This document shows, in pieces, positions 1 through 41,744 of a stretch of DNA of 41,744 nucleotides. This DNA comes from Caldimonas tepidiphila. Its GTDB lineage: Bacteria; Pseudomonadota; Gammaproteobacteria; Burkholderiales; Burkholderiaceae_C. Under the pieces are notes generated by a model that worked only from the letters and a program-made list of their open reading frames with translations, ran no database searches and was not told where the DNA came from. The position numbers and the translations under genes are program-made. Location: positions 1 through 41,744 of the forward strand of contig NZ_QXMG01000049.1 of the NCBI RefSeq assembly GCF_003569765.1, read 5' to 3'. The first letter of the stretch is position 1. Every line of letters begins with the position of its first letter.

Positions 1-127
1 TAACTCCGTCCGGGGTCAGGGGAATCTCGCTCTCAATCTATTTGCGCAACAAAGCCAGGTTGAGCAGCCGATGCATGGCATCACGCCACACCAAGAGTTG
101 CGCAAAAGCGCCTACCGCCCTTCGCAC

Positions 128-334
128 TCAGTCGGAACCCTGGTTGGCAGCGTCATCTGGATCTTGCAACTGCGGGATTCCCGCCATGCCCGACTCCATC
201 TCGGCCTCTAGTTCATCGAGTTCCTCGAACAGCGCGTCAAGCACTTGAGCCACCTCCCCGAGGCGGGCAGCCTGCTCGTCAATCCGCTTGCGAAGTTGCG
301 CCACCGCCTGATCGTATTCTTGCTTGCTCTTCAT
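128..334 (-). CDS. Small coiled-coil hypothetical protein
   Basis: The 68-aa product begins MKSKQEYDQ and has a long Glu/Leu/Ala-rich helix (about residues 5-50) with heptad-like hydrophobic spacing, typical of a short coiled coil, then an acidic tail. I chose the ATG at 334 because GGGGAAG and GCAGG lie upstream; an upstream extension to 382 is open but looks unlike protein. I do not recognise a family. It lies outside the tRNA-Ser element, beyond the stranded tRNA terminator, so it is either chromosomal or part of another insertion at the same hotspot. Bases 1-127 downstream hold no gene that I can support, only two copies of the palindrome TTGCGCAA (42-49 and 98-105). Confidence 0.55.
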   Translation of the reverse strand: MKSKQEYDQAVAQLRKRIDEQAARLGEVAQVLDALFEELDELEAEMESGMAGIPQLQDPDDAANQGSD

Positions 335-594
335 CCTGCCATCTTCCCCTGAATTGCCTTGGAGGAACTGACACAAGTGCAATTTTTGCCGCAGTAAGCC
401 ACAGGAACCCCATCGACGAGGGGGGACGGGCCGCCAACAGCTCCCGCGCGGCTCCCTCGAGCCTGCGGCGATAGCTCTGACTCATTGCTCCACCGACATG
501 GCACGCAGCCTTCGCGCACCTGCCCGCTCGAAAGGCGCCGTTACTAACAGAACGAAGCCATCCCCCTGCCCTCCCCGCACGAAGGATGCCCAAA

Positions 595-629
595 GAAAAA
601 AGCCCAAGCAGATCAACTACTTGGGCTTT
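595..629 (-). terminator. Intrinsic terminator, probably the original tRNA-Ser terminator
   Basis: A 10-bp stem (599-608 with 620-629) is followed, on the minus strand, by a T tract. Reading on the minus strand it lies four bases past the CCA of the left tRNA-Ser fragment. Before integration it would therefore have followed tRNA-Ser(GGA) directly. The remaining gap up to the integrase (335-752) holds only this terminator, the attachment repeat and the arm-type repeats. Confidence 0.8.
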
Positions 630-633
630 GTTC

Positions 634-650
634 TGGCGGAGAGAGCGGGA
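634..650. repeat. Left attachment site core (attL), 17-bp direct repeat
   Basis: TGGCGGAGAGAGCGGGA is identical to 6779-6795. Read on the minus strand it is the end of the tRNA-Ser T-stem, the acceptor 3' strand, the discriminator and CCA. At this end it also forms a perfect 7-bp inverted repeat with 654-660 (TGGCGGA and TCCGCCA, 27 bp overall), the geometry expected of a tyrosine-recombinase core site. Confidence 0.88.
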
Positions 651-703
651 CACTCCGCCAAAGCATCATTTTTCCCCATGACGCTGGGGCAGAAGAGGGT
701 CAA

Positions 704-727
704 CGTGGGGGAAAGGCGTGGGGTAAA
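704..727 (+). repeat. Left pair of arm-type repeats
   Basis: CGTGGGGGAAA (704-714) and CGTGGGGTAAA (717-727) are direct repeats with 13-bp periodicity, 54 bp inside the left core. The same motif pair with the same spacing lies inside the right core (6693-6716). The placement matches arm-type integrase binding sites of tyrosine-recombinase elements. The repeats are seen directly; their function is inferred. Confidence 0.7.
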
Positions 728-752
728 CTGCCTCGCTCAACCCGGAGCCCCC

Positions 753-2000
753 ATGCCCCACATCGAGAAGTGCCGGAACCTCTGGTACGCCACACTGAAG
801 GTCCCCGCGGCGCTACGCAACAAGGTCGGCAAGACGAAGTTCAAGCAGTCCCTCGGCACTGCGGACAAGCGCCGTGCGCAGGCTCTTGCCGCCCCGCTCG
901 TGGCCCTCTGGAAGGCCAAGCTGCGGCAGGTAGCGGGCGAGGAGGATGCCGTACAGCGCGAGGCGCTGCGCTGGCGTGAGGCCATCGCAGAAGTGAAGGC
1001 CGCTGGCGATACTGAGGCCGTCCAGTTGATTCAGTCGCTGATGGCCGCCGAGGCAGAGAACATCGAGGAGCAGCGGGGCGCGCACGAGGCGGAGCGGTTC
1101 GCTGGCGTTGCCTCGGGCCACAAGACCCCCACCGGCCTGCACTTCCAGGAGTGGAAGGCGTCCATCACCCACTTGGAGCAGAAGACCCAGGACCAGTACG
1201 TCAAGGACGTACGGCACTTGGTAGACCAGTTCGCCGCCTTGGAGGACATCACGCCACAAGCAGGGCGGAGGTGGATGGAGCAGCTACAGCAGAGCGGGAC
1301 CTCCCCCTCGTCACTGAAGCGCATGCTCTCCTGCTGGCGCAGCTACTGGCGCTACCTAGGAACCATTGATGCGGTCCCGCCCAATAGCTTCCCCTTCAGC
1401 AGAGACAACATCCGCGAGGCCCGCAGGGTCCCCAATGACTCCTGGAGCCCCTTTGCACCGGCGGATGTTCCGAGGCTGTGGCAGGCGGCCAAGGAGAAGA
1501 GAGACGGCCCGCTAGCTGATCTGATCATGCTGGGTGCGTACACGGGTGCGCGCATCGAAGAGTTGTGCAGCTTAGAACTGGCTAACGTAGGCCCCCAGTC
1601 CTTCCGCATCAAGGACGCGAAGACGTCAGCCGGCTGGCGCGAAGTCCCGATCCACAGCAAGCTGAGGCCACTGATGAAGCGGCTCAGGGAGGAGTCGAGG
1701 GACGGCTACCTGCTGACCGGGCTCACCTTTAACAAGTACGGCGACCGCTCCAATGCCATCAGCAAGCGGTTCGGGCGCCTGAAGAGTGGGCTGGGGTTCG
1801 GGGAGAACCACGTCTTCCACTCACTACGGAAGACGCTGATCACCCTGCTGGAGGACGCGGGGGTCTCAGAAAACCTTGCGGCGGACATCGTGGGGCACGA
1901 GAAGCCCCGCATTACCTACGGGCTGTACTCCGGCGGGGCGTCCCTTGCCACCAAGGCCGAAGCCATCGAGCGCGTCCGGTACGAGGGCCTCGGGCCCTAA
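753..2000 (+). CDS. int: Site-specific tyrosine recombinase (phage-type integrase)
   Basis: This 415-aa integrase probably catalyses insertion and excision of the element at tRNA-Ser. The N-terminal part resembles the short beta-type domain of integrases (WYATLKVP, QSLGTADKRRA, residues 11-41). A core-binding helical domain spans about 125-215 and the catalytic domain about 230-400. Catalytic residues visible are R267 in TGARIEEL, K290, H356 and R359 in HSLRK, H382 in GHEK and the nucleophile Y392 in YGLYSGG. I chose the ATG at 753 because GGAG lies 7 bases upstream and homologues begin close to this point; the frame is open further upstream through the attachment site. It reads away from the left core, with its promoter region lying among the arm repeats. 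Confidence 0.95.
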   Translation: MPHIEKCRNLWYATLKVPAALRNKVGKTKFKQSLGTADKRRAQALAAPLVALWKAKLRQVAGEEDAVQREALRWREAIAEVKAAGDTEAVQLIQSLMAAEAENIEEQRGAHEAERFAGVASGHKTPTGLHFQEWKASITHLEQKTQDQYVKDVRHLVDQFAALEDITPQAGRRWMEQLQQSGTSPSSLKRMLSCWRSYWRYLGTIDAVPPNSFPFSRDNIREARRVPNDSWSPFAPADVPRLWQAAKEKRDGPLADLIMLGAYTGARIEELCSLELANVGPQSFRIKDAKTSAGWREVPIHSKLRPLMKRLREESRDGYLLTGLTFNKYGDRSNAISKRFGRLKSGLGFGENHVFHSLRKTLITLLEDAGVSENLAADIVGHEKPRITYGLYSGGASLATKAEAIERVRYEGLGP

Positions 2001-2276
2001 GGCCCCCCGGATGTTCACCGCAAAAATCCGAACGGGTATCGGATAAGCACTCCGGCCCGCTTCCCCCCCGTGGGGGTACCCCTTCTGGAGCGGCCAGCAG
2101 GCGGCCGTAGCGTCCCGCTGAAGCAACCCTTGCGGGAGAGGGAAGACAGGAGGCAAGGCGAAGGCTCAAAGCGTAGCACGGCCTCCGCTATGGGAGCTTC
2201 CCGCGATGCATGCAGATGGGGGGACTGGGCACACTGGCAGCGCTGTAAGCAACACGCAACCAAGCGCAACCAGACC

Positions 2277-2582
2277 ATGCAAACCATTGCCGCCCGTAGC
2301 TCCGCCGCCTTCGCTTCCCTGCTGACCCAGACCGCCGCCCTTGCGGTCTCCTGCCTGCGTCCTCTGGTGCGGCACAAGCTGACCGAGGAGGAGTGCGAGG
2401 CTGCCGGACTGCCCCTCGGCAGCACCGTCCCCGCCGTCCATGTGCTCCGCGTTGTGGGCTCACCGTGGTGGCGCCTGGGGGCCTGGGCAGACAGGACCGA
2501 CCCGACCGGGGGCAGCCTACACCTCCGCCTCCTGGGCTGGGAGGGGGAGGTCTACTACTGGCGGCGGGCGGCCAACACCTAA
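2277..2582 (+). CDS. Hypothetical protein of the element
   Basis: The predicted product is 101 aa and begins MQTIAARSS, after 276 bp without a clear gene downstream of the integrase. An Ala/Leu-rich N-terminal segment is followed by HKLTEEECEAAGLP and a Trp/Tyr-rich C-terminal half (WWRLGAW, YYWRRAA). I recognise no family. The same strand and spacing as the following small gene (2677) suggest a shared transcript. The Shine-Dalgarno sequence is not obvious and an upstream extension to 2070 is open, so both the start and the coding call are uncertain. Confidence 0.45.
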   Translation: MQTIAARSSAAFASLLTQTAALAVSCLRPLVRHKLTEEECEAAGLPLGSTVPAVHVLRVVGSPWWRLGAWADRTDPTGGSLHLRLLGWEGEVYYWRRAANT

Positions 2583-2676
2583 ACCCTTCCTCTCGCACAA
2601 GGCGGAGTACCGCCCCAAACCTCGGACGGCCGGCAAGGCCCCGGGGGACCTCCCCACCCCTCAACAAGGACCTCCC

Positions 2677-2940
2677 ATGAGGATGATTGCGCGCACGCCC
2701 TGCCACCCCAAGCAGCTCCAGCACACCCCAACCGGGGAGCTGCGGGCCTCCATCATGCCGACGACGCTGCGAGACCTCCGGCTCCTCTGGGAGCACCACA
2801 ACCAGACCGCAGCGGAGGCAGGGACTGGCCTGGAGGCGGCCACGTTCGATGACTTCATGCGCCTGCTGATAGGAGCCTTCCTACAAGCAAGCACCGACAC
2901 GAGCCGCAGCGCACTTCCACGCGGTCAAATCGCTCCGTAA
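2677..2940 (+). CDS. Small hypothetical protein of the element
   Basis: The 87-aa product begins MRMIARTPC and has a predicted helical C-terminal half (LRDLRLLWEHHN, DDFMRLLIGAFLQ). AAGGA ends 7 bases before the ATG at 2677, which decides the start over the longer open frame reaching back to 2440. I do not recognise the protein. It lies 94 bp downstream of the 101-aa gene on the same strand and upstream of the direct-repeat array at 3035-3081. Confidence 0.55.
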   Translation: MRMIARTPCHPKQLQHTPTGELRASIMPTTLRDLRLLWEHHNQTAAEAGTGLEAATFDDFMRLLIGAFLQASTDTSRSALPRGQIAP

Positions 2941-3034
2941 GCCATTGATTTATAAGGAACTCTCTCCTCGGCAGCCTCCATTCTGTGGTCTAAACCCTCC
3001 CCATAGCCCCCACCCTCCCTCCCCCTCCTTCACT

Positions 3035-3081
3035 CCTTAAGGTAAACCTCAAGGTGACCTCAAGGCAGCCTCATGGGGCCT
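3035..3081 (+). repeat. Iteron-like array of about 11-bp direct repeats
   Basis: CCTTAAGGTAAA, CCTCAAGGTGA, CCTCAAGGCAG and CCTCATGGGG follow one another, with a fifth CCT at 3079. The CCT positions are 3035, 3047, 3058, 3069 and 3079, close to one helical turn apart. The array ends 35 bp before the gene at 3117. Helically phased repeats of this kind often bind an initiator or repressor; here the ligand is unknown. Confidence 0.6.
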
Positions 3082-3116
3082 CTTAGGGAGAGGACAGACC
3101 AAGACCACCACGGACC

Positions 3117-3674
3117 ATGATTCCCAGTCCCACCCCCTCCCCCTTCGAGCTGTACGCCAACCTCCCCCAAGACCGAAGGGTCGCAAGGGCAGCAGGGCTC
3201 AAGCACTACTTCCCCGCCCTTCGCTGCCTGCAGGGGCACATGTGTCTACGCCGGGTGCATGACGCAAAGTGCCTCCGTTGCCTGGAGGTCGAGCAGCAGG
3301 CGAAGAAGGCAGCACAGCAGAAGGAGCTGGACCGCGCTACCGCCAAGGAGCGGGCCATGCAGGCCAAAGAGCGGGCCGCCAAGGAGCAGGCAGCCGAGGA
3401 GGCACGGGAGGCACGGGAGGCCAAGGAGGCCGCCAGGAGAGCCGCCAGGAGAGCCGCCAGGGAGGAGCGAGAGCGGGAGCGGAAGAAGGCGAAGGCCGCA
3501 GCCACCCGAGCAGCGAACAAGGTCGCCAGGGCGGCAGCCGCAGCCGGGGAGGTCTCCAGCGCCAGCAGCGCCGCTCCTCCTGCTGTCCTCGCCGAGCCGG
3601 CGGTCGAGCTGCTGCCCCTGCTGCCACCGCTCTGGGGCGGGGATGCCGGGGACGATGCCGCTCCGTGGGAGTGA
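3117..3674 (+). CDS. Hypothetical protein with HNH-associated Cys/His motif and basic helical tail
   Basis: The product is 185 aa. Residues 30-56 carry C37, GH at 40-41, C43, C52 and C55 (CLQGHMC then CLRC), the arrangement of the small zinc-binding element found beside phage HNH endonucleases and related DNA-binding proteins. Residues 57-140 are one long Lys/Arg/Glu/Ala-rich helix or coiled coil, and the C-terminus is Ala/Pro-rich. No HNH catalytic core is present, so I do not call it a nuclease. A DNA-binding or regulatory role is inferred from the motif and from the repeat array immediately upstream. Its stop faces the convergent serine recombinase. Confidence 0.65.
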   Translation: MIPSPTPSPFELYANLPQDRRVARAAGLKHYFPALRCLQGHMCLRRVHDAKCLRCLEVEQQAKKAAQQKELDRATAKERAMQAKERAAKEQAAEEAREAREAKEAARRAARRAAREERERERKKAKAAATRAANKVARAAAAAGEVSSASSAAPPAVLAEPAVELLPLLPPLWGGDAGDDAAPWE

Positions 3675-3791
3675 GAGCGAGCGCATAAGACAGGCCGCAG
3701 CACACGCGAGAGACCGGCGCCAGCCTGGCCCCTCCCCGGCCTCCTGCGGGTCACCACGGGGCCGCCAAGGGCCTCTCAGGGCCCTCTTCCC

Positions 3792-4376
3792 TCAGGCAGG
3801 GACGCTGGCGCAGTACCGCTTGACAGTGGCCGGAGACAGCCGCCAGTGCTCGGCGGTCTCGACGATGGTTGCCCCCTTCTCCCGGCGCCACGCGGCGACC
3901 TCCGCCGGGTCTGCCTCCTTCGGCCTGCCCATGCTCGCCTTCCCCCGGTGGGTCCTCCCGGTCTCTGCTAACGAGGCCCGCGCCTTGTCCCGCCCGGCGG
4001 CAGTGCGCTCCACGATCCGGGCTCGCTCCATGTCCGCCACCTGGGCCAGGACCGCGAGGATGAGTTCCCCGACCCCCTGCGCGATACGCCCCAAGCCGTG
4101 AACTTCGACAGCCACGCCGCGCTGCAGCAGGGCCCGCACGGTCGCTTGCACGTCGAGCGCATCGCGCCCCAGGCGGTCCACCGCGTAGACGTGGAGGGTG
4201 TCCCCCTTGCGGATGAACTGGAGCAGGGAGGCGAAGCCGGGCCGCTGGGCCGCCGGGATGATGCCGCTGACCCCCTCGTCCTTGAACTCGTGATCGAAGC
4301 TGCCCCCCATGGCGTGGCGCTGGGACTCGATGGTCTGGTCGGTCGTGGAGCAGCGGTAGTAGGCGATGCGGGTCAT
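3792..4376 (-). CDS. Serine recombinase, resolvase/invertase family
   Basis: The 194-aa enzyme is the size of small Tn3-resolvase/DNA-invertase proteins. The catalytic domain (1-140) shows R8 and nucleophile S10 in YYRCSTTDQ, the VDRLGRD motif (R68, R71) and the E-helix signature MERARIVERT. Residues 149-190 form the GRPKEAD hinge and a helix-turn-helix ending SPATVKRYCA. Such proteins cut with a 5'-phosphoserine linkage and resolve or invert DNA at short paired sites, often next to their own gene. The divergent intergenic region contains nested repeats (4399-4490) that could be those sites. A second recombinase beside a tyrosine integrase could serve dimer resolution, inversion or a separate nested unit. 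Confidence 0.92.
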   Translation of the reverse strand: MTRIAYYRCSTTDQTIESQRHAMGGSFDHEFKDEGVSGIIPAAQRPGFASLLQFIRKGDTLHVYAVDRLGRDALDVQATVRALLQRGVAVEVHGLGRIAQGVGELILAVLAQVADMERARIVERTAAGRDKARASLAETGRTHRGKASMGRPKEADPAEVAAWRREKGATIVETAEHWRLSPATVKRYCASVPA

Positions 4377-4398
4377 GGTCTGCGTCCCGGGAGAGGCT

Positions 4399-4490
4399 CA
4401 AAAGGTATGGCTCATATCATGCCTTAGCTCACAACACCCCGCAAGTACCTTTTGCGCCATCACAGGCCCCGCTTCTGGCCATGGCTCATA
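4399..4490. promoter_or_regulatory. Divergent intergenic region with nested repeats, candidate resolvase site or operator
   Basis: Between the serine recombinase and the 335-aa gene, CAAAAGGTA (4399-4407) and its perfect inverse TACCTTTTG (4446-4454) are 56 bp end to end. ATGGCTCATA occurs twice as a direct repeat (4407-4416 and 4481-4490). Location and symmetry fit recombinase recombination sites or autoregulatory operators. The repeats are seen; the role is inferred. Confidence 0.5.
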
Positions 4491-4539
4491 ACTTAGAAGT
4501 TCTGACCCCCACTTTTCACCCAACCCCAACGAGTACCCC

Positions 4540-5547
4540 ATGACCATCCGCGTTCAACACATCCCTGAGAGCATCTCCTCCCAAGCGGAGCCGCAGCCGG
4601 CAGACCTCGGCCAAGGCAGCGCCCGAGTCCACGCCGGCCCCATCCGCTACGGCCAGGACGCCGGGCACGCCGAACCAGTACAGGCGGGCGTGGCACGTCA
4701 TCAGGTCAGCTTCGATGGCACCTCCGGCGGCTCCATCCTCGCCACGCGGCAGAAGCATGGCCCGCATGAGACAGTCGAGCTGATCCCCGGCGACCCCAGC
4801 AGTCGCACCCTCCTTCGCGTGGCTGTCCGGGAAGGCCTCCTCAAGGAGACCGCGCCGGGAATCTACGCGGACGCCCTCACCTCCACTGGCCAGCAGCGCA
4901 CTCTGGAGACCGTGCAGGCCGAGCAGCAGCAGGCCGCACACGAGCAGCGGCAGGCCCTGGAGGAGCAGCAGGTGGCCGACAGCGCTGGCATCTTCAACCC
5001 ACAGGAGGACGCCGCATGGCAGGCCGACATGGAGAGCATCCCCGAGCACGCCTTCCGCTCGACCATGGCAGGCGTGGTCAATGCGGTCACCCTTGGCACC
5101 GACTTCAGCGGAGCAGTGGATGCGCTGGTCCGTGATGCGGCTATGGAGCCCGCGCAAGCCACCGAAGTGGTCGAGAACGCCTACTGGGCGCAGGAGCAGA
5201 TCGTGGCCCGCGCCCTCGCCAAGGTCGGCATCAGCGAGGACATGAAGGAGGCCGCCTATACGGACTTCCAGCAGAACCCGGGCAAGCTGCAGAACGCCCT
5301 GCACTACCTGCTGCACGGCCGTGACGTTAGCCACCTCCAGCAGATGGGACGGGACTGGCTGGACCGCACGCAGCGGCAGGCCGCCAGCAAGGGCCCGGAA
5401 CGCCCCACAGCGAGCCCAGCGAGTGGACTGGAGGGCACCCTACAGGCCGCCGGTTTCGAGACCTCCACGAGCCCGCAGGGCGTGCTGCTGATCAAGACGG
5501 GCCCTAGCGGGAAGTGGGTCCCGGCTGCCGATGTGCTGAGGGCGTGA
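4540..5547 (+). CDS. Hypothetical protein of the element, 335 aa
   Basis: I do not recognise this protein. The N-terminal 65 residues are Gln/Ala/Gly-rich and look disordered. Residues about 70-115 look folded (ETVELIPGDPSSRTLLRVAV, then EGLLKETAPGIY). Residues 115-150 are a Gln/Glu/Ala helix likely to coil. Residues 160-290 are helical, and the C-terminus (SGLEGTLQAAGFETS to WVPAADVLRA) looks like a separate small domain. There is no signal peptide or membrane segment. It diverges from the serine recombinase and is followed by a hairpin and a strong terminator, so it is a single-gene unit. The composition recalls phage virion-associated or scaffold-like proteins, but that is only an impression. 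Confidence 0.8.
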   Translation: MTIRVQHIPESISSQAEPQPADLGQGSARVHAGPIRYGQDAGHAEPVQAGVARHQVSFDGTSGGSILATRQKHGPHETVELIPGDPSSRTLLRVAVREGLLKETAPGIYADALTSTGQQRTLETVQAEQQQAAHEQRQALEEQQVADSAGIFNPQEDAAWQADMESIPEHAFRSTMAGVVNAVTLGTDFSGAVDALVRDAAMEPAQATEVVENAYWAQEQIVARALAKVGISEDMKEAAYTDFQQNPGKLQNALHYLLHGRDVSHLQQMGRDWLDRTQRQAASKGPERPTASPASGLEGTLQAAGFETSTSPQGVLLIKTGPSGKWVPAADVLRA

Positions 5548-5548
5548 G

Positions 5549-5583
5549 CCTGGAGGCCCCCGAGAGGATCAGGGGCCTCCAGG
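5549..5583 (+). terminator. GC-rich hairpin after the 335-aa gene
   Basis: A perfect 12-bp stem (5549-5560 with 5572-5583) with an 11-nt loop starts just past the stop codon. It has no T tract, so it may stabilise the mRNA 3' end or back up the canonical terminator 15 bp downstream. Confidence 0.5.
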
Positions 5584-5597
5584 GGCTGCGTCTTCTC

Positions 5598-5628
5598 ACA
5601 GGTGGCGTTTGCGCGCACCTGTTTTTTT
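5598..5628 (+). terminator. Intrinsic terminator
   Basis: ACAGGTG (5598-5604) pairs with CACCTGT (5616-5622) and runs straight into seven T residues. This is a canonical rho-independent terminator ending the 335-aa gene transcript. Confidence 0.88.
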
Positions 5629-5693
5629 GCGGGCAGACGAACCTAAGGCGGAGCCCCGCCCCGTTTCGCTCCGCCACCCCAGGGGGCCGACGA

Positions 5694-6608
5694 TCAGTTC
5701 TTTGGCAGCGCGTTCAGGTACACGCGGAACTGCTCTACCTCGTCAGTATTGAGCCCCACCGCCTCAATGAACGGGGTCAGGTTCGCCTGGGTTAGCAGCA
5801 GTCGCCCCCTATTGATAGACGCCCCCGCCCGCTCCAAGACGGAGTCCACCTCCCCTACCCACTTCGACCACCTGCGGAGGTCTTCGTAGCTCAGAGCATC
5901 AATGCTCAACTGATCCAACTCCTTCAGTTGCTCCTCCAGTGTGATCACCAGAAGTTGAAGGAGGTTGTTCTCCGGGTAGAGGGCCTCTAGGCCCACCACC
6001 TCTGCCACCGGCACCTCGATGACATGGGGGCGCGGGAGACGGCGGCCCTGCGCCTGCTCGATCTGCTCCACCTCATGAGGTGTTGCTTCACGTACTGCAT
6101 GAAGGACAGTCTGCCGCGTCTTTACCATTTCCATGATGCGGCGGACCACCTTGGCCGGCACGCCCTTGCCTCCCTCTATTAGAGGTAGGCTTGTCTTGTA
6201 GACCCAATTACCTCCCCGGTCCTGTACACGCATCTCCGTGACTTGGTCTGCGACCTCCTCCAGCCGCATGTAGAACCCCCACAGCTTCTCGCGGTTCTGC
6301 TTCTCGGTGAGGTCCCGGTCGAACTTGTTGGACAGCGTCTCGAAGTCCACGCCGAAGTACGTCTTCCCGCAGTCCTTGCCAATGTTGGTTTCCCGGCCGT
6401 CCTTGGTGACCACGATATAGCCACGGCCGTGCGGCTTTTGGCAGTTAGACAGCCCGCAGGGAACCCAGTCGCGGAAGGCATACCGGCCAATGATGGTCTG
6501 GAGTTCATGCGCTTGAGGGTCCAAGCTGCTTGTGAAGCCGGCGCGGCTGGTGATGTCCTCCCAGCTCTCCACGGTGATGATCTCTTTGGTGTTCGACAGG
6601 ACGATCAA
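5694..6608 (-). CDS. Hypothetical protein with Cys/His cluster, 304 aa, TTG start
   Basis: The N-terminal part contains C51, C56, H60 and C80 (PCGLSNCQKPHGRGY, later GKDCGKTYFG), a plausible zinc-binding fold embedded in beta-rich sequence. Residues 100-150 are a charged helical stretch, and the rest is helical with a Leu-rich segment near 215-250. I know no function for it. The start is TTG at 6608: GGAGG lies 7 bases upstream and no earlier ATG is available. It is transcribed towards the convergent 335-aa gene, and its upstream side abuts the right end of the element. Its codon use looks less GC-biased than neighbouring chromosomal genes, which fits recent acquisition. It could be cargo or an element-maintenance function. 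Confidence 0.8.
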   Translation of the reverse strand: MIVLSNTKEIITVESWEDITSRAGFTSSLDPQAHELQTIIGRYAFRDWVPCGLSNCQKPHGRGYIVVTKDGRETNIGKDCGKTYFGVDFETLSNKFDRDLTEKQNREKLWGFYMRLEEVADQVTEMRVQDRGGNWVYKTSLPLIEGGKGVPAKVVRRIMEMVKTRQTVLHAVREATPHEVEQIEQAQGRRLPRPHVIEVPVAEVVGLEALYPENNLLQLLVITLEEQLKELDQLSIDALSYEDLRRWSKWVGEVDSVLERAGASINRGRLLLTQANLTPFIEAVGLNTDEVEQFRVYLNALPKN

Positions 6609-6654
6609 GCGGGGGCCTCCTCAAGGTCAGGCAGGTAGTTGCGAAGCGGCAACG

Positions 6655-6691
6655 AAAAAGGGCCCGGAGGGGTTAACCTCAGGGCCCTTTT
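6655..6691. terminator. Bidirectional intrinsic terminator inside right end of element
   Basis: AAAAGGGCCC (6656-6665) pairs with GGGCCCTTTT (6682-6691), with an inner GAGG/CCTC pairing. It works on paper in both directions. On the minus strand it would end tRNA-Ser transcripts that now read into the element, replacing the displaced native terminator at 595-629. Confidence 0.8.
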
Positions 6692-6692
6692 G

Positions 6693-6716
6693 CGTGGGGG
6701 AAACACGTGGGGGAAA
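6693..6716 (+). repeat. Right pair of arm-type repeats
   Basis: CGTGGGGGAAA occurs at 6693-6703 and 6706-6716, with 13-bp periodicity, 62 bp inside the right core. It matches the left pair (704-727) in sequence, orientation and spacing, as expected for integrase arm sites. Confidence 0.7.
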
Positions 6717-6742
6717 CTTGCTTCCCCCCTGATCGCTAAGTC

Positions 6743-6765
6743 CTTGTTTTGCAAGGCTTTTTTTA
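6743..6765 (+). terminator. Weak intrinsic terminator facing out of the element
   Basis: A short stem (CCTTG with CAAGG) is followed by CTTTTTTT on the plus strand, just before the right core. It would stop transcripts leaving the element antisense to tRNA-Ser. Confidence 0.5.
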
Positions 6766-6778
6766 GTTCTCAGTGTAG

Positions 6779-6795
6779 TGGCGGAGAGAGCGGGA
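6779..6795. repeat. Right attachment site core (attR), 17-bp direct repeat
   Basis: Identical to 634-650 and forming the 3' end of the intact tRNA-Ser gene, including the encoded CCA. Integration has therefore regenerated a complete tRNA. Confidence 0.88.
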
Positions 6796-6869
6796 TTCGA
6801 ACCCGCGGTGGGCTGTTAACCCACACACGCTTTCCAGGCGTGCGACTTAAACCACTCATCCATCTCTCC
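6779..6869 (-). tRNA. tRNA-Ser(GGA)
   Basis: The 91-nt gene has acceptor arms GGAGAGA and TCTCTCC, a long variable arm, the GGTTCGAATCC T-arm, discriminator G and encoded CCA. The anticodon loop CTGGAAA gives anticodon GGA, reading UCC and UCU. It is the integration target of the 6.2-kb element. Confidence 0.97.
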
Positions 6870-6901
6870 AGGATTCGGGTCTCGCGCTAGCGAAGTTCGC
6901 C

Positions 6902-6907
6902 ATTGTA
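6902..6907 (-). promoter_or_regulatory. Probable -10 element of tRNA-Ser promoter
   Basis: TACAAT on the minus strand lies 33 bp upstream of the mature tRNA 5' end. The -35 region overlaps the T tract of the livK terminator and has no good TTGACA match. Confidence 0.5.
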
Positions 6908-6921
6908 GCAAGTTTTTGGAA

Positions 6922-6947
6922 GAAAAAAGCCCGCCTTGCGGCGGGCT
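6922..6947 (-). terminator. Intrinsic terminator of the livK-like gene
   Basis: AGCCCGCC (6928-6935) and GGCGGGCT (6940-6947) form an 8-bp stem with a TTGC loop, followed on the minus strand by T6. It lies 46 bp past the stop codon at 6994. Confidence 0.9.
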
Positions 6948-6993
6948 CGTGCGGCGATGCTTCGCGGAGCGTCGCTCGTGATGTCGGAGTCGC

Positions 6994-8133
6994 TCAGCGG
7001 ACCACGGCGATCTGCTCGCGCTTGCCACCCTTGAAGGTGAACAGCGTCAGCGCGCCGTTCTTGATGTCGCCCTTCTCGTCGAAGCCGATCGCGCCGGTCA
7101 CGCCCTTGTAGCCGTCGGTCTTCGCCAGCACCGGAAGGTACTTGGCAGGCTCCGTCGAGCCGGCCTTCTGCATCGCGGCGACCATCACGTTGACGGCGTC
7201 GTAGACGTAGGGCGCGTAGAGCTGCACGTCGGTGTTGAACTTCTTCTTGAAGGCGACACGGAAGTCCTCCATCGCCTTCTTCTCGGCCCCCTCGACCCCG
7301 CCGGCCTCGGCGCAGACGACCTGGCCGTCGGCCAGCGTGCCGGAGGCGAGCTTGGGCAGCTCGCCCGTGCAGATGCCGTCGCCGCCCATGAACTTGACGT
7401 TGAGGCCGAGCTGCTTCATCTGGCGCAGCATCGGGCCGGCCACCGCGTCCATGCCGCCATAGAAGACCACGTCCGGCTTCTTGGCCTTGATGGAGGTCAG
7501 GATGGCGGTGAAGTCCGTCGCCTTGTCGTTGGTGAACTCGCGTGCGACGATCTTGCCGCCGGAGGCCTTCACGCCCTTCTCGAATTCGTCGGCCACGCCC
7601 TGCCCGTAGGCGGTGCGGTCGTCGATCACCGCGATGCTCTTGCCCTTGAGCTCGTTGACGGCGTAGCGGCCGAGCGTGCCGCCGAGATGCACGTCGTCAG
7701 CCACGACGCGGAAGGCGGTCTTGAAGCCCTGGCGGGTGTACTTGGGGTTGGTCGCCGACGGCGAGATCTGCGGGACGCCCGCGTCGCTGTAGATCTTGGA
7801 GGCCGGGATCGTGGTGCCGGAGTTCAGGTGCCCGACCACGCCCACGACCTTGGAGTCGATCAGCTTCTGCGCCGCCGCGGTGCCCTGCTTCGGATCGCCC
7901 GCGTCATCCTCGGCCAGCAGTTCGAACCGGACCTTCTTGCCGCCGATCGTCACGCCCTTGGCATTGAGTTCGTCGATCGCCATGCGGGCGCCCATCTCGT
8001 TGTCCTTGCCGAGGTGCGCGATCGCACCGCTGGTCGGACCCACGTGCCCGATGCGCACCACCTCCTGTGCCATGACCGCACCGCCCATCGACAGCGCCAT
8101 GGCTCCCACGATCAGATTCACTTTGTAGTTCAT
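6994..8133 (-). CDS. livK: Branched-chain amino acid ABC transporter substrate-binding protein (LivK/LivJ family)
   Basis: A 379-aa periplasmic binding protein of the type I fold. A Sec signal peptide (residues 1-22, cleaved after VMAQ) precedes the mature start EVVRIGHVGP. Family motifs include GPTSGAIAHLGKD, GVVGHLNSGTTIPA near residue 100, the hinge AFRVVADD and YAPYVYDAV near 320. These proteins deliver Leu, Ile, Val or related substrates (amides, short-chain acids) to a LivHMGF permease. The permease genes are not in this window, so the gene is monocistronic here and the real ligand is unknown. It ends at a strong terminator just before tRNA-Ser. Confidence 0.95.
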   Translation of the reverse strand: MNYKVNLIVGAMALSMGGAVMAQEVVRIGHVGPTSGAIAHLGKDNEMGARMAIDELNAKGVTIGGKKVRFELLAEDDAGDPKQGTAAAQKLIDSKVVGVVGHLNSGTTIPASKIYSDAGVPQISPSATNPKYTRQGFKTAFRVVADDVHLGGTLGRYAVNELKGKSIAVIDDRTAYGQGVADEFEKGVKASGGKIVAREFTNDKATDFTAILTSIKAKKPDVVFYGGMDAVAGPMLRQMKQLGLNVKFMGGDGICTGELPKLASGTLADGQVVCAEAGGVEGAEKKAMEDFRVAFKKKFNTDVQLYAPYVYDAVNVMVAAMQKAGSTEPAKYLPVLAKTDGYKGVTGAIGFDEKGDIKNGALTLFTFKGGKREQIAVVR

Positions 8134-8244
8134 GAACTTACTCCAGTTTGGGAAACGTTGAGGGGACCTTTATTGCTCAACCCCCGAACGATACTGCAAA
8201 GATCCGCTCCCGGGCTTCATGGTCAGCCCGGGGCTGCGCGCCGG

Positions 8245-8565
8245 TCAGCGCGCGCGGGAGCGCGACAACTCCTGCACCACGGCGCGCGACAGGATCTCGC
8301 CGAGCATCGAGGCCAGGTCGTCTCGGGCCTCACGGATCATCTGGTCGGTGGCGCGCGCGATCGCGGGCGCGAGGATCTCCCGCAGCCGCGTCTCGAGCAT
8401 CAGGTCGACCTGGAGTTCGAGTTCGCGCATCACGCGGCTGATCAGCTCGCCCTCCGTGATCGCGAGACCGCCCGGGCCTGCGTCCGGCGTCGGTTCGGCC
8501 GGGGACTCGACGATCTCGGTCAGGACCGGCAGCGGGTGGGGGGGCAGCGCGCGCGGCAGGCTCAT
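8245..8565 (-). CDS. Conserved hypothetical protein, translationally coupled to holC
   Basis: The 106-aa product starts MSLPRALPPHPL. Its ATG (8565-8563) overlaps the holC stop in a 4-bp ATGA, deciding the start over a longer open frame. The N-terminal 40 residues are Pro-rich. Residues 40-100 form an amphipathic helical region (LISRVMRELELQVDLMLE, then RDDLASMLGEILSRAV). I know no function for it. The coupling to the clamp-loader chi subunit suggests co-expression, not a proven shared role. Confidence 0.8.
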   Translation of the reverse strand: MSLPRALPPHPLPVLTEIVESPAEPTPDAGPGGLAITEGELISRVMRELELQVDLMLETRLREILAPAIARATDQMIREARDDLASMLGEILSRAVVQELSRSRAR

Positions 8566-8987
8566 GGAGCGACCTCGTGTTTCTTGATGGTGTAGCCGCG
8601 CTCGGCGTAGTGCTTCCATCGCTGGCGGCCCGCCTGGCGTTCCTGCGGGTCGCGCGAGACGAGCTCGATCAGGCGCTCGAAACGCTCGAAGCCCGCCGGG
8701 ACCTCGGCACCGAGGTTGACCAGCACGTTCGTCGGCGGCAGCCCCTCGGTGGAGGGTGCCAGCCAGATCGCGGTGTGCGCGGCGAGCGGGCCGCTCGCCT
8801 GCCGCACGTGCGCATGCGGCACGAACTCGCGCGGCTCGAAAGTCCACAGCGCACGGTCGAGTTCGCGCAGCAGCGGCTCGGGCCCGAGCGCCGCCACGCG
8901 CGCGCCGGCACGCCAGGCCTTGCGCAGCAGCCGGCAGGCGTAGTCGAGCCGGTCGGGCATGTTGAAGTGGAAGGTGATCTCGGTCAT
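8562..8987 (-). CDS. holC: DNA polymerase III subunit chi
   Basis: At 141 aa it matches the usual chi length. It begins MTEITFHFNMPDRLDYACRL and has the family's WLAPSTEGLPPTNVLVNLG segment and the C-terminal RWKHYAERGY. Chi bridges the clamp loader (through psi) to single-stranded DNA-binding protein during lagging-strand synthesis. It sits 43 bp downstream of pepA on the same strand, the common proteobacterial pepA-holC order, and overlaps the downstream 106-aa gene by 4 bp. Confidence 0.93.
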   Translation of the reverse strand: MTEITFHFNMPDRLDYACRLLRKAWRAGARVAALGPEPLLRELDRALWTFEPREFVPHAHVRQASGPLAAHTAIWLAPSTEGLPPTNVLVNLGAEVPAGFERFERLIELVSRDPQERQAGRQRWKHYAERGYTIKKHEVAP

Positions 8988-9030
8988 GCCGCCGCCCTGG
9001 GGGCCACTCGACGAGGCTGGCCCGCCACTC

Positions 9031-10491
9031 TCAACGCGCCCGGCCGAGCACGAAATGCGTCAGCAGCGGCACCGGGCGGCCGGTCGCGCCCTTGGCCGCG
9101 CCGGATTTCCAGGCGGTGCCGGCGATGTCGAGGTGCGCCCAGCGGTACTTGCCGGTGAACTTGCGCAGGAACATCGCCGCGGTGACCGCGCCGCCGGCGC
9201 GCCCGCCGACGTTGCCCATGTCGGCGAAGTTGCTCTTGAGCGCCTCGTCGTACTCCTCGTCGAGCGGCATGCGCCAGCAGGGGTCGAGCGCCGCCTGCCC
9301 GGACAGCTCCAGCGCCTGCGCGAGCTCGTCATCGGCGGTGAAGAGGCCGCTGCGGTGGTGGCCGAGCGCGATCACGCAGGCGCCGGTGAGCGTGGCGATG
9401 TCGATCACGACCGCCGGCTTGAAGCGCTCGACGTAGGTCAGCGCGTCGCACAGGATCAGCCGCCCTTCCGCATCGGTGTTGAGGATCTCGATGGTCTGGC
9501 CGGACATGCTCGTGACCACGTCGCCGGGCTTGACCGCGCGGCCGTCGGGCATGTTCTCGCAGGCCGGGATCACGCCGACGACGTTGACCTTCGGCTTGAG
9601 GCGGCCGATCGCGGCGAAGGTGCCGAGCACGCTCGCCGCGCCGCCCATGTCGAACTTCATCTCGTCCATCTCGGCGGCGGGCTTGATCGAGATGCCGCCG
9701 GTGTCGAAGGTGATGCCCTTGCCGACCAGCACCACCGGCGCCTCGCCGCGGCCCGCGCCCTCGTGCTTCATCACGATGAAGCGCAGCGGCTCCTCGCTGC
9801 CCTGCGCGACGGCGAGGAAGGCGCCCATGCCGAGCTTCTCGACCGCGCGGCGATCGAGCACCTCGACCTTGAAGCCGTGCTGCTGGCCGAGCTCGCGCGC
9901 CTGCTCCGCGAGGAAGCTCGGCGTGCAGTGGTTGCCGGGACGGTTGGCGCATTCGCGCGCGACGCGCACGCCTTCGGCGATCGCGCTGCCGCGCGCGAGT
10001 GCGGCGTCGAGCGCGCGCGCCTCGGTCTTCGCGCACAGCAGGCTCACGCGCTGCGGCTCCCAGGCCGGCTGGGCGCTCGGCTTGGTGTGACGGTAGACGT
10101 AGGCGGCATCCGAGAAGGCGGCGACCAGCGCCTCGGCGTGCTCGGCGGTCAGCCCGGTGTCGCCGGCCAGCAGCACGCCGAGCTGCTTCGCGGGGCCGTT
10201 CTTCAGCAGGCCGATGGCGGACGCGAGCGCGTTGCGCAGCGCCTTCGCGCCGGCGTCGGCGGCGGTCGCGAGCACGACGCGGCGCACCTTCAGGCCGGGC
10301 GGCCGGTGGATGTAGAGCGTGCGCCCGGGCTTGAGCTGGAGGTCGCCGGCCGCGAGGGCGTCGGCGACCAGCTCGTTCAGCGGCGACTCGAGCGACTGCG
10401 CGTCGGCATCGACCGGCAGCACGACGACGAGCGTGTCGCCGGAAAGCTTGGCAAGTCCGCCGGCTCCGGCGGTCTGGGAACGGAAGTCCAT
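9031..10491 (-). CDS. pepA: Leucyl aminopeptidase (M17 family)
   Basis: A 486-aa cytosolic aminopeptidase that removes N-terminal residues; in Enterobacteria PepA also binds DNA. The signature NTDAEGRL is at 338-345. Metal ligands by family comparison are K258, D263, D281, D340 and E342 (GKGITFDTGG, then MKFDMGGA). The N-terminal macro-like domain covers about 1-165. I chose the ATG at 10491 (MDFRSQ) because the family usually begins MDF near this point; a second ATG at 10515 would add eight residues. It is divergent from lptF, with the two starts only 26 bp apart, so each promoter must overlap the other gene's 5' region. Confidence 0.97.
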   Translation of the reverse strand: MDFRSQTAGAGGLAKLSGDTLVVVLPVDADAQSLESPLNELVADALAAGDLQLKPGRTLYIHRPPGLKVRRVVLATAADAGAKALRNALASAIGLLKNGPAKQLGVLLAGDTGLTAEHAEALVAAFSDAAYVYRHTKPSAQPAWEPQRVSLLCAKTEARALDAALARGSAIAEGVRVARECANRPGNHCTPSFLAEQARELGQQHGFKVEVLDRRAVEKLGMGAFLAVAQGSEEPLRFIVMKHEGAGRGEAPVVLVGKGITFDTGGISIKPAAEMDEMKFDMGGAASVLGTFAAIGRLKPKVNVVGVIPACENMPDGRAVKPGDVVTSMSGQTIEILNTDAEGRLILCDALTYVERFKPAVVIDIATLTGACVIALGHHRSGLFTADDELAQALELSGQAALDPCWRMPLDEEYDEALKSNFADMGNVGGRAGGAVTAAMFLRKFTGKYRWAHLDIAGTAWKSGAAKGATGRPVPLLTHFVLGRAR

Positions 10492-10517
10492 AATGTCGGG
10501 GCCCTTGTGATCCATTG

Positions 10518-11609
10518 ATGTTATTCGATTCCTCCCTCCGACGAGAGCTGGCCCGCAGCTTCGGCGCGACCCTCGCGATCCTGCTGACCATCGTGATGAC
10601 GATGATGCTGATCCGCATGCTCGGGCAGGCGGCGAGCGGCGCGGTCGCGCCCCAGCATGTCGTGCTGCTGATGGGCTTCACAGTGCTCGGGCACCTGCCG
10701 ACGCTGCTGAGCCTGTCGCTGTTCGTCGCCGTCGTCAGCACGCTGTCGCGCATGTACCGCGACAGCGAGATGACGATCTGGTTCGCCAGCGGCCTGGCGC
10801 TGCGGCGCTTCGTGCGCCCGGTGGCGCGACTGGCATGGCCGGTGGTGCTGGGCGTGGGGCTGCTGTCGCTGTTCGCCTGGCCGTGGAGCCACCGCTACAT
10901 CGCCGAGCTGCGGCAGCTCTACGAGCAGCGCTCCGATCTGTCGCGCGTCGCGCCGGGCCAGTTCCAGAGCTCGCGCGACGGCCGGCGCGTCTTCTTTATC
11001 GAGCGCAACACCGATGACGGCAGCACCGGCCGCAACGTCTTCATCCTCACGAGCGAGGGCGAGCGCGAGTCGGTGACCTCGGCGCGCTCGGGCCGGCTGG
11101 AGACGGTGGGAGACGACCGGGTGCTGGTGCTCGACAAGGGCCAGCGCGTGGACCTCGACCTCGCCAGCGGCGAGCGCCGCATCGCGCGCTTCGAGACCTA
11201 CCGCATCGTGGTCGGCGAGCACACGCAGGCCGGCGCGGACAACCGGCCGCCGCGCGCGCGCAGCACGCCGGAGCTGCTGCGCGAGCCGACGCCGCGCCAT
11301 CTCGGCGAGCTGGTGTGGCGGCTCGGCGCGCCGCTGACGGCGATCAACCTGATGGTGCTCGGGCTCGGCCTCGCGGCGACGAATCCGCGGCGCGGCAGCA
11401 GCTGGAACCTGATCCTCGCGCTGCTGACCTTCGTCGTCTACTTCAACCTGCTCAACCTGAGCCAGGCCTGGGTGGCGAGCGAGCGGCTCGGCCCGCTCAC
11501 CGCGCTCGCGCTCGTGCACGGCGGCATGGCCCTGCTGGCCTGGGGACTGCTGTGGTGGCGCGACGGCGACCTGCGGCTGCGGCGCGGCGCACGGGGAGCG
11601 GCGGCATGA
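10518..11609 (+). CDS. lptF: LPS export ABC transporter permease LptF
   Basis: A 363-aa inner-membrane protein of the YjgP/YjgQ family. It is one of two permease subunits of the LptB2FG complex that extracts lipopolysaccharide for transport over LptC-A-DE. It has three N-terminal membrane helices (about 17-37, 52-78, 95-118), a periplasmic beta-jellyroll (about 130-265) and three C-terminal helices. The ATG at 10518 gives MLFDSSLRREL, the family start; a TTG three bases earlier is also in frame. The stop overlaps the lptG start (ATGA). Confidence 0.95.
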   Translation: MLFDSSLRRELARSFGATLAILLTIVMTMMLIRMLGQAASGAVAPQHVVLLMGFTVLGHLPTLLSLSLFVAVVSTLSRMYRDSEMTIWFASGLALRRFVRPVARLAWPVVLGVGLLSLFAWPWSHRYIAELRQLYEQRSDLSRVAPGQFQSSRDGRRVFFIERNTDDGSTGRNVFILTSEGERESVTSARSGRLETVGDDRVLVLDKGQRVDLDLASGERRIARFETYRIVVGEHTQAGADNRPPRARSTPELLREPTPRHLGELVWRLGAPLTAINLMVLGLGLAATNPRRGSSWNLILALLTFVVYFNLLNLSQAWVASERLGPLTALALVHGGMALLAWGLLWWRDGDLRLRRGARGAAA

Positions 11610-12709
11610 GGACGGTGCGGCGCCTGCTCTACGGCGACATCCTGTCGGCGGTGGCCTTCACGGCCGTTGCCTTCCTCGCGCTGTTCTTCTTCATCGACTT
11701 CGTCGAGGAGCTCGAGGACCTGGGCCGCAACGGCTACGAGCTGCACGAGGCGCTGCTGCACAGCCTGCTGCAGATGCCGGGGCACCTGTACGAGCTCGCG
11801 CCGATCGCGGTGCTGATCGGCACGATCTTCTCGATGGCGCGCCTGGCGCAATCCTCCGAGTTCACGATCCTGCGCACCAGCGGCCTCGGGCCGCTGCGCG
11901 CGCTCGGGTTGCTCACGGTGCTCGGCGTGATGTTCGGCCTGCTCACCTTCGCCGTCGGCGACTACGTCGCGCCGCTGGCCGAGCAGCAGGCGGTGCTGCT
12001 GAAGTCGCAGCAGGGCCAGGGCGGGGGCGCTGGCGCATGGCTCAAGGACCGGCGCGTCACCGCGGAAGGCGAGCGCAGCTACTCGATCCACGTCGGCAGT
12101 GCCTCGGTGGACGGCGACCTGCGCCAGGTGCGCATCTTCGAGTTCGACACCGACGGCCGCCTGGTGCGCCGCATCGGCGCCGAGCGTGGGCAGGTCATCG
12201 ACGGCGAGGGCTGGCGGCTGGAGAACGTGCGCATCAGCCGCTGGCACGGCGACGATGGCCGCGACGCGCCACGGCTCGCCGACCTGAGGCAGCCCGAACT
12301 CGAGTGGCCGAACGCGATCGGGCGCGGGGTGCTGGCTGCCGCGGTGCTGCGGCCGAAGGACATGTCGACCGTCGAGCTGTGGCGCTACACCGGCCATCTT
12401 GCCGACAACGAGCAGGCTGGCCAGCGCTACGAGATCCAGTTCTGGCGCAAGGCGCTCTACCCGCTCGCCTGCCTCGTGATGATGGCGCTCGCCCTGCCCT
12501 TCGCCTACCTGCGCGCGCGCTCCGGCGGCGTGAGCCTGAAGGTATTCGGCGGCATCATGCTCGGCATCAGCTTCGTGCTGCTCAACAACGTCGCCGCGCA
12601 CATCGGCCTGCTGCAGAACTGGACCCCGTGGCTGGTCGCCGCGGCACCGAGCCTGCTCTACCTGGCCCTGTCGCTGGCCGCCTTCCACTGGCTGGTACGC
12701 CACCGCTGA
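11606..12709 (+). CDS. lptG: LPS export ABC transporter permease LptG
   Basis: A 367-aa partner of LptF. It starts MRTVRRLLYGDILSAV and has helices near residues 12-32, 55-80 and 95-118, a periplasmic domain (about 135-260, with GAWLKDRR and WRLENVRISRW) and three C-terminal helices (LVMMALALPFAYLR, then FGGIMLGISFVLLNN). The ATG overlaps the lptF stop by 4 bp, so the two are translationally coupled, as the heterodimer would need. Confidence 0.95.
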   Translation: MRTVRRLLYGDILSAVAFTAVAFLALFFFIDFVEELEDLGRNGYELHEALLHSLLQMPGHLYELAPIAVLIGTIFSMARLAQSSEFTILRTSGLGPLRALGLLTVLGVMFGLLTFAVGDYVAPLAEQQAVLLKSQQGQGGGAGAWLKDRRVTAEGERSYSIHVGSASVDGDLRQVRIFEFDTDGRLVRRIGAERGQVIDGEGWRLENVRISRWHGDDGRDAPRLADLRQPELEWPNAIGRGVLAAAVLRPKDMSTVELWRYTGHLADNEQAGQRYEIQFWRKALYPLACLVMMALALPFAYLRARSGGVSLKVFGGIMLGISFVLLNNVAAHIGLLQNWTPWLVAAAPSLLYLALSLAAFHWLVRHR

Positions 12710-12724
12710 ACCCCCACCCCTGCC

Positions 12725-13096
12725 ATGACCCGAGGCCTCCTTCTCTTCGCCCACGGTGCCCGCGACCCCAACTGGGCGACGCCTTTCGACGAGGTGGCGC
12801 GCCGCGTGCGCGAAGCCGCCCCCGACCTCGCCGTCGAGCTCGCCTTCCTCGAGTTCATGACGCCGGACATCGCGACCGCCGGCGCGCGGCTGGCCGGGCG
12901 CGGCTGCGACACGGTGAGCGTGGTGCCGCTGTTCCTCGGTGCGGGGGGGCATGTGCGCAAGGACCTGCCTGCGCTGCTGGAAGAACTGTCCCGCGCCCAC
13001 CCGCAGGTGCGCTGGCAGCTGCAGCCGGCGGTCGGCGAGCTGGCACCGGTGATCGAGGCGATGGCGCGCATGGCGCTCTCGCTGGCCGGCGACTGA
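12725..13096 (+). CDS. CbiX-type sirohydrochlorin chelatase
   Basis: At 123 aa it has the length of single-domain CbiXS chelatases, which insert a metal into sirohydrochlorin. Likely metal-binding histidines are H10 in LLFAHGARDP and H76 in FLGAGGHVRKDLP. It lies 15 bp after lptG and 72 bp before cysB. Siroheme is the cofactor of sulfite reductase, so placement next to cysB fits a sulfur-assimilation role with iron as the metal (as in SirB). A cobalt role in cobalamin synthesis cannot be excluded. Confidence 0.9.
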   Translation: MTRGLLLFAHGARDPNWATPFDEVARRVREAAPDLAVELAFLEFMTPDIATAGARLAGRGCDTVSVVPLFLGAGGHVRKDLPALLEELSRAHPQVRWQLQPAVGELAPVIEAMARMALSLAGD

Positions 13097-13168
13097 GGCC
13101 GCGGGCGACGCGGGCAGCCGGCGCCGCCCGCGGGGATAATCGAGCCCGCCTGCACCACCCTCCTCGCC

Positions 13169-14113
13169 ATGAACCTGCACCAGTTCCGCTTCGTCCAGGA
13201 GGCGGTGCGCCGCAACCTGAATCTCACCGAGACCGCCAAGGCGCTCTACACCTCCCAGCCCGGCATCTCGAAGGCCATCCTCGAGCTCGAGGAGGAGCTC
13301 GGCGTCGACATCTTCGCGCGCCACGGCAAGCGGCTGCGCCGCGTCACCGAGCCGGGACGGCAGGTGCTCAAGTCGATCGAGATCATCCTGCGCGAGGTCG
13401 GCAACCTCAAGCGCATCGGCGAGGAGTTCTCGAAGCAGGACGCGGGCACGCTGTCGATCGCGGCGACGCACACGCAGGCGCGCTACGTGCTGCCTGCGCC
13501 GGTGGCGCAGCTGCGCAAGCGCTTCCCGAAGGTGCACGTGAGCCTGCACCAGGGCACGCCCGAGCAGGTGGCGCAGATGCTGATCGAGGAGCAGGCCGAG
13601 ATCGGCATGGCGACCGAGACGCTGGCGCACCGGGAGGAGCTGGTCACGCTGCCCTGCTACGAGTGGCAGCACGTGGTGGTGATGCCGGCCGAGCATCCGC
13701 TCGCCCGGGTCGAGCACCTGACGCTCGAGCAGCTCGCGGCCGAGCCGCTGATCTCCTACCACCCCTCCTTCACCGGCCGCACGAAGATCGACCACGCCTT
13801 CGCGCTGAAGCAGCTCAAGCCCACCGTGGTGCTGGAAGCGATCGACGCCGACGTGATCAAGACCTACGTGCGGCTCGGCCTCGGCATCGGCGTGGTGGCC
13901 GAGATGGCGGTGCGCGACGACCCGCCCAGCAGCGAGCTCGTGTGGCGGCCGGTCGGCCACCTGTTCGGCACCAACGTGGCGCGCGTGGCCTTCAAGCGCG
14001 GCGCCTACCTGCGCAATTTCGTCTACGCCTTCGCCGAGCTGACCTCGGAGCGGCTGACGCGCTCGCTGATCGAACGCGCGATGGGCGCGGAAGGACAACT
14101 CTATGAACTCTGA
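13169..14113 (+). CDS. cysB: CysB-like LysR-family transcriptional regulator
   Basis: A 314-aa LysR-type regulator that is close to CysB throughout. The N-terminal winged helix-turn-helix reads MNLHQFRFVQEAV with NLTETAKALYTSQPGISKAI (about 16-38). The effector domain includes the CysB-typical THTQARYVLP and YHPSFTGRTKID motifs. CysB activates sulfate assimilation genes in response to N-acetylserine. The next gene overlaps its stop by 11 bp, and a sirohydrochlorin chelatase lies upstream. Confidence 0.95.
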   Translation: MNLHQFRFVQEAVRRNLNLTETAKALYTSQPGISKAILELEEELGVDIFARHGKRLRRVTEPGRQVLKSIEIILREVGNLKRIGEEFSKQDAGTLSIAATHTQARYVLPAPVAQLRKRFPKVHVSLHQGTPEQVAQMLIEEQAEIGMATETLAHREELVTLPCYEWQHVVVMPAEHPLARVEHLTLEQLAAEPLISYHPSFTGRTKIDHAFALKQLKPTVVLEAIDADVIKTYVRLGLGIGVVAEMAVRDDPPSSELVWRPVGHLFGTNVARVAFKRGAYLRNFVYAFAELTSERLTRSLIERAMGAEGQLYEL

Positions 14114-15308
14114 ACCTGAACGGACGAACGTCCAGACTTCGTCGCCGCGCACGCCGGCGCTGCAGAGCAAGCTGCCGCGGGTCGGCACCACCGTGTTCAC
14201 CGTGATGTCGGCGCTCGCGCAGCAGCACGGCGCGGTCAACCTCGGCCAGGGATTCCCGGACTTCCCCTGCGATCCCGCACTGGTGGACTGCGTCACCGAC
14301 GCGATGCGCGCCGGCCACAACCAGTACCCGCCGATGACCGGGGTCCCGGCGCTGCGCGAGGCGATCGCCGCGAAGATCGCGACGCTCTACGGGCACCGCT
14401 ACGACGCGAACAGCGAGATCACCGTGACCGCGGGCGCGACGCAGGCGATCCTGACCGCGATCCTCGCCGTCGTGCGCCCCGGCGACGAGGTGATCGTGCT
14501 CGAGCCCTGCTACGACAGCTACGAGCCGAACATCGCGCTGGCCGGGGGCAAGGCGGTGTTCGTGCCGCTCGGCCGCGATGGCGAGGCCGGCAGCTTCCGG
14601 CCCGACTTCGAGCGCATCGCCGCCGCGATCACGCCGCGCACGCGGGCGATCCTCGTCAACACGCCGCACAACCCGAGCGCGACGGTCTGGAGCGCCGAGG
14701 ACATGCAACGGCTCGACGAGCTGCTGCGCCCGACCGACATCCTGGTGATCTCCGACGAGGTCTACGAGCACATGGTGTTCGACGGCCGCGCGCACGAGAG
14801 CGTCGCACGCCACCCGCATCTGGCAGCGCGCAGCTTCATCGTCTCGAGCTTCGGCAAGACCTATCACGTCACCGGCTGGAAGGTCGGCTACGTCGCCGCG
14901 CCCGCGCCTCTGATGGCCGAGTTCCGCAAGGTCCACCAGTTCAACGTCTTCACCGTCAACACGCCGGTGCAGCACGGCCTGGCGCGCTACATGGCCGAGC
15001 CGCGCCCCTACCTCGAGCTGCCGGCCTTCTATCAGCGCAAGCGCGACCTGTTTCGCGACGGGCTGGCGCGCACCCGCTTCCGGCTGCTGCCGAGCGAGGG
15101 CAGCTATTTCCAGTGCGTCGACTACTCGGCGATCAGCGAGCTCGGGGAGAGCGACTTCTGCCGCTGGCTCACTGCCGAGATCGGCGTGGCGGCAATCCCG
15201 CTGTCGGCCTTCTACGAGGGCGGACGCGAGCAGGGCATCGTGCGCTTCTGCTTCGCCAAGCGCGACGAGACGCTGCACGCGGCGTTGGAGCGGCTCGCCC
15301 GCCTGTGA
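14103..15308 (+). CDS. PLP-dependent aminotransferase, methionine/kynurenine type (YbdL-like)
   Basis: A 401-aa fold-type I aminotransferase, class I/II. Family motifs are NLGQGFPDFP (46-55), GATQAIL, NTPHNPSATVWS (N190), ISDEVYEH (D218, Y221) and SSFGKTYHVTGWK, with the PLP lysine at K252. The GFPDFP start is typical of YbdL-like methionine aminotransferases, which act on methionine and 4-methylthio-2-oxobutanoate. GGAAGGAC precedes the ATG. The 11-bp overlap with cysB implies co-expression with sulfur regulation and fits a methionine-salvage role. Kynurenine or glutamine transaminase activity is an alternative. Confidence 0.88.
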   Translation: MNSEPERTNVQTSSPRTPALQSKLPRVGTTVFTVMSALAQQHGAVNLGQGFPDFPCDPALVDCVTDAMRAGHNQYPPMTGVPALREAIAAKIATLYGHRYDANSEITVTAGATQAILTAILAVVRPGDEVIVLEPCYDSYEPNIALAGGKAVFVPLGRDGEAGSFRPDFERIAAAITPRTRAILVNTPHNPSATVWSAEDMQRLDELLRPTDILVISDEVYEHMVFDGRAHESVARHPHLAARSFIVSSFGKTYHVTGWKVGYVAAPAPLMAEFRKVHQFNVFTVNTPVQHGLARYMAEPRPYLELPAFYQRKRDLFRDGLARTRFRLLPSEGSYFQCVDYSAISELGESDFCRWLTAEIGVAAIPLSAFYEGGREQGIVRFCFAKRDETLHAALERLARL

Positions 15309-15348
15309 CGCCGGGCTCGCGGGCCGTGGCGACCGCCGGCACCCGCGC

Positions 15349-17268
15349 TCAGCGGTTGTCGATGACGATCTCGGCGGGGTTGGGTGCCTGGAACTCCATC
15401 GGCTCGAACTCGAGTTCGGGCAGTTCCAGATGCGCCGCGACCTTCGTGACGTCCTGCGCCTCCGCCACCGGGTCCGCCTTTGCCCCTCGAGAATCCAGCC
15501 GCTCGGTCCACGGATCCCCGTGCAGGAGCGACAGGGACGGCATCGCGAGGGCCCGGGACGGAGTCGCCTCGCTGTACAGGAGACCTTCGTTGACAGCAGT
15601 CCTGGCAGCCGGCGTCCCGGCCTCGCTGCCCCCCCTGTAGCGCACCACCGCGTACAGCAGCAGCAGGTCCCGGCAGGCGGGCAGATCCGGCATGGCACCA
15701 CCCCGGGCATCGCCCCCCAGGAGCAGGCTCTCCAGCAACGCCACCGTGTCTTCGGTGCTGTGCCACAGCCGCTCCAGGCGCTCGATCAGGGCCGGGTCAT
15801 CCTCCAGCGAGCCGCCCCGGTCCAGGTCGGCCTCCCAGGCGGGCGCGATGCAGGCGAAGCGCCCGGCGAAACGGGAAGCCTCTCGCTCGAACGCCGGGCG
15901 GTTGCCGCGGCGCTGGTGCAGCGCGAGCAGTTCCAGCCAGGGCAGCAGGCTGCCGGCGGGGTCCTGCCCGACATGAGACTGCAGCAACTCGATCGCCGCC
16001 TCCTCCTGCCCGAGTGCGACGAGAAACGCCGACTGCTGGTCCAGGTCGAGCAGGTCCTCGAGCGTGCTTGCATTCTTGCCGGAAGCGGATGCGGCCGGCG
16101 TCGAGTCCGGGCCGGATCCGGGCTCGACGGTCGGGAATGGCGAGGACGGGACGAGCTGCGGCACCACCGCCGGCGCGGTCCCCGCCATCCAGAAGACGGG
16201 TTCGGACTCGGTGCGCGCGGAGCCCGGCAAGGCGGACGAAGGCTGCGCGGCGGTCTCCATCGGCGCCCGCGAACGCGGCTCAAGAGGCTCGTTCCACACC
16301 GCCGCCATCGCACGGTCGCGCCGCCGCTCCACCAGCAGCCAGCCCACCGCCGCGGCGAGCGCGAGACTGAAGCCGCCGAGCGCATAGAGCAGCGGGTGGG
16401 CCTCGCGCACCTGCGCCGCTTCGCGGTCGCGCGACTCCAGCGCCTGCAGGCTCTGGCGTGTCAGCGCCAGTTCGCTGCGCAGATCCGCAAGCGTGAGCTC
16501 CAGCGCCTGCACGCGTGCCGCCTCGGGGGCGGGCCGCTCGCCCGGCTCGCCGCCCGGGGTGCTCGCGGCCCCCTCGCGGTCCGCCACCGGGGCGGGCGTC
16601 GCCTGCAACGGCAGGACCGGCTCGAGCCGCAGGCGCGGCGCGGCGGCCTTCGGTTCAGTGCTCGCTGCCGCGACCACGGCCAGCCCCGCGGCAGGTGCAG
16701 GCATCGACTCGACGGAAGGCGCTTTCGTCCGAGGCCGCGACGGGGGTGCTTGTTCCTGAAGGCTGGGGGGCTGCGCACGCCCGTCCGAGGCCGAGCCACG
16801 GGAAGCCGTGGCACGGCCGGAGGGCGCAGCGGCGACTGCGGCCGCTGCCGGCACGGCAGCCACTGCGGGCATCTGCACGGGCTGCACGCCCGACGGCGGA
16901 TCGGCGAAGGCGACGAACTCGCGTGCCACCGCCACGCTGCATCCGGTGGTGACCACGATCGAGACCACCGGTTCGTCGACCCCCGGGATCGTGGAGATGC
17001 GCAACAGGCGCTCGCCCGCTGCGCTGCCGTCCAGCCGTGTCCGCACCTGCCCCGCGGGAAGCCGCTGGTCGCCGAAGAACACCTTCGCCTCCACGCACTC
17101 GGGAGCGAGTTGCTCGCCGTCCTCGAGACGAACCGGTACCGTGACCTCGAGCGACTGCCCCAGCACCGCGTGCAGGCGGGCCGGCCCGAGCCCGATCGCC
17201 CAGCCTCCCGTCGATGTGCCGAGCAGGGCGGCTGCAATCGCCGCCTTGGTGCTTGTTTTTCTCTTCAT
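15349..17268 (-). CDS. FimV/HubP-like protein
   Basis: The 639-aa product has an N-terminal signal sequence (residues 1-24) and a FimV-type N-terminal domain beginning GLGPARLHAVLGQSLEVTVP. A Pro/Ala-rich linker covers about 125-250, a coiled coil about 251-285, one membrane helix 293-313 (YALGGFSLALAAAVGWLL) and an acidic cytoplasmic C-terminal part with TPR-like sequence (EEAAIELLQSHV, then LALHQRRG). FimV-family proteins organise type IV pilus secretin assembly, twitching and polar landmarks. No LysM is obvious between the two parts, and the C-terminal FimV peptidoglycan-proximal repeats are reduced, so this is a shorter relative and not a clear FimV orthologue. Confidence 0.8.
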   Translation of the reverse strand: MKRKTSTKAAIAAALLGTSTGGWAIGLGPARLHAVLGQSLEVTVPVRLEDGEQLAPECVEAKVFFGDQRLPAGQVRTRLDGSAAGERLLRISTIPGVDEPVVSIVVTTGCSVAVAREFVAFADPPSGVQPVQMPAVAAVPAAAAVAAAPSGRATASRGSASDGRAQPPSLQEQAPPSRPRTKAPSVESMPAPAAGLAVVAAASTEPKAAAPRLRLEPVLPLQATPAPVADREGAASTPGGEPGERPAPEAARVQALELTLADLRSELALTRQSLQALESRDREAAQVREAHPLLYALGGFSLALAAAVGWLLVERRRDRAMAAVWNEPLEPRSRAPMETAAQPSSALPGSARTESEPVFWMAGTAPAVVPQLVPSSPFPTVEPGSGPDSTPAASASGKNASTLEDLLDLDQQSAFLVALGQEEAAIELLQSHVGQDPAGSLLPWLELLALHQRRGNRPAFEREASRFAGRFACIAPAWEADLDRGGSLEDDPALIERLERLWHSTEDTVALLESLLLGGDARGGAMPDLPACRDLLLLYAVVRYRGGSEAGTPAARTAVNEGLLYSEATPSRALAMPSLSLLHGDPWTERLDSRGAKADPVAEAQDVTKVAAHLELPELEFEPMEFQAPNPAEIVIDNR

Positions 17269-17435
17269 GCCGGAGCCTCAACCTGCTACAGGCGGCGACT
17301 CTAGCATCGGGCTGAACACAAAAATTTGCAACTGTAGCCTGCGATCCACATTCCTCCACATTCGGAAGGAGCGCAGCAGGCGCCGAAGCGTCCCGGACCC
17401 TTCGGAACCGGAAACCGGCGGAATGCAGCCCTGCG

Positions 17436-18194
17436 TCAGTTCTTGGGAGGGGGCAGGTCGAGCGGCAGTTCGACGTGGAGTTCGCCGCCCTGCCAGGCGA
17501 TCGAGGTCGTGCTCAGCCAGGTGCCGTCGTTGTCGTCGGCCCAGTCGAGCAGCACTTCCTGGGCCTGCTCGGCCGCGACGAGGAACAGGGCGAGCGCCTC
17601 CTGCAGGGCCGGCAGGGCCGGTTCCTGCAGCCCGATGCGCAGATGGAGGCAGCCGCGCACCACCATCAACGCGAGCGGCAAGCCTGCCAGCGCCGTGCCT
17701 TGCAGGGCCTCCAGACGCTCACCCAGGGCACCGTGCAGCCAGTGGTGCGCTGCTTCGGGGGAGCTGCCTACCATTCCGAAGTGGCGCCGCAGGTCCGAGA
17801 CGGCGTGCAACGCCACCTTGGGGTAGAGCGCCAGCCAGCGCATCTCCTCGGTGGCCGCCAGCTCGAGCCGGCCGTTGTGCCCGCGCGAGAAGCGCTCCAG
17901 CGCGGTCGACTCCAGCTGCTCCAGCAGCGGGCGCGACAGCAGCATCAGGTTCAGCGTCGGCGGCAGCCCCAGGTCGAGACGCAGCCGAAGTTCCGCATGC
18001 TCGATATAGTTGCGCTGAGGGCGGCCGTACTCCATGCGCCACGGCCGCGAGCCCCGCCGGCCCTCGACGCTGAAGCCCCAGGACTCGTCGCCGTCCCTGT
18101 ACTGGTAGCCACGACCCTGAGCCCAGGCCTTGACCGACTGCAATCCCTCGGAGGGAGCGCTGCCCGTGAGCCAGCGCTTGATTCGGTTCAGCAT
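17436..18194 (-). CDS. Conserved hypothetical cytosolic protein
   Basis: The 252-aa protein starts MLNRIKRWLTGSAP (ATG at 18194, chosen over an upstream open extension). It has no signal peptide or membrane segment. The visible pattern is WGFSVEGRRGSRPWRMEYGRPQ, then YIEHAELRLRLDLGLPPTLNLMLL, then a helical C-terminal half ending in Pro and acidic residues. I do not recognise a function. It is divergent from the glutathione transferase gene with 53 bp between starts, so the two share a promoter region. Confidence 0.8.
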   Translation of the reverse strand: MLNRIKRWLTGSAPSEGLQSVKAWAQGRGYQYRDGDESWGFSVEGRRGSRPWRMEYGRPQRNYIEHAELRLRLDLGLPPTLNLMLLSRPLLEQLESTALERFSRGHNGRLELAATEEMRWLALYPKVALHAVSDLRRHFGMVGSSPEAAHHWLHGALGERLEALQGTALAGLPLALMVVRGCLHLRIGLQEPALPALQEALALFLVAAEQAQEVLLDWADDNDGTWLSTTSIAWQGGELHVELPLDLPPPKN

Positions 18195-18247
18195 GGATGA
18201 AAGGGATCGGTTGGATTCCCGCGACAACCCCCGACCCGGAGACTTGG

Positions 18248-18940
18248 ATGATCGAAGTGTATTCCTGGCCCACCCCAAATGGGCACAAAGTCCACATCAT
18301 GCTGGAAGAATGTGAGCTGTCTTACCGCGCGATACCGGTGAACATCGGCAGCGGCGAGCAGTTCCGGCCCGACTTCCTGGCCATCAGCCCGAACAACAAG
18401 ATCCCGGCCCTCGTCGACCCGGACGGCCCCGACGGGCAAGCGATCTCGCTGTTCGAGTCCGGCGCGATCCTGCTCTACCTCGCGGAGAAGACGGGCAGGC
18501 TGCTGCCCCAGGCGCCGCGGCGCCGCTACGAGGTGCTGCAGTGGCTGATGTTCCAGATGGGGGGCGTGGGTCCGATGCTGGGGCAGGCCCACCATTTCCG
18601 CATCTACGCGCCGGAGAAGCTGCCCTACGCGATCGAACGCTACACCAACGAGGCCAAGCGGCTCTACAACGTGATGGACCGCCGGCTCGCCACCGCGCCC
18701 TACATCGGCGGCGAGGACTACTCGATCGCCGACATCGCGATCTACCCCTGGCTGCGCTCCTGGCAGAACCAGGGCATCGACTGGGCCGAGCATCCGCGGC
18801 TCAAGGAATGGTTTGACCGCATCGGCCAGCGGCCTGCGGTGCAGCGCGGCGTCGAGGTGCTGGCGCAGGCGCGCCAGCCGCTGACCGACGAGCGCGCGCG
18901 CGCCGTGCTGTTCGGCTCGCAGCAGTACGAGAAGCGCTGA
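18248..18940 (+). CDS. Glutathione S-transferase family protein (YfcG/YghU-like)
   Basis: A 230-aa cytosolic glutathione transferase. The thioredoxin-like domain (1-80) has YSWPTPNGHKVHIMLEE, cis-Pro in NNKIPALVD and ESGAILLYLAEKTG, the glutathione-binding ES motif. The helical C-terminal domain carries YSIADIAIYPWLR, the N-capping box. The TPNG near the N-terminus is typical of Nu-class YfcG/YghU enzymes, which have disulfide-bond reductase activity towards glutathione-linked disulfides. CGGAG precedes the ATG at 18248. Confidence 0.93.
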   Translation: MIEVYSWPTPNGHKVHIMLEECELSYRAIPVNIGSGEQFRPDFLAISPNNKIPALVDPDGPDGQAISLFESGAILLYLAEKTGRLLPQAPRRRYEVLQWLMFQMGGVGPMLGQAHHFRIYAPEKLPYAIERYTNEAKRLYNVMDRRLATAPYIGGEDYSIADIAIYPWLRSWQNQGIDWAEHPRLKEWFDRIGQRPAVQRGVEVLAQARQPLTDERARAVLFGSQQYEKR

Positions 18941-18962
18941 GGCAGGGGCACGCATCGGAACC

Positions 18963-19775
18963 TCAGCGGTGCAGCGGGATGCGGGTGTGCTCGAGCGGCT
19001 CGAAGGCCTCCGACGCCGCCACGTAGTCCCAGCGCTCCACCACGCAATGCCCGGGATCCCGCCCGGGCTCGTGACGGATCAGGTTCAGCGAGTTCGGCAC
19101 CGTGCCGCGCACGCGGTGCGAGGTGGCGGTGCCTGCCTGCACCGCCCACAGCGGCCTCGACAGTCCCTTCACATGGTCCGAGAGCGGCTTGACGTAGGCC
19201 AGGTGGATGTGCCCGCCAAGCACCAGATCGGCGCCCGCGGCGGCCCAGGCGCGCGCCGCGCCCTCGTGGCCGCGCAGCAGGTTCTCGATGTCCTTCTCGC
19301 GCGTCACGTGCAGCGGATGGTGCGCGACGACGATGCGCAACTGCTCGGCACGGGCGGCCCGCAGACGGCGCGCCACGCGGTCGATCTGCTGCGGCGACAC
19401 CTCGCCGTTCTTGTGCCGGTAGGGTCGCGTCGTGTTCAGCCCGATCACGAGCAGCTCCGCCGACTCGTGCAGCGGCTCCAGCACGGAACCGAAGACCCGC
19501 TTGTAGCCTCCGTACGGCGAGGCAAGCCGCGCCGGCAGGTTGTAGAGCGGGATGTCGTGGTTGCCCGGCACGGCCAGATGCGCGGTGCCCTCGGGCAGGC
19601 GCTGCAGGAAGGCCGCGGCAGCGGCGAACTGGGAGCGCCGCGCCCGTTGCGTCACGTCGCCCGACAGCACCACCAGCTCGGGCGCCACCTGCCGCGCCAG
19701 GCGCAGCACCGCCTCGACCACCGGTTCTCGCTGGGTGCCGAAATGGGGATCGGAGATGTGCATCACGCACGTCAT
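18963..19775 (-). CDS. Calcineurin-like metallophosphoesterase
   Basis: The 270-aa enzyme shows all five motifs of the family: D9 and H11 in ISDPHFG, D40 in LSGDVTQRAR, N72 and H73 in PGNHD, H152 in VVAHHPL, and H189 with H191 in GGHIHLAY. These ligate a two-metal centre that hydrolyses phosphomonoesters or diesters; the family includes CpdA and others, and the substrate cannot be read from sequence. Its ATG overlaps the lipid-kinase stop by 4 bp (ATGA), so the two are coupled and a role in phospholipid turnover is possible. Confidence 0.92.
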   Translation of the reverse strand: MTCVMHISDPHFGTQREPVVEAVLRLARQVAPELVVLSGDVTQRARRSQFAAAAAFLQRLPEGTAHLAVPGNHDIPLYNLPARLASPYGGYKRVFGSVLEPLHESAELLVIGLNTTRPYRHKNGEVSPQQIDRVARRLRAARAEQLRIVVAHHPLHVTREKDIENLLRGHEGAARAWAAAGADLVLGGHIHLAYVKPLSDHVKGLSRPLWAVQAGTATSHRVRGTVPNSLNLIRHEPGRDPGHCVVERWDYVAASEAFEPLEHTRIPLHR

Positions 19776-20761
19776 GAAGTCTCCTGCGACAGCGGCTCGC
19801 GCGGCGCCATCACCCACAAGGGACGCGGCACGACCTCGAAGCGCAGCGGCGGCTCGAGCCGCAATGTCTCCCCGTCGAGCGCCACGCGCACGCCGCGCCG
19901 CCGCCGCTTCACCAACCATGGGCGCACCGTCAGCTCGCGGAACGCGAAGGTTTCCACCGGCGCCGCGTCGCCGAGCCGACCCAGCACGCTGCGCAGCAGC
20001 AGGCCGGCCATCTCCAGCCGTCCGACCGGCCGCAGGCTGATGCCGACGAGCCGCCCCAGAGACAGCAGTGCCGCCTCGTCGATGCCGATGCGCTCGAGCT
20101 GGATACGGTTGTTGCCGACGAACAGCGAGGTCGTGCGCAGCAGCGCGGGCTCGCCGTCGCAATGGATCTCGACATGCATGTCGCGGTGGCGCCGCAGCAA
20201 GGTCACCAGTGCCGCGCACAGGGCCACCACGCGGTTGCGACCGAAGCGCCGCGTGAAGGCCTCGCGCTCCTCCAGCAGCTGCGGATGCAGGCCGAGACTG
20301 GCGTTGACGAGGAACATGTGGCCGTTGACCTGGCCCACCTGCACCGGCCGCGGCACCGCATCGAGCAGAAGTCGCGCCGCCTCGTCCACGTCGGCGGGAA
20401 TGCCCAGTGCGCGACCGAAATAGTTGAAGGTGCCGGTGGGCAGCACGCCCATCGGCATGCCGGTCGGCAGCACCGCCCGGGCTACCGCATTGAGCGTGCC
20501 GTCGCCCCCCGCGGCCACGACGATGCCGCCGTTGCGCTGCGCCTGCCTCACGGCCTGCTCGATCAGCGAAGGCAAGGGCCGGGAGCGGCTCGCCACCTCG
20601 ACCTCGCCACGTCGCCCGGCCTGCGCGAACAGCGTCATCAGGGACTCGCGCACGTCACCGGCCCTGCGCTGGCCGGAGCCCGCGTTGAGCACGACGAAAA
20701 GCGGCGCGTCCGCCTCGACATGCGAGGCGCTGCGGTCGTCGAGCGGTGCAGCACTGGACAT
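19772..20761 (-). CDS. Diacylglycerol kinase-family lipid kinase (YegS/DAGK catalytic domain)
   Basis: A 329-aa member of the DAGK/sphingosine kinase-like family. The nucleotide-binding motif GGDGTLNAVA is at 85-94, preceded by VVLNAGSG (23-30) and followed by GVLPTGTFNYFGRALG. The C-terminal beta-sandwich ends RRGVRVALDGETLRLEPP. Such enzymes phosphorylate diacylglycerol or related lipids at the inner membrane. I chose the ATG at 20761 (MSSAAPLDD), since the upstream extension runs antisense through a tRNA. It is translationally coupled to the downstream phosphoesterase. Confidence 0.93.
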   Translation of the reverse strand: MSSAAPLDDRSASHVEADAPLFVVLNAGSGQRRAGDVRESLMTLFAQAGRRGEVEVASRSRPLPSLIEQAVRQAQRNGGIVVAAGGDGTLNAVARAVLPTGMPMGVLPTGTFNYFGRALGIPADVDEAARLLLDAVPRPVQVGQVNGHMFLVNASLGLHPQLLEEREAFTRRFGRNRVVALCAALVTLLRRHRDMHVEIHCDGEPALLRTTSLFVGNNRIQLERIGIDEAALLSLGRLVGISLRPVGRLEMAGLLLRSVLGRLGDAAPVETFAFRELTVRPWLVKRRRRGVRVALDGETLRLEPPLRFEVVPRPLWVMAPREPLSQETS

Positions 20762-20928
20762 GGTTTCAAGGAAGCGTCGCGAACCGCGAAAGCCGGCCGC
20801 CGTTCGCCCCTCGCTAGGGTACCCTCCCCGGGGCCGGCGCGGTCGCCACGGCCCGAGACCGGCATGGGCACATCGTGCGCGGAAAGAGTCGCTTTCGCTG
20901 CATGGAGACGCAAGCAGGCGGGTGCGGC

Positions 20929-20934
20929 TACAAT
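20929..20934 (+). promoter_or_regulatory. Probable -10 element of tRNA-Pro(TGG)
   Basis: TACAAT ends 9 bp before the mature tRNA 5' end, implying a very short 5' leader. No convincing -35 is visible. Confidence 0.4.
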
Positions 20935-20943
20935 CGCGGCCTT

Positions 20944-21020
20944 CGGGGTGTAGCGCAGCCTGGTAGCGCAACTGCTTTGGGAGCAGTGGGTCGGACGTTC
21001 GAATCGTCTCACCCCGACCA
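20944..21020 (+). tRNA. tRNA-Pro(TGG)
   Basis: The 77-nt gene has a CGGGGTG acceptor paired with CACCCCG, the GTTCGAATC T-arm and encoded CCA. The anticodon loop TTTGGGA between CTGCT and AGCAG gives anticodon TGG. Its first 27 nt are identical to tRNA-Pro(GGG) at 24797-24873 on the other strand. Confidence 0.97.
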
Positions 21021-21029
21021 AAAACATGA

Positions 21030-21061
21030 AGGCCGACAAGCACTTGCTTGTCGGCCTTTTT
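21030..21061 (+). terminator. Intrinsic terminator of tRNA-Pro(TGG)
   Basis: An 11-bp perfect stem (21030-21040 with 21047-21057) is followed by a T tract, 10 bp past the CCA. The 170 bp from here to 21231 holds nothing that I recognise. Confidence 0.9.
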
Positions 21062-21231
21062 CCTTTGCAGCCTCGAGCGCCACCGCCCAGCAATCCGGAG
21101 TTGGTCCGAGAACCGAGGGCCGGCTTGCCCCCTGCAAAGGCCTCAGCCCCGGGAAGCGGAACTCGCAGGCAATGCCGGTTCGCTCATCGGCTTCCCCGGA
21201 GAAGCACCACAGGGCACGGCGAAGGCTGAGC

Positions 21232-21510
21232 TCATGGGCTTTCGGGACCGCCCGGCAGTCCCCGCTCACCGCTCCTTTGCATCGTGATCTGCTCCGGCGT
21301 CACTGCCGGCCCCCAGGTGCAGGCGCGGCAACCGCCCGCCGGCAGCGTCTCTGGCGCATCGAGACAGTAGGCGCCATCGATGTAGGCGGCCGTCGTCAAG
21401 TGCCGAGGCGCACAGGGATCACGCTCGATGAGTGCGGCGAAGAGCTGCATCGACGGGCCATCCGGATCAAAGACCGGCCCGGCAGTACGACGGTAGATGC
21501 GGCTGTTCAT
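21232..21510 (-). CDS. Small hypothetical protein
   Basis: The 92-aa product begins MNSRIYRRTAG. GAGGAAGC directly precedes the ATG, which is the main support for coding. Residues 20-70 are mixed polar and hydrophobic (MQLFAALIERDPC, then TTAAYIDGAYCLD) with four cysteines in all, including GGCRACTW. There is no signal peptide. I recognise no family. It lies between tRNA-Pro and another small hypothetical gene on the same strand. Confidence 0.55.
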   Translation of the reverse strand: MNSRIYRRTAGPVFDPDGPSMQLFAALIERDPCAPRHLTTAAYIDGAYCLDAPETLPAGGCRACTWGPAVTPEQITMQRSGERGLPGGPESP

Positions 21511-21642
21511 GCTTCCTCATCGACCGGGTTCCGCGAAACTTGAGAGTGCCGCCGGATTTCGTCTTTCCCGCCGGCCCGGGCAGATTTTTTTGCGCCCCGC
21601 GTCAGCCCGCACCCGAGCGGCAACACGAGCTGACCGGGCTCA

Positions 21643-21990
21643 TCAATGGCGGTCGGCCCTCGGAGTGCGCGCGCGCTGATCGGTCTCGACGGTGGTCGTG
21701 GTGCTCGTCGTGACCGAAGTGTCGGCACGGGCCGCATCGCTGGTGCGATCGGCGGCATTGCCCGCAGCCTCGCGGTCGCTCTCGCTGCCCTGATTCACCG
21801 GCGGGGACTCGCCGGTACTCGTCACGGTCGCCGTGTCTTCGCGCGGCACGGCCTGCTTCATGGCCTCGTTCGCAGTGCGCGGCGAGACGCCCACATCCGG
21901 CGGAACACTTGCGGCAGGCGCCTGTGCGAAGGAGAGGGTCGAGAGTGTCGCCGCAGCAACGGCGAGGATCAGGTTTCGGGTGGAAGACAT
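21643..21990 (-). CDS. Hypothetical secreted low-complexity protein
   Basis: The 115-aa product has a clear Sec signal peptide (MSSTRNLILAVAAATLSTLSFA, predicted cleavage after SFA). The mature part is Thr/Ser/Asp-rich and disordered, including VTTSTTTTVETD. It probably sits in the periplasm. No function can be assigned, and composition bias makes homology unreliable. The downstream 131 bp to 21511 contains a GC-rich segment next to a run of T, but not a clean terminator for this strand. Confidence 0.65.
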   Translation of the reverse strand: MSSTRNLILAVAAATLSTLSFAQAPAASVPPDVGVSPRTANEAMKQAVPREDTATVTSTGESPPVNQGSESDREAAGNAADRTSDAARADTSVTTSTTTTVETDQRARTPRADRH

Positions 21991-22215
21991 GGAGTGGCCC
22001 CCGGTTGGTTCGGACGCCCCTTCCCGGCAATGGCCGTACCTCAGCCTACCGCCGTTTGCCGCCCACCCTCACCTCGCGGTGCTCCACAAGCGGGACTGCG
22101 TACAAATCCCGAGAGGCCCCTCCAGACATATGCCGAGGTGACGAGGGGCGCAAAAACGGCCCGACTTGGAGACAATGCGCAACACAAATACCAACACATT
22201 CCCACGAGCAGAAAC

Positions 22216-22500
22216 ATGTCCAACAACAACTGGAGAGTCGATCTCATCCCCTGGCCGTTCGGCAACTCCTGGTGCATCTGGGGCCCGCACGGCTGCCGCT
22301 TCGAGCGCTTCGACCGGCACGACGGCAAGCCCAGCGAGTACTGGGAGGCGCCCGGCGCGGTGGTGCAGGACCGGGAGTTGCGGCGAAAGATCGACGAACT
22401 CATCCAGCGCACGGGACAGCATCGCCCCGGCTCCCTGCCTCGTCCCCAGGAAAAGCCCCCCTCGCCGCAAGCCACGTCAGCCGCCCCCGTCCCGGGATGA
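22216..22500 (+). CDS. Hypothetical Trp-rich protein
   Basis: The predicted 94-aa product begins MSNNNWRVDLIPWPFGNSW. Its first 50 residues are rich in Trp, Gly, His and Arg (CIWGPHGCRFERFDRHDGKP), then a short helix (DRELRRKIDELIQR) and a Pro-rich tail. I do not recognise it. There is no strong Shine-Dalgarno, only GAGCAG 6 bases upstream. The regular amino-acid pattern in the first 70 residues favours a real gene, but the coding call is tentative. Confidence 0.5.
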   Translation: MSNNNWRVDLIPWPFGNSWCIWGPHGCRFERFDRHDGKPSEYWEAPGAVVQDRELRRKIDELIQRTGQHRPGSLPRPQEKPPSPQATSAAPVPG

Positions 22501-22606
22501 CCGGGATGAGGGCCTACGCCGGGTCCGGGTGTGGAAGATTTGCTGCTGCCCTTGCTGCGCGGACTGCAAGGATGGGTTCCTCTTTCCGGGGGCCGGCACC
22601 TTCGCC

Positions 22607-22708
22607 TCAGTAACCGTCCAGATCCCGGTCCATGGTCTTCACGCCCCAGAGGGCCAGTCCGACAGCGAGGACGAGCAGCGCAATCAGCAGGCACAACAAG
22701 AGGATCAT
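22607..22708 (-). CDS. 33-aa single-pass membrane peptide
   Basis: The ATG at 22708 is preceded by TGAGGA with 2-5 bases spacing. The peptide begins MILLLCLLIALLVLAVGLAL, one hydrophobic membrane helix of about 20 residues, then WGVKTMDRDLDGY and a TGA stop. Small membrane proteins of this size are often missed in annotation. It lies between the 94-aa gene and the diguanylate cyclase (stop at 22787, same strand, 78 bp upstream), so it could be cotranscribed with the cyclase. The function is unknown. Confidence 0.6.
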   Translation of the reverse strand: MILLLCLLIALLVLAVGLALWGVKTMDRDLDGY

Positions 22709-22786
22709 GTCCTCACCACATGCACACTTCGCGCCAACTTCAACCCTCTCGCGCGTCCCGCCCCTGAAAGAGGGGGCCGCAGGCGG

Positions 22787-24523
22787 CTACCCTTCGACGG
22801 CCGAGGAAGGAGCAGCCTGCATTGCGAACTCCCCTGCGGCGACCACCCGGTCTCGTCCCGCCCGCTTGGCCCGGTAAACCGCGCGATCCGCGGCTTCGAT
22901 CAGCACGCCTGGTTCGTCGCCATCCTCCGGCGCGCAAGCGACACCGAAGGACGCCGTCACGGGGATCGCACGAGCTTCCCCCTTGACTGCCAAGGCGCGC
23001 AAGGCATCGCAAATCTGCTGTGCCTTCTCGATCGCGGCCTCCTTGCTGCAATCGCCGAGGATCAGCACGAACTCCTCGCCGCCGTAGCGGCAGGCGACAT
23101 CGCTGGCCCGGATCAGGGACGCCACTTGCCGGGCGGCGCTGCGTAGCACCGCATCGCCGGCGGGGTGCCCGTGGACATCGTTGATCCGCTTGAAATGGTC
23201 GAGATCGGCCACGACGACACTGAGCGGCGTGCCGTTTCGCTGCGCCCGCACCAGCTCACGCGCCAGCGTCTCCTCCATGTAACGGCGGTTGTACAAGCCG
23301 GTCAGCGGATCCTTGATCGACTGGTCGCGCAGGACCTGGCGGAGCTTGGCGTTCGACAGGGCGAGCGCAATCTGCTCGGAGATCGTCTGAGCCATCGCGG
23401 CCGCCTCGTCGACGGAAACCTCCCCTGCGGCAGGCACGACAGGGCCCTGCAAGTTCAGGAGTCCCAGCACCTCCCCGTAGGCGATCAACGGAAGGCACAC
23501 CTCATAGCCGCGCGCCGCGACGTCGTTTCCGCGGGAGTGGCGGCATCTCAGGTCAGTAGCACTGCCGTGACGATGCAGCTGTCCCCGGCGCAGACCCCAG
23601 CATGCCGCCGGCTCCATGGTCTTTTCCCCCCGAGGCAAAGGCCCCCAAGTTGCAGCCAGTTCCAGCAGGTCCGCCGAGTTGCGGAAAAGGTAGATTCCCC
23701 CCGACGTGCCGGGCAGAAGACGGCCGCAGAACAGGCTCGTGACCTCGAGCGCCTCGACCAGGGTCATCTCGGTGTGCAGCACGCGAGACATCTCGCCCAG
23801 CATCGATATCTCGTCGTTGCGACGCTGCAGGACAGCCACGCCCGACTGCAGCTGCTCGCTGGTTCGGCTCGCCTCGGCGGCGGCCTGTTCGCCCGCACGA
23901 ACCGCCCGGACCATGCTCATCGCGAGATAGCCCAGCAGACCCAGAGTCAGGACGGTGCTCGCCAGAGCGATCCCGGTGGCCCGCCAGATCTTGGACTCCA
24001 TCTCGTCGTCCCGGTCCGAGAGCTCCTGGGACTCGAGGGCCTCCAGGTCGGCGACGATCCGCCTCACCTCGTCCATGTGGCCCTTGCCCTGCGCAGACGT
24101 GACGAAGGGCTCGGCTGCCGCAAACCCTCCGCCCTGCCGCAGCTGCACCCCCTGCGCCAGACTGGCAAGCCGCTGCTCGGCATTGCGCAGCAGTTCTGCC
24201 ACCAGCTGCTGCTCATGCTCGGCGTCGCTCGCATAGCGGCGGCTGAGCGTGTGAAGCTCGACGGGGATCACTGCAAGCGCAGCGTGGTAGGGCTGCAGAA
24301 AAGTATCCTTGCCCGTGATCACATAGCCGCGCTGCCCCGTTTCCGCCTCGAGCAGCAACTCATGCACTCGGCGCAGGGTAGCCAGCCGCTCCTCCACCTG
24401 CTGATGGTCCAGGCGAGCGTCGTTGACCCAGGTGAGGCTGAGCGGCAGCACCATGGCGGTAAGGGCCATGATGACGACCGCGACAAGGCCGCCGATCTTC
24501 AGGCGCGAGGGATTGAACTTCAT
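22787..24523 (-). CDS. CHASE3-GAF-GGDEF diguanylate cyclase
   Basis: The 578-aa inner-membrane sensor makes the second messenger cyclic di-GMP from two GTP. It has an N-terminal membrane helix (about 10-32), a periplasmic CHASE3-like domain (about 35-185, with ETGQRGYVITGKD), a second helix (about 186-206), a linker and coiled coil, a GAF-like domain (about 240-400) and a GGDEF domain (about 415-565). The active site is GGEEF at 481-485. The product-inhibition site RASD (472-475) is in the canonical position five residues upstream. Both features predict an active, feedback-inhibited enzyme. The CHASE3 ligand and the target process are unknown. Confidence 0.93.
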   Translation of the reverse strand: MKFNPSRLKIGGLVAVVIMALTAMVLPLSLTWVNDARLDHQQVEERLATLRRVHELLLEAETGQRGYVITGKDTFLQPYHAALAVIPVELHTLSRRYASDAEHEQQLVAELLRNAEQRLASLAQGVQLRQGGGFAAAEPFVTSAQGKGHMDEVRRIVADLEALESQELSDRDDEMESKIWRATGIALASTVLTLGLLGYLAMSMVRAVRAGEQAAAEASRTSEQLQSGVAVLQRRNDEISMLGEMSRVLHTEMTLVEALEVTSLFCGRLLPGTSGGIYLFRNSADLLELAATWGPLPRGEKTMEPAACWGLRRGQLHRHGSATDLRCRHSRGNDVAARGYEVCLPLIAYGEVLGLLNLQGPVVPAAGEVSVDEAAAMAQTISEQIALALSNAKLRQVLRDQSIKDPLTGLYNRRYMEETLARELVRAQRNGTPLSVVVADLDHFKRINDVHGHPAGDAVLRSAARQVASLIRASDVACRYGGEEFVLILGDCSKEAAIEKAQQICDALRALAVKGEARAIPVTASFGVACAPEDGDEPGVLIEAADRAVYRAKRAGRDRVVAAGEFAMQAAPSSAVEG

Positions 24524-24549
24524 GGTGACGGGTCAAGGACCCCTAGAGA

Positions 24550-24567
24550 ACACGAACTCTTTCGTGT
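24550..24567. promoter_or_regulatory. Inverted repeat upstream of the diguanylate cyclase
   Basis: ACACGAA (24550-24556) and TTCGTGT (24561-24567) form a perfect 7-bp inverted repeat with a 4-bp spacer, 27 bp upstream of the cyclase start. It could be an operator or a 5'-UTR hairpin. There is no T tract. Confidence 0.4.
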
Positions 24568-24741
24568 CAGGAGCTTAGGGCAGCCGGTCTGCCGAGATCG
24601 CGAGAAAAACCGGCTGATTGCCGGAGTCCCGCAACTGGTGTCCGCGCTCGCGCCCCTGGCAATGAAGGCAACAAGGCAGCGATCCCTCGAGAACCGCTGC
24701 GCTGGAATTCCGGTGCCGGCCTGCCGCGCAGCCACCAAAGG

Positions 24742-24777
24742 AAAAACGGGCTGGAAGCTTGTGGCTTCCAGCCCGTT
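24742..24777 (-). terminator. Intrinsic terminator of tRNA-Pro(GGG)
   Basis: A 14-bp perfect stem (24745-24758 with 24764-24777) with a 5-nt loop runs into T5 on the minus strand, 19 bp past the tRNA CCA. Confidence 0.92.
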
Positions 24778-24796
24778 GATTTCACTGGTCTATCTA

Positions 24797-24873
24797 TGGT
24801 CGGGGTGGCGGGATTCGAACTCGCGACCCCTTGCACCCCATGCAAGTGCGCTACCAGGCTGCGCTACACCCCG
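24797..24873 (-). tRNA. tRNA-Pro(GGG)
   Basis: The 77-nt gene has a CGGGGTG acceptor, encoded CCA, and the anticodon stem CTTGC with GCAAG around loop ATGGGGT, giving anticodon GGG. It lies 31 bp downstream of the merR-like gene on the same strand and may be cotranscribed with it. Confidence 0.97.
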
Positions 24874-24904
24874 ACTGAGACTGAAAGTATACAGCGAAAT
24901 TCGT

Positions 24905-25411
24905 TCACGGCGCAAGCAGAATCCGGATCGACAGCAGTTCCTGGCGAATTTCGCGCAATGACTTCGGGTCACTCGCCAGGACCGGCCTGCGCTCGAGCAC
25001 CGAAACGACGGAGGCCGGGACCGGCGCCAACGCTATGCCCGGCGCCGAGCTCTGGCCTTCCGCTTCGTGCCGCCCGGCTTGCGGAGCCATCGAAACGGCC
25101 TCCGCCTCGTCGCCCTCGTCGATCTCCGGGTGGTGGGCGACTTGCCTGGCACCCGAGCCCGCTTCCGCCAGACGATTGCGGGCACCGCTGATCGTGAAGC
25201 CCTGCTCGTACAGCAACTCGCGGATGCGGCGGATCAGCAGGACCTCGTGATGCTGGTAGTAGCGGCGGTTGCCCCGCCGCTTCATCGGCTTGAGCTGGGT
25301 GAACTCCTGCTCCCAGTAGCGCAGCACGTAGGGCTTCACGCCGCACAACTCGCTGACCTCACCGATCGTGAAGTAGCGCTTGACGGGGATGGCGGGGAGC
25401 GATTTCTCCAT
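24905..25411 (-). CDS. MerR-family transcriptional regulator
   Basis: A 168-aa regulator. The winged helix-turn-helix (about 12-80) shows YFTIGEVSELCGVKPYVLRYWE and the family's RRGNRRYYQHHEVLLIRRIRELL. The C-terminal part (80-168) is variable and Ala/Glu-rich, with no conserved metal-binding cysteines, so it is not a metal sensor of the MerR/CueR type. A MerR gene of this kind directly downstream of ihfA is common in betaproteobacteria, and its targets are unknown. I chose the ATG at 25411; a TTG three codons upstream is also in frame. It lies 33 bp after ihfA. Confidence 0.9.
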   Translation of the reverse strand: MEKSLPAIPVKRYFTIGEVSELCGVKPYVLRYWEQEFTQLKPMKRRGNRRYYQHHEVLLIRRIRELLYEQGFTISGARNRLAEAGSGARQVAHHPEIDEGDEAEAVSMAPQAGRHEAEGQSSAPGIALAPVPASVVSVLERRPVLASDPKSLREIRQELLSIRILLAP

Positions 25412-25444
25412 TGAAATCAAGGAGTTCGGGGCAGGAGGGCCACT

Positions 25445-25804
25445 TTACTCGAAGTCGTCCCCGACCGCGCTGTCGCCCTGCACCACCCCCTTGAGCTTGT
25501 GACTGGCATGGAAGGTCACGACATTGCGGGCCTTGATCGGGATCGTCTCCCCGGTGCGCGGATTGCGACCCGGACGCGGCGCCTTGCGGCGGATCTGGAA
25601 GTTGCCGAAGCCCGACAGCTTGACGTCCTCGCCCGCGACCAGGCTCGAGTGGATGATCTCGAACAAGGCGTCGACCATCTCCTTGGACTCCCGCTTGTTG
25701 AGCCCGAGCCGCTCGAACAGCAGTTCGGCAAGCTCGGCCTTGGTCAGCGTGGGCGTCTCCAATGTGGGAAGAATGCCTCGGTCCATGGTCTTGTGCTGCT
25801 CCAT
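25445..25804 (-). CDS. ihfA: Integration host factor subunit alpha
   Basis: The 119-aa nucleoid protein bends DNA as an IhfA/IhfB heterodimer. The core [16 protein letters not shown] through [11 protein letters not shown] and [12 protein letters not shown] is intact, with the intercalating proline at P82. It has about 19 extra N-terminal residues ([18 protein letters not shown]) compared with enterobacterial IhfA, as in Burkholderiales. Starts at 25804 or 25786 are both possible; neither has a strong ribosome site, and the gene begins 8 bp after the pheT stop, suggesting coupling. IHF could also act on the tRNA-Ser element's recombination. Confidence 0.95.
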
Positions 25805-25812
25805 TTGCTCAG

Positions 25813-28233
25813 TCAGGCGCGCAGGCGGGCGCCCAGCCGCTGGCCGAGCGAGGCGAGCACCGCCTGCACGGCCGCCTCGGTGCGCTCGTCGGTGAGGGTG
25901 GCCTCCTCGTCGAGCAGCTCCAGCCGCAGCGCGACGCTGCGCTCGTTCGCCGCGATGTCCGCCACCGCGCCCTTGGGCTTGTAGATGTCGAACAGGTTCG
26001 CCGAGCGCACCAGCCCTCCGGTGTCGGCGGCAGCGATCGCCTGCATCAGCGCCTCGTGCGTGACCGCGTCGTTGACGACCACGGCGAGGTCGCGCGTGAC
26101 GGCCTGCTGGCGGCTGATCGGCTGGAACACCGGCACCGGGCGCTGCAGCAGTGCGTCGGCCTCGAGCTCGAACACGACCGGCGCCTGGGGCAGCTGGTAC
26201 TGCTGGCGCCACTTCGGATGCAGCTCCCCGACATGGCCGACGACGCGGCCGTCGAGCTCGATCTGCGCGCAGCGACCCGGATGCATCGCCGGGTGCTCGG
26301 CGGGTGCGAAGCGGGGCTTGAGCGGTGCGAGCAGCGACTCGAGGTCGCCCTTGACGTCGAAGAAGTCCACCGGTCGCTCGGGCTTGCCCCACTGCAGCGC
26401 CTCGAGCGGCCCGGCAGCGAGGCCCGCGACGCGCAGCGGCTGATCGATGCCGGCGACGCTGCGGTCGCTGTCGGGCACGGTCGCGTCGCGGCGGAACACA
26501 CGGCCGATCTCGAACACGCGCACGCGGCCCGCCTTGCGCGCGAGGTTGAAGCGCAGCACGTTCACGAGGCTGCCGAGCAGCGTCGAGCGCATCACGCTCA
26601 GGGGGCTCGCGATCGGGTTCAGCAGCGCGATCGGCCGTTCGTTGCCGGCGAAGTCGCGCTCCCACTGCGCCTCGACGAAGCTGAAGTTGATCGTCTCCTG
26701 GTAGTCGAGCGCCGCGAGCGCGTGGCGCACCGCGTGGCTGCTGCGTCGCGCCTCGGGCCGCACGCGCGCCTGCACCGGGGCGAGCGGCGGCGTGGCCGGC
26801 AGCGTCTGATAGCCGAGCACGCGGATCACTTCCTCGATCAGGTCCTCCTCGATCTGCAGGTCGAAGCGCCAGCTCGGCGGCGTGACGGTCAGGCGCCCCG
26901 GCTCCTCGGCGAACTCGAGGCCGAGCCGGCGCAGCACCTCGGCGCACTGCGCCTGCGTGAGCGGCATGCCGATCACCTTGGCGGCGCGCTCGACGCGCAG
27001 CGTCACCGGCGCGCGCTCGGGCAGCACGAGCTGCTGGTCGTCCATCGGGCCGGGCTCGCCGCCGCAGATCGCAAGCACGAGCTCGGTGATGCGCTCGATG
27101 TGCTCGACGGTCTGGGACGGGTCCACGCCGCGTTCGAAGCGGTGGCCGGCGTCGGTCGAGAAGTTGAAGCGGCGCGAGCGGCCGGCAACGGCCTGCGGCC
27201 ACCAGAAGGCGGCCTCGACGTAGATGTTCCTCGTCGCGTCGGACACCGCGGTCGCGTCGCCGCCCATGATGCCGGCGAGCGACTCGACCGCCTCGTCGTC
27301 GACGATCACGCCGACCTTGTCGTCGAGCTCGATCGTGTTGCCGTTGAGCAGCTTGAGCTTCTCGCCGGCGCGGCCCCAGCGCACCGTCAGGCCGCCGTGG
27401 ATCTTGTCGAGGTCGAAGATGTGCGAGGGCCGGCCGAGCTCGAACATCACGTAGTTCGAGATGTCGACGAGCGGGCTGACCGGGCGCTGGCCGCAGCGCT
27501 CGAGGCGCTCGACCATCCAGGCAGGCGTCTGCACCGCGGTGTTCACGTTGCGGATGATGCGCCCGGAGAAGCGGCCGCACAGGTCGCTCGCCTCGATGCG
27601 CACCGGAAGGCGTGCATCGTGCTTCACTGCCGCGGGCGTGAACCGGGGCGTCTTCAACGGCGTGCCGGTCAGCGCCGAGACCTCGCGCGCGATGCCGTAG
27701 ACGCTCAGGCAGTGCGCCAGGTTCGGCGTGAGCTTGAGCGTGAACAGCATGTCGTCGAGCGCCAGGTGCTCGCGGATGTTGGCGCCCACTGGCGCGTCGT
27801 CGCCGAGGATCAGCAGGCCGCCGTGGTCCTCGGAGAGTTTCAGCTCGCGCGCCGAGCACAGCATGCCCTGGCTCTCGACGCCGCGCAGCTTGCCGAGCTT
27901 GATGCGGAAGGGCTCGCCGCCCTCCTCCGCCGGCGGCAGCGCCGCGCCGACCAGCGCACAGGGCACCTTGATGCCCGGGCGCACGTTCGGCGCGCCGCAG
28001 ACGATGGTGAGCGTTTGGCCGGTGCCGGCGTCGACCTGGCAGACGTTGAGGCGGTCGGCGTTCGGGTGGCGCGCGACCTCGAGCACCTGCGCGACGACGA
28101 CGCCGGAGAACGGGGGCGCGACCGCCTCGAGTTCCTCGACCTCGAGGCCGGCCATCGTCAGCAGATCGGCCAGTTCTTGGGTGGAAAGCGGCGGGTTGCA
28201 GAACTCGCGCAGCCAGGATTCGGGAAATTTCAT
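25813..28233 (-). CDS. pheT: Phenylalanine-tRNA ligase subunit beta
   Basis: The 806-aa subunit forms an alpha2-beta2 enzyme with PheS that charges tRNA-Phe. The N-terminus [14 protein letters not shown] leads into the EMAP-like tRNA-binding domain (about 40-150, [19 protein letters not shown]), B3/B4 editing, B5, the catalytic-like domain and the C-terminal anticodon-binding FDX-ACB domain ending [12 protein letters not shown]. Length and order match the bacterial family. It starts 25 bp after pheS and is followed by ihfA. Confidence 0.97.
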
Positions 28234-28258
28234 CGTGTTTGCTCCTGCCCTCTCGTGA

Positions 28259-29296
28259 TCACTTGAACTGCGACAGGAAGCGCAGGTCGCCGTCGAAGAA
28301 CAGGCGCAGGTCGTTGACGCCGTAGCGCAGCATCGTGAGGCGGTCCGGCCCCATGCCGAAGGCGAAGCCGATGTAGCGCTCGGGGTCCAGGCCGAAATTG
28401 CGCACCACGTTCGGGTGCACCTGGCCGGAGCCCGCCACCTCGAGCCAGCGGCCCTTGAGCGGCCCGGAGGAGAAAGCGATGTCGACCTCGGCCGACGGCT
28501 CGGTGAAGGGGAAGAAGGACGGCCGGAAGCGGATCTGCAGGTCGTCGGACTCGAAGAAGTTGCGGAAGAAGTCGGCGAACACCGACTTCAGGTCCTTGAA
28601 GCTGACGTTCTCGCCGATCCACAGGCCCTCGCACTGATGGAACATCGGCGAGTGCGTCGCGTCGCTGTCGACACGGTAGGTGCGGCCCGGGGCGATGACG
28701 CGGATCTCGGGGATGGCCTCGCCCATCTCGAGCGCGGCGCGGTGCTGCTTGACATGCTGCACGGCATAGCGCACCTGCATCGGGCTCGTGTGCGTGCGCA
28801 GTAGGTGGCCGCCCTCGACGTAGAAGGTGTCGTGCATCGAGCGCGCCGGGTGGTCGGCGGGCGTGTTCAGCGCGGTGAAATTGAACCAGTCGGTCTCGAT
28901 CTCGGGACCGTCGGCGACGTCGAAGCCCATCGAGCCGAAGATCGCCTCGATGCGCTCCATCGTGCGCGAGACCGGATGCAGCCCGCCGGTGCCGCGCCGC
29001 CGCCCCGGCAGCGTCACGTCGAGCGCCTCGGCCTTCAGCTGCGCTTGCAGCTCGGCGTCGGCAAGAGCCTGACGCCGCGCGTTCAACGCCGCCTCGACGC
29101 GCTGCTTGGCCTCGTTGATCGCGGCGCCACGGGCCTTCTTCTCCTCGGGCGACAGCGCCGCCATGCCCTTGAGCAACTCCGTCACGCGGCCGGACTTGCC
29201 GAGGTAGCGCGCTTTCGCGTTCTCCAGGTCCGCGGGCGCGGCGGCCTGTTCGAAGTCGGCCTGCGCGGCCTGCACCAATTGATCGAGCTCGTTCAT
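28259..29296 (-). CDS. pheS: Phenylalanine-tRNA ligase subunit alpha
   Basis: The 345-aa catalytic subunit activates phenylalanine and transfers it to tRNA-Phe. It has an N-terminal coiled coil (about 5-85) and class II motifs: motif 2 around [18 protein letters not shown], and motif 3 as [17 protein letters not shown] near the C-terminus. I chose the ATG at 29296 (MNELDQLV), the family start. A terminator-like hairpin (29353-29384) lies upstream, between rplT and pheS, so regulation by read-through or attenuation is possible; I see no Phe-rich leader peptide. Confidence 0.97.
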
Positions 29297-29352
29297 TTCA
29301 TCGGACGACAAGCGACGAGGCCGGAACCCGCGATTGTCGAATTGGACCGGAC

Positions 29353-29384
29353 ATAAAAAAAGGCCGCACCAGGTGACGGCCTTT
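29353..29384 (-). terminator. Intrinsic terminator or attenuator between rplT and pheS
   Basis: AAAGGCCG (29359-29366) and CGGCCTTT (29377-29384) form an 8-bp stem followed by a T tract on the minus strand, 76 bp after the rplT stop and 57 bp before pheS. A smaller GGGGCT/AGCCCC hairpin (29424-29440) precedes it. Confidence 0.8.
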
Positions 29385-29460
29385 GAGGCTGGTGGCGGAC
29401 GGGCCGGCACCGTGCAAGACCGGGGGGCTGCTGGAGCCCCGCCGGCGGATCACACCGCGT

Positions 29461-29817
29461 TCAAGCGAGCTGAGCCTTCACCTTCGCGACGATGCTGCCG
29501 AAAGCGGCCGGATCGTTGACGGCCATGTCGGCGAGAACCTTGCGGTCGATCTCGATCGACGCCTTCTTCAGGCCGTTCATGAACTTGCTGTAGGTCAGGC
29601 CGAGCTCACGGGACGCCGCGTTGATACGGGCGATCCACAGGCGGCGGAATTCGCGCTTCTTGGCACGGCGGTCACGGTAGGCGTACTGGCCCGCCTTCAT
29701 CACCGCCTGCTTGGCGATGCGGAAGACGTTCTTGCGGCGACCGCGGAAGCCCTTGGCCAGGGCGAGGATCTTCTTGTGACGAGCGCGGGCGGTTACACCA
29801 CGTTTGACGCGAGGCAT
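29461..29817 (-). CDS. rplT: 50S ribosomal protein L20
   Basis: The 118-aa protein matches L20 end to end ([20 protein letters not shown], then [20 protein letters not shown]). L20 binds 23S rRNA early in 50S assembly and in several bacteria represses its own operon by binding the leader of rpmI/infC. It is 25 bp downstream of rpmI. Confidence 0.98.
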
Positions 29818-29842
29818 TGTTTATCTCCTTGGACGAAGCGGA

Positions 29843-30046
29843 TCAGAGACCGGCGAAGGGCAGCATCGCGGCGATGTGGCCCATGTTGGTCTCGTGCACG
29901 GTGGCGACGCCACGCAGCTGGCGCTTGGTCTTCGTGGACTTCTTCGTCAGGATGTGGCGCTTGAACGCGTGGCCGCGCTTGACGGTGCCGCCGGGACGAA
30001 CGCGGAAACGCTTCTTCGCGCTGCTCTTGGTCTTCATTTTGGGCAT
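29843..30046 (-). CDS. rpmI: 50S ribosomal protein L35
   Basis: The 67-aa protein ([17 protein letters not shown], then [19 protein letters not shown]) is a typical L35. AAAGGAGC precedes the ATG at 30046 with good spacing. It is separated from infC by 149 bp that contain a strong hairpin next to the infC stop. Confidence 0.97.
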
Positions 30047-30160
30047 GACTGCTCCTTTTAAGTTGTGCCCGTGAGGCGCTGCGAACCTCTCGCAGACTTC
30101 GGATGTGCCCCGGGCCACTTGCTCGCGACGGCGGTGACCAGACCGCTGCCGGAGTGTCGA

Positions 30161-30189
30161 TGCGCAGCCCCTTCAGCAGGGACTGCGCA
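30161..30189 (-). promoter_or_regulatory. Hairpin in the infC-rpmI intergenic region
   Basis: TGCGCAG-CCC (30161-30170) pairs with GGG-A-CTGCGCA (30179-30189), a 10-bp stem with one bulge, a few bases after the infC stop. Without a T tract it is more likely an RNA-processing or translational control element (for example for L20 autogenous control) than a terminator. Confidence 0.5.
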
Positions 30190-30195
30190 ATCTCT

Positions 30196-30744
30196 TCACT
30201 TCTTCTTCTTGGGCGCCAGCACCATGATCATCTGGCGACCCTCGAGCTTGGGCATGTTCTCGACGACGCTGACATCGACGAGATCGTCGCGCACACGCTC
30301 TAGCAGGCGCATGCCGAGTTCCTGGTGGGTGATCTCGCGGCCGCGGAAGCGCAGCGTGACCTTGCCCTTGTCGCCCTCTTCCAGGAAGCGGCGCAGGTTG
30401 CGCAGCTTGATCTGGTAGTCGCCCTCGTCGGTGCCGGGACGGAACTTGACTTCCTTGATGTCGATGACGTGCTGCTTGGCCTTGGCCTCCGACGCGCGCT
30501 TCTGCTCGAGGTACTTGAACTTGCCGTAGTCCATCAGCCGGCACACCGGCGGCTGAGCGGTCGGCGAGATCTCGACGAGGTCGACGTCGTGTTCCATCGA
30601 CAGCCGCAGCGCCTCCTGCAAGCTCACGATGCCCAGCGGCTCGTTTTCCGGCCCGTTCAAGCGCACTTCCGGCGCGGTGATTTCCCGGTTCAGACGGTGC
30701 TTGCGCTCCACATTGGGCGCGCGGCGGTCAGCAAAAGTAGCGAT
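30196..30744 (-). CDS. infC: Translation initiation factor IF-3, ATC start
   Basis: IF-3 binds the 30S subunit and proofreads the initiator codon. The 182-aa product has the N-domain ([20 protein letters not shown]), a Lys-rich linker and the C-domain ([20 protein letters not shown] to [11 protein letters not shown]). The first standard start is GTG at 30711, which lacks a ribosome site and would shorten the N-terminus. In frame upstream, two codons after a stop, is ATC at 30744-30742, preceded by AGAGGA with 8-base spacing. Rare AUU/AUC/AUA-type infC starts allow IF-3 to repress itself in E. coli and relatives, so I choose ATC. The start is inferred. Confidence 0.92.
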
Positions 30745-30788
30745 GGCTCAGTTCCTCTGGGCACCAGGCCCGACACAAAAAGATGTAC

Positions 30789-30820
30789 ACGCCCGGGCGT
30801 GGTCTCCCGCGGGGGAGACC
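30789..30820 (-). promoter_or_regulatory. Double hairpin between thrS and infC
   Basis: A perfect GGTCTCCC/GGGAGACC hairpin (30801-30808 with 30813-30820) abuts a perfect 12-bp palindrome ACGCCCGGGCGT (30789-30800), with CTTTTTG a few bases further on the minus strand. It lies just after the thrS stop. It may be a leaky terminator or a leader structure for infC. Confidence 0.5.
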
Positions 30821-30833
30821 GACGCCTCGACCC

Positions 30834-32753
30834 TCAGGCCTTCTGGGCGATGTCGCTCGTCAACTTCTCGGAGAAAGACGACAGGGACATCACGCCGAGA
30901 TCCTGATTGCCTCGAGCGCGTACCGCGACGGCTCCGGCGGCCTTCTCCTTGTCACCGACAACGAGGATGTACGGAACCTTCTGCATGGAATGCTCGCGGA
31001 TTTTATACGTGATCTTCTCGTTCCGCAAATCAAGGCTCACTCTAAGTCCTTGTTTTTGCAGTGTTTTGGCAACATCCGCAGCGTAATCGGCCTGCGCGTC
31101 GGTGATGTTGAGCACCGCCACCTGCACTGGCGCGAGCCACGCCGGCATCGCGCCGGCATGCTGCTCGATCAGGATGCCGATGAAGCGCTCCATGCTGCCG
31201 ACGATCGCGCGGTGCAGCATCACCGGCACCTGCCGCTCGCCGGACTCGGCCACGTACTCGGCGCCGAGCCGCTCGGGCATCGAGAAGTCGACCTGGATCG
31301 TGCCGCACTGCCACTGGCGGCCGAGCGCGTCCTTGAGCGTGTACTCGATCTTCGGGCCGTAGAAGGCGCCGTCGCCGGGCGAGACGACGTAGTCGCAGCC
31401 GGAGGCGCGCAGGCTCTCGATCAGCGCGTTCTCGGCCTTGTCCCAGATCTCGTCGGAGCCGATGCGCTTTTCGGGACGCGTCGCGACCTTGTAGAGGATC
31501 TCGGTGAAGCCGAAGTCGCGGTAGACCTTCTGCAGCAGCGCCGTGAAGGCGAGGCACTCCGGCAGGATCTGGTCCTCGGTGCAGAAGATGTGGCCGTCGT
31601 CCTGCGTGAAGCCGCGCACGCGCATGATGCCGTGCAGCCCGCCCGTGGGCTCGTTGCGGTGGCATTGGCCGAACTCGCCGTAGCGCAGCGGAAGGTCCCG
31701 GTAGCTCTTGATGCCGTGCTTGTAGATCAGGATGTGGCCCGGGCAGTTCATCGGCTTGAGCGCGTAGTCGCGCTTCTCGCTCTCGGTCGTGAACATGTTC
31801 TCCCGGTACTTGTCCCAGTGCCCGGTCTTCTCCCACAGCGTGCGGTCGAGCAACTGCGGGCCCTTGACCTCCTGGTAGCCGTTGTCGCGGTAGACGGCGC
31901 GCATGTACTGCTCGACCTGCTGCCACAGCGTCCAGCCCTTGGGGTGCCAGAACACGACGCCGGGCGCATGGTCGTCGACATGGAACAGGTCGAGCTCGCG
32001 GCCGAGCTTGCGGTGGTCGCGCTTCTCGGCCTCCTCCAGCATGTGCAGGTACTTCTGCAGATCGTCCTTGCTCGTCCAGGCGGTGCCGTAGATGCGTTGC
32101 AGTTGTTCGTTGCGGTGGTCGCCGCGCCAGTAGGCTCCGGCCACCTTCATCAGCTTGAAGTGCTTGAGCTTGCCGGTGCTCGGCACGTGGGGGCCGCGGC
32201 ACAGATCCGTGAAGCCGCCCTCGCTGTACAGCGACACGTCCTCGCCTTGCGGGATGCTGCCGATGATCTCGGCCTTGTAGTGCTCGCCGATGCTCTTGAA
32301 GTAGGCCACCGCCTCGTCGCGCGGCATCACGCGGCGCTCGACGCGCTCGTCCTTCTTCGCGAGCTCGGCCATCTTCTTCTCGATCGCCACAAGGTCCTCG
32401 GGCGTGAACGGACGCTTGTACGAGAAGTCGTAGTAGAAGCCGTTCTCGATCGTCGGGCCGATCGTGACCTGCGCGTCGGGGAACAACTCCTTGACCGCGT
32501 AGGCCAGCAGGTGCGCGGTGGAGTGGCGGATCACGTCCAGGCCGTCGGCGTCCTTCTCGGTGACGATCGCGAGCGGCGTGTCCTGCTCGATGCGGTGGCT
32601 GAGATCCACCAATCGGGCTTCCTCGCCCTGCCCGACGCGGCCGGCGAGCGCCGCCTTTGCAAGGCCGGTGCCGATGGATGCCGCCACCTCGGCCACCGTG
32701 ACCGGCTGCGGGAACTCGCGACGCGAACCATCAGGGAGCTGTACCGAAATCAT
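30834..32753 (-). CDS. thrS: Threonine-tRNA ligase
   Basis: The 639-aa class II synthetase charges tRNA-Thr. The N-terminal TGS domain begins [14 protein letters not shown]. The editing domain has HSTAHLLA with its HxxxH motif, and the catalytic core has zinc ligands in [14 protein letters not shown] and [13 protein letters not shown]. The anticodon-binding C-terminus ends DIAQKA. I chose the ATG at 32753, preceded by GAGG, over an in-frame start eight codons upstream. A terminator hairpin ends 18 bp before the start, and a Thr-containing leader frame lies further upstream. Confidence 0.98.
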
Positions 32754-32770
32754 GCGAACCTCGAAGGATG

Positions 32771-32803
32771 AAAACAAAAAAGCGCGGTGGAGGACCGCGC
32801 TTT
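32771..32803 (-). terminator. Terminator-like hairpin in the thrS leader
   Basis: AAAGCGCGGT (32779-32788) and ACCGCGCTTT (32794-32803) form a 10-bp perfect stem with a 5-nt loop, followed on the minus strand by a T-rich tract ending 18 bp before the thrS ATG. No gene ends just upstream, since aceA has its own terminator at 32975-33004, so this hairpin sits in the thrS leader, as an attenuator would. Confidence 0.75.
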
Positions 32804-32846
32804 GTTCGTGGGGGAAGCGAAACGAAGGGACGAACGAACGTGCGGC

Positions 32847-32891
32847 CTAGATGACCCGGCGAGGGGTGCCGAAGCAAGTTCGCGGTGTCAT
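32847..32891 (-). CDS. Possible thrS leader peptide
   Basis: The 14-codon frame reads MTPRTCFGTPRRVI and ends in TAG, 43 bp before the thrS leader hairpin. Three of 14 codons are Thr (ACA, ACT, ACC), against one expected by chance. Its ACCGCG at codons 2-4 is complementary to the 5' arm CGCGGT of the hairpin stem. The ribosome site is weak (AAAGG 13 bases upstream). A role in threonine-responsive attenuation is inferred and unproven. Confidence 0.3.
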   Translation of the reverse strand: MTPRTCFGTPRRVI

Positions 32892-32936
32892 AACCCGTCG
32901 TGCCTTTCTCGCTCTTGATGAATGGATCAAAGAATC

Positions 32937-32942
32937 ATTGTA
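32937..32942 (-). promoter_or_regulatory. Possible -10 element of thrS promoter
   Basis: TACAAT on the minus strand lies 45 bp upstream of the leader frame and downstream of the aceA terminator, where a thrS promoter is needed. No good -35 is visible at the usual distance. Confidence 0.4.
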
Positions 32943-32974
32943 GGCGAACGCCGCGCACGGCCCTCCCGGACGCG

Positions 32975-33004
32975 AAAAAGCCCGGGAGCTTGTGGCCCCC
33001 GGGC
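32975..33004 (-). terminator. Intrinsic terminator of aceA
   Basis: GCCCGGG (32980-32986) pairs with CCCGGGC (32998-33004) and is followed by T5 on the minus strand, about 100 bp past the aceA stop. It separates aceA from the thrS unit. Confidence 0.85.
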
Positions 33005-33106
33005 CGTGGCTGCGGCACCCACGGTGGCGGGCGCCCCTCGAAACGCATCCCGCATTCCCGTGCAGCCCGCCCCCCAGCGGTCTGCACGAGGCGCGGCCGA
33101 GATCGA

Positions 33107-34405
<1,299 letters not shown>

Positions 34406-34488
34406 GACAGGCTCCTGTGCTTGAGAGATGAGGAAGTGAACTTGTATGGCCTCAAGCATAGAGCCAACCCCGACGCGACGACAGACTT

Positions 34489-34506
34489 ATGTCTTATATA
34501 AGACAT
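34489..34506. promoter_or_regulatory. 18-bp perfect palindrome upstream of aceA
   Basis: ATGTCTTATATAAGACAT is fully symmetrical about 34497/34498, and a partial extra half-site GACTTAT lies just left of it. It sits in an AT-rich patch unusual for this genome, 84 bp upstream of the aceA start, and looks like a dimeric repressor or activator operator. I do not assign the regulator. Confidence 0.7.
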
Positions 34507-35031
34507 TGATCAAACTCTTTTTGAATCAATAACTTACGAAGCAATTATCTCAATATGAAATTCATTTTTCCGCGATGAAAAATTTTGCTGCCCCGCACAA
34601 GACGGTAATTTTGCATTGCGAAAACGCTCCGTTCTCTGTGAAAAGAGATCCGGGAAGCTTGGAAAGTTGGAAGACAAGGCGCCGGAAATCAGAACCAGCG
34701 GAGCCCGCACCTTCCAGGGGAAGCGCTGATCAGGAGACGCCGGCAGGAAGCTGGGCGGGGAATGCGGGGTCAGTTCGCCCGAGCTGCGGGGGGAGCGCAG
34801 CCTATGAGAAAGCCGGGAGGGGTCGCACAGCAGGGGCGGGACGACCACGAAGGAGCGCCCTTGTGCGGAACATGAAATCAGCCTCTCGCCGCCGAGGCTG
34901 GGCTGGAAAGGGGGGCAGTGCAGGAAAGTGCCCTCGGCCCACCAGATCAGAGTGAACCGGGGACGGAAAGCCTATCTGGAGGGTGACAGGCGCCACCCGG
35001 GCACCTGTCCATGCAGTCGGGAAAACAGAAC
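34507..35031. other. Gene-free stretch between aceA and nlpD
   Basis: About 525 bp. The first 180 bp is AT-rich and probably holds the rest of the aceA promoter. The remainder is GC-rich. Open frames exist on both strands, but they are Ser/Arg/Pro-rich, lack ribosome sites and look like non-coding translation. Only the hairpin at 34985-35009 is recognisable. rpoS, which often follows nlpD, is absent. Confidence 0.6.
34985..35009 (-). terminator. Possible terminator after nlpD
   Basis: GACAGGCGCC pairs with GGCACCTGTC (10 bp with one wobble) around a 5-nt loop, 22 bp past the nlpD stop. There is no T tract, so it may be a rho-independent-like or mRNA-end hairpin. Confidence 0.4.
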
Positions 35032-35940
35032 TCAGCGCGGCGGCAGGAACTTGGCCGGGTCGACAGGCTTGCCCTGCCGGCGGATCTCGAAGTGCAGCTT
35101 GACGCGATCGGCATCGGTCGCCCCCATCTCCGCGATCTTCTGTCCTCGCCGCACCGTCTGGTCCTCCTTGACGAGCAGCGTCTGGTTGTGCGCGTAGGCC
35201 GTCAGATAGGTGTTGTTGTGCTTGACGATCACGAGGTTGCCATAGCCCCGCAGCCCCGAGCCCGCGTAGACGACTCGCCCGTCCGCGGCCGCCAGCACGG
35301 CATCCCCCGCCTTGCCGGCGATGCCCAGGCCCTTGTTGCGCGCCTCGTCGAAGCCGGAAATCACGGAACCCGCCGCGGGCCAAGCCCAGGCAATGTCATC
35401 GTCGCCCTTGACGACGCCGACCGGCGCAGGAGCGGAGGGAGCGCTGCCGGCAATCGCCGGAGCGGAGGCGGCGACAGGCACCGGGGCGGAAGCTGCCACC
35501 GGTACGCCCGCGGCACCCGGAACCGCCCCCGGGCGCGTGTCGAGCGGCCGACTCTCGACGCGCGTCGGCGACACGGGCCGAACACTGGCCACCATGGGAT
35601 CGACGTTGGGCGGCACCACCCGCAGCACCTGCCCCACTTCGATGACGTTCGGATTCTCCAGGCCGTTCCAGCGCACGATGTCGCGCCAGTTCTGTCCCGA
35701 GTCGAGCCCGATGCGGATCAGCGTATCCCCGGGCTTCACCGTGTAGTAGCCCGGCTTTCCGGCGTTCTCGGCCCCCGGCAGGGGAACCGCAGGATCGGTC
35801 GGGCGGGCGGCAGCCACGCCGGTGCCCGGAGCGCGGCGCACTGCGGTGGCCCGATCCTCCACCGGTGCACGATGACTGGGCGAAGCACAACCGGCCAGTA
35901 CACACGCGGCAAGGACGCAAACACCCAGCTTCCAACGCAT
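35032..35940 (-). CDS. nlpD: NlpD-like LysM/M23 lipoprotein
   Basis: The 302-aa outer-membrane lipoprotein has the lipobox LAGC with lipidated C18, a LysM domain (about 65-108, YYTVKPGDTLIRIG), a Pro/Ala-rich linker and a C-terminal M23 domain (about 190-300). The M23 active site is degenerate: the first metal ligands are replaced in KGLGIAGKAGD while LHFEIR remains. The family's members therefore activate an amidase (AmiC) at the septum and do not cut peptidoglycan themselves. It follows pcm by 39 bp in the common surE-pcm-nlpD order. Confidence 0.93.
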   Translation of the reverse strand: MRWKLGVCVLAACVLAGCASPSHRAPVEDRATAVRRAPGTGVAAARPTDPAVPLPGAENAGKPGYYTVKPGDTLIRIGLDSGQNWRDIVRWNGLENPNVIEVGQVLRVVPPNVDPMVASVRPVSPTRVESRPLDTRPGAVPGAAGVPVAASAPVPVAASAPAIAGSAPSAPAPVGVVKGDDDIAWAWPAAGSVISGFDEARNKGLGIAGKAGDAVLAAADGRVVYAGSGLRGYGNLVIVKHNNTYLTAYAHNQTLLVKEDQTVRRGQKIAEMGATDADRVKLHFEIRRQGKPVDPAKFLPPR

Positions 35941-35979
35941 CAGATCTCCTGAAAGTGAACAAGCGCGCCCGAGCGCACC

Positions 35980-36876
35980 TCAACTCACGCCAGATTTTAA
36001 TGGGACAAAATGTACCGCTTCGTGCCTCGTGTGAAGAAAACGTCCATCTGCGAGGTGATCGACCACCAGCAATACCTGCCCTGCCCCAGCGCCGGTTTCC
36101 ACCGGCGCGACAAGGCGCCCTCCCGGGGCCAGTTGTGCCAGCCATGCTGCCGGGATTTCGCCGCCTCCCGCGGCAGCGATGATGCCGTCGTACGGAGCCT
36201 GGGGCGAGAATCCGAGGCAGCCATCGCCGTAGACCAGCCTCACGTTGGAATGGCGCAAGGGCTGCAGCAGCGCAAGCGCTTTCTCGTGCAACGGGCGCAA
36301 GCGCTCGATCGACACGACTTGACGCGCCAGCAGCCCCAGAAGGGCGGCTTGGTAACCGCAGCCCGTGCCGATCTCCAGCACGCGGCCCATCCCCTGAAGC
36401 CCACGGCCGGCGCAGAGCAACTCCAGCATGCGGGCGACGACGGAGGGCTTGGAAATGGTCTGCCCGAAGCCGATCGGCAGGCTGGTGTCCTCGTAGGCCT
36501 GGAGCAGCAAGGCAGGATCGACGAAATGGTGTCGCGGCACGCTCAGCAGCGCTTCGCGGACCCGCGGGTCACGCAGCCCCAGTTCCGCCAGGCGCTGCAC
36601 CATGAGACGACGCAAGCGGTCCAGGTCGGGCCCGGGCCGTCCAGGCACCTCCGGCAGGCGTGCGCGATCCTGCGCCGCCTGCTGCAAGGGACGCTGCGGC
36701 CGGTGCACGGCGGGGGCCTGCAGGTGGGCCGCGCGCGGCGCGGTGGCCGGCGGCACGGCCGGCACCGTCGTGCGCGGGGCGACCGGGGAGCTGACGAGGG
36801 TCTTGGCGACCGGAGCGACGCGATCGAGTGCGAGCGGGAAGTGGCGGGACGCCCCGGGCTTGGGCGGCAGGCTCAC
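35980..36876 (-). CDS. pcm: Protein-L-isoaspartate O-methyltransferase, GTG start
   Basis: The 298-aa enzyme repairs isoaspartyl damage in aged proteins using S-adenosylmethionine. The C-terminal 205 residues match Pcm, with [25 protein letters not shown] and the SAM-binding [18 protein letters not shown]. The first 90 residues are a Pro/Ala/Arg-rich extension not found in the 208-aa E. coli enzyme. The start is GTG at 36876, which overlaps the surE stop as GTGA and has GAGGGCGA upstream. Coupling to surE is conserved in proteobacteria. Confidence 0.93.
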
Positions 36877-37631
36877 TTCTCGCCCTCGGCTTGCAGCCAC
36901 CGCTGCCAAGCCGGCATCGCGGCGTGGTGCGTCAGATCGATCTGGAGCGGCGTGACGGACACGTACCCCTGGGCCGTGGCATGGAAGTCCGTGCCCTCCC
37001 CCGCCTCCTTCACGTCACCCGCAGGACCGATCCAGTAGATCGGCTCGCCGCGCGGATTCATCTGGCTGACCACCCCGGCACTCGCATGACGCCGCCCCAG
37101 GCGGCAGAGGCGTCGCCCGCGCAGCTCCTGGTAGGGCAGATTGGGGATGTTCACGTTCAGCAGGAAGGGGACTGCCGCGGGCGGCCGCTCGATCACCTCG
37201 CGAACCACCTCCCGGGCCACCCGGGCAGCGGTCTCGAGGTGATTCCACCCCTTGTCGACCAGGGAGAACGCAATGGCCGGGACCCCGAACAGGAAACCCT
37301 CCATCGCGGCCGCCACCGTCCCGGAATAGAGGGTGTCCTCCCCCAGGTTGGCGCCGTTGTTGATGCCGGACACCACCAGGTCCGGACGCTGCTCGAGCAC
37401 CCCGGTCAACGCCACGTGCACGCAGTCCGACGGCGTGCCGTTGACAAAATGGAATCCGTTCGCAGCCCGGAACAGGCTGAGCGGCCGGTGCAGCGTCAAC
37501 GCGTTGGAGGTCCCGCTCGCGTTCTGCTCGGGGGCCACGACGTGCAACTCGCCGAGTCCTTCGCAAGCCCGGTAGAGCGCCTGCAGGCCGGGGGCGAGGT
37601 ACCCGTCATCGTTGGCAATGAGGATGCGCAT
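36873..37631 (-). CDS. surE: 5'/3'-nucleotidase SurE
   Basis: The 252-aa metal-dependent nucleotidase acts on nucleoside monophosphates in stationary-phase survival. It begins [15 protein letters not shown], with metal ligands D8 and D9, then [11 protein letters not shown] and [10 protein letters not shown], and ends in a typical C-terminal dimerisation region. The ATG at 37631 is the family start; an upstream open extension is ignored. It overlaps pcm by 4 bp and is divergent from the response-regulator gene with 164 bp between them. Confidence 0.96.
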
Positions 37632-37795
37632 GAGGGCATTGTAGAGACGAGACTGCATGCGGGGCCCGGCCGGCCCGGCTCCAAGGCGAGCGGTAGATGC
37701 AGGGCGTCTGTACACAACCCCCCGACTCGGGTTCTGACCACGGCGCCGTCCTGCACTAGGATGATCGGGTTTAACGTAACGCTGACACGGATGTC

Positions 37796-38530
37796 ATGGT
37801 CGTCAATGTCCTGATCGTGGAAGACAACCCCGTGGCACGCGCCTTCCTCGGCCGTGTCGTGCGAGACAGTTTCAGCGACACGATCGTGATCGACGAAGCG
37901 GGCAACCTGGAGGCGGCGCGGCGCCTCATCGGCCTCACTCCGCACCACCAGGAGGAGTTGCGCCCGGACCCCTACAGGCTGATGCTGCTCGATCTCGAGT
38001 TGCCTGACGGCAACGGCATGGAAATGCTGGCGGAACTGCGGCACTACCCTGCCACGAAGATCGTGACCACCCTTTACTCGGACGACGAGCACCTCTTTCC
38101 CGCACTCCAGTGCGGTGCCGACGGTTACCTGCTGAAGGAAGATCGATTCGAGGTGCTCGTCGAAGAATTGCAGAAGATCGTTCGCGGCCACCCCCCGCTG
38201 TCCCCGGCCATCGCCAGGCGCCTGGTCATGCACTTCCGGCAGGGGGCTGGCATGGAAGTGCGGGCGGCCGACCTCACCCCGCGCGAGTCCGCCGCAGCGA
38301 AGCCCATTCCGATGGACCCGGCCGACCGGCTCGAATGCAGTCGCCTGACACCGCGCGAGAACGAAGTGCTGACCTATCTCAGCAAGGGGTTCACGATCAA
38401 GGAAATCGCCAGCTTGCTGAACATCAAGTGGTTCACCGTCAACGACCACATCAAGTCCATCTACAAGAAGCTCAACGTCTCGAGCCGGGCCGAAGCGGCC
38501 GTGCTGGCGAGCAAGCACGGGCTCGTTTGA
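37796..38530 (+). CDS. NarL/FixJ-family response regulator (orphan)
   Basis: The 244-aa protein has a receiver domain (1-125) with acidic D10, phospho-acceptor D66 in LLDLELPDGNG, T92 and K114, and a LuxR-type helix-turn-helix (184-240, LTPRENEVLTYLSKGFTIKEIA). The linker (about 130-180) is long and Pro/Ala-rich. No sensor kinase lies next to it, so the partner is unknown. A large gene-poor interval follows. It is divergent from surE. Confidence 0.93.
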   Translation: MVVNVLIVEDNPVARAFLGRVVRDSFSDTIVIDEAGNLEAARRLIGLTPHHQEELRPDPYRLMLLDLELPDGNGMEMLAELRHYPATKIVTTLYSDDEHLFPALQCGADGYLLKEDRFEVLVEELQKIVRGHPPLSPAIARRLVMHFRQGAGMEVRAADLTPRESAAAKPIPMDPADRLECSRLTPRENEVLTYLSKGFTIKEIASLLNIKWFTVNDHIKSIYKKLNVSSRAEAAVLASKHGLV

Positions 38531-39407
38531 CTTCGACGCGGAGGAGCAGGACCGGCGCGAGGGACGCGGCTGCGCATCATGGCGATCCTGCACCTTCGTC
38601 CATCGGGGGTTCGTTGCAGGCTCTTCCGATAGCCGCTGTCGCTCAGGGCGCCGGAGCGGGCGCTGCGCCCCCCTTTCCTGCGAGGCGGAAAGACCCTGTC
38701 CGTCGACTCACGTCCAGATGGAATGAAATCACCCGCGACACGCACCCCCATGTTCCCGCTTTGCTGCGCGCGGCACCGACAAGCGACAGGCAGGCGTTGC
38801 AGCCAAGGAAAATGACTTGCCGCAGTACGGCGCCACCCCGCATGCTGCTCCCCGCCCCTGCAGAGGACAAAGGGCACGCATCGGAATATCGGAACTCGAC
38901 GACAGGGAAGCAGACGACAACAAGTGCTGTCTGCTGCTTACACTTCAGGGCACTTCTCTACCGGCGGAAACTATCGCCAAGCTCTGCCTCGCTGCTGCGC
39001 CTTGATGATTCCCCTCCTCCTCCACGATCTGCCCGCCAGGAGGCCCGGGCGGCAGGACGAGGCCGCCCGAGGGCGGTTCGCATCCGATCGGACGGCGGGT
39101 ACGGACCTCCAAACCCGGTCGCAAGACGCTTCCGAGTCCCGGGGCGGTGCCTCGCCGCCGCCCCGGTCCGGCGGCTGCAAGCCGGCGACCAGCGAGCGCC
39201 GCCGAAGGGGCGAGCGGGTGCTGGAAGGCGCCGCAACCGTGCTTGCGCCGGCCGAGCACCGGTCCCCGCAGCATCCTCGCGTTGCCGGCGTCTGTCTGCT
39301 GCCGGCACGACTGGAATTTCGCCCAGTTGCACTGAGTACAATGGTTTTCTTCCGTCCGCCTCCTTGCTGGAGCGCGATTGTTTCCACCGCGGACGTGGGT
39401 CTGTAAT
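38531..39407. other. Gene-poor interval before minC
   Basis: About 877 bp. Open frames on both strands are Arg/Ser/Pro-rich, lack credible ribosome sites and resemble no family that I know, so none is annotated. The last 80 bp contains the TACAAT candidate promoter for minC. Degraded gene remnants cannot be excluded. Confidence 0.6.
39336..39341 (+). promoter_or_regulatory. Possible -10 element upstream of minC
   Basis: TACAAT lies about 67 bp upstream of the GTG at 39408. No strong -35 accompanies it. A 21-codon frame (39342-39406) lies between it and the GTG and ends one base before it; its significance is unclear. Confidence 0.35.
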
Positions 39408-40205
39408 GTGCACGCCCGCATTGCGCGAACGACAAGCACCTTGAAAGCAGCCAACCAGGTTGCCGCCACCTTGCGGTTGCGCGGCACGACCATCCCGGTG
39501 ATCGCGCTCGCTGTGCGAACGGCCGACCCTGAACAACTGGAGGACGAGCTGGCCCGCAAGGTGCTCGAGGCCGATGGCAGCCTTGCCGGTGGGCTCGGCG
39601 TCATCGACCTCTCCGCCCTGACCGAGCCACCTCCGTCGCTGGCCCCGCTTGCAGAGATGGTGCGCCGCTTCGGCATGCGCCCCGTCGCAGTGCTGGGCGC
39701 GGACGAGGCTTTCGGGTCGGAAGCCGACGCGCTGGGCCTCGCGCTGCTTCCCGCCGCGGGACGCGGCATGGCCGCGCGAAACGAGCCAGACGCGGCACCG
39801 GCGCCCATCGCGGCGCCCGAACCTGTCCCCCCGCCCGTCGTGCCGGAACCGCTGCTTGCGACTGCAATGCTGCTCGACCGACCCTTGCGATCGGGCCAGC
39901 GGGTCTATGCCCGCGGCCGCGACCTTGTTCTGCTCGCCGGCGCCAGCCCCGGTTCCGAGTTGATCGCCGACGGCAACATCCACTGCTACGGACCATTGCG
40001 GGGCAGGGCGATGGCCGGTGCCAGCGGGGACACGAGCGCCCATGTCTTCGCACTGGACTTCCAGGCCGAACTGGTCTCGATCGCCGGCATCTACAAGTCC
40101 TTCGAGCAGTTGTCCGACGAATTCCGCGGCCGCCCGGTGCGCGCCAGCCTGCAACTCGAAGGCGAACAGCGCCGCATCGTGCTGAGTCCGCTCGGCGACC
40201 GCTGA
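39408..40205 (+). CDS. minC: Septum site-determining protein MinC
   Basis: MinC inhibits FtsZ polymerisation away from midcell, working with MinD at the membrane. The N-terminal domain (LRLRGTTIPVIALAVRTAD) is followed by a Pro/Ala-rich linker and the C-terminal beta-helix (SGQRVYARGRDLVLLAG, then GNIHCYGPLRGRAMAG and ELVSIAG). The start is uncertain: GTG at 39408 gives 265 aa, TTG at 39441 gives 254 aa beginning MKAANQVAATLRLRG. The family and neighbours are clear. minD follows 45 bp downstream. Confidence 0.93.
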   Translation: MHARIARTTSTLKAANQVAATLRLRGTTIPVIALAVRTADPEQLEDELARKVLEADGSLAGGLGVIDLSALTEPPPSLAPLAEMVRRFGMRPVAVLGADEAFGSEADALGLALLPAAGRGMAARNEPDAAPAPIAAPEPVPPPVVPEPLLATAMLLDRPLRSGQRVYARGRDLVLLAGASPGSELIADGNIHCYGPLRGRAMAGASGDTSAHVFALDFQAELVSIAGIYKSFEQLSDEFRGRPVRASLQLEGEQRRIVLSPLGDR

Positions 40206-40250
40206 GCCGAATCGGCCCTACAAAAGAACAGCCAGACTGGATTGAACAGA

Positions 40251-41072
40251 ATGAGCAATGCCAAGATCATCGTCGTGACCTCCGGCAAAGGGGGCGTCGG
40301 CAAGACCACCACCAGCGCAAGCTTCGCCACCGGACTCGCGATGCGTGGCCACAAGACGGCCGTGATCGACTTCGACGTCGGCCTGCGCAACCTCGATCTC
40401 ATCCTGGGCTGCGAGCGGCGCGTGGTCTACGATTTCGTGAATGTCATCCAGGGCGAGGCGACCCTGAATCAGGCATTGATTCGGGACAAGCGCTGCGAGA
40501 ACCTCCACATCCTTCCCGCCTCGCAGACGCGGGACAAGGACGCACTGACGGAGGAAGGGGTCGAGCGCGTGATCGACGAGCTCCGCGCGATGGGTTTCGA
40601 GTACATCGTCTGCGACTCGCCGGCCGGTATCGAGCATGGAGCGCTGATGGCCCTCACCTTCGCCGACGATGCTGTCATCGTCACGAACCCGGAGGTCAGC
40701 TCGGTGCGCGACTCCGATCGCATCCTCGGCATCCTCCAGGCCCGATCCCGCCGTGCGAGGGAGGGTCGCGAACCGGTCAAGGAACACCTGCTGATCACGC
40801 GGTACTCGCCCCGGCGCGTGGACGAAGGCGAGATGCTGTCGCACGGCGACGTGCACGACCTGCTGCGCGTGCCGCTCATCGGCATCATTCCCGAGTCCGA
40901 AGTCGTGCTGCAGGCCTCGAACCAAGGCACGCCGGCCATCCACATGAAGGGCGAGCCAGTGGCGGAAGCCTACGCCGACGTCGTCGCTCGCTTCCTCGGC
41001 GAGGAACGTCCCTTGCGCTTTGCCACGGTCGAGAAGCGCGGCCTGCTGCAACGCTTGTTCGGAGGCAAGTGA
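40251..41072 (+). CDS. minD: Septum site-determining protein MinD
   Basis: The 273-aa ParA/MinD-type ATPase recruits MinC to the membrane and oscillates with MinE. The deviant Walker A motif SGKGGVGKTTT is at 11-21, followed by DFDVGLRNLDLILG and the switch region CDSPAGIEHGA. The C-terminal amphipathic helix RGLLQRLFGGK is the membrane-targeting sequence. I chose the ATG at 40251; a TTG three codons earlier is in frame. The stop overlaps the minE start by one base. Confidence 0.97.
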   Translation: MSNAKIIVVTSGKGGVGKTTTSASFATGLAMRGHKTAVIDFDVGLRNLDLILGCERRVVYDFVNVIQGEATLNQALIRDKRCENLHILPASQTRDKDALTEEGVERVIDELRAMGFEYIVCDSPAGIEHGALMALTFADDAVIVTNPEVSSVRDSDRILGILQARSRRAREGREPVKEHLLITRYSPRRVDEGEMLSHGDVHDLLRVPLIGIIPESEVVLQASNQGTPAIHMKGEPVAEAYADVVARFLGEERPLRFATVEKRGLLQRLFGGK

Positions 41073-41356
41073 TGTCGCTGCTCAAGACGCTGTTCGGCTC
41101 ACGCCCCAGCACGGCCTCGGTGGCAAAGGATCGGCTTCAACTCATCATTGCGCGCGAGCGCTCGGATCATGCCGCCATCGACTGGCTGCCCCGACTGCAG
41201 AAGGACCTGCTGGAGGTCATTGCACGCTACGTTCCGGTGGAGCCGGACGCCGTGAAGGTGGAGATGGAACGCAGCGACAACCTCGAATTGCTGGAAATCA
41301 ACATTGCCCTGCCTGATCCGGGAACGAGTCGCACGCCATCCTCTGCAGGGCGCTGA
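41072..41356 (+). CDS. minE: Cell division topological specificity factor MinE
   Basis: The 94-aa protein begins MSLLKTLFGSRPST, an amphipathic membrane-binding helix, then the MinD-interacting region (AKDRLQLIIARERSD) and the dimerisation domain (LEVIARYVPVEPDAVKVEME). It is slightly longer than the 88-aa E. coli protein. MinE stimulates MinD ATPase and restricts MinC action to the poles. It is translationally coupled to minD. Confidence 0.97.
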   Translation: MSLLKTLFGSRPSTASVAKDRLQLIIARERSDHAAIDWLPRLQKDLLEVIARYVPVEPDAVKVEMERSDNLELLEINIALPDPGTSRTPSSAGR

Positions 41357-41689
41357 ACGGATAGACACCGTGTTCCAGTTGGGAGCCGGTGACATCGGGC
41401 CATATGCATTCCACCGCAGCCTGAGGGACGCCGTCTTCGGAAGGCCCCGACAGGAACTGTTCGGAACGCTTCTCGCCGCTTGCCCGCCGGCAGGCGGCGT
41501 CGCTTTCGACGGGGGGCGGAGCACCGAGGACTGCTGAGCCAGGGATTCGGACTCGGCGGAGCCAGGGACCGGGACTTGAAGCGGGCCAGGGAACTCGAAG
41601 GAGTAGCCAGAGCGCGAGGGAAACACCAGCCGGGACCCGGAATGGTTCAGCAAGGCATCGTGCCTCGCCCGATTCCGCCGCCCCGAAAG
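41357..41689. other. Gene-free stretch after minE
   Basis: About 333 bp. Open frames on both strands exist, but they have biased composition and no ribosome site. I see nothing else in it. Confidence 0.55.
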
Positions 41690-41690
41690 C

Positions 41691-41726
41691 AAAACCCCCG
41701 ACCGCTGCATAGCGACCGGGGGTTTG
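41691..41726. terminator. Intrinsic terminator, probably for minus-strand transcription
   Basis: AAACCCCCG (41692-41700) and CGGGGGTTT (41717-41725) form a 9-bp stem with a 16-nt loop containing a small inner pairing. On the minus strand it ends in T4, so it most likely ends a gene beyond the right edge of the window; it could also back up minE on the plus strand. Confidence 0.7.
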
Positions 41727-41744
41727 GGTGTAATAGCCTGACGA

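What the first reader, a model, noticed from the sequence alone, without database searches (positions are those of the whole stretch)
634..6795. Compact tRNA-Ser element with defined att sites and unrecognised cargo
The 17-bp core duplications, paired arm-type repeats and integrase define the element almost to the base. The remaining genes (87, 101, 185, 304 and 335 aa) match no family that I know, and there is no phage, plasmid or conjugation module. A 6.2-kb unit of this sort could be a phage satellite, a defence or counter-defence islet, or another mobile element class. The sequence shows its structure; its role is open.
Basis: partly seen in the sequence, partly recalled or inferred. Interest (0 to 1): 0.8.

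Follow-up and report, generated by a model that had tools for sequence, protein, structure and literature searches.

The report
tRNA-Ser mobile element, satellite-like kin
A small piece of DNA that has inserted itself at the end of a tRNA gene turns out to belong to a scattered family of similar elements, two of whose larger members carry genes for the DNA-injection proteins of a phage but no recognised gene for a phage shell, which suggests that they may travel by borrowing phage particles.

Summary
A 17-bp core repeat (634-650; 6779-6795, the 3' end of tRNA-Ser GGA), paired arm repeats and a tyrosine integrase delimit a 6,145-bp element; tRNA stretches from five same-genus relatives hold one core copy each. 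The finding omits a 194-aa serine resolvase (3792-4376, minus) with a res-like region. The 304-aa protein is PHROG 7003, a stand-alone gene of phages, plasmids and chromosomes, with a confident predicted fold and no structural match.

The new result is a family. Integrase relatives led to nine further loci, five with both ends seen (tRNA-Ser, tRNA-Asp, tmRNA); a 335-aa homologue led to one more at tRNA-Ala in Eleftheria terrae. The 335-aa protein recurs in four of the 11. In the two larger of these it lies upstream of T7-type ejection proteins (gp13/14/15-like; gp16-like), with no capsid, portal, tail or large-terminase hit among the proteins scanned. Six of 11 carry predicted defence genes near the integrase.

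Best reading: a compact member of a family of phage-satellite-like integrative elements, possibly mobilised by T7-like podophages. Integration and kinship are well supported; packaging and helper dependence are inferred. The window element itself has no recognised virion gene.

The parts
634..650 (+). distal 17-bp core copy (att core, integrase side), followed by CACTCCGCCA, which forms an inverted repeat with the core start
   Evidence: the layout GGCGGAG...GGGACACTCCGC also stands beside the integrases of L118 and L120, similar ones beside those of L117, L121 and L124
704..729 (+). arm-type repeat, integrase side: two GTGKGGKAAA copies 13 bp apart
   Evidence: same motif and 13-bp spacing at both ends of L117, L120, L124
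753..2000 (+). tyrosine integrase, 415 aa
   Evidence: Pfam/PHROG hits; 64% to the integrase of element L120
2277..2582 (+). 101-aa protein of unknown function
   Evidence: one relative, in element L120, 1.4e-6 within a small set; no family hit to the 100 aa searched, initial Met left out
2677..2940 (+). 87-aa protein of unknown function
   Evidence: ORF only; no reliable hit
3117..3674 (+). 185-aa protein, Cys-containing N-terminus then Ala/Lys/Glu-rich
   Evidence: phrog_1081, 1e-5, residues 20-78
3792..4376 (-). 194-aa serine resolvase
   Evidence: Resolvase 1e-26, HTH_7 1.9e-5; 42% to the E. terrae element resolvase
4377..4504 (.). res-like region upstream of the resolvase with repeated TGAGCC motifs
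   Evidence: 4373-4504 is 87% to G000:C90:12247-12378, where the DNA search matched no resolvase; similar repeats, by eye, upstream of the C19 resolvase. Function inferred.
4540..5547 (+). 335-aa protein, signature gene shared with three other elements
   Evidence: relatives L120 341 aa 3e-35, E. terrae 287 aa 2e-14, L125 298 aa 3.2e-11 by HMM; E-values for small sets
5694..6608 (-). 304-aa cargo protein, PHROG 7003, putative Zn site C51/C56/H60/C80
   Evidence: AlphaFold2 pLDDT 93.3, no PDB or BFVD match at E<=0.001
6652..6695 (.). terminator-like hairpin
   Evidence: inverted repeat I14
6693..6718 (+). arm-type repeat, tRNA side
6779..6795 (+). core copy inside the tRNA 3' end
6779..6869 (-). 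tRNA-Ser(GGA), target gene

Best explanation
This is a compact, integrated, phage-satellite-like mobile element. SHOWN BY SEQUENCE: integration at the 3' end of tRNA-Ser(GGA) with a 17-bp core; arm sites of the same motif and spacing as in three relatives; an integrase, a resolvase with a res-like region, a signature 335-aa gene and a cargo gene; single core copies in five relatives; membership of a family of tRNA/tmRNA elements with a mobile core (integrase, often a serine recombinase, in some a 335-type gene and a helicase) and exchangeable defence genes near the integrase. INFERRED: the integrase excises the element as a circle; the resolvase resolves multimers of that circle; the element is packaged by a helper phage, most likely a T7-like podophage, because two larger relatives carry ejection genes of one T7-like lineage and no other recognised virion gene; the 335-aa protein works with the ejection/internal-core step or its expression. 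The 304-aa protein is cargo, perhaps anti-phage or regulatory.
For: att structure and integrase. Single cores in relatives. Integrase relatives, own genome not counted: 2 of 399 genomes of the order at E<=1e-40, 6 of 399 of the family and 1 of 369 of the class at E<=1e-80. Exact core repeats (16-19 bp) with one copy in a tRNA or tmRNA 3' end in 6 of 11 loci: WIN, L120, L124, L125, L126, ETER; L117 has an imperfect one. Arms with 13-bp spacing at both ends in WIN, L117, L120, L124, 4 of the 7 with both ends seen. Serine recombinase cluster in 8 of 11. 335 family in 4 of 11. Ejection genes: L120 171 aa phrog_308 3.7e-5, 172 aa T7_gp14 2.1e-13, 998 aa 51% over 991 aa to the gp15-position protein of viral contig L061; E. 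terrae 1304 aa phrog_342 6.8e-113, 43-50% over two stretches to the L061 gp16-position protein. tblastn of 18 and 16 plus-strand ORFs of the fetched parts of L060 and L061 against nine element spans (E<=1e-4) hit only these. A prophage-like T7-type gene row with a gp16-type gene lies in the chromosome of G001 of the same genus (layout judged by ORF lengths). Predicted defence genes near the integrase in L117, L121, L122, L124, L126, ETER; antirepressors in L117 and L121.
Against: The window element has no recognised virion, packaging, AlpA or primase gene; only 2 of 11 loci, L120 and E. terrae, carry ejection genes, each a partial set. E. terrae's integrase is distant (27%; long branch), so it may share modules rather than descent. 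The recombinases of L120 and L124 are of another subgroup: L120's joins the cluster only through L124. Arms were not found in L125, L126 or ETER; in L126 the integrase lies at the tmRNA end, not at the distal core. No helper was recognised in the window's genome: its phrog_342 hits cover only profile positions 7-150, a region that also rings in 7 of 14 control genomes. Whether L060/L061 are temperate was not tested. The 335 family has no match in 50,697 phage records with the L120 copy. No excision, transfer or expression data exist.
Confidence: 0.5

Rival explanations
1. A tRNA-integrating defence or cargo island without a dedicated helper: it excises and integrates by its own integrase and moves by transduction or transformation; the ejection genes in two relatives are leftovers of prophage recombination.
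For: Six of 11 loci carry predicted defence genes near the integrase; islands of this description (tyrosine integrase at tmRNA/tRNA, direct repeats, no transfer genes) are described as widespread (PMC12595487, passages read). The window element has no virion gene.
Against: In two elements with distant integrases the ejection genes follow the same 335-type gene (one small gene between in E. terrae) and a related helicase gene lies upstream; of the ORFs of two T7-like contigs only those in the gp13-gp16 positions have matches.
Confidence: 0.27
2. An anti-phage element: the family's ejection-protein homologues and the 335-aa protein act as decoys that spoil assembly or ejection of T7-like phages; the 304-aa protein and R-M genes add defence.
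For: Partial ejection sets without other recognised virion genes; defence cargo.
Against: The 998-aa and 1304-aa proteins align over most of their length with phage proteins, so they look like whole proteins rather than truncated inhibitors; no test of interference exists.
Confidence: 0.13
3. A degraded remnant of a larger element, now immobile.
For: No helicase or ejection genes in the window copy; the tRNA has been rearranged relative to its neighbours in relatives.
Against: Core repeats, arms and the integrase and resolvase frames are intact; L125 and L126 are similarly compact with intact cores.
Confidence: 0.1

Closest known systems
P4-like satellites
   Same: Small integrative element with tyrosine integrase; defence genes near the integrase in relatives (for P4-like: passages of PMC8628076).
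   Different: No Psu, delta, AlpA, epsilon or alpha hit among the window proteins; Sid has only a custom profile, not run; has a serine resolvase.
PICI / cfPICI
   Same: Integrase at one end, specific attachment site, accessory genes (PICI: passages of PMC6092414).
   Different: No AlpA/Stl, primase or TerS hit among the window proteins; two larger kin carry ejection genes. cfPICI features are recalled.
PICMI
   Same: Very small gene set, integrase (passages of PMC10803314).
   Different: AlpA, primase and Fis, used there to define PICMI, were not found in the window proteins.
I55-type tmRNA/tRNA islands of Pseudomonas
   Same: Tyrosine integrase, direct repeats at a tmRNA gene, defence cargo, no transfer genes; I55 is moved as a satellite by a jumbo phage (passages of PMC12595487). 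Family member L126 also sits at tmRNA.
   Different: These encode AlpA; the word resolvase does not occur in that paper, and the 335 family and ejection genes were not mentioned in the passages read.
T7-like podophages (viral contigs L060, L061; G001 prophage-like row)
   Same: Ejection proteins of the two larger relatives are 36-51% identical to those of L060/L061.
   Different: No capsid, portal, tail, fibre or large-terminase hit among the element proteins scanned; the fetched parts of L060/L061 have no 335-type gene.
PHROG 7003 proteins
   Same: The 304-aa cargo is a member; one relative lies near cI in phage vB_PaeP-D14S.
   Different: Function unknown; no widely recurrent neighbour gene.

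Membership tests
Integrative element at a tRNA gene | integrase gene plus direct repeat whose one copy completes the tRNA 3' end | tested here: met
Integrative element at a tRNA gene | empty site in relatives | tested here: met
   single core in 5 of 5 tRNA-holding stretches of five relatives; left flank not comparable
Integrative element at a tRNA gene | excised circle and restored attB | not testable with these tools
   needs reads or PCR
Phage satellite (general) | dependence on a helper phage for transfer | not testable with these tools
   no transfer data
Phage satellite (general) | incomplete set of virion genes in the family | tested here: met
   L120 and E. terrae: ejection genes only, among the proteins scanned; not every small ORF of L120 was scanned
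Phage satellite (general) | virion or packaging gene in the window element itself | tested here: not met
P4-like | Psu, delta, Sid, AlpA, epsilon, alpha | tested here: not met
   no such Pfam hit among the window proteins; Sid has only a custom profile, which was not run
PICI | AlpA/Stl regulator and primase/rep | tested here: not met
PICMI | integrase, AlpA, primase, Fis | tested here: not met
   only the integrase found
Integrative conjugative or mobilizable element | relaxase or conjugation genes | tested here: not met
   no relaxase hit; a TraX hit to the integrase far below its cut-off (0.0072) is disregarded
Family proposed here | integrase of this group, serine recombinase and 335-type gene | tested here: met
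   window and L125 have all three; L120 too, but with a recombinase of another subgroup; E. terrae has the last two with a distant integrase
PHROG 7003 (304-aa cargo) | full-length profile match | tested here: met
   residues 1-301 to 1-308 of 309, 3.4e-63

The most novel reading that the evidence does not exclude
A new class of phage satellite whose larger members bring their own DNA-ejection machine. They encode inner-core (ejectosome) proteins of T7-like podophages behind a signature 335-type gene, with no capsid, portal, tail or large terminase, and would reload a helper's particle with satellite-encoded ejection proteins; the window element is the stripped-down form that keeps only the signature gene.
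Probability: 0.33. Interest if true: 0.85.

Novelty: new variant of a known kind. Interest (0 to 1): 0.6.

Why it matters
Known satellites, as far as I recall, alter the head, packaging or gene expression of their helpers; none that I know of carries the ejection proteins. If confirmed, the family would be a natural case of swapping the DNA-delivery step of a phage particle, would give a satellite model for T7-like podophages, and would offer a signature gene (335 family) for finding further members. In the rows listed by seven paper searches (some lists capped, judged by title and start of abstract) I saw no description of satellites with ejection proteins; most subscription papers and all preprints of bioRxiv are outside that library.

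Tried and rejected
335-aa protein: no further relatives in viral contigs (L120 copy), in species genomes by six 8-residue patterns, or by two-row profile in 399 order genomes (own genome only, at most five candidates scored per genome); in 60 relatives only the own genome and G004. 304-aa protein in viral contigs by six patterns: none. AlphaFold2 of the 335-aa protein alone: pLDDT 54, not used. 304-aa fold against PDB and BFVD: nothing at E<=0.001. Integrase against phages: 30 records, none covering 80% of it; 24.6-34.1% identity in the 12 listed. L120 gp15-like and helicase proteins in viral contigs: none. That the 304-aa gene marks a conserved neighbourhood was rejected: apart from antisense shadows its most widespread neighbour family is in 6 of 34 loci, with an example from Pseudomonas. 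A dyad at the presumed res site I was not shown (8 of 25 ungapped), so I call it only res-like. phrog_342 'rings' in 9 of 9 genus genomes and 7 of 14 controls, mostly at profile positions below about 200, which I read as a general transglycosylase domain (inference); only G004:C4 and G001 match positions 205-1228, and G003:C13 and G004:C2 match the last 400 weakly. The stops that one search counts inside three integrase matches: for G481 and G770 the match runs past the gene's own stop by coordinates; G505 was not checked; open frames of 416-437 aa exist in all three.
Full report
OBSERVATION. The 17-bp core at 634-650 and 6779-6795 is exact and not expected by chance (mean 0.03 matches at up to 2 mismatches, none of 100 shuffles with two). 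The right copy is the 3' end of tRNA-Ser(GGA), 6779-6869 minus. Arm-type repeats at 704-729 and 6693-6718 each hold two GTGKGGKAAA copies 13 bp apart. The integrase (753-2000) carries the Phage_integrase and DUF6538 domains. Core to core is 6,145 bp. The finding leaves out a 194-aa serine resolvase at 3792-4376 minus and, upstream of it, a res-like region that has an 87% copy at G000:C90:12247, where the DNA search matched no resolvase.

SITE. The host belongs to a genus that includes Eleftheria terrae (inferred: G004 contig 4 has the length, 737,245, and the matching gene position of the E. terrae plasmid record). Five stretches of same-genus genomes that hold the tRNA contain the core once each (L110, L111, L113, L114, L116; the other two stretches examined, L112 and L115, hold no copy; of the 91-kb interval in G007 only two parts were read). 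In the window genome the tRNA is inverted relative to livK compared with G008 and G006, and the gene that lies 5' of it in G004 and G008 is on another contig. The left flank ends in a repeated, IS-like end and no part of 1-660 has a match in the other eight genomes of the genus, so the empty site could not be compared on that side.

304-AA PROTEIN. It matches phrog_7003 over its length (3.4e-63), with relatives in 4 phage records, 20 plasmid records and 34 loci of species genomes. In phage vB_PaeP-D14S it lies near cI; in Escherichia phage vB_EcoS-611R1 it lies between tRNA genes and Q on the other strand. Outside antisense shadows its most widespread neighbour family is in 6 of 34 loci. In 31 rows C80 is invariant and C51, C56 and H60 are at 90% or more. 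AlphaFold2 gives pLDDT 93.3, without a PDB or BFVD match at E<=0.001. It is best seen as an exchangeable cargo gene of unknown function.

335-AA PROTEIN AND THE FAMILY. In 60 relatives its only match outside the own genome was in G004, the E. terrae genome, in an island of 14.7 kb between tRNA-Ala(CGC) and a 17-bp copy of its 3' end with integrase, AbiJ-type protein, divergent resolvase, helicase-like 624-aa protein, the 287-aa homologue (26%, 2e-14) and a 1304-aa protein that matches phrog_342, internal virion protein, at 6.8e-113. Searching the integrase gave nine more loci: L117, L118 (order, 399 genomes), L120-L125 (family, 399 genomes) and L126 (class, 369 genomes). Both ends were seen in seven of the 11 (WIN, L117, L120, L124, L125, L126, ETER): exact core repeats in six (16-19 bp), imperfect in L117. 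Targets are tRNA-Ser(GGA) in WIN, L117, L120 and L125, tRNA-Asp(GTC) in L124, tmRNA in L126 and tRNA-Ala in ETER. L118 and L123 end at contig ends; the far ends of L121 and L122 were not found within about 19 kb. In L126 the integrase lies at the tmRNA end; in the other six it lies at the distal core. A serine recombinase is present in 8 of 11 by BLAST clustering, that of L120 linked only through L124; the helicase is in 3 and the 335 family in 3, and in a fourth, L125, by HMM (3.2e-11). E-values of these local comparisons are for small sets. The window integrase is 64% identical to that of L120 and its arms are nearly those of L120. In the tree WIN and L120 pair with support 88/99, below the starred level; E. 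terrae is a long branch.

EJECTION GENES. L120 (15 kb) has, directly after the 335-type gene, proteins matching phrog_308 (3.7e-5) and T7_gp14 (2.1e-13), an 83-aa ORF, and a 998-aa protein 51% identical over 991 aa to the protein in the gp15 position of viral contig L061. E. terrae has the gp16-position protein of the same lineage, behind its 287-aa homologue and a 122-aa protein. tblastn of 18 and 16 plus-strand ORFs from the fetched parts of L060 and L061 against nine element spans found only those in the gp13-gp16 positions, three in L120 and one in E. terrae. Family scans covered 10 proteins of L120 and 12 of E. terrae in at least one of two libraries; no capsid, portal, tail or large-terminase hit appeared. 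The 128-aa E. terrae protein has a weak small-terminase hit (5e-4; DNA_Packaging_2 0.005), on which I do not rely. That L060/L061 are T7-like is my reading of gene order and ORF lengths; the names gp13/15/16 for positions are by analogy with T7 and recalled; whether these phages are temperate was not tested. The fetched parts held no 335 relative, and the L120 copy found none in 50,697 phage records at E<=0.01.

DEFENCE CARGO. Near the integrase lie: a type II restriction enzyme, methyltransferase and Vsr (L117), a type I restriction subunit (L121), a type I methyltransferase (L124), caspase and TIR-like proteins (L122), a candidate PDC-S15 protein (L126) and an AbiJ-type protein (ETER). In the window no PADLOC family reached E<=0.001; L120 and L125 were not scanned with PADLOC; L118 and L123 are truncated. 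A 347-aa protein of L117 had no PADLOC hit. L117 and L121 also carry phage-type antirepressors.

MECHANISM. Integration and kinship rest on sequence. That the element excises, that the resolvase handles multimers, and that a T7-like helper packages it are inferences. A prophage-like row with a gp16-type gene occurs in G001 of the genus, but none was recognised in the window's own genome by phrog_342. Against the satellite reading: the window copy lacks any recognised virion, AlpA or primase gene and only two of 11 loci have ejection genes.

COMPARISON. P4-like, PICI and PICMI hallmarks are not met by the window element (passages of PMC8628076, PMC6092414 and PMC10803314). The nearest described biology is the tmRNA islands with defence cargo of which one, I55, is carried by a jumbo phage as a satellite (PMC12595487, passages). 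From PMC11389934 I read passages only; all other papers were seen as search listings.

Noticed in passing
window 1-57: The contig begins in a repeated, IS-like end found at 31 other places at least, many of them contig ends (40 of 70 candidates scored).
   Followed up: no
window 6779-8133: tRNA-Ser(GGA) is inverted relative to livK compared with G008 and G006; the gene 5' of it in G004 and G008 lies on G000:C3 near 160371.
   Followed up: partly
G000:C90:12247-12378 (L003 1501-1632): Solitary res-like region, 87% identical to the one upstream of the window resolvase.
   Followed up: partly
G000:C19:84657-85220 (L002, L011): A resolvase gene 70% identical in DNA directly after an arfB-like gene near a contig end; perhaps another element.
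   Followed up: no
L124 14319-16930; L007 5131-7913; L120 11880-13622: Recurrent helicase-like protein in three elements (phrog_2467 in L120 and L124), with a related Cys-containing protein beside it in two.
   Followed up: partly
L120 4154-6035: Two small mutually related proteins (134 and 124 aa) and a DUF2806 protein at the tRNA end of the element.
   Followed up: no
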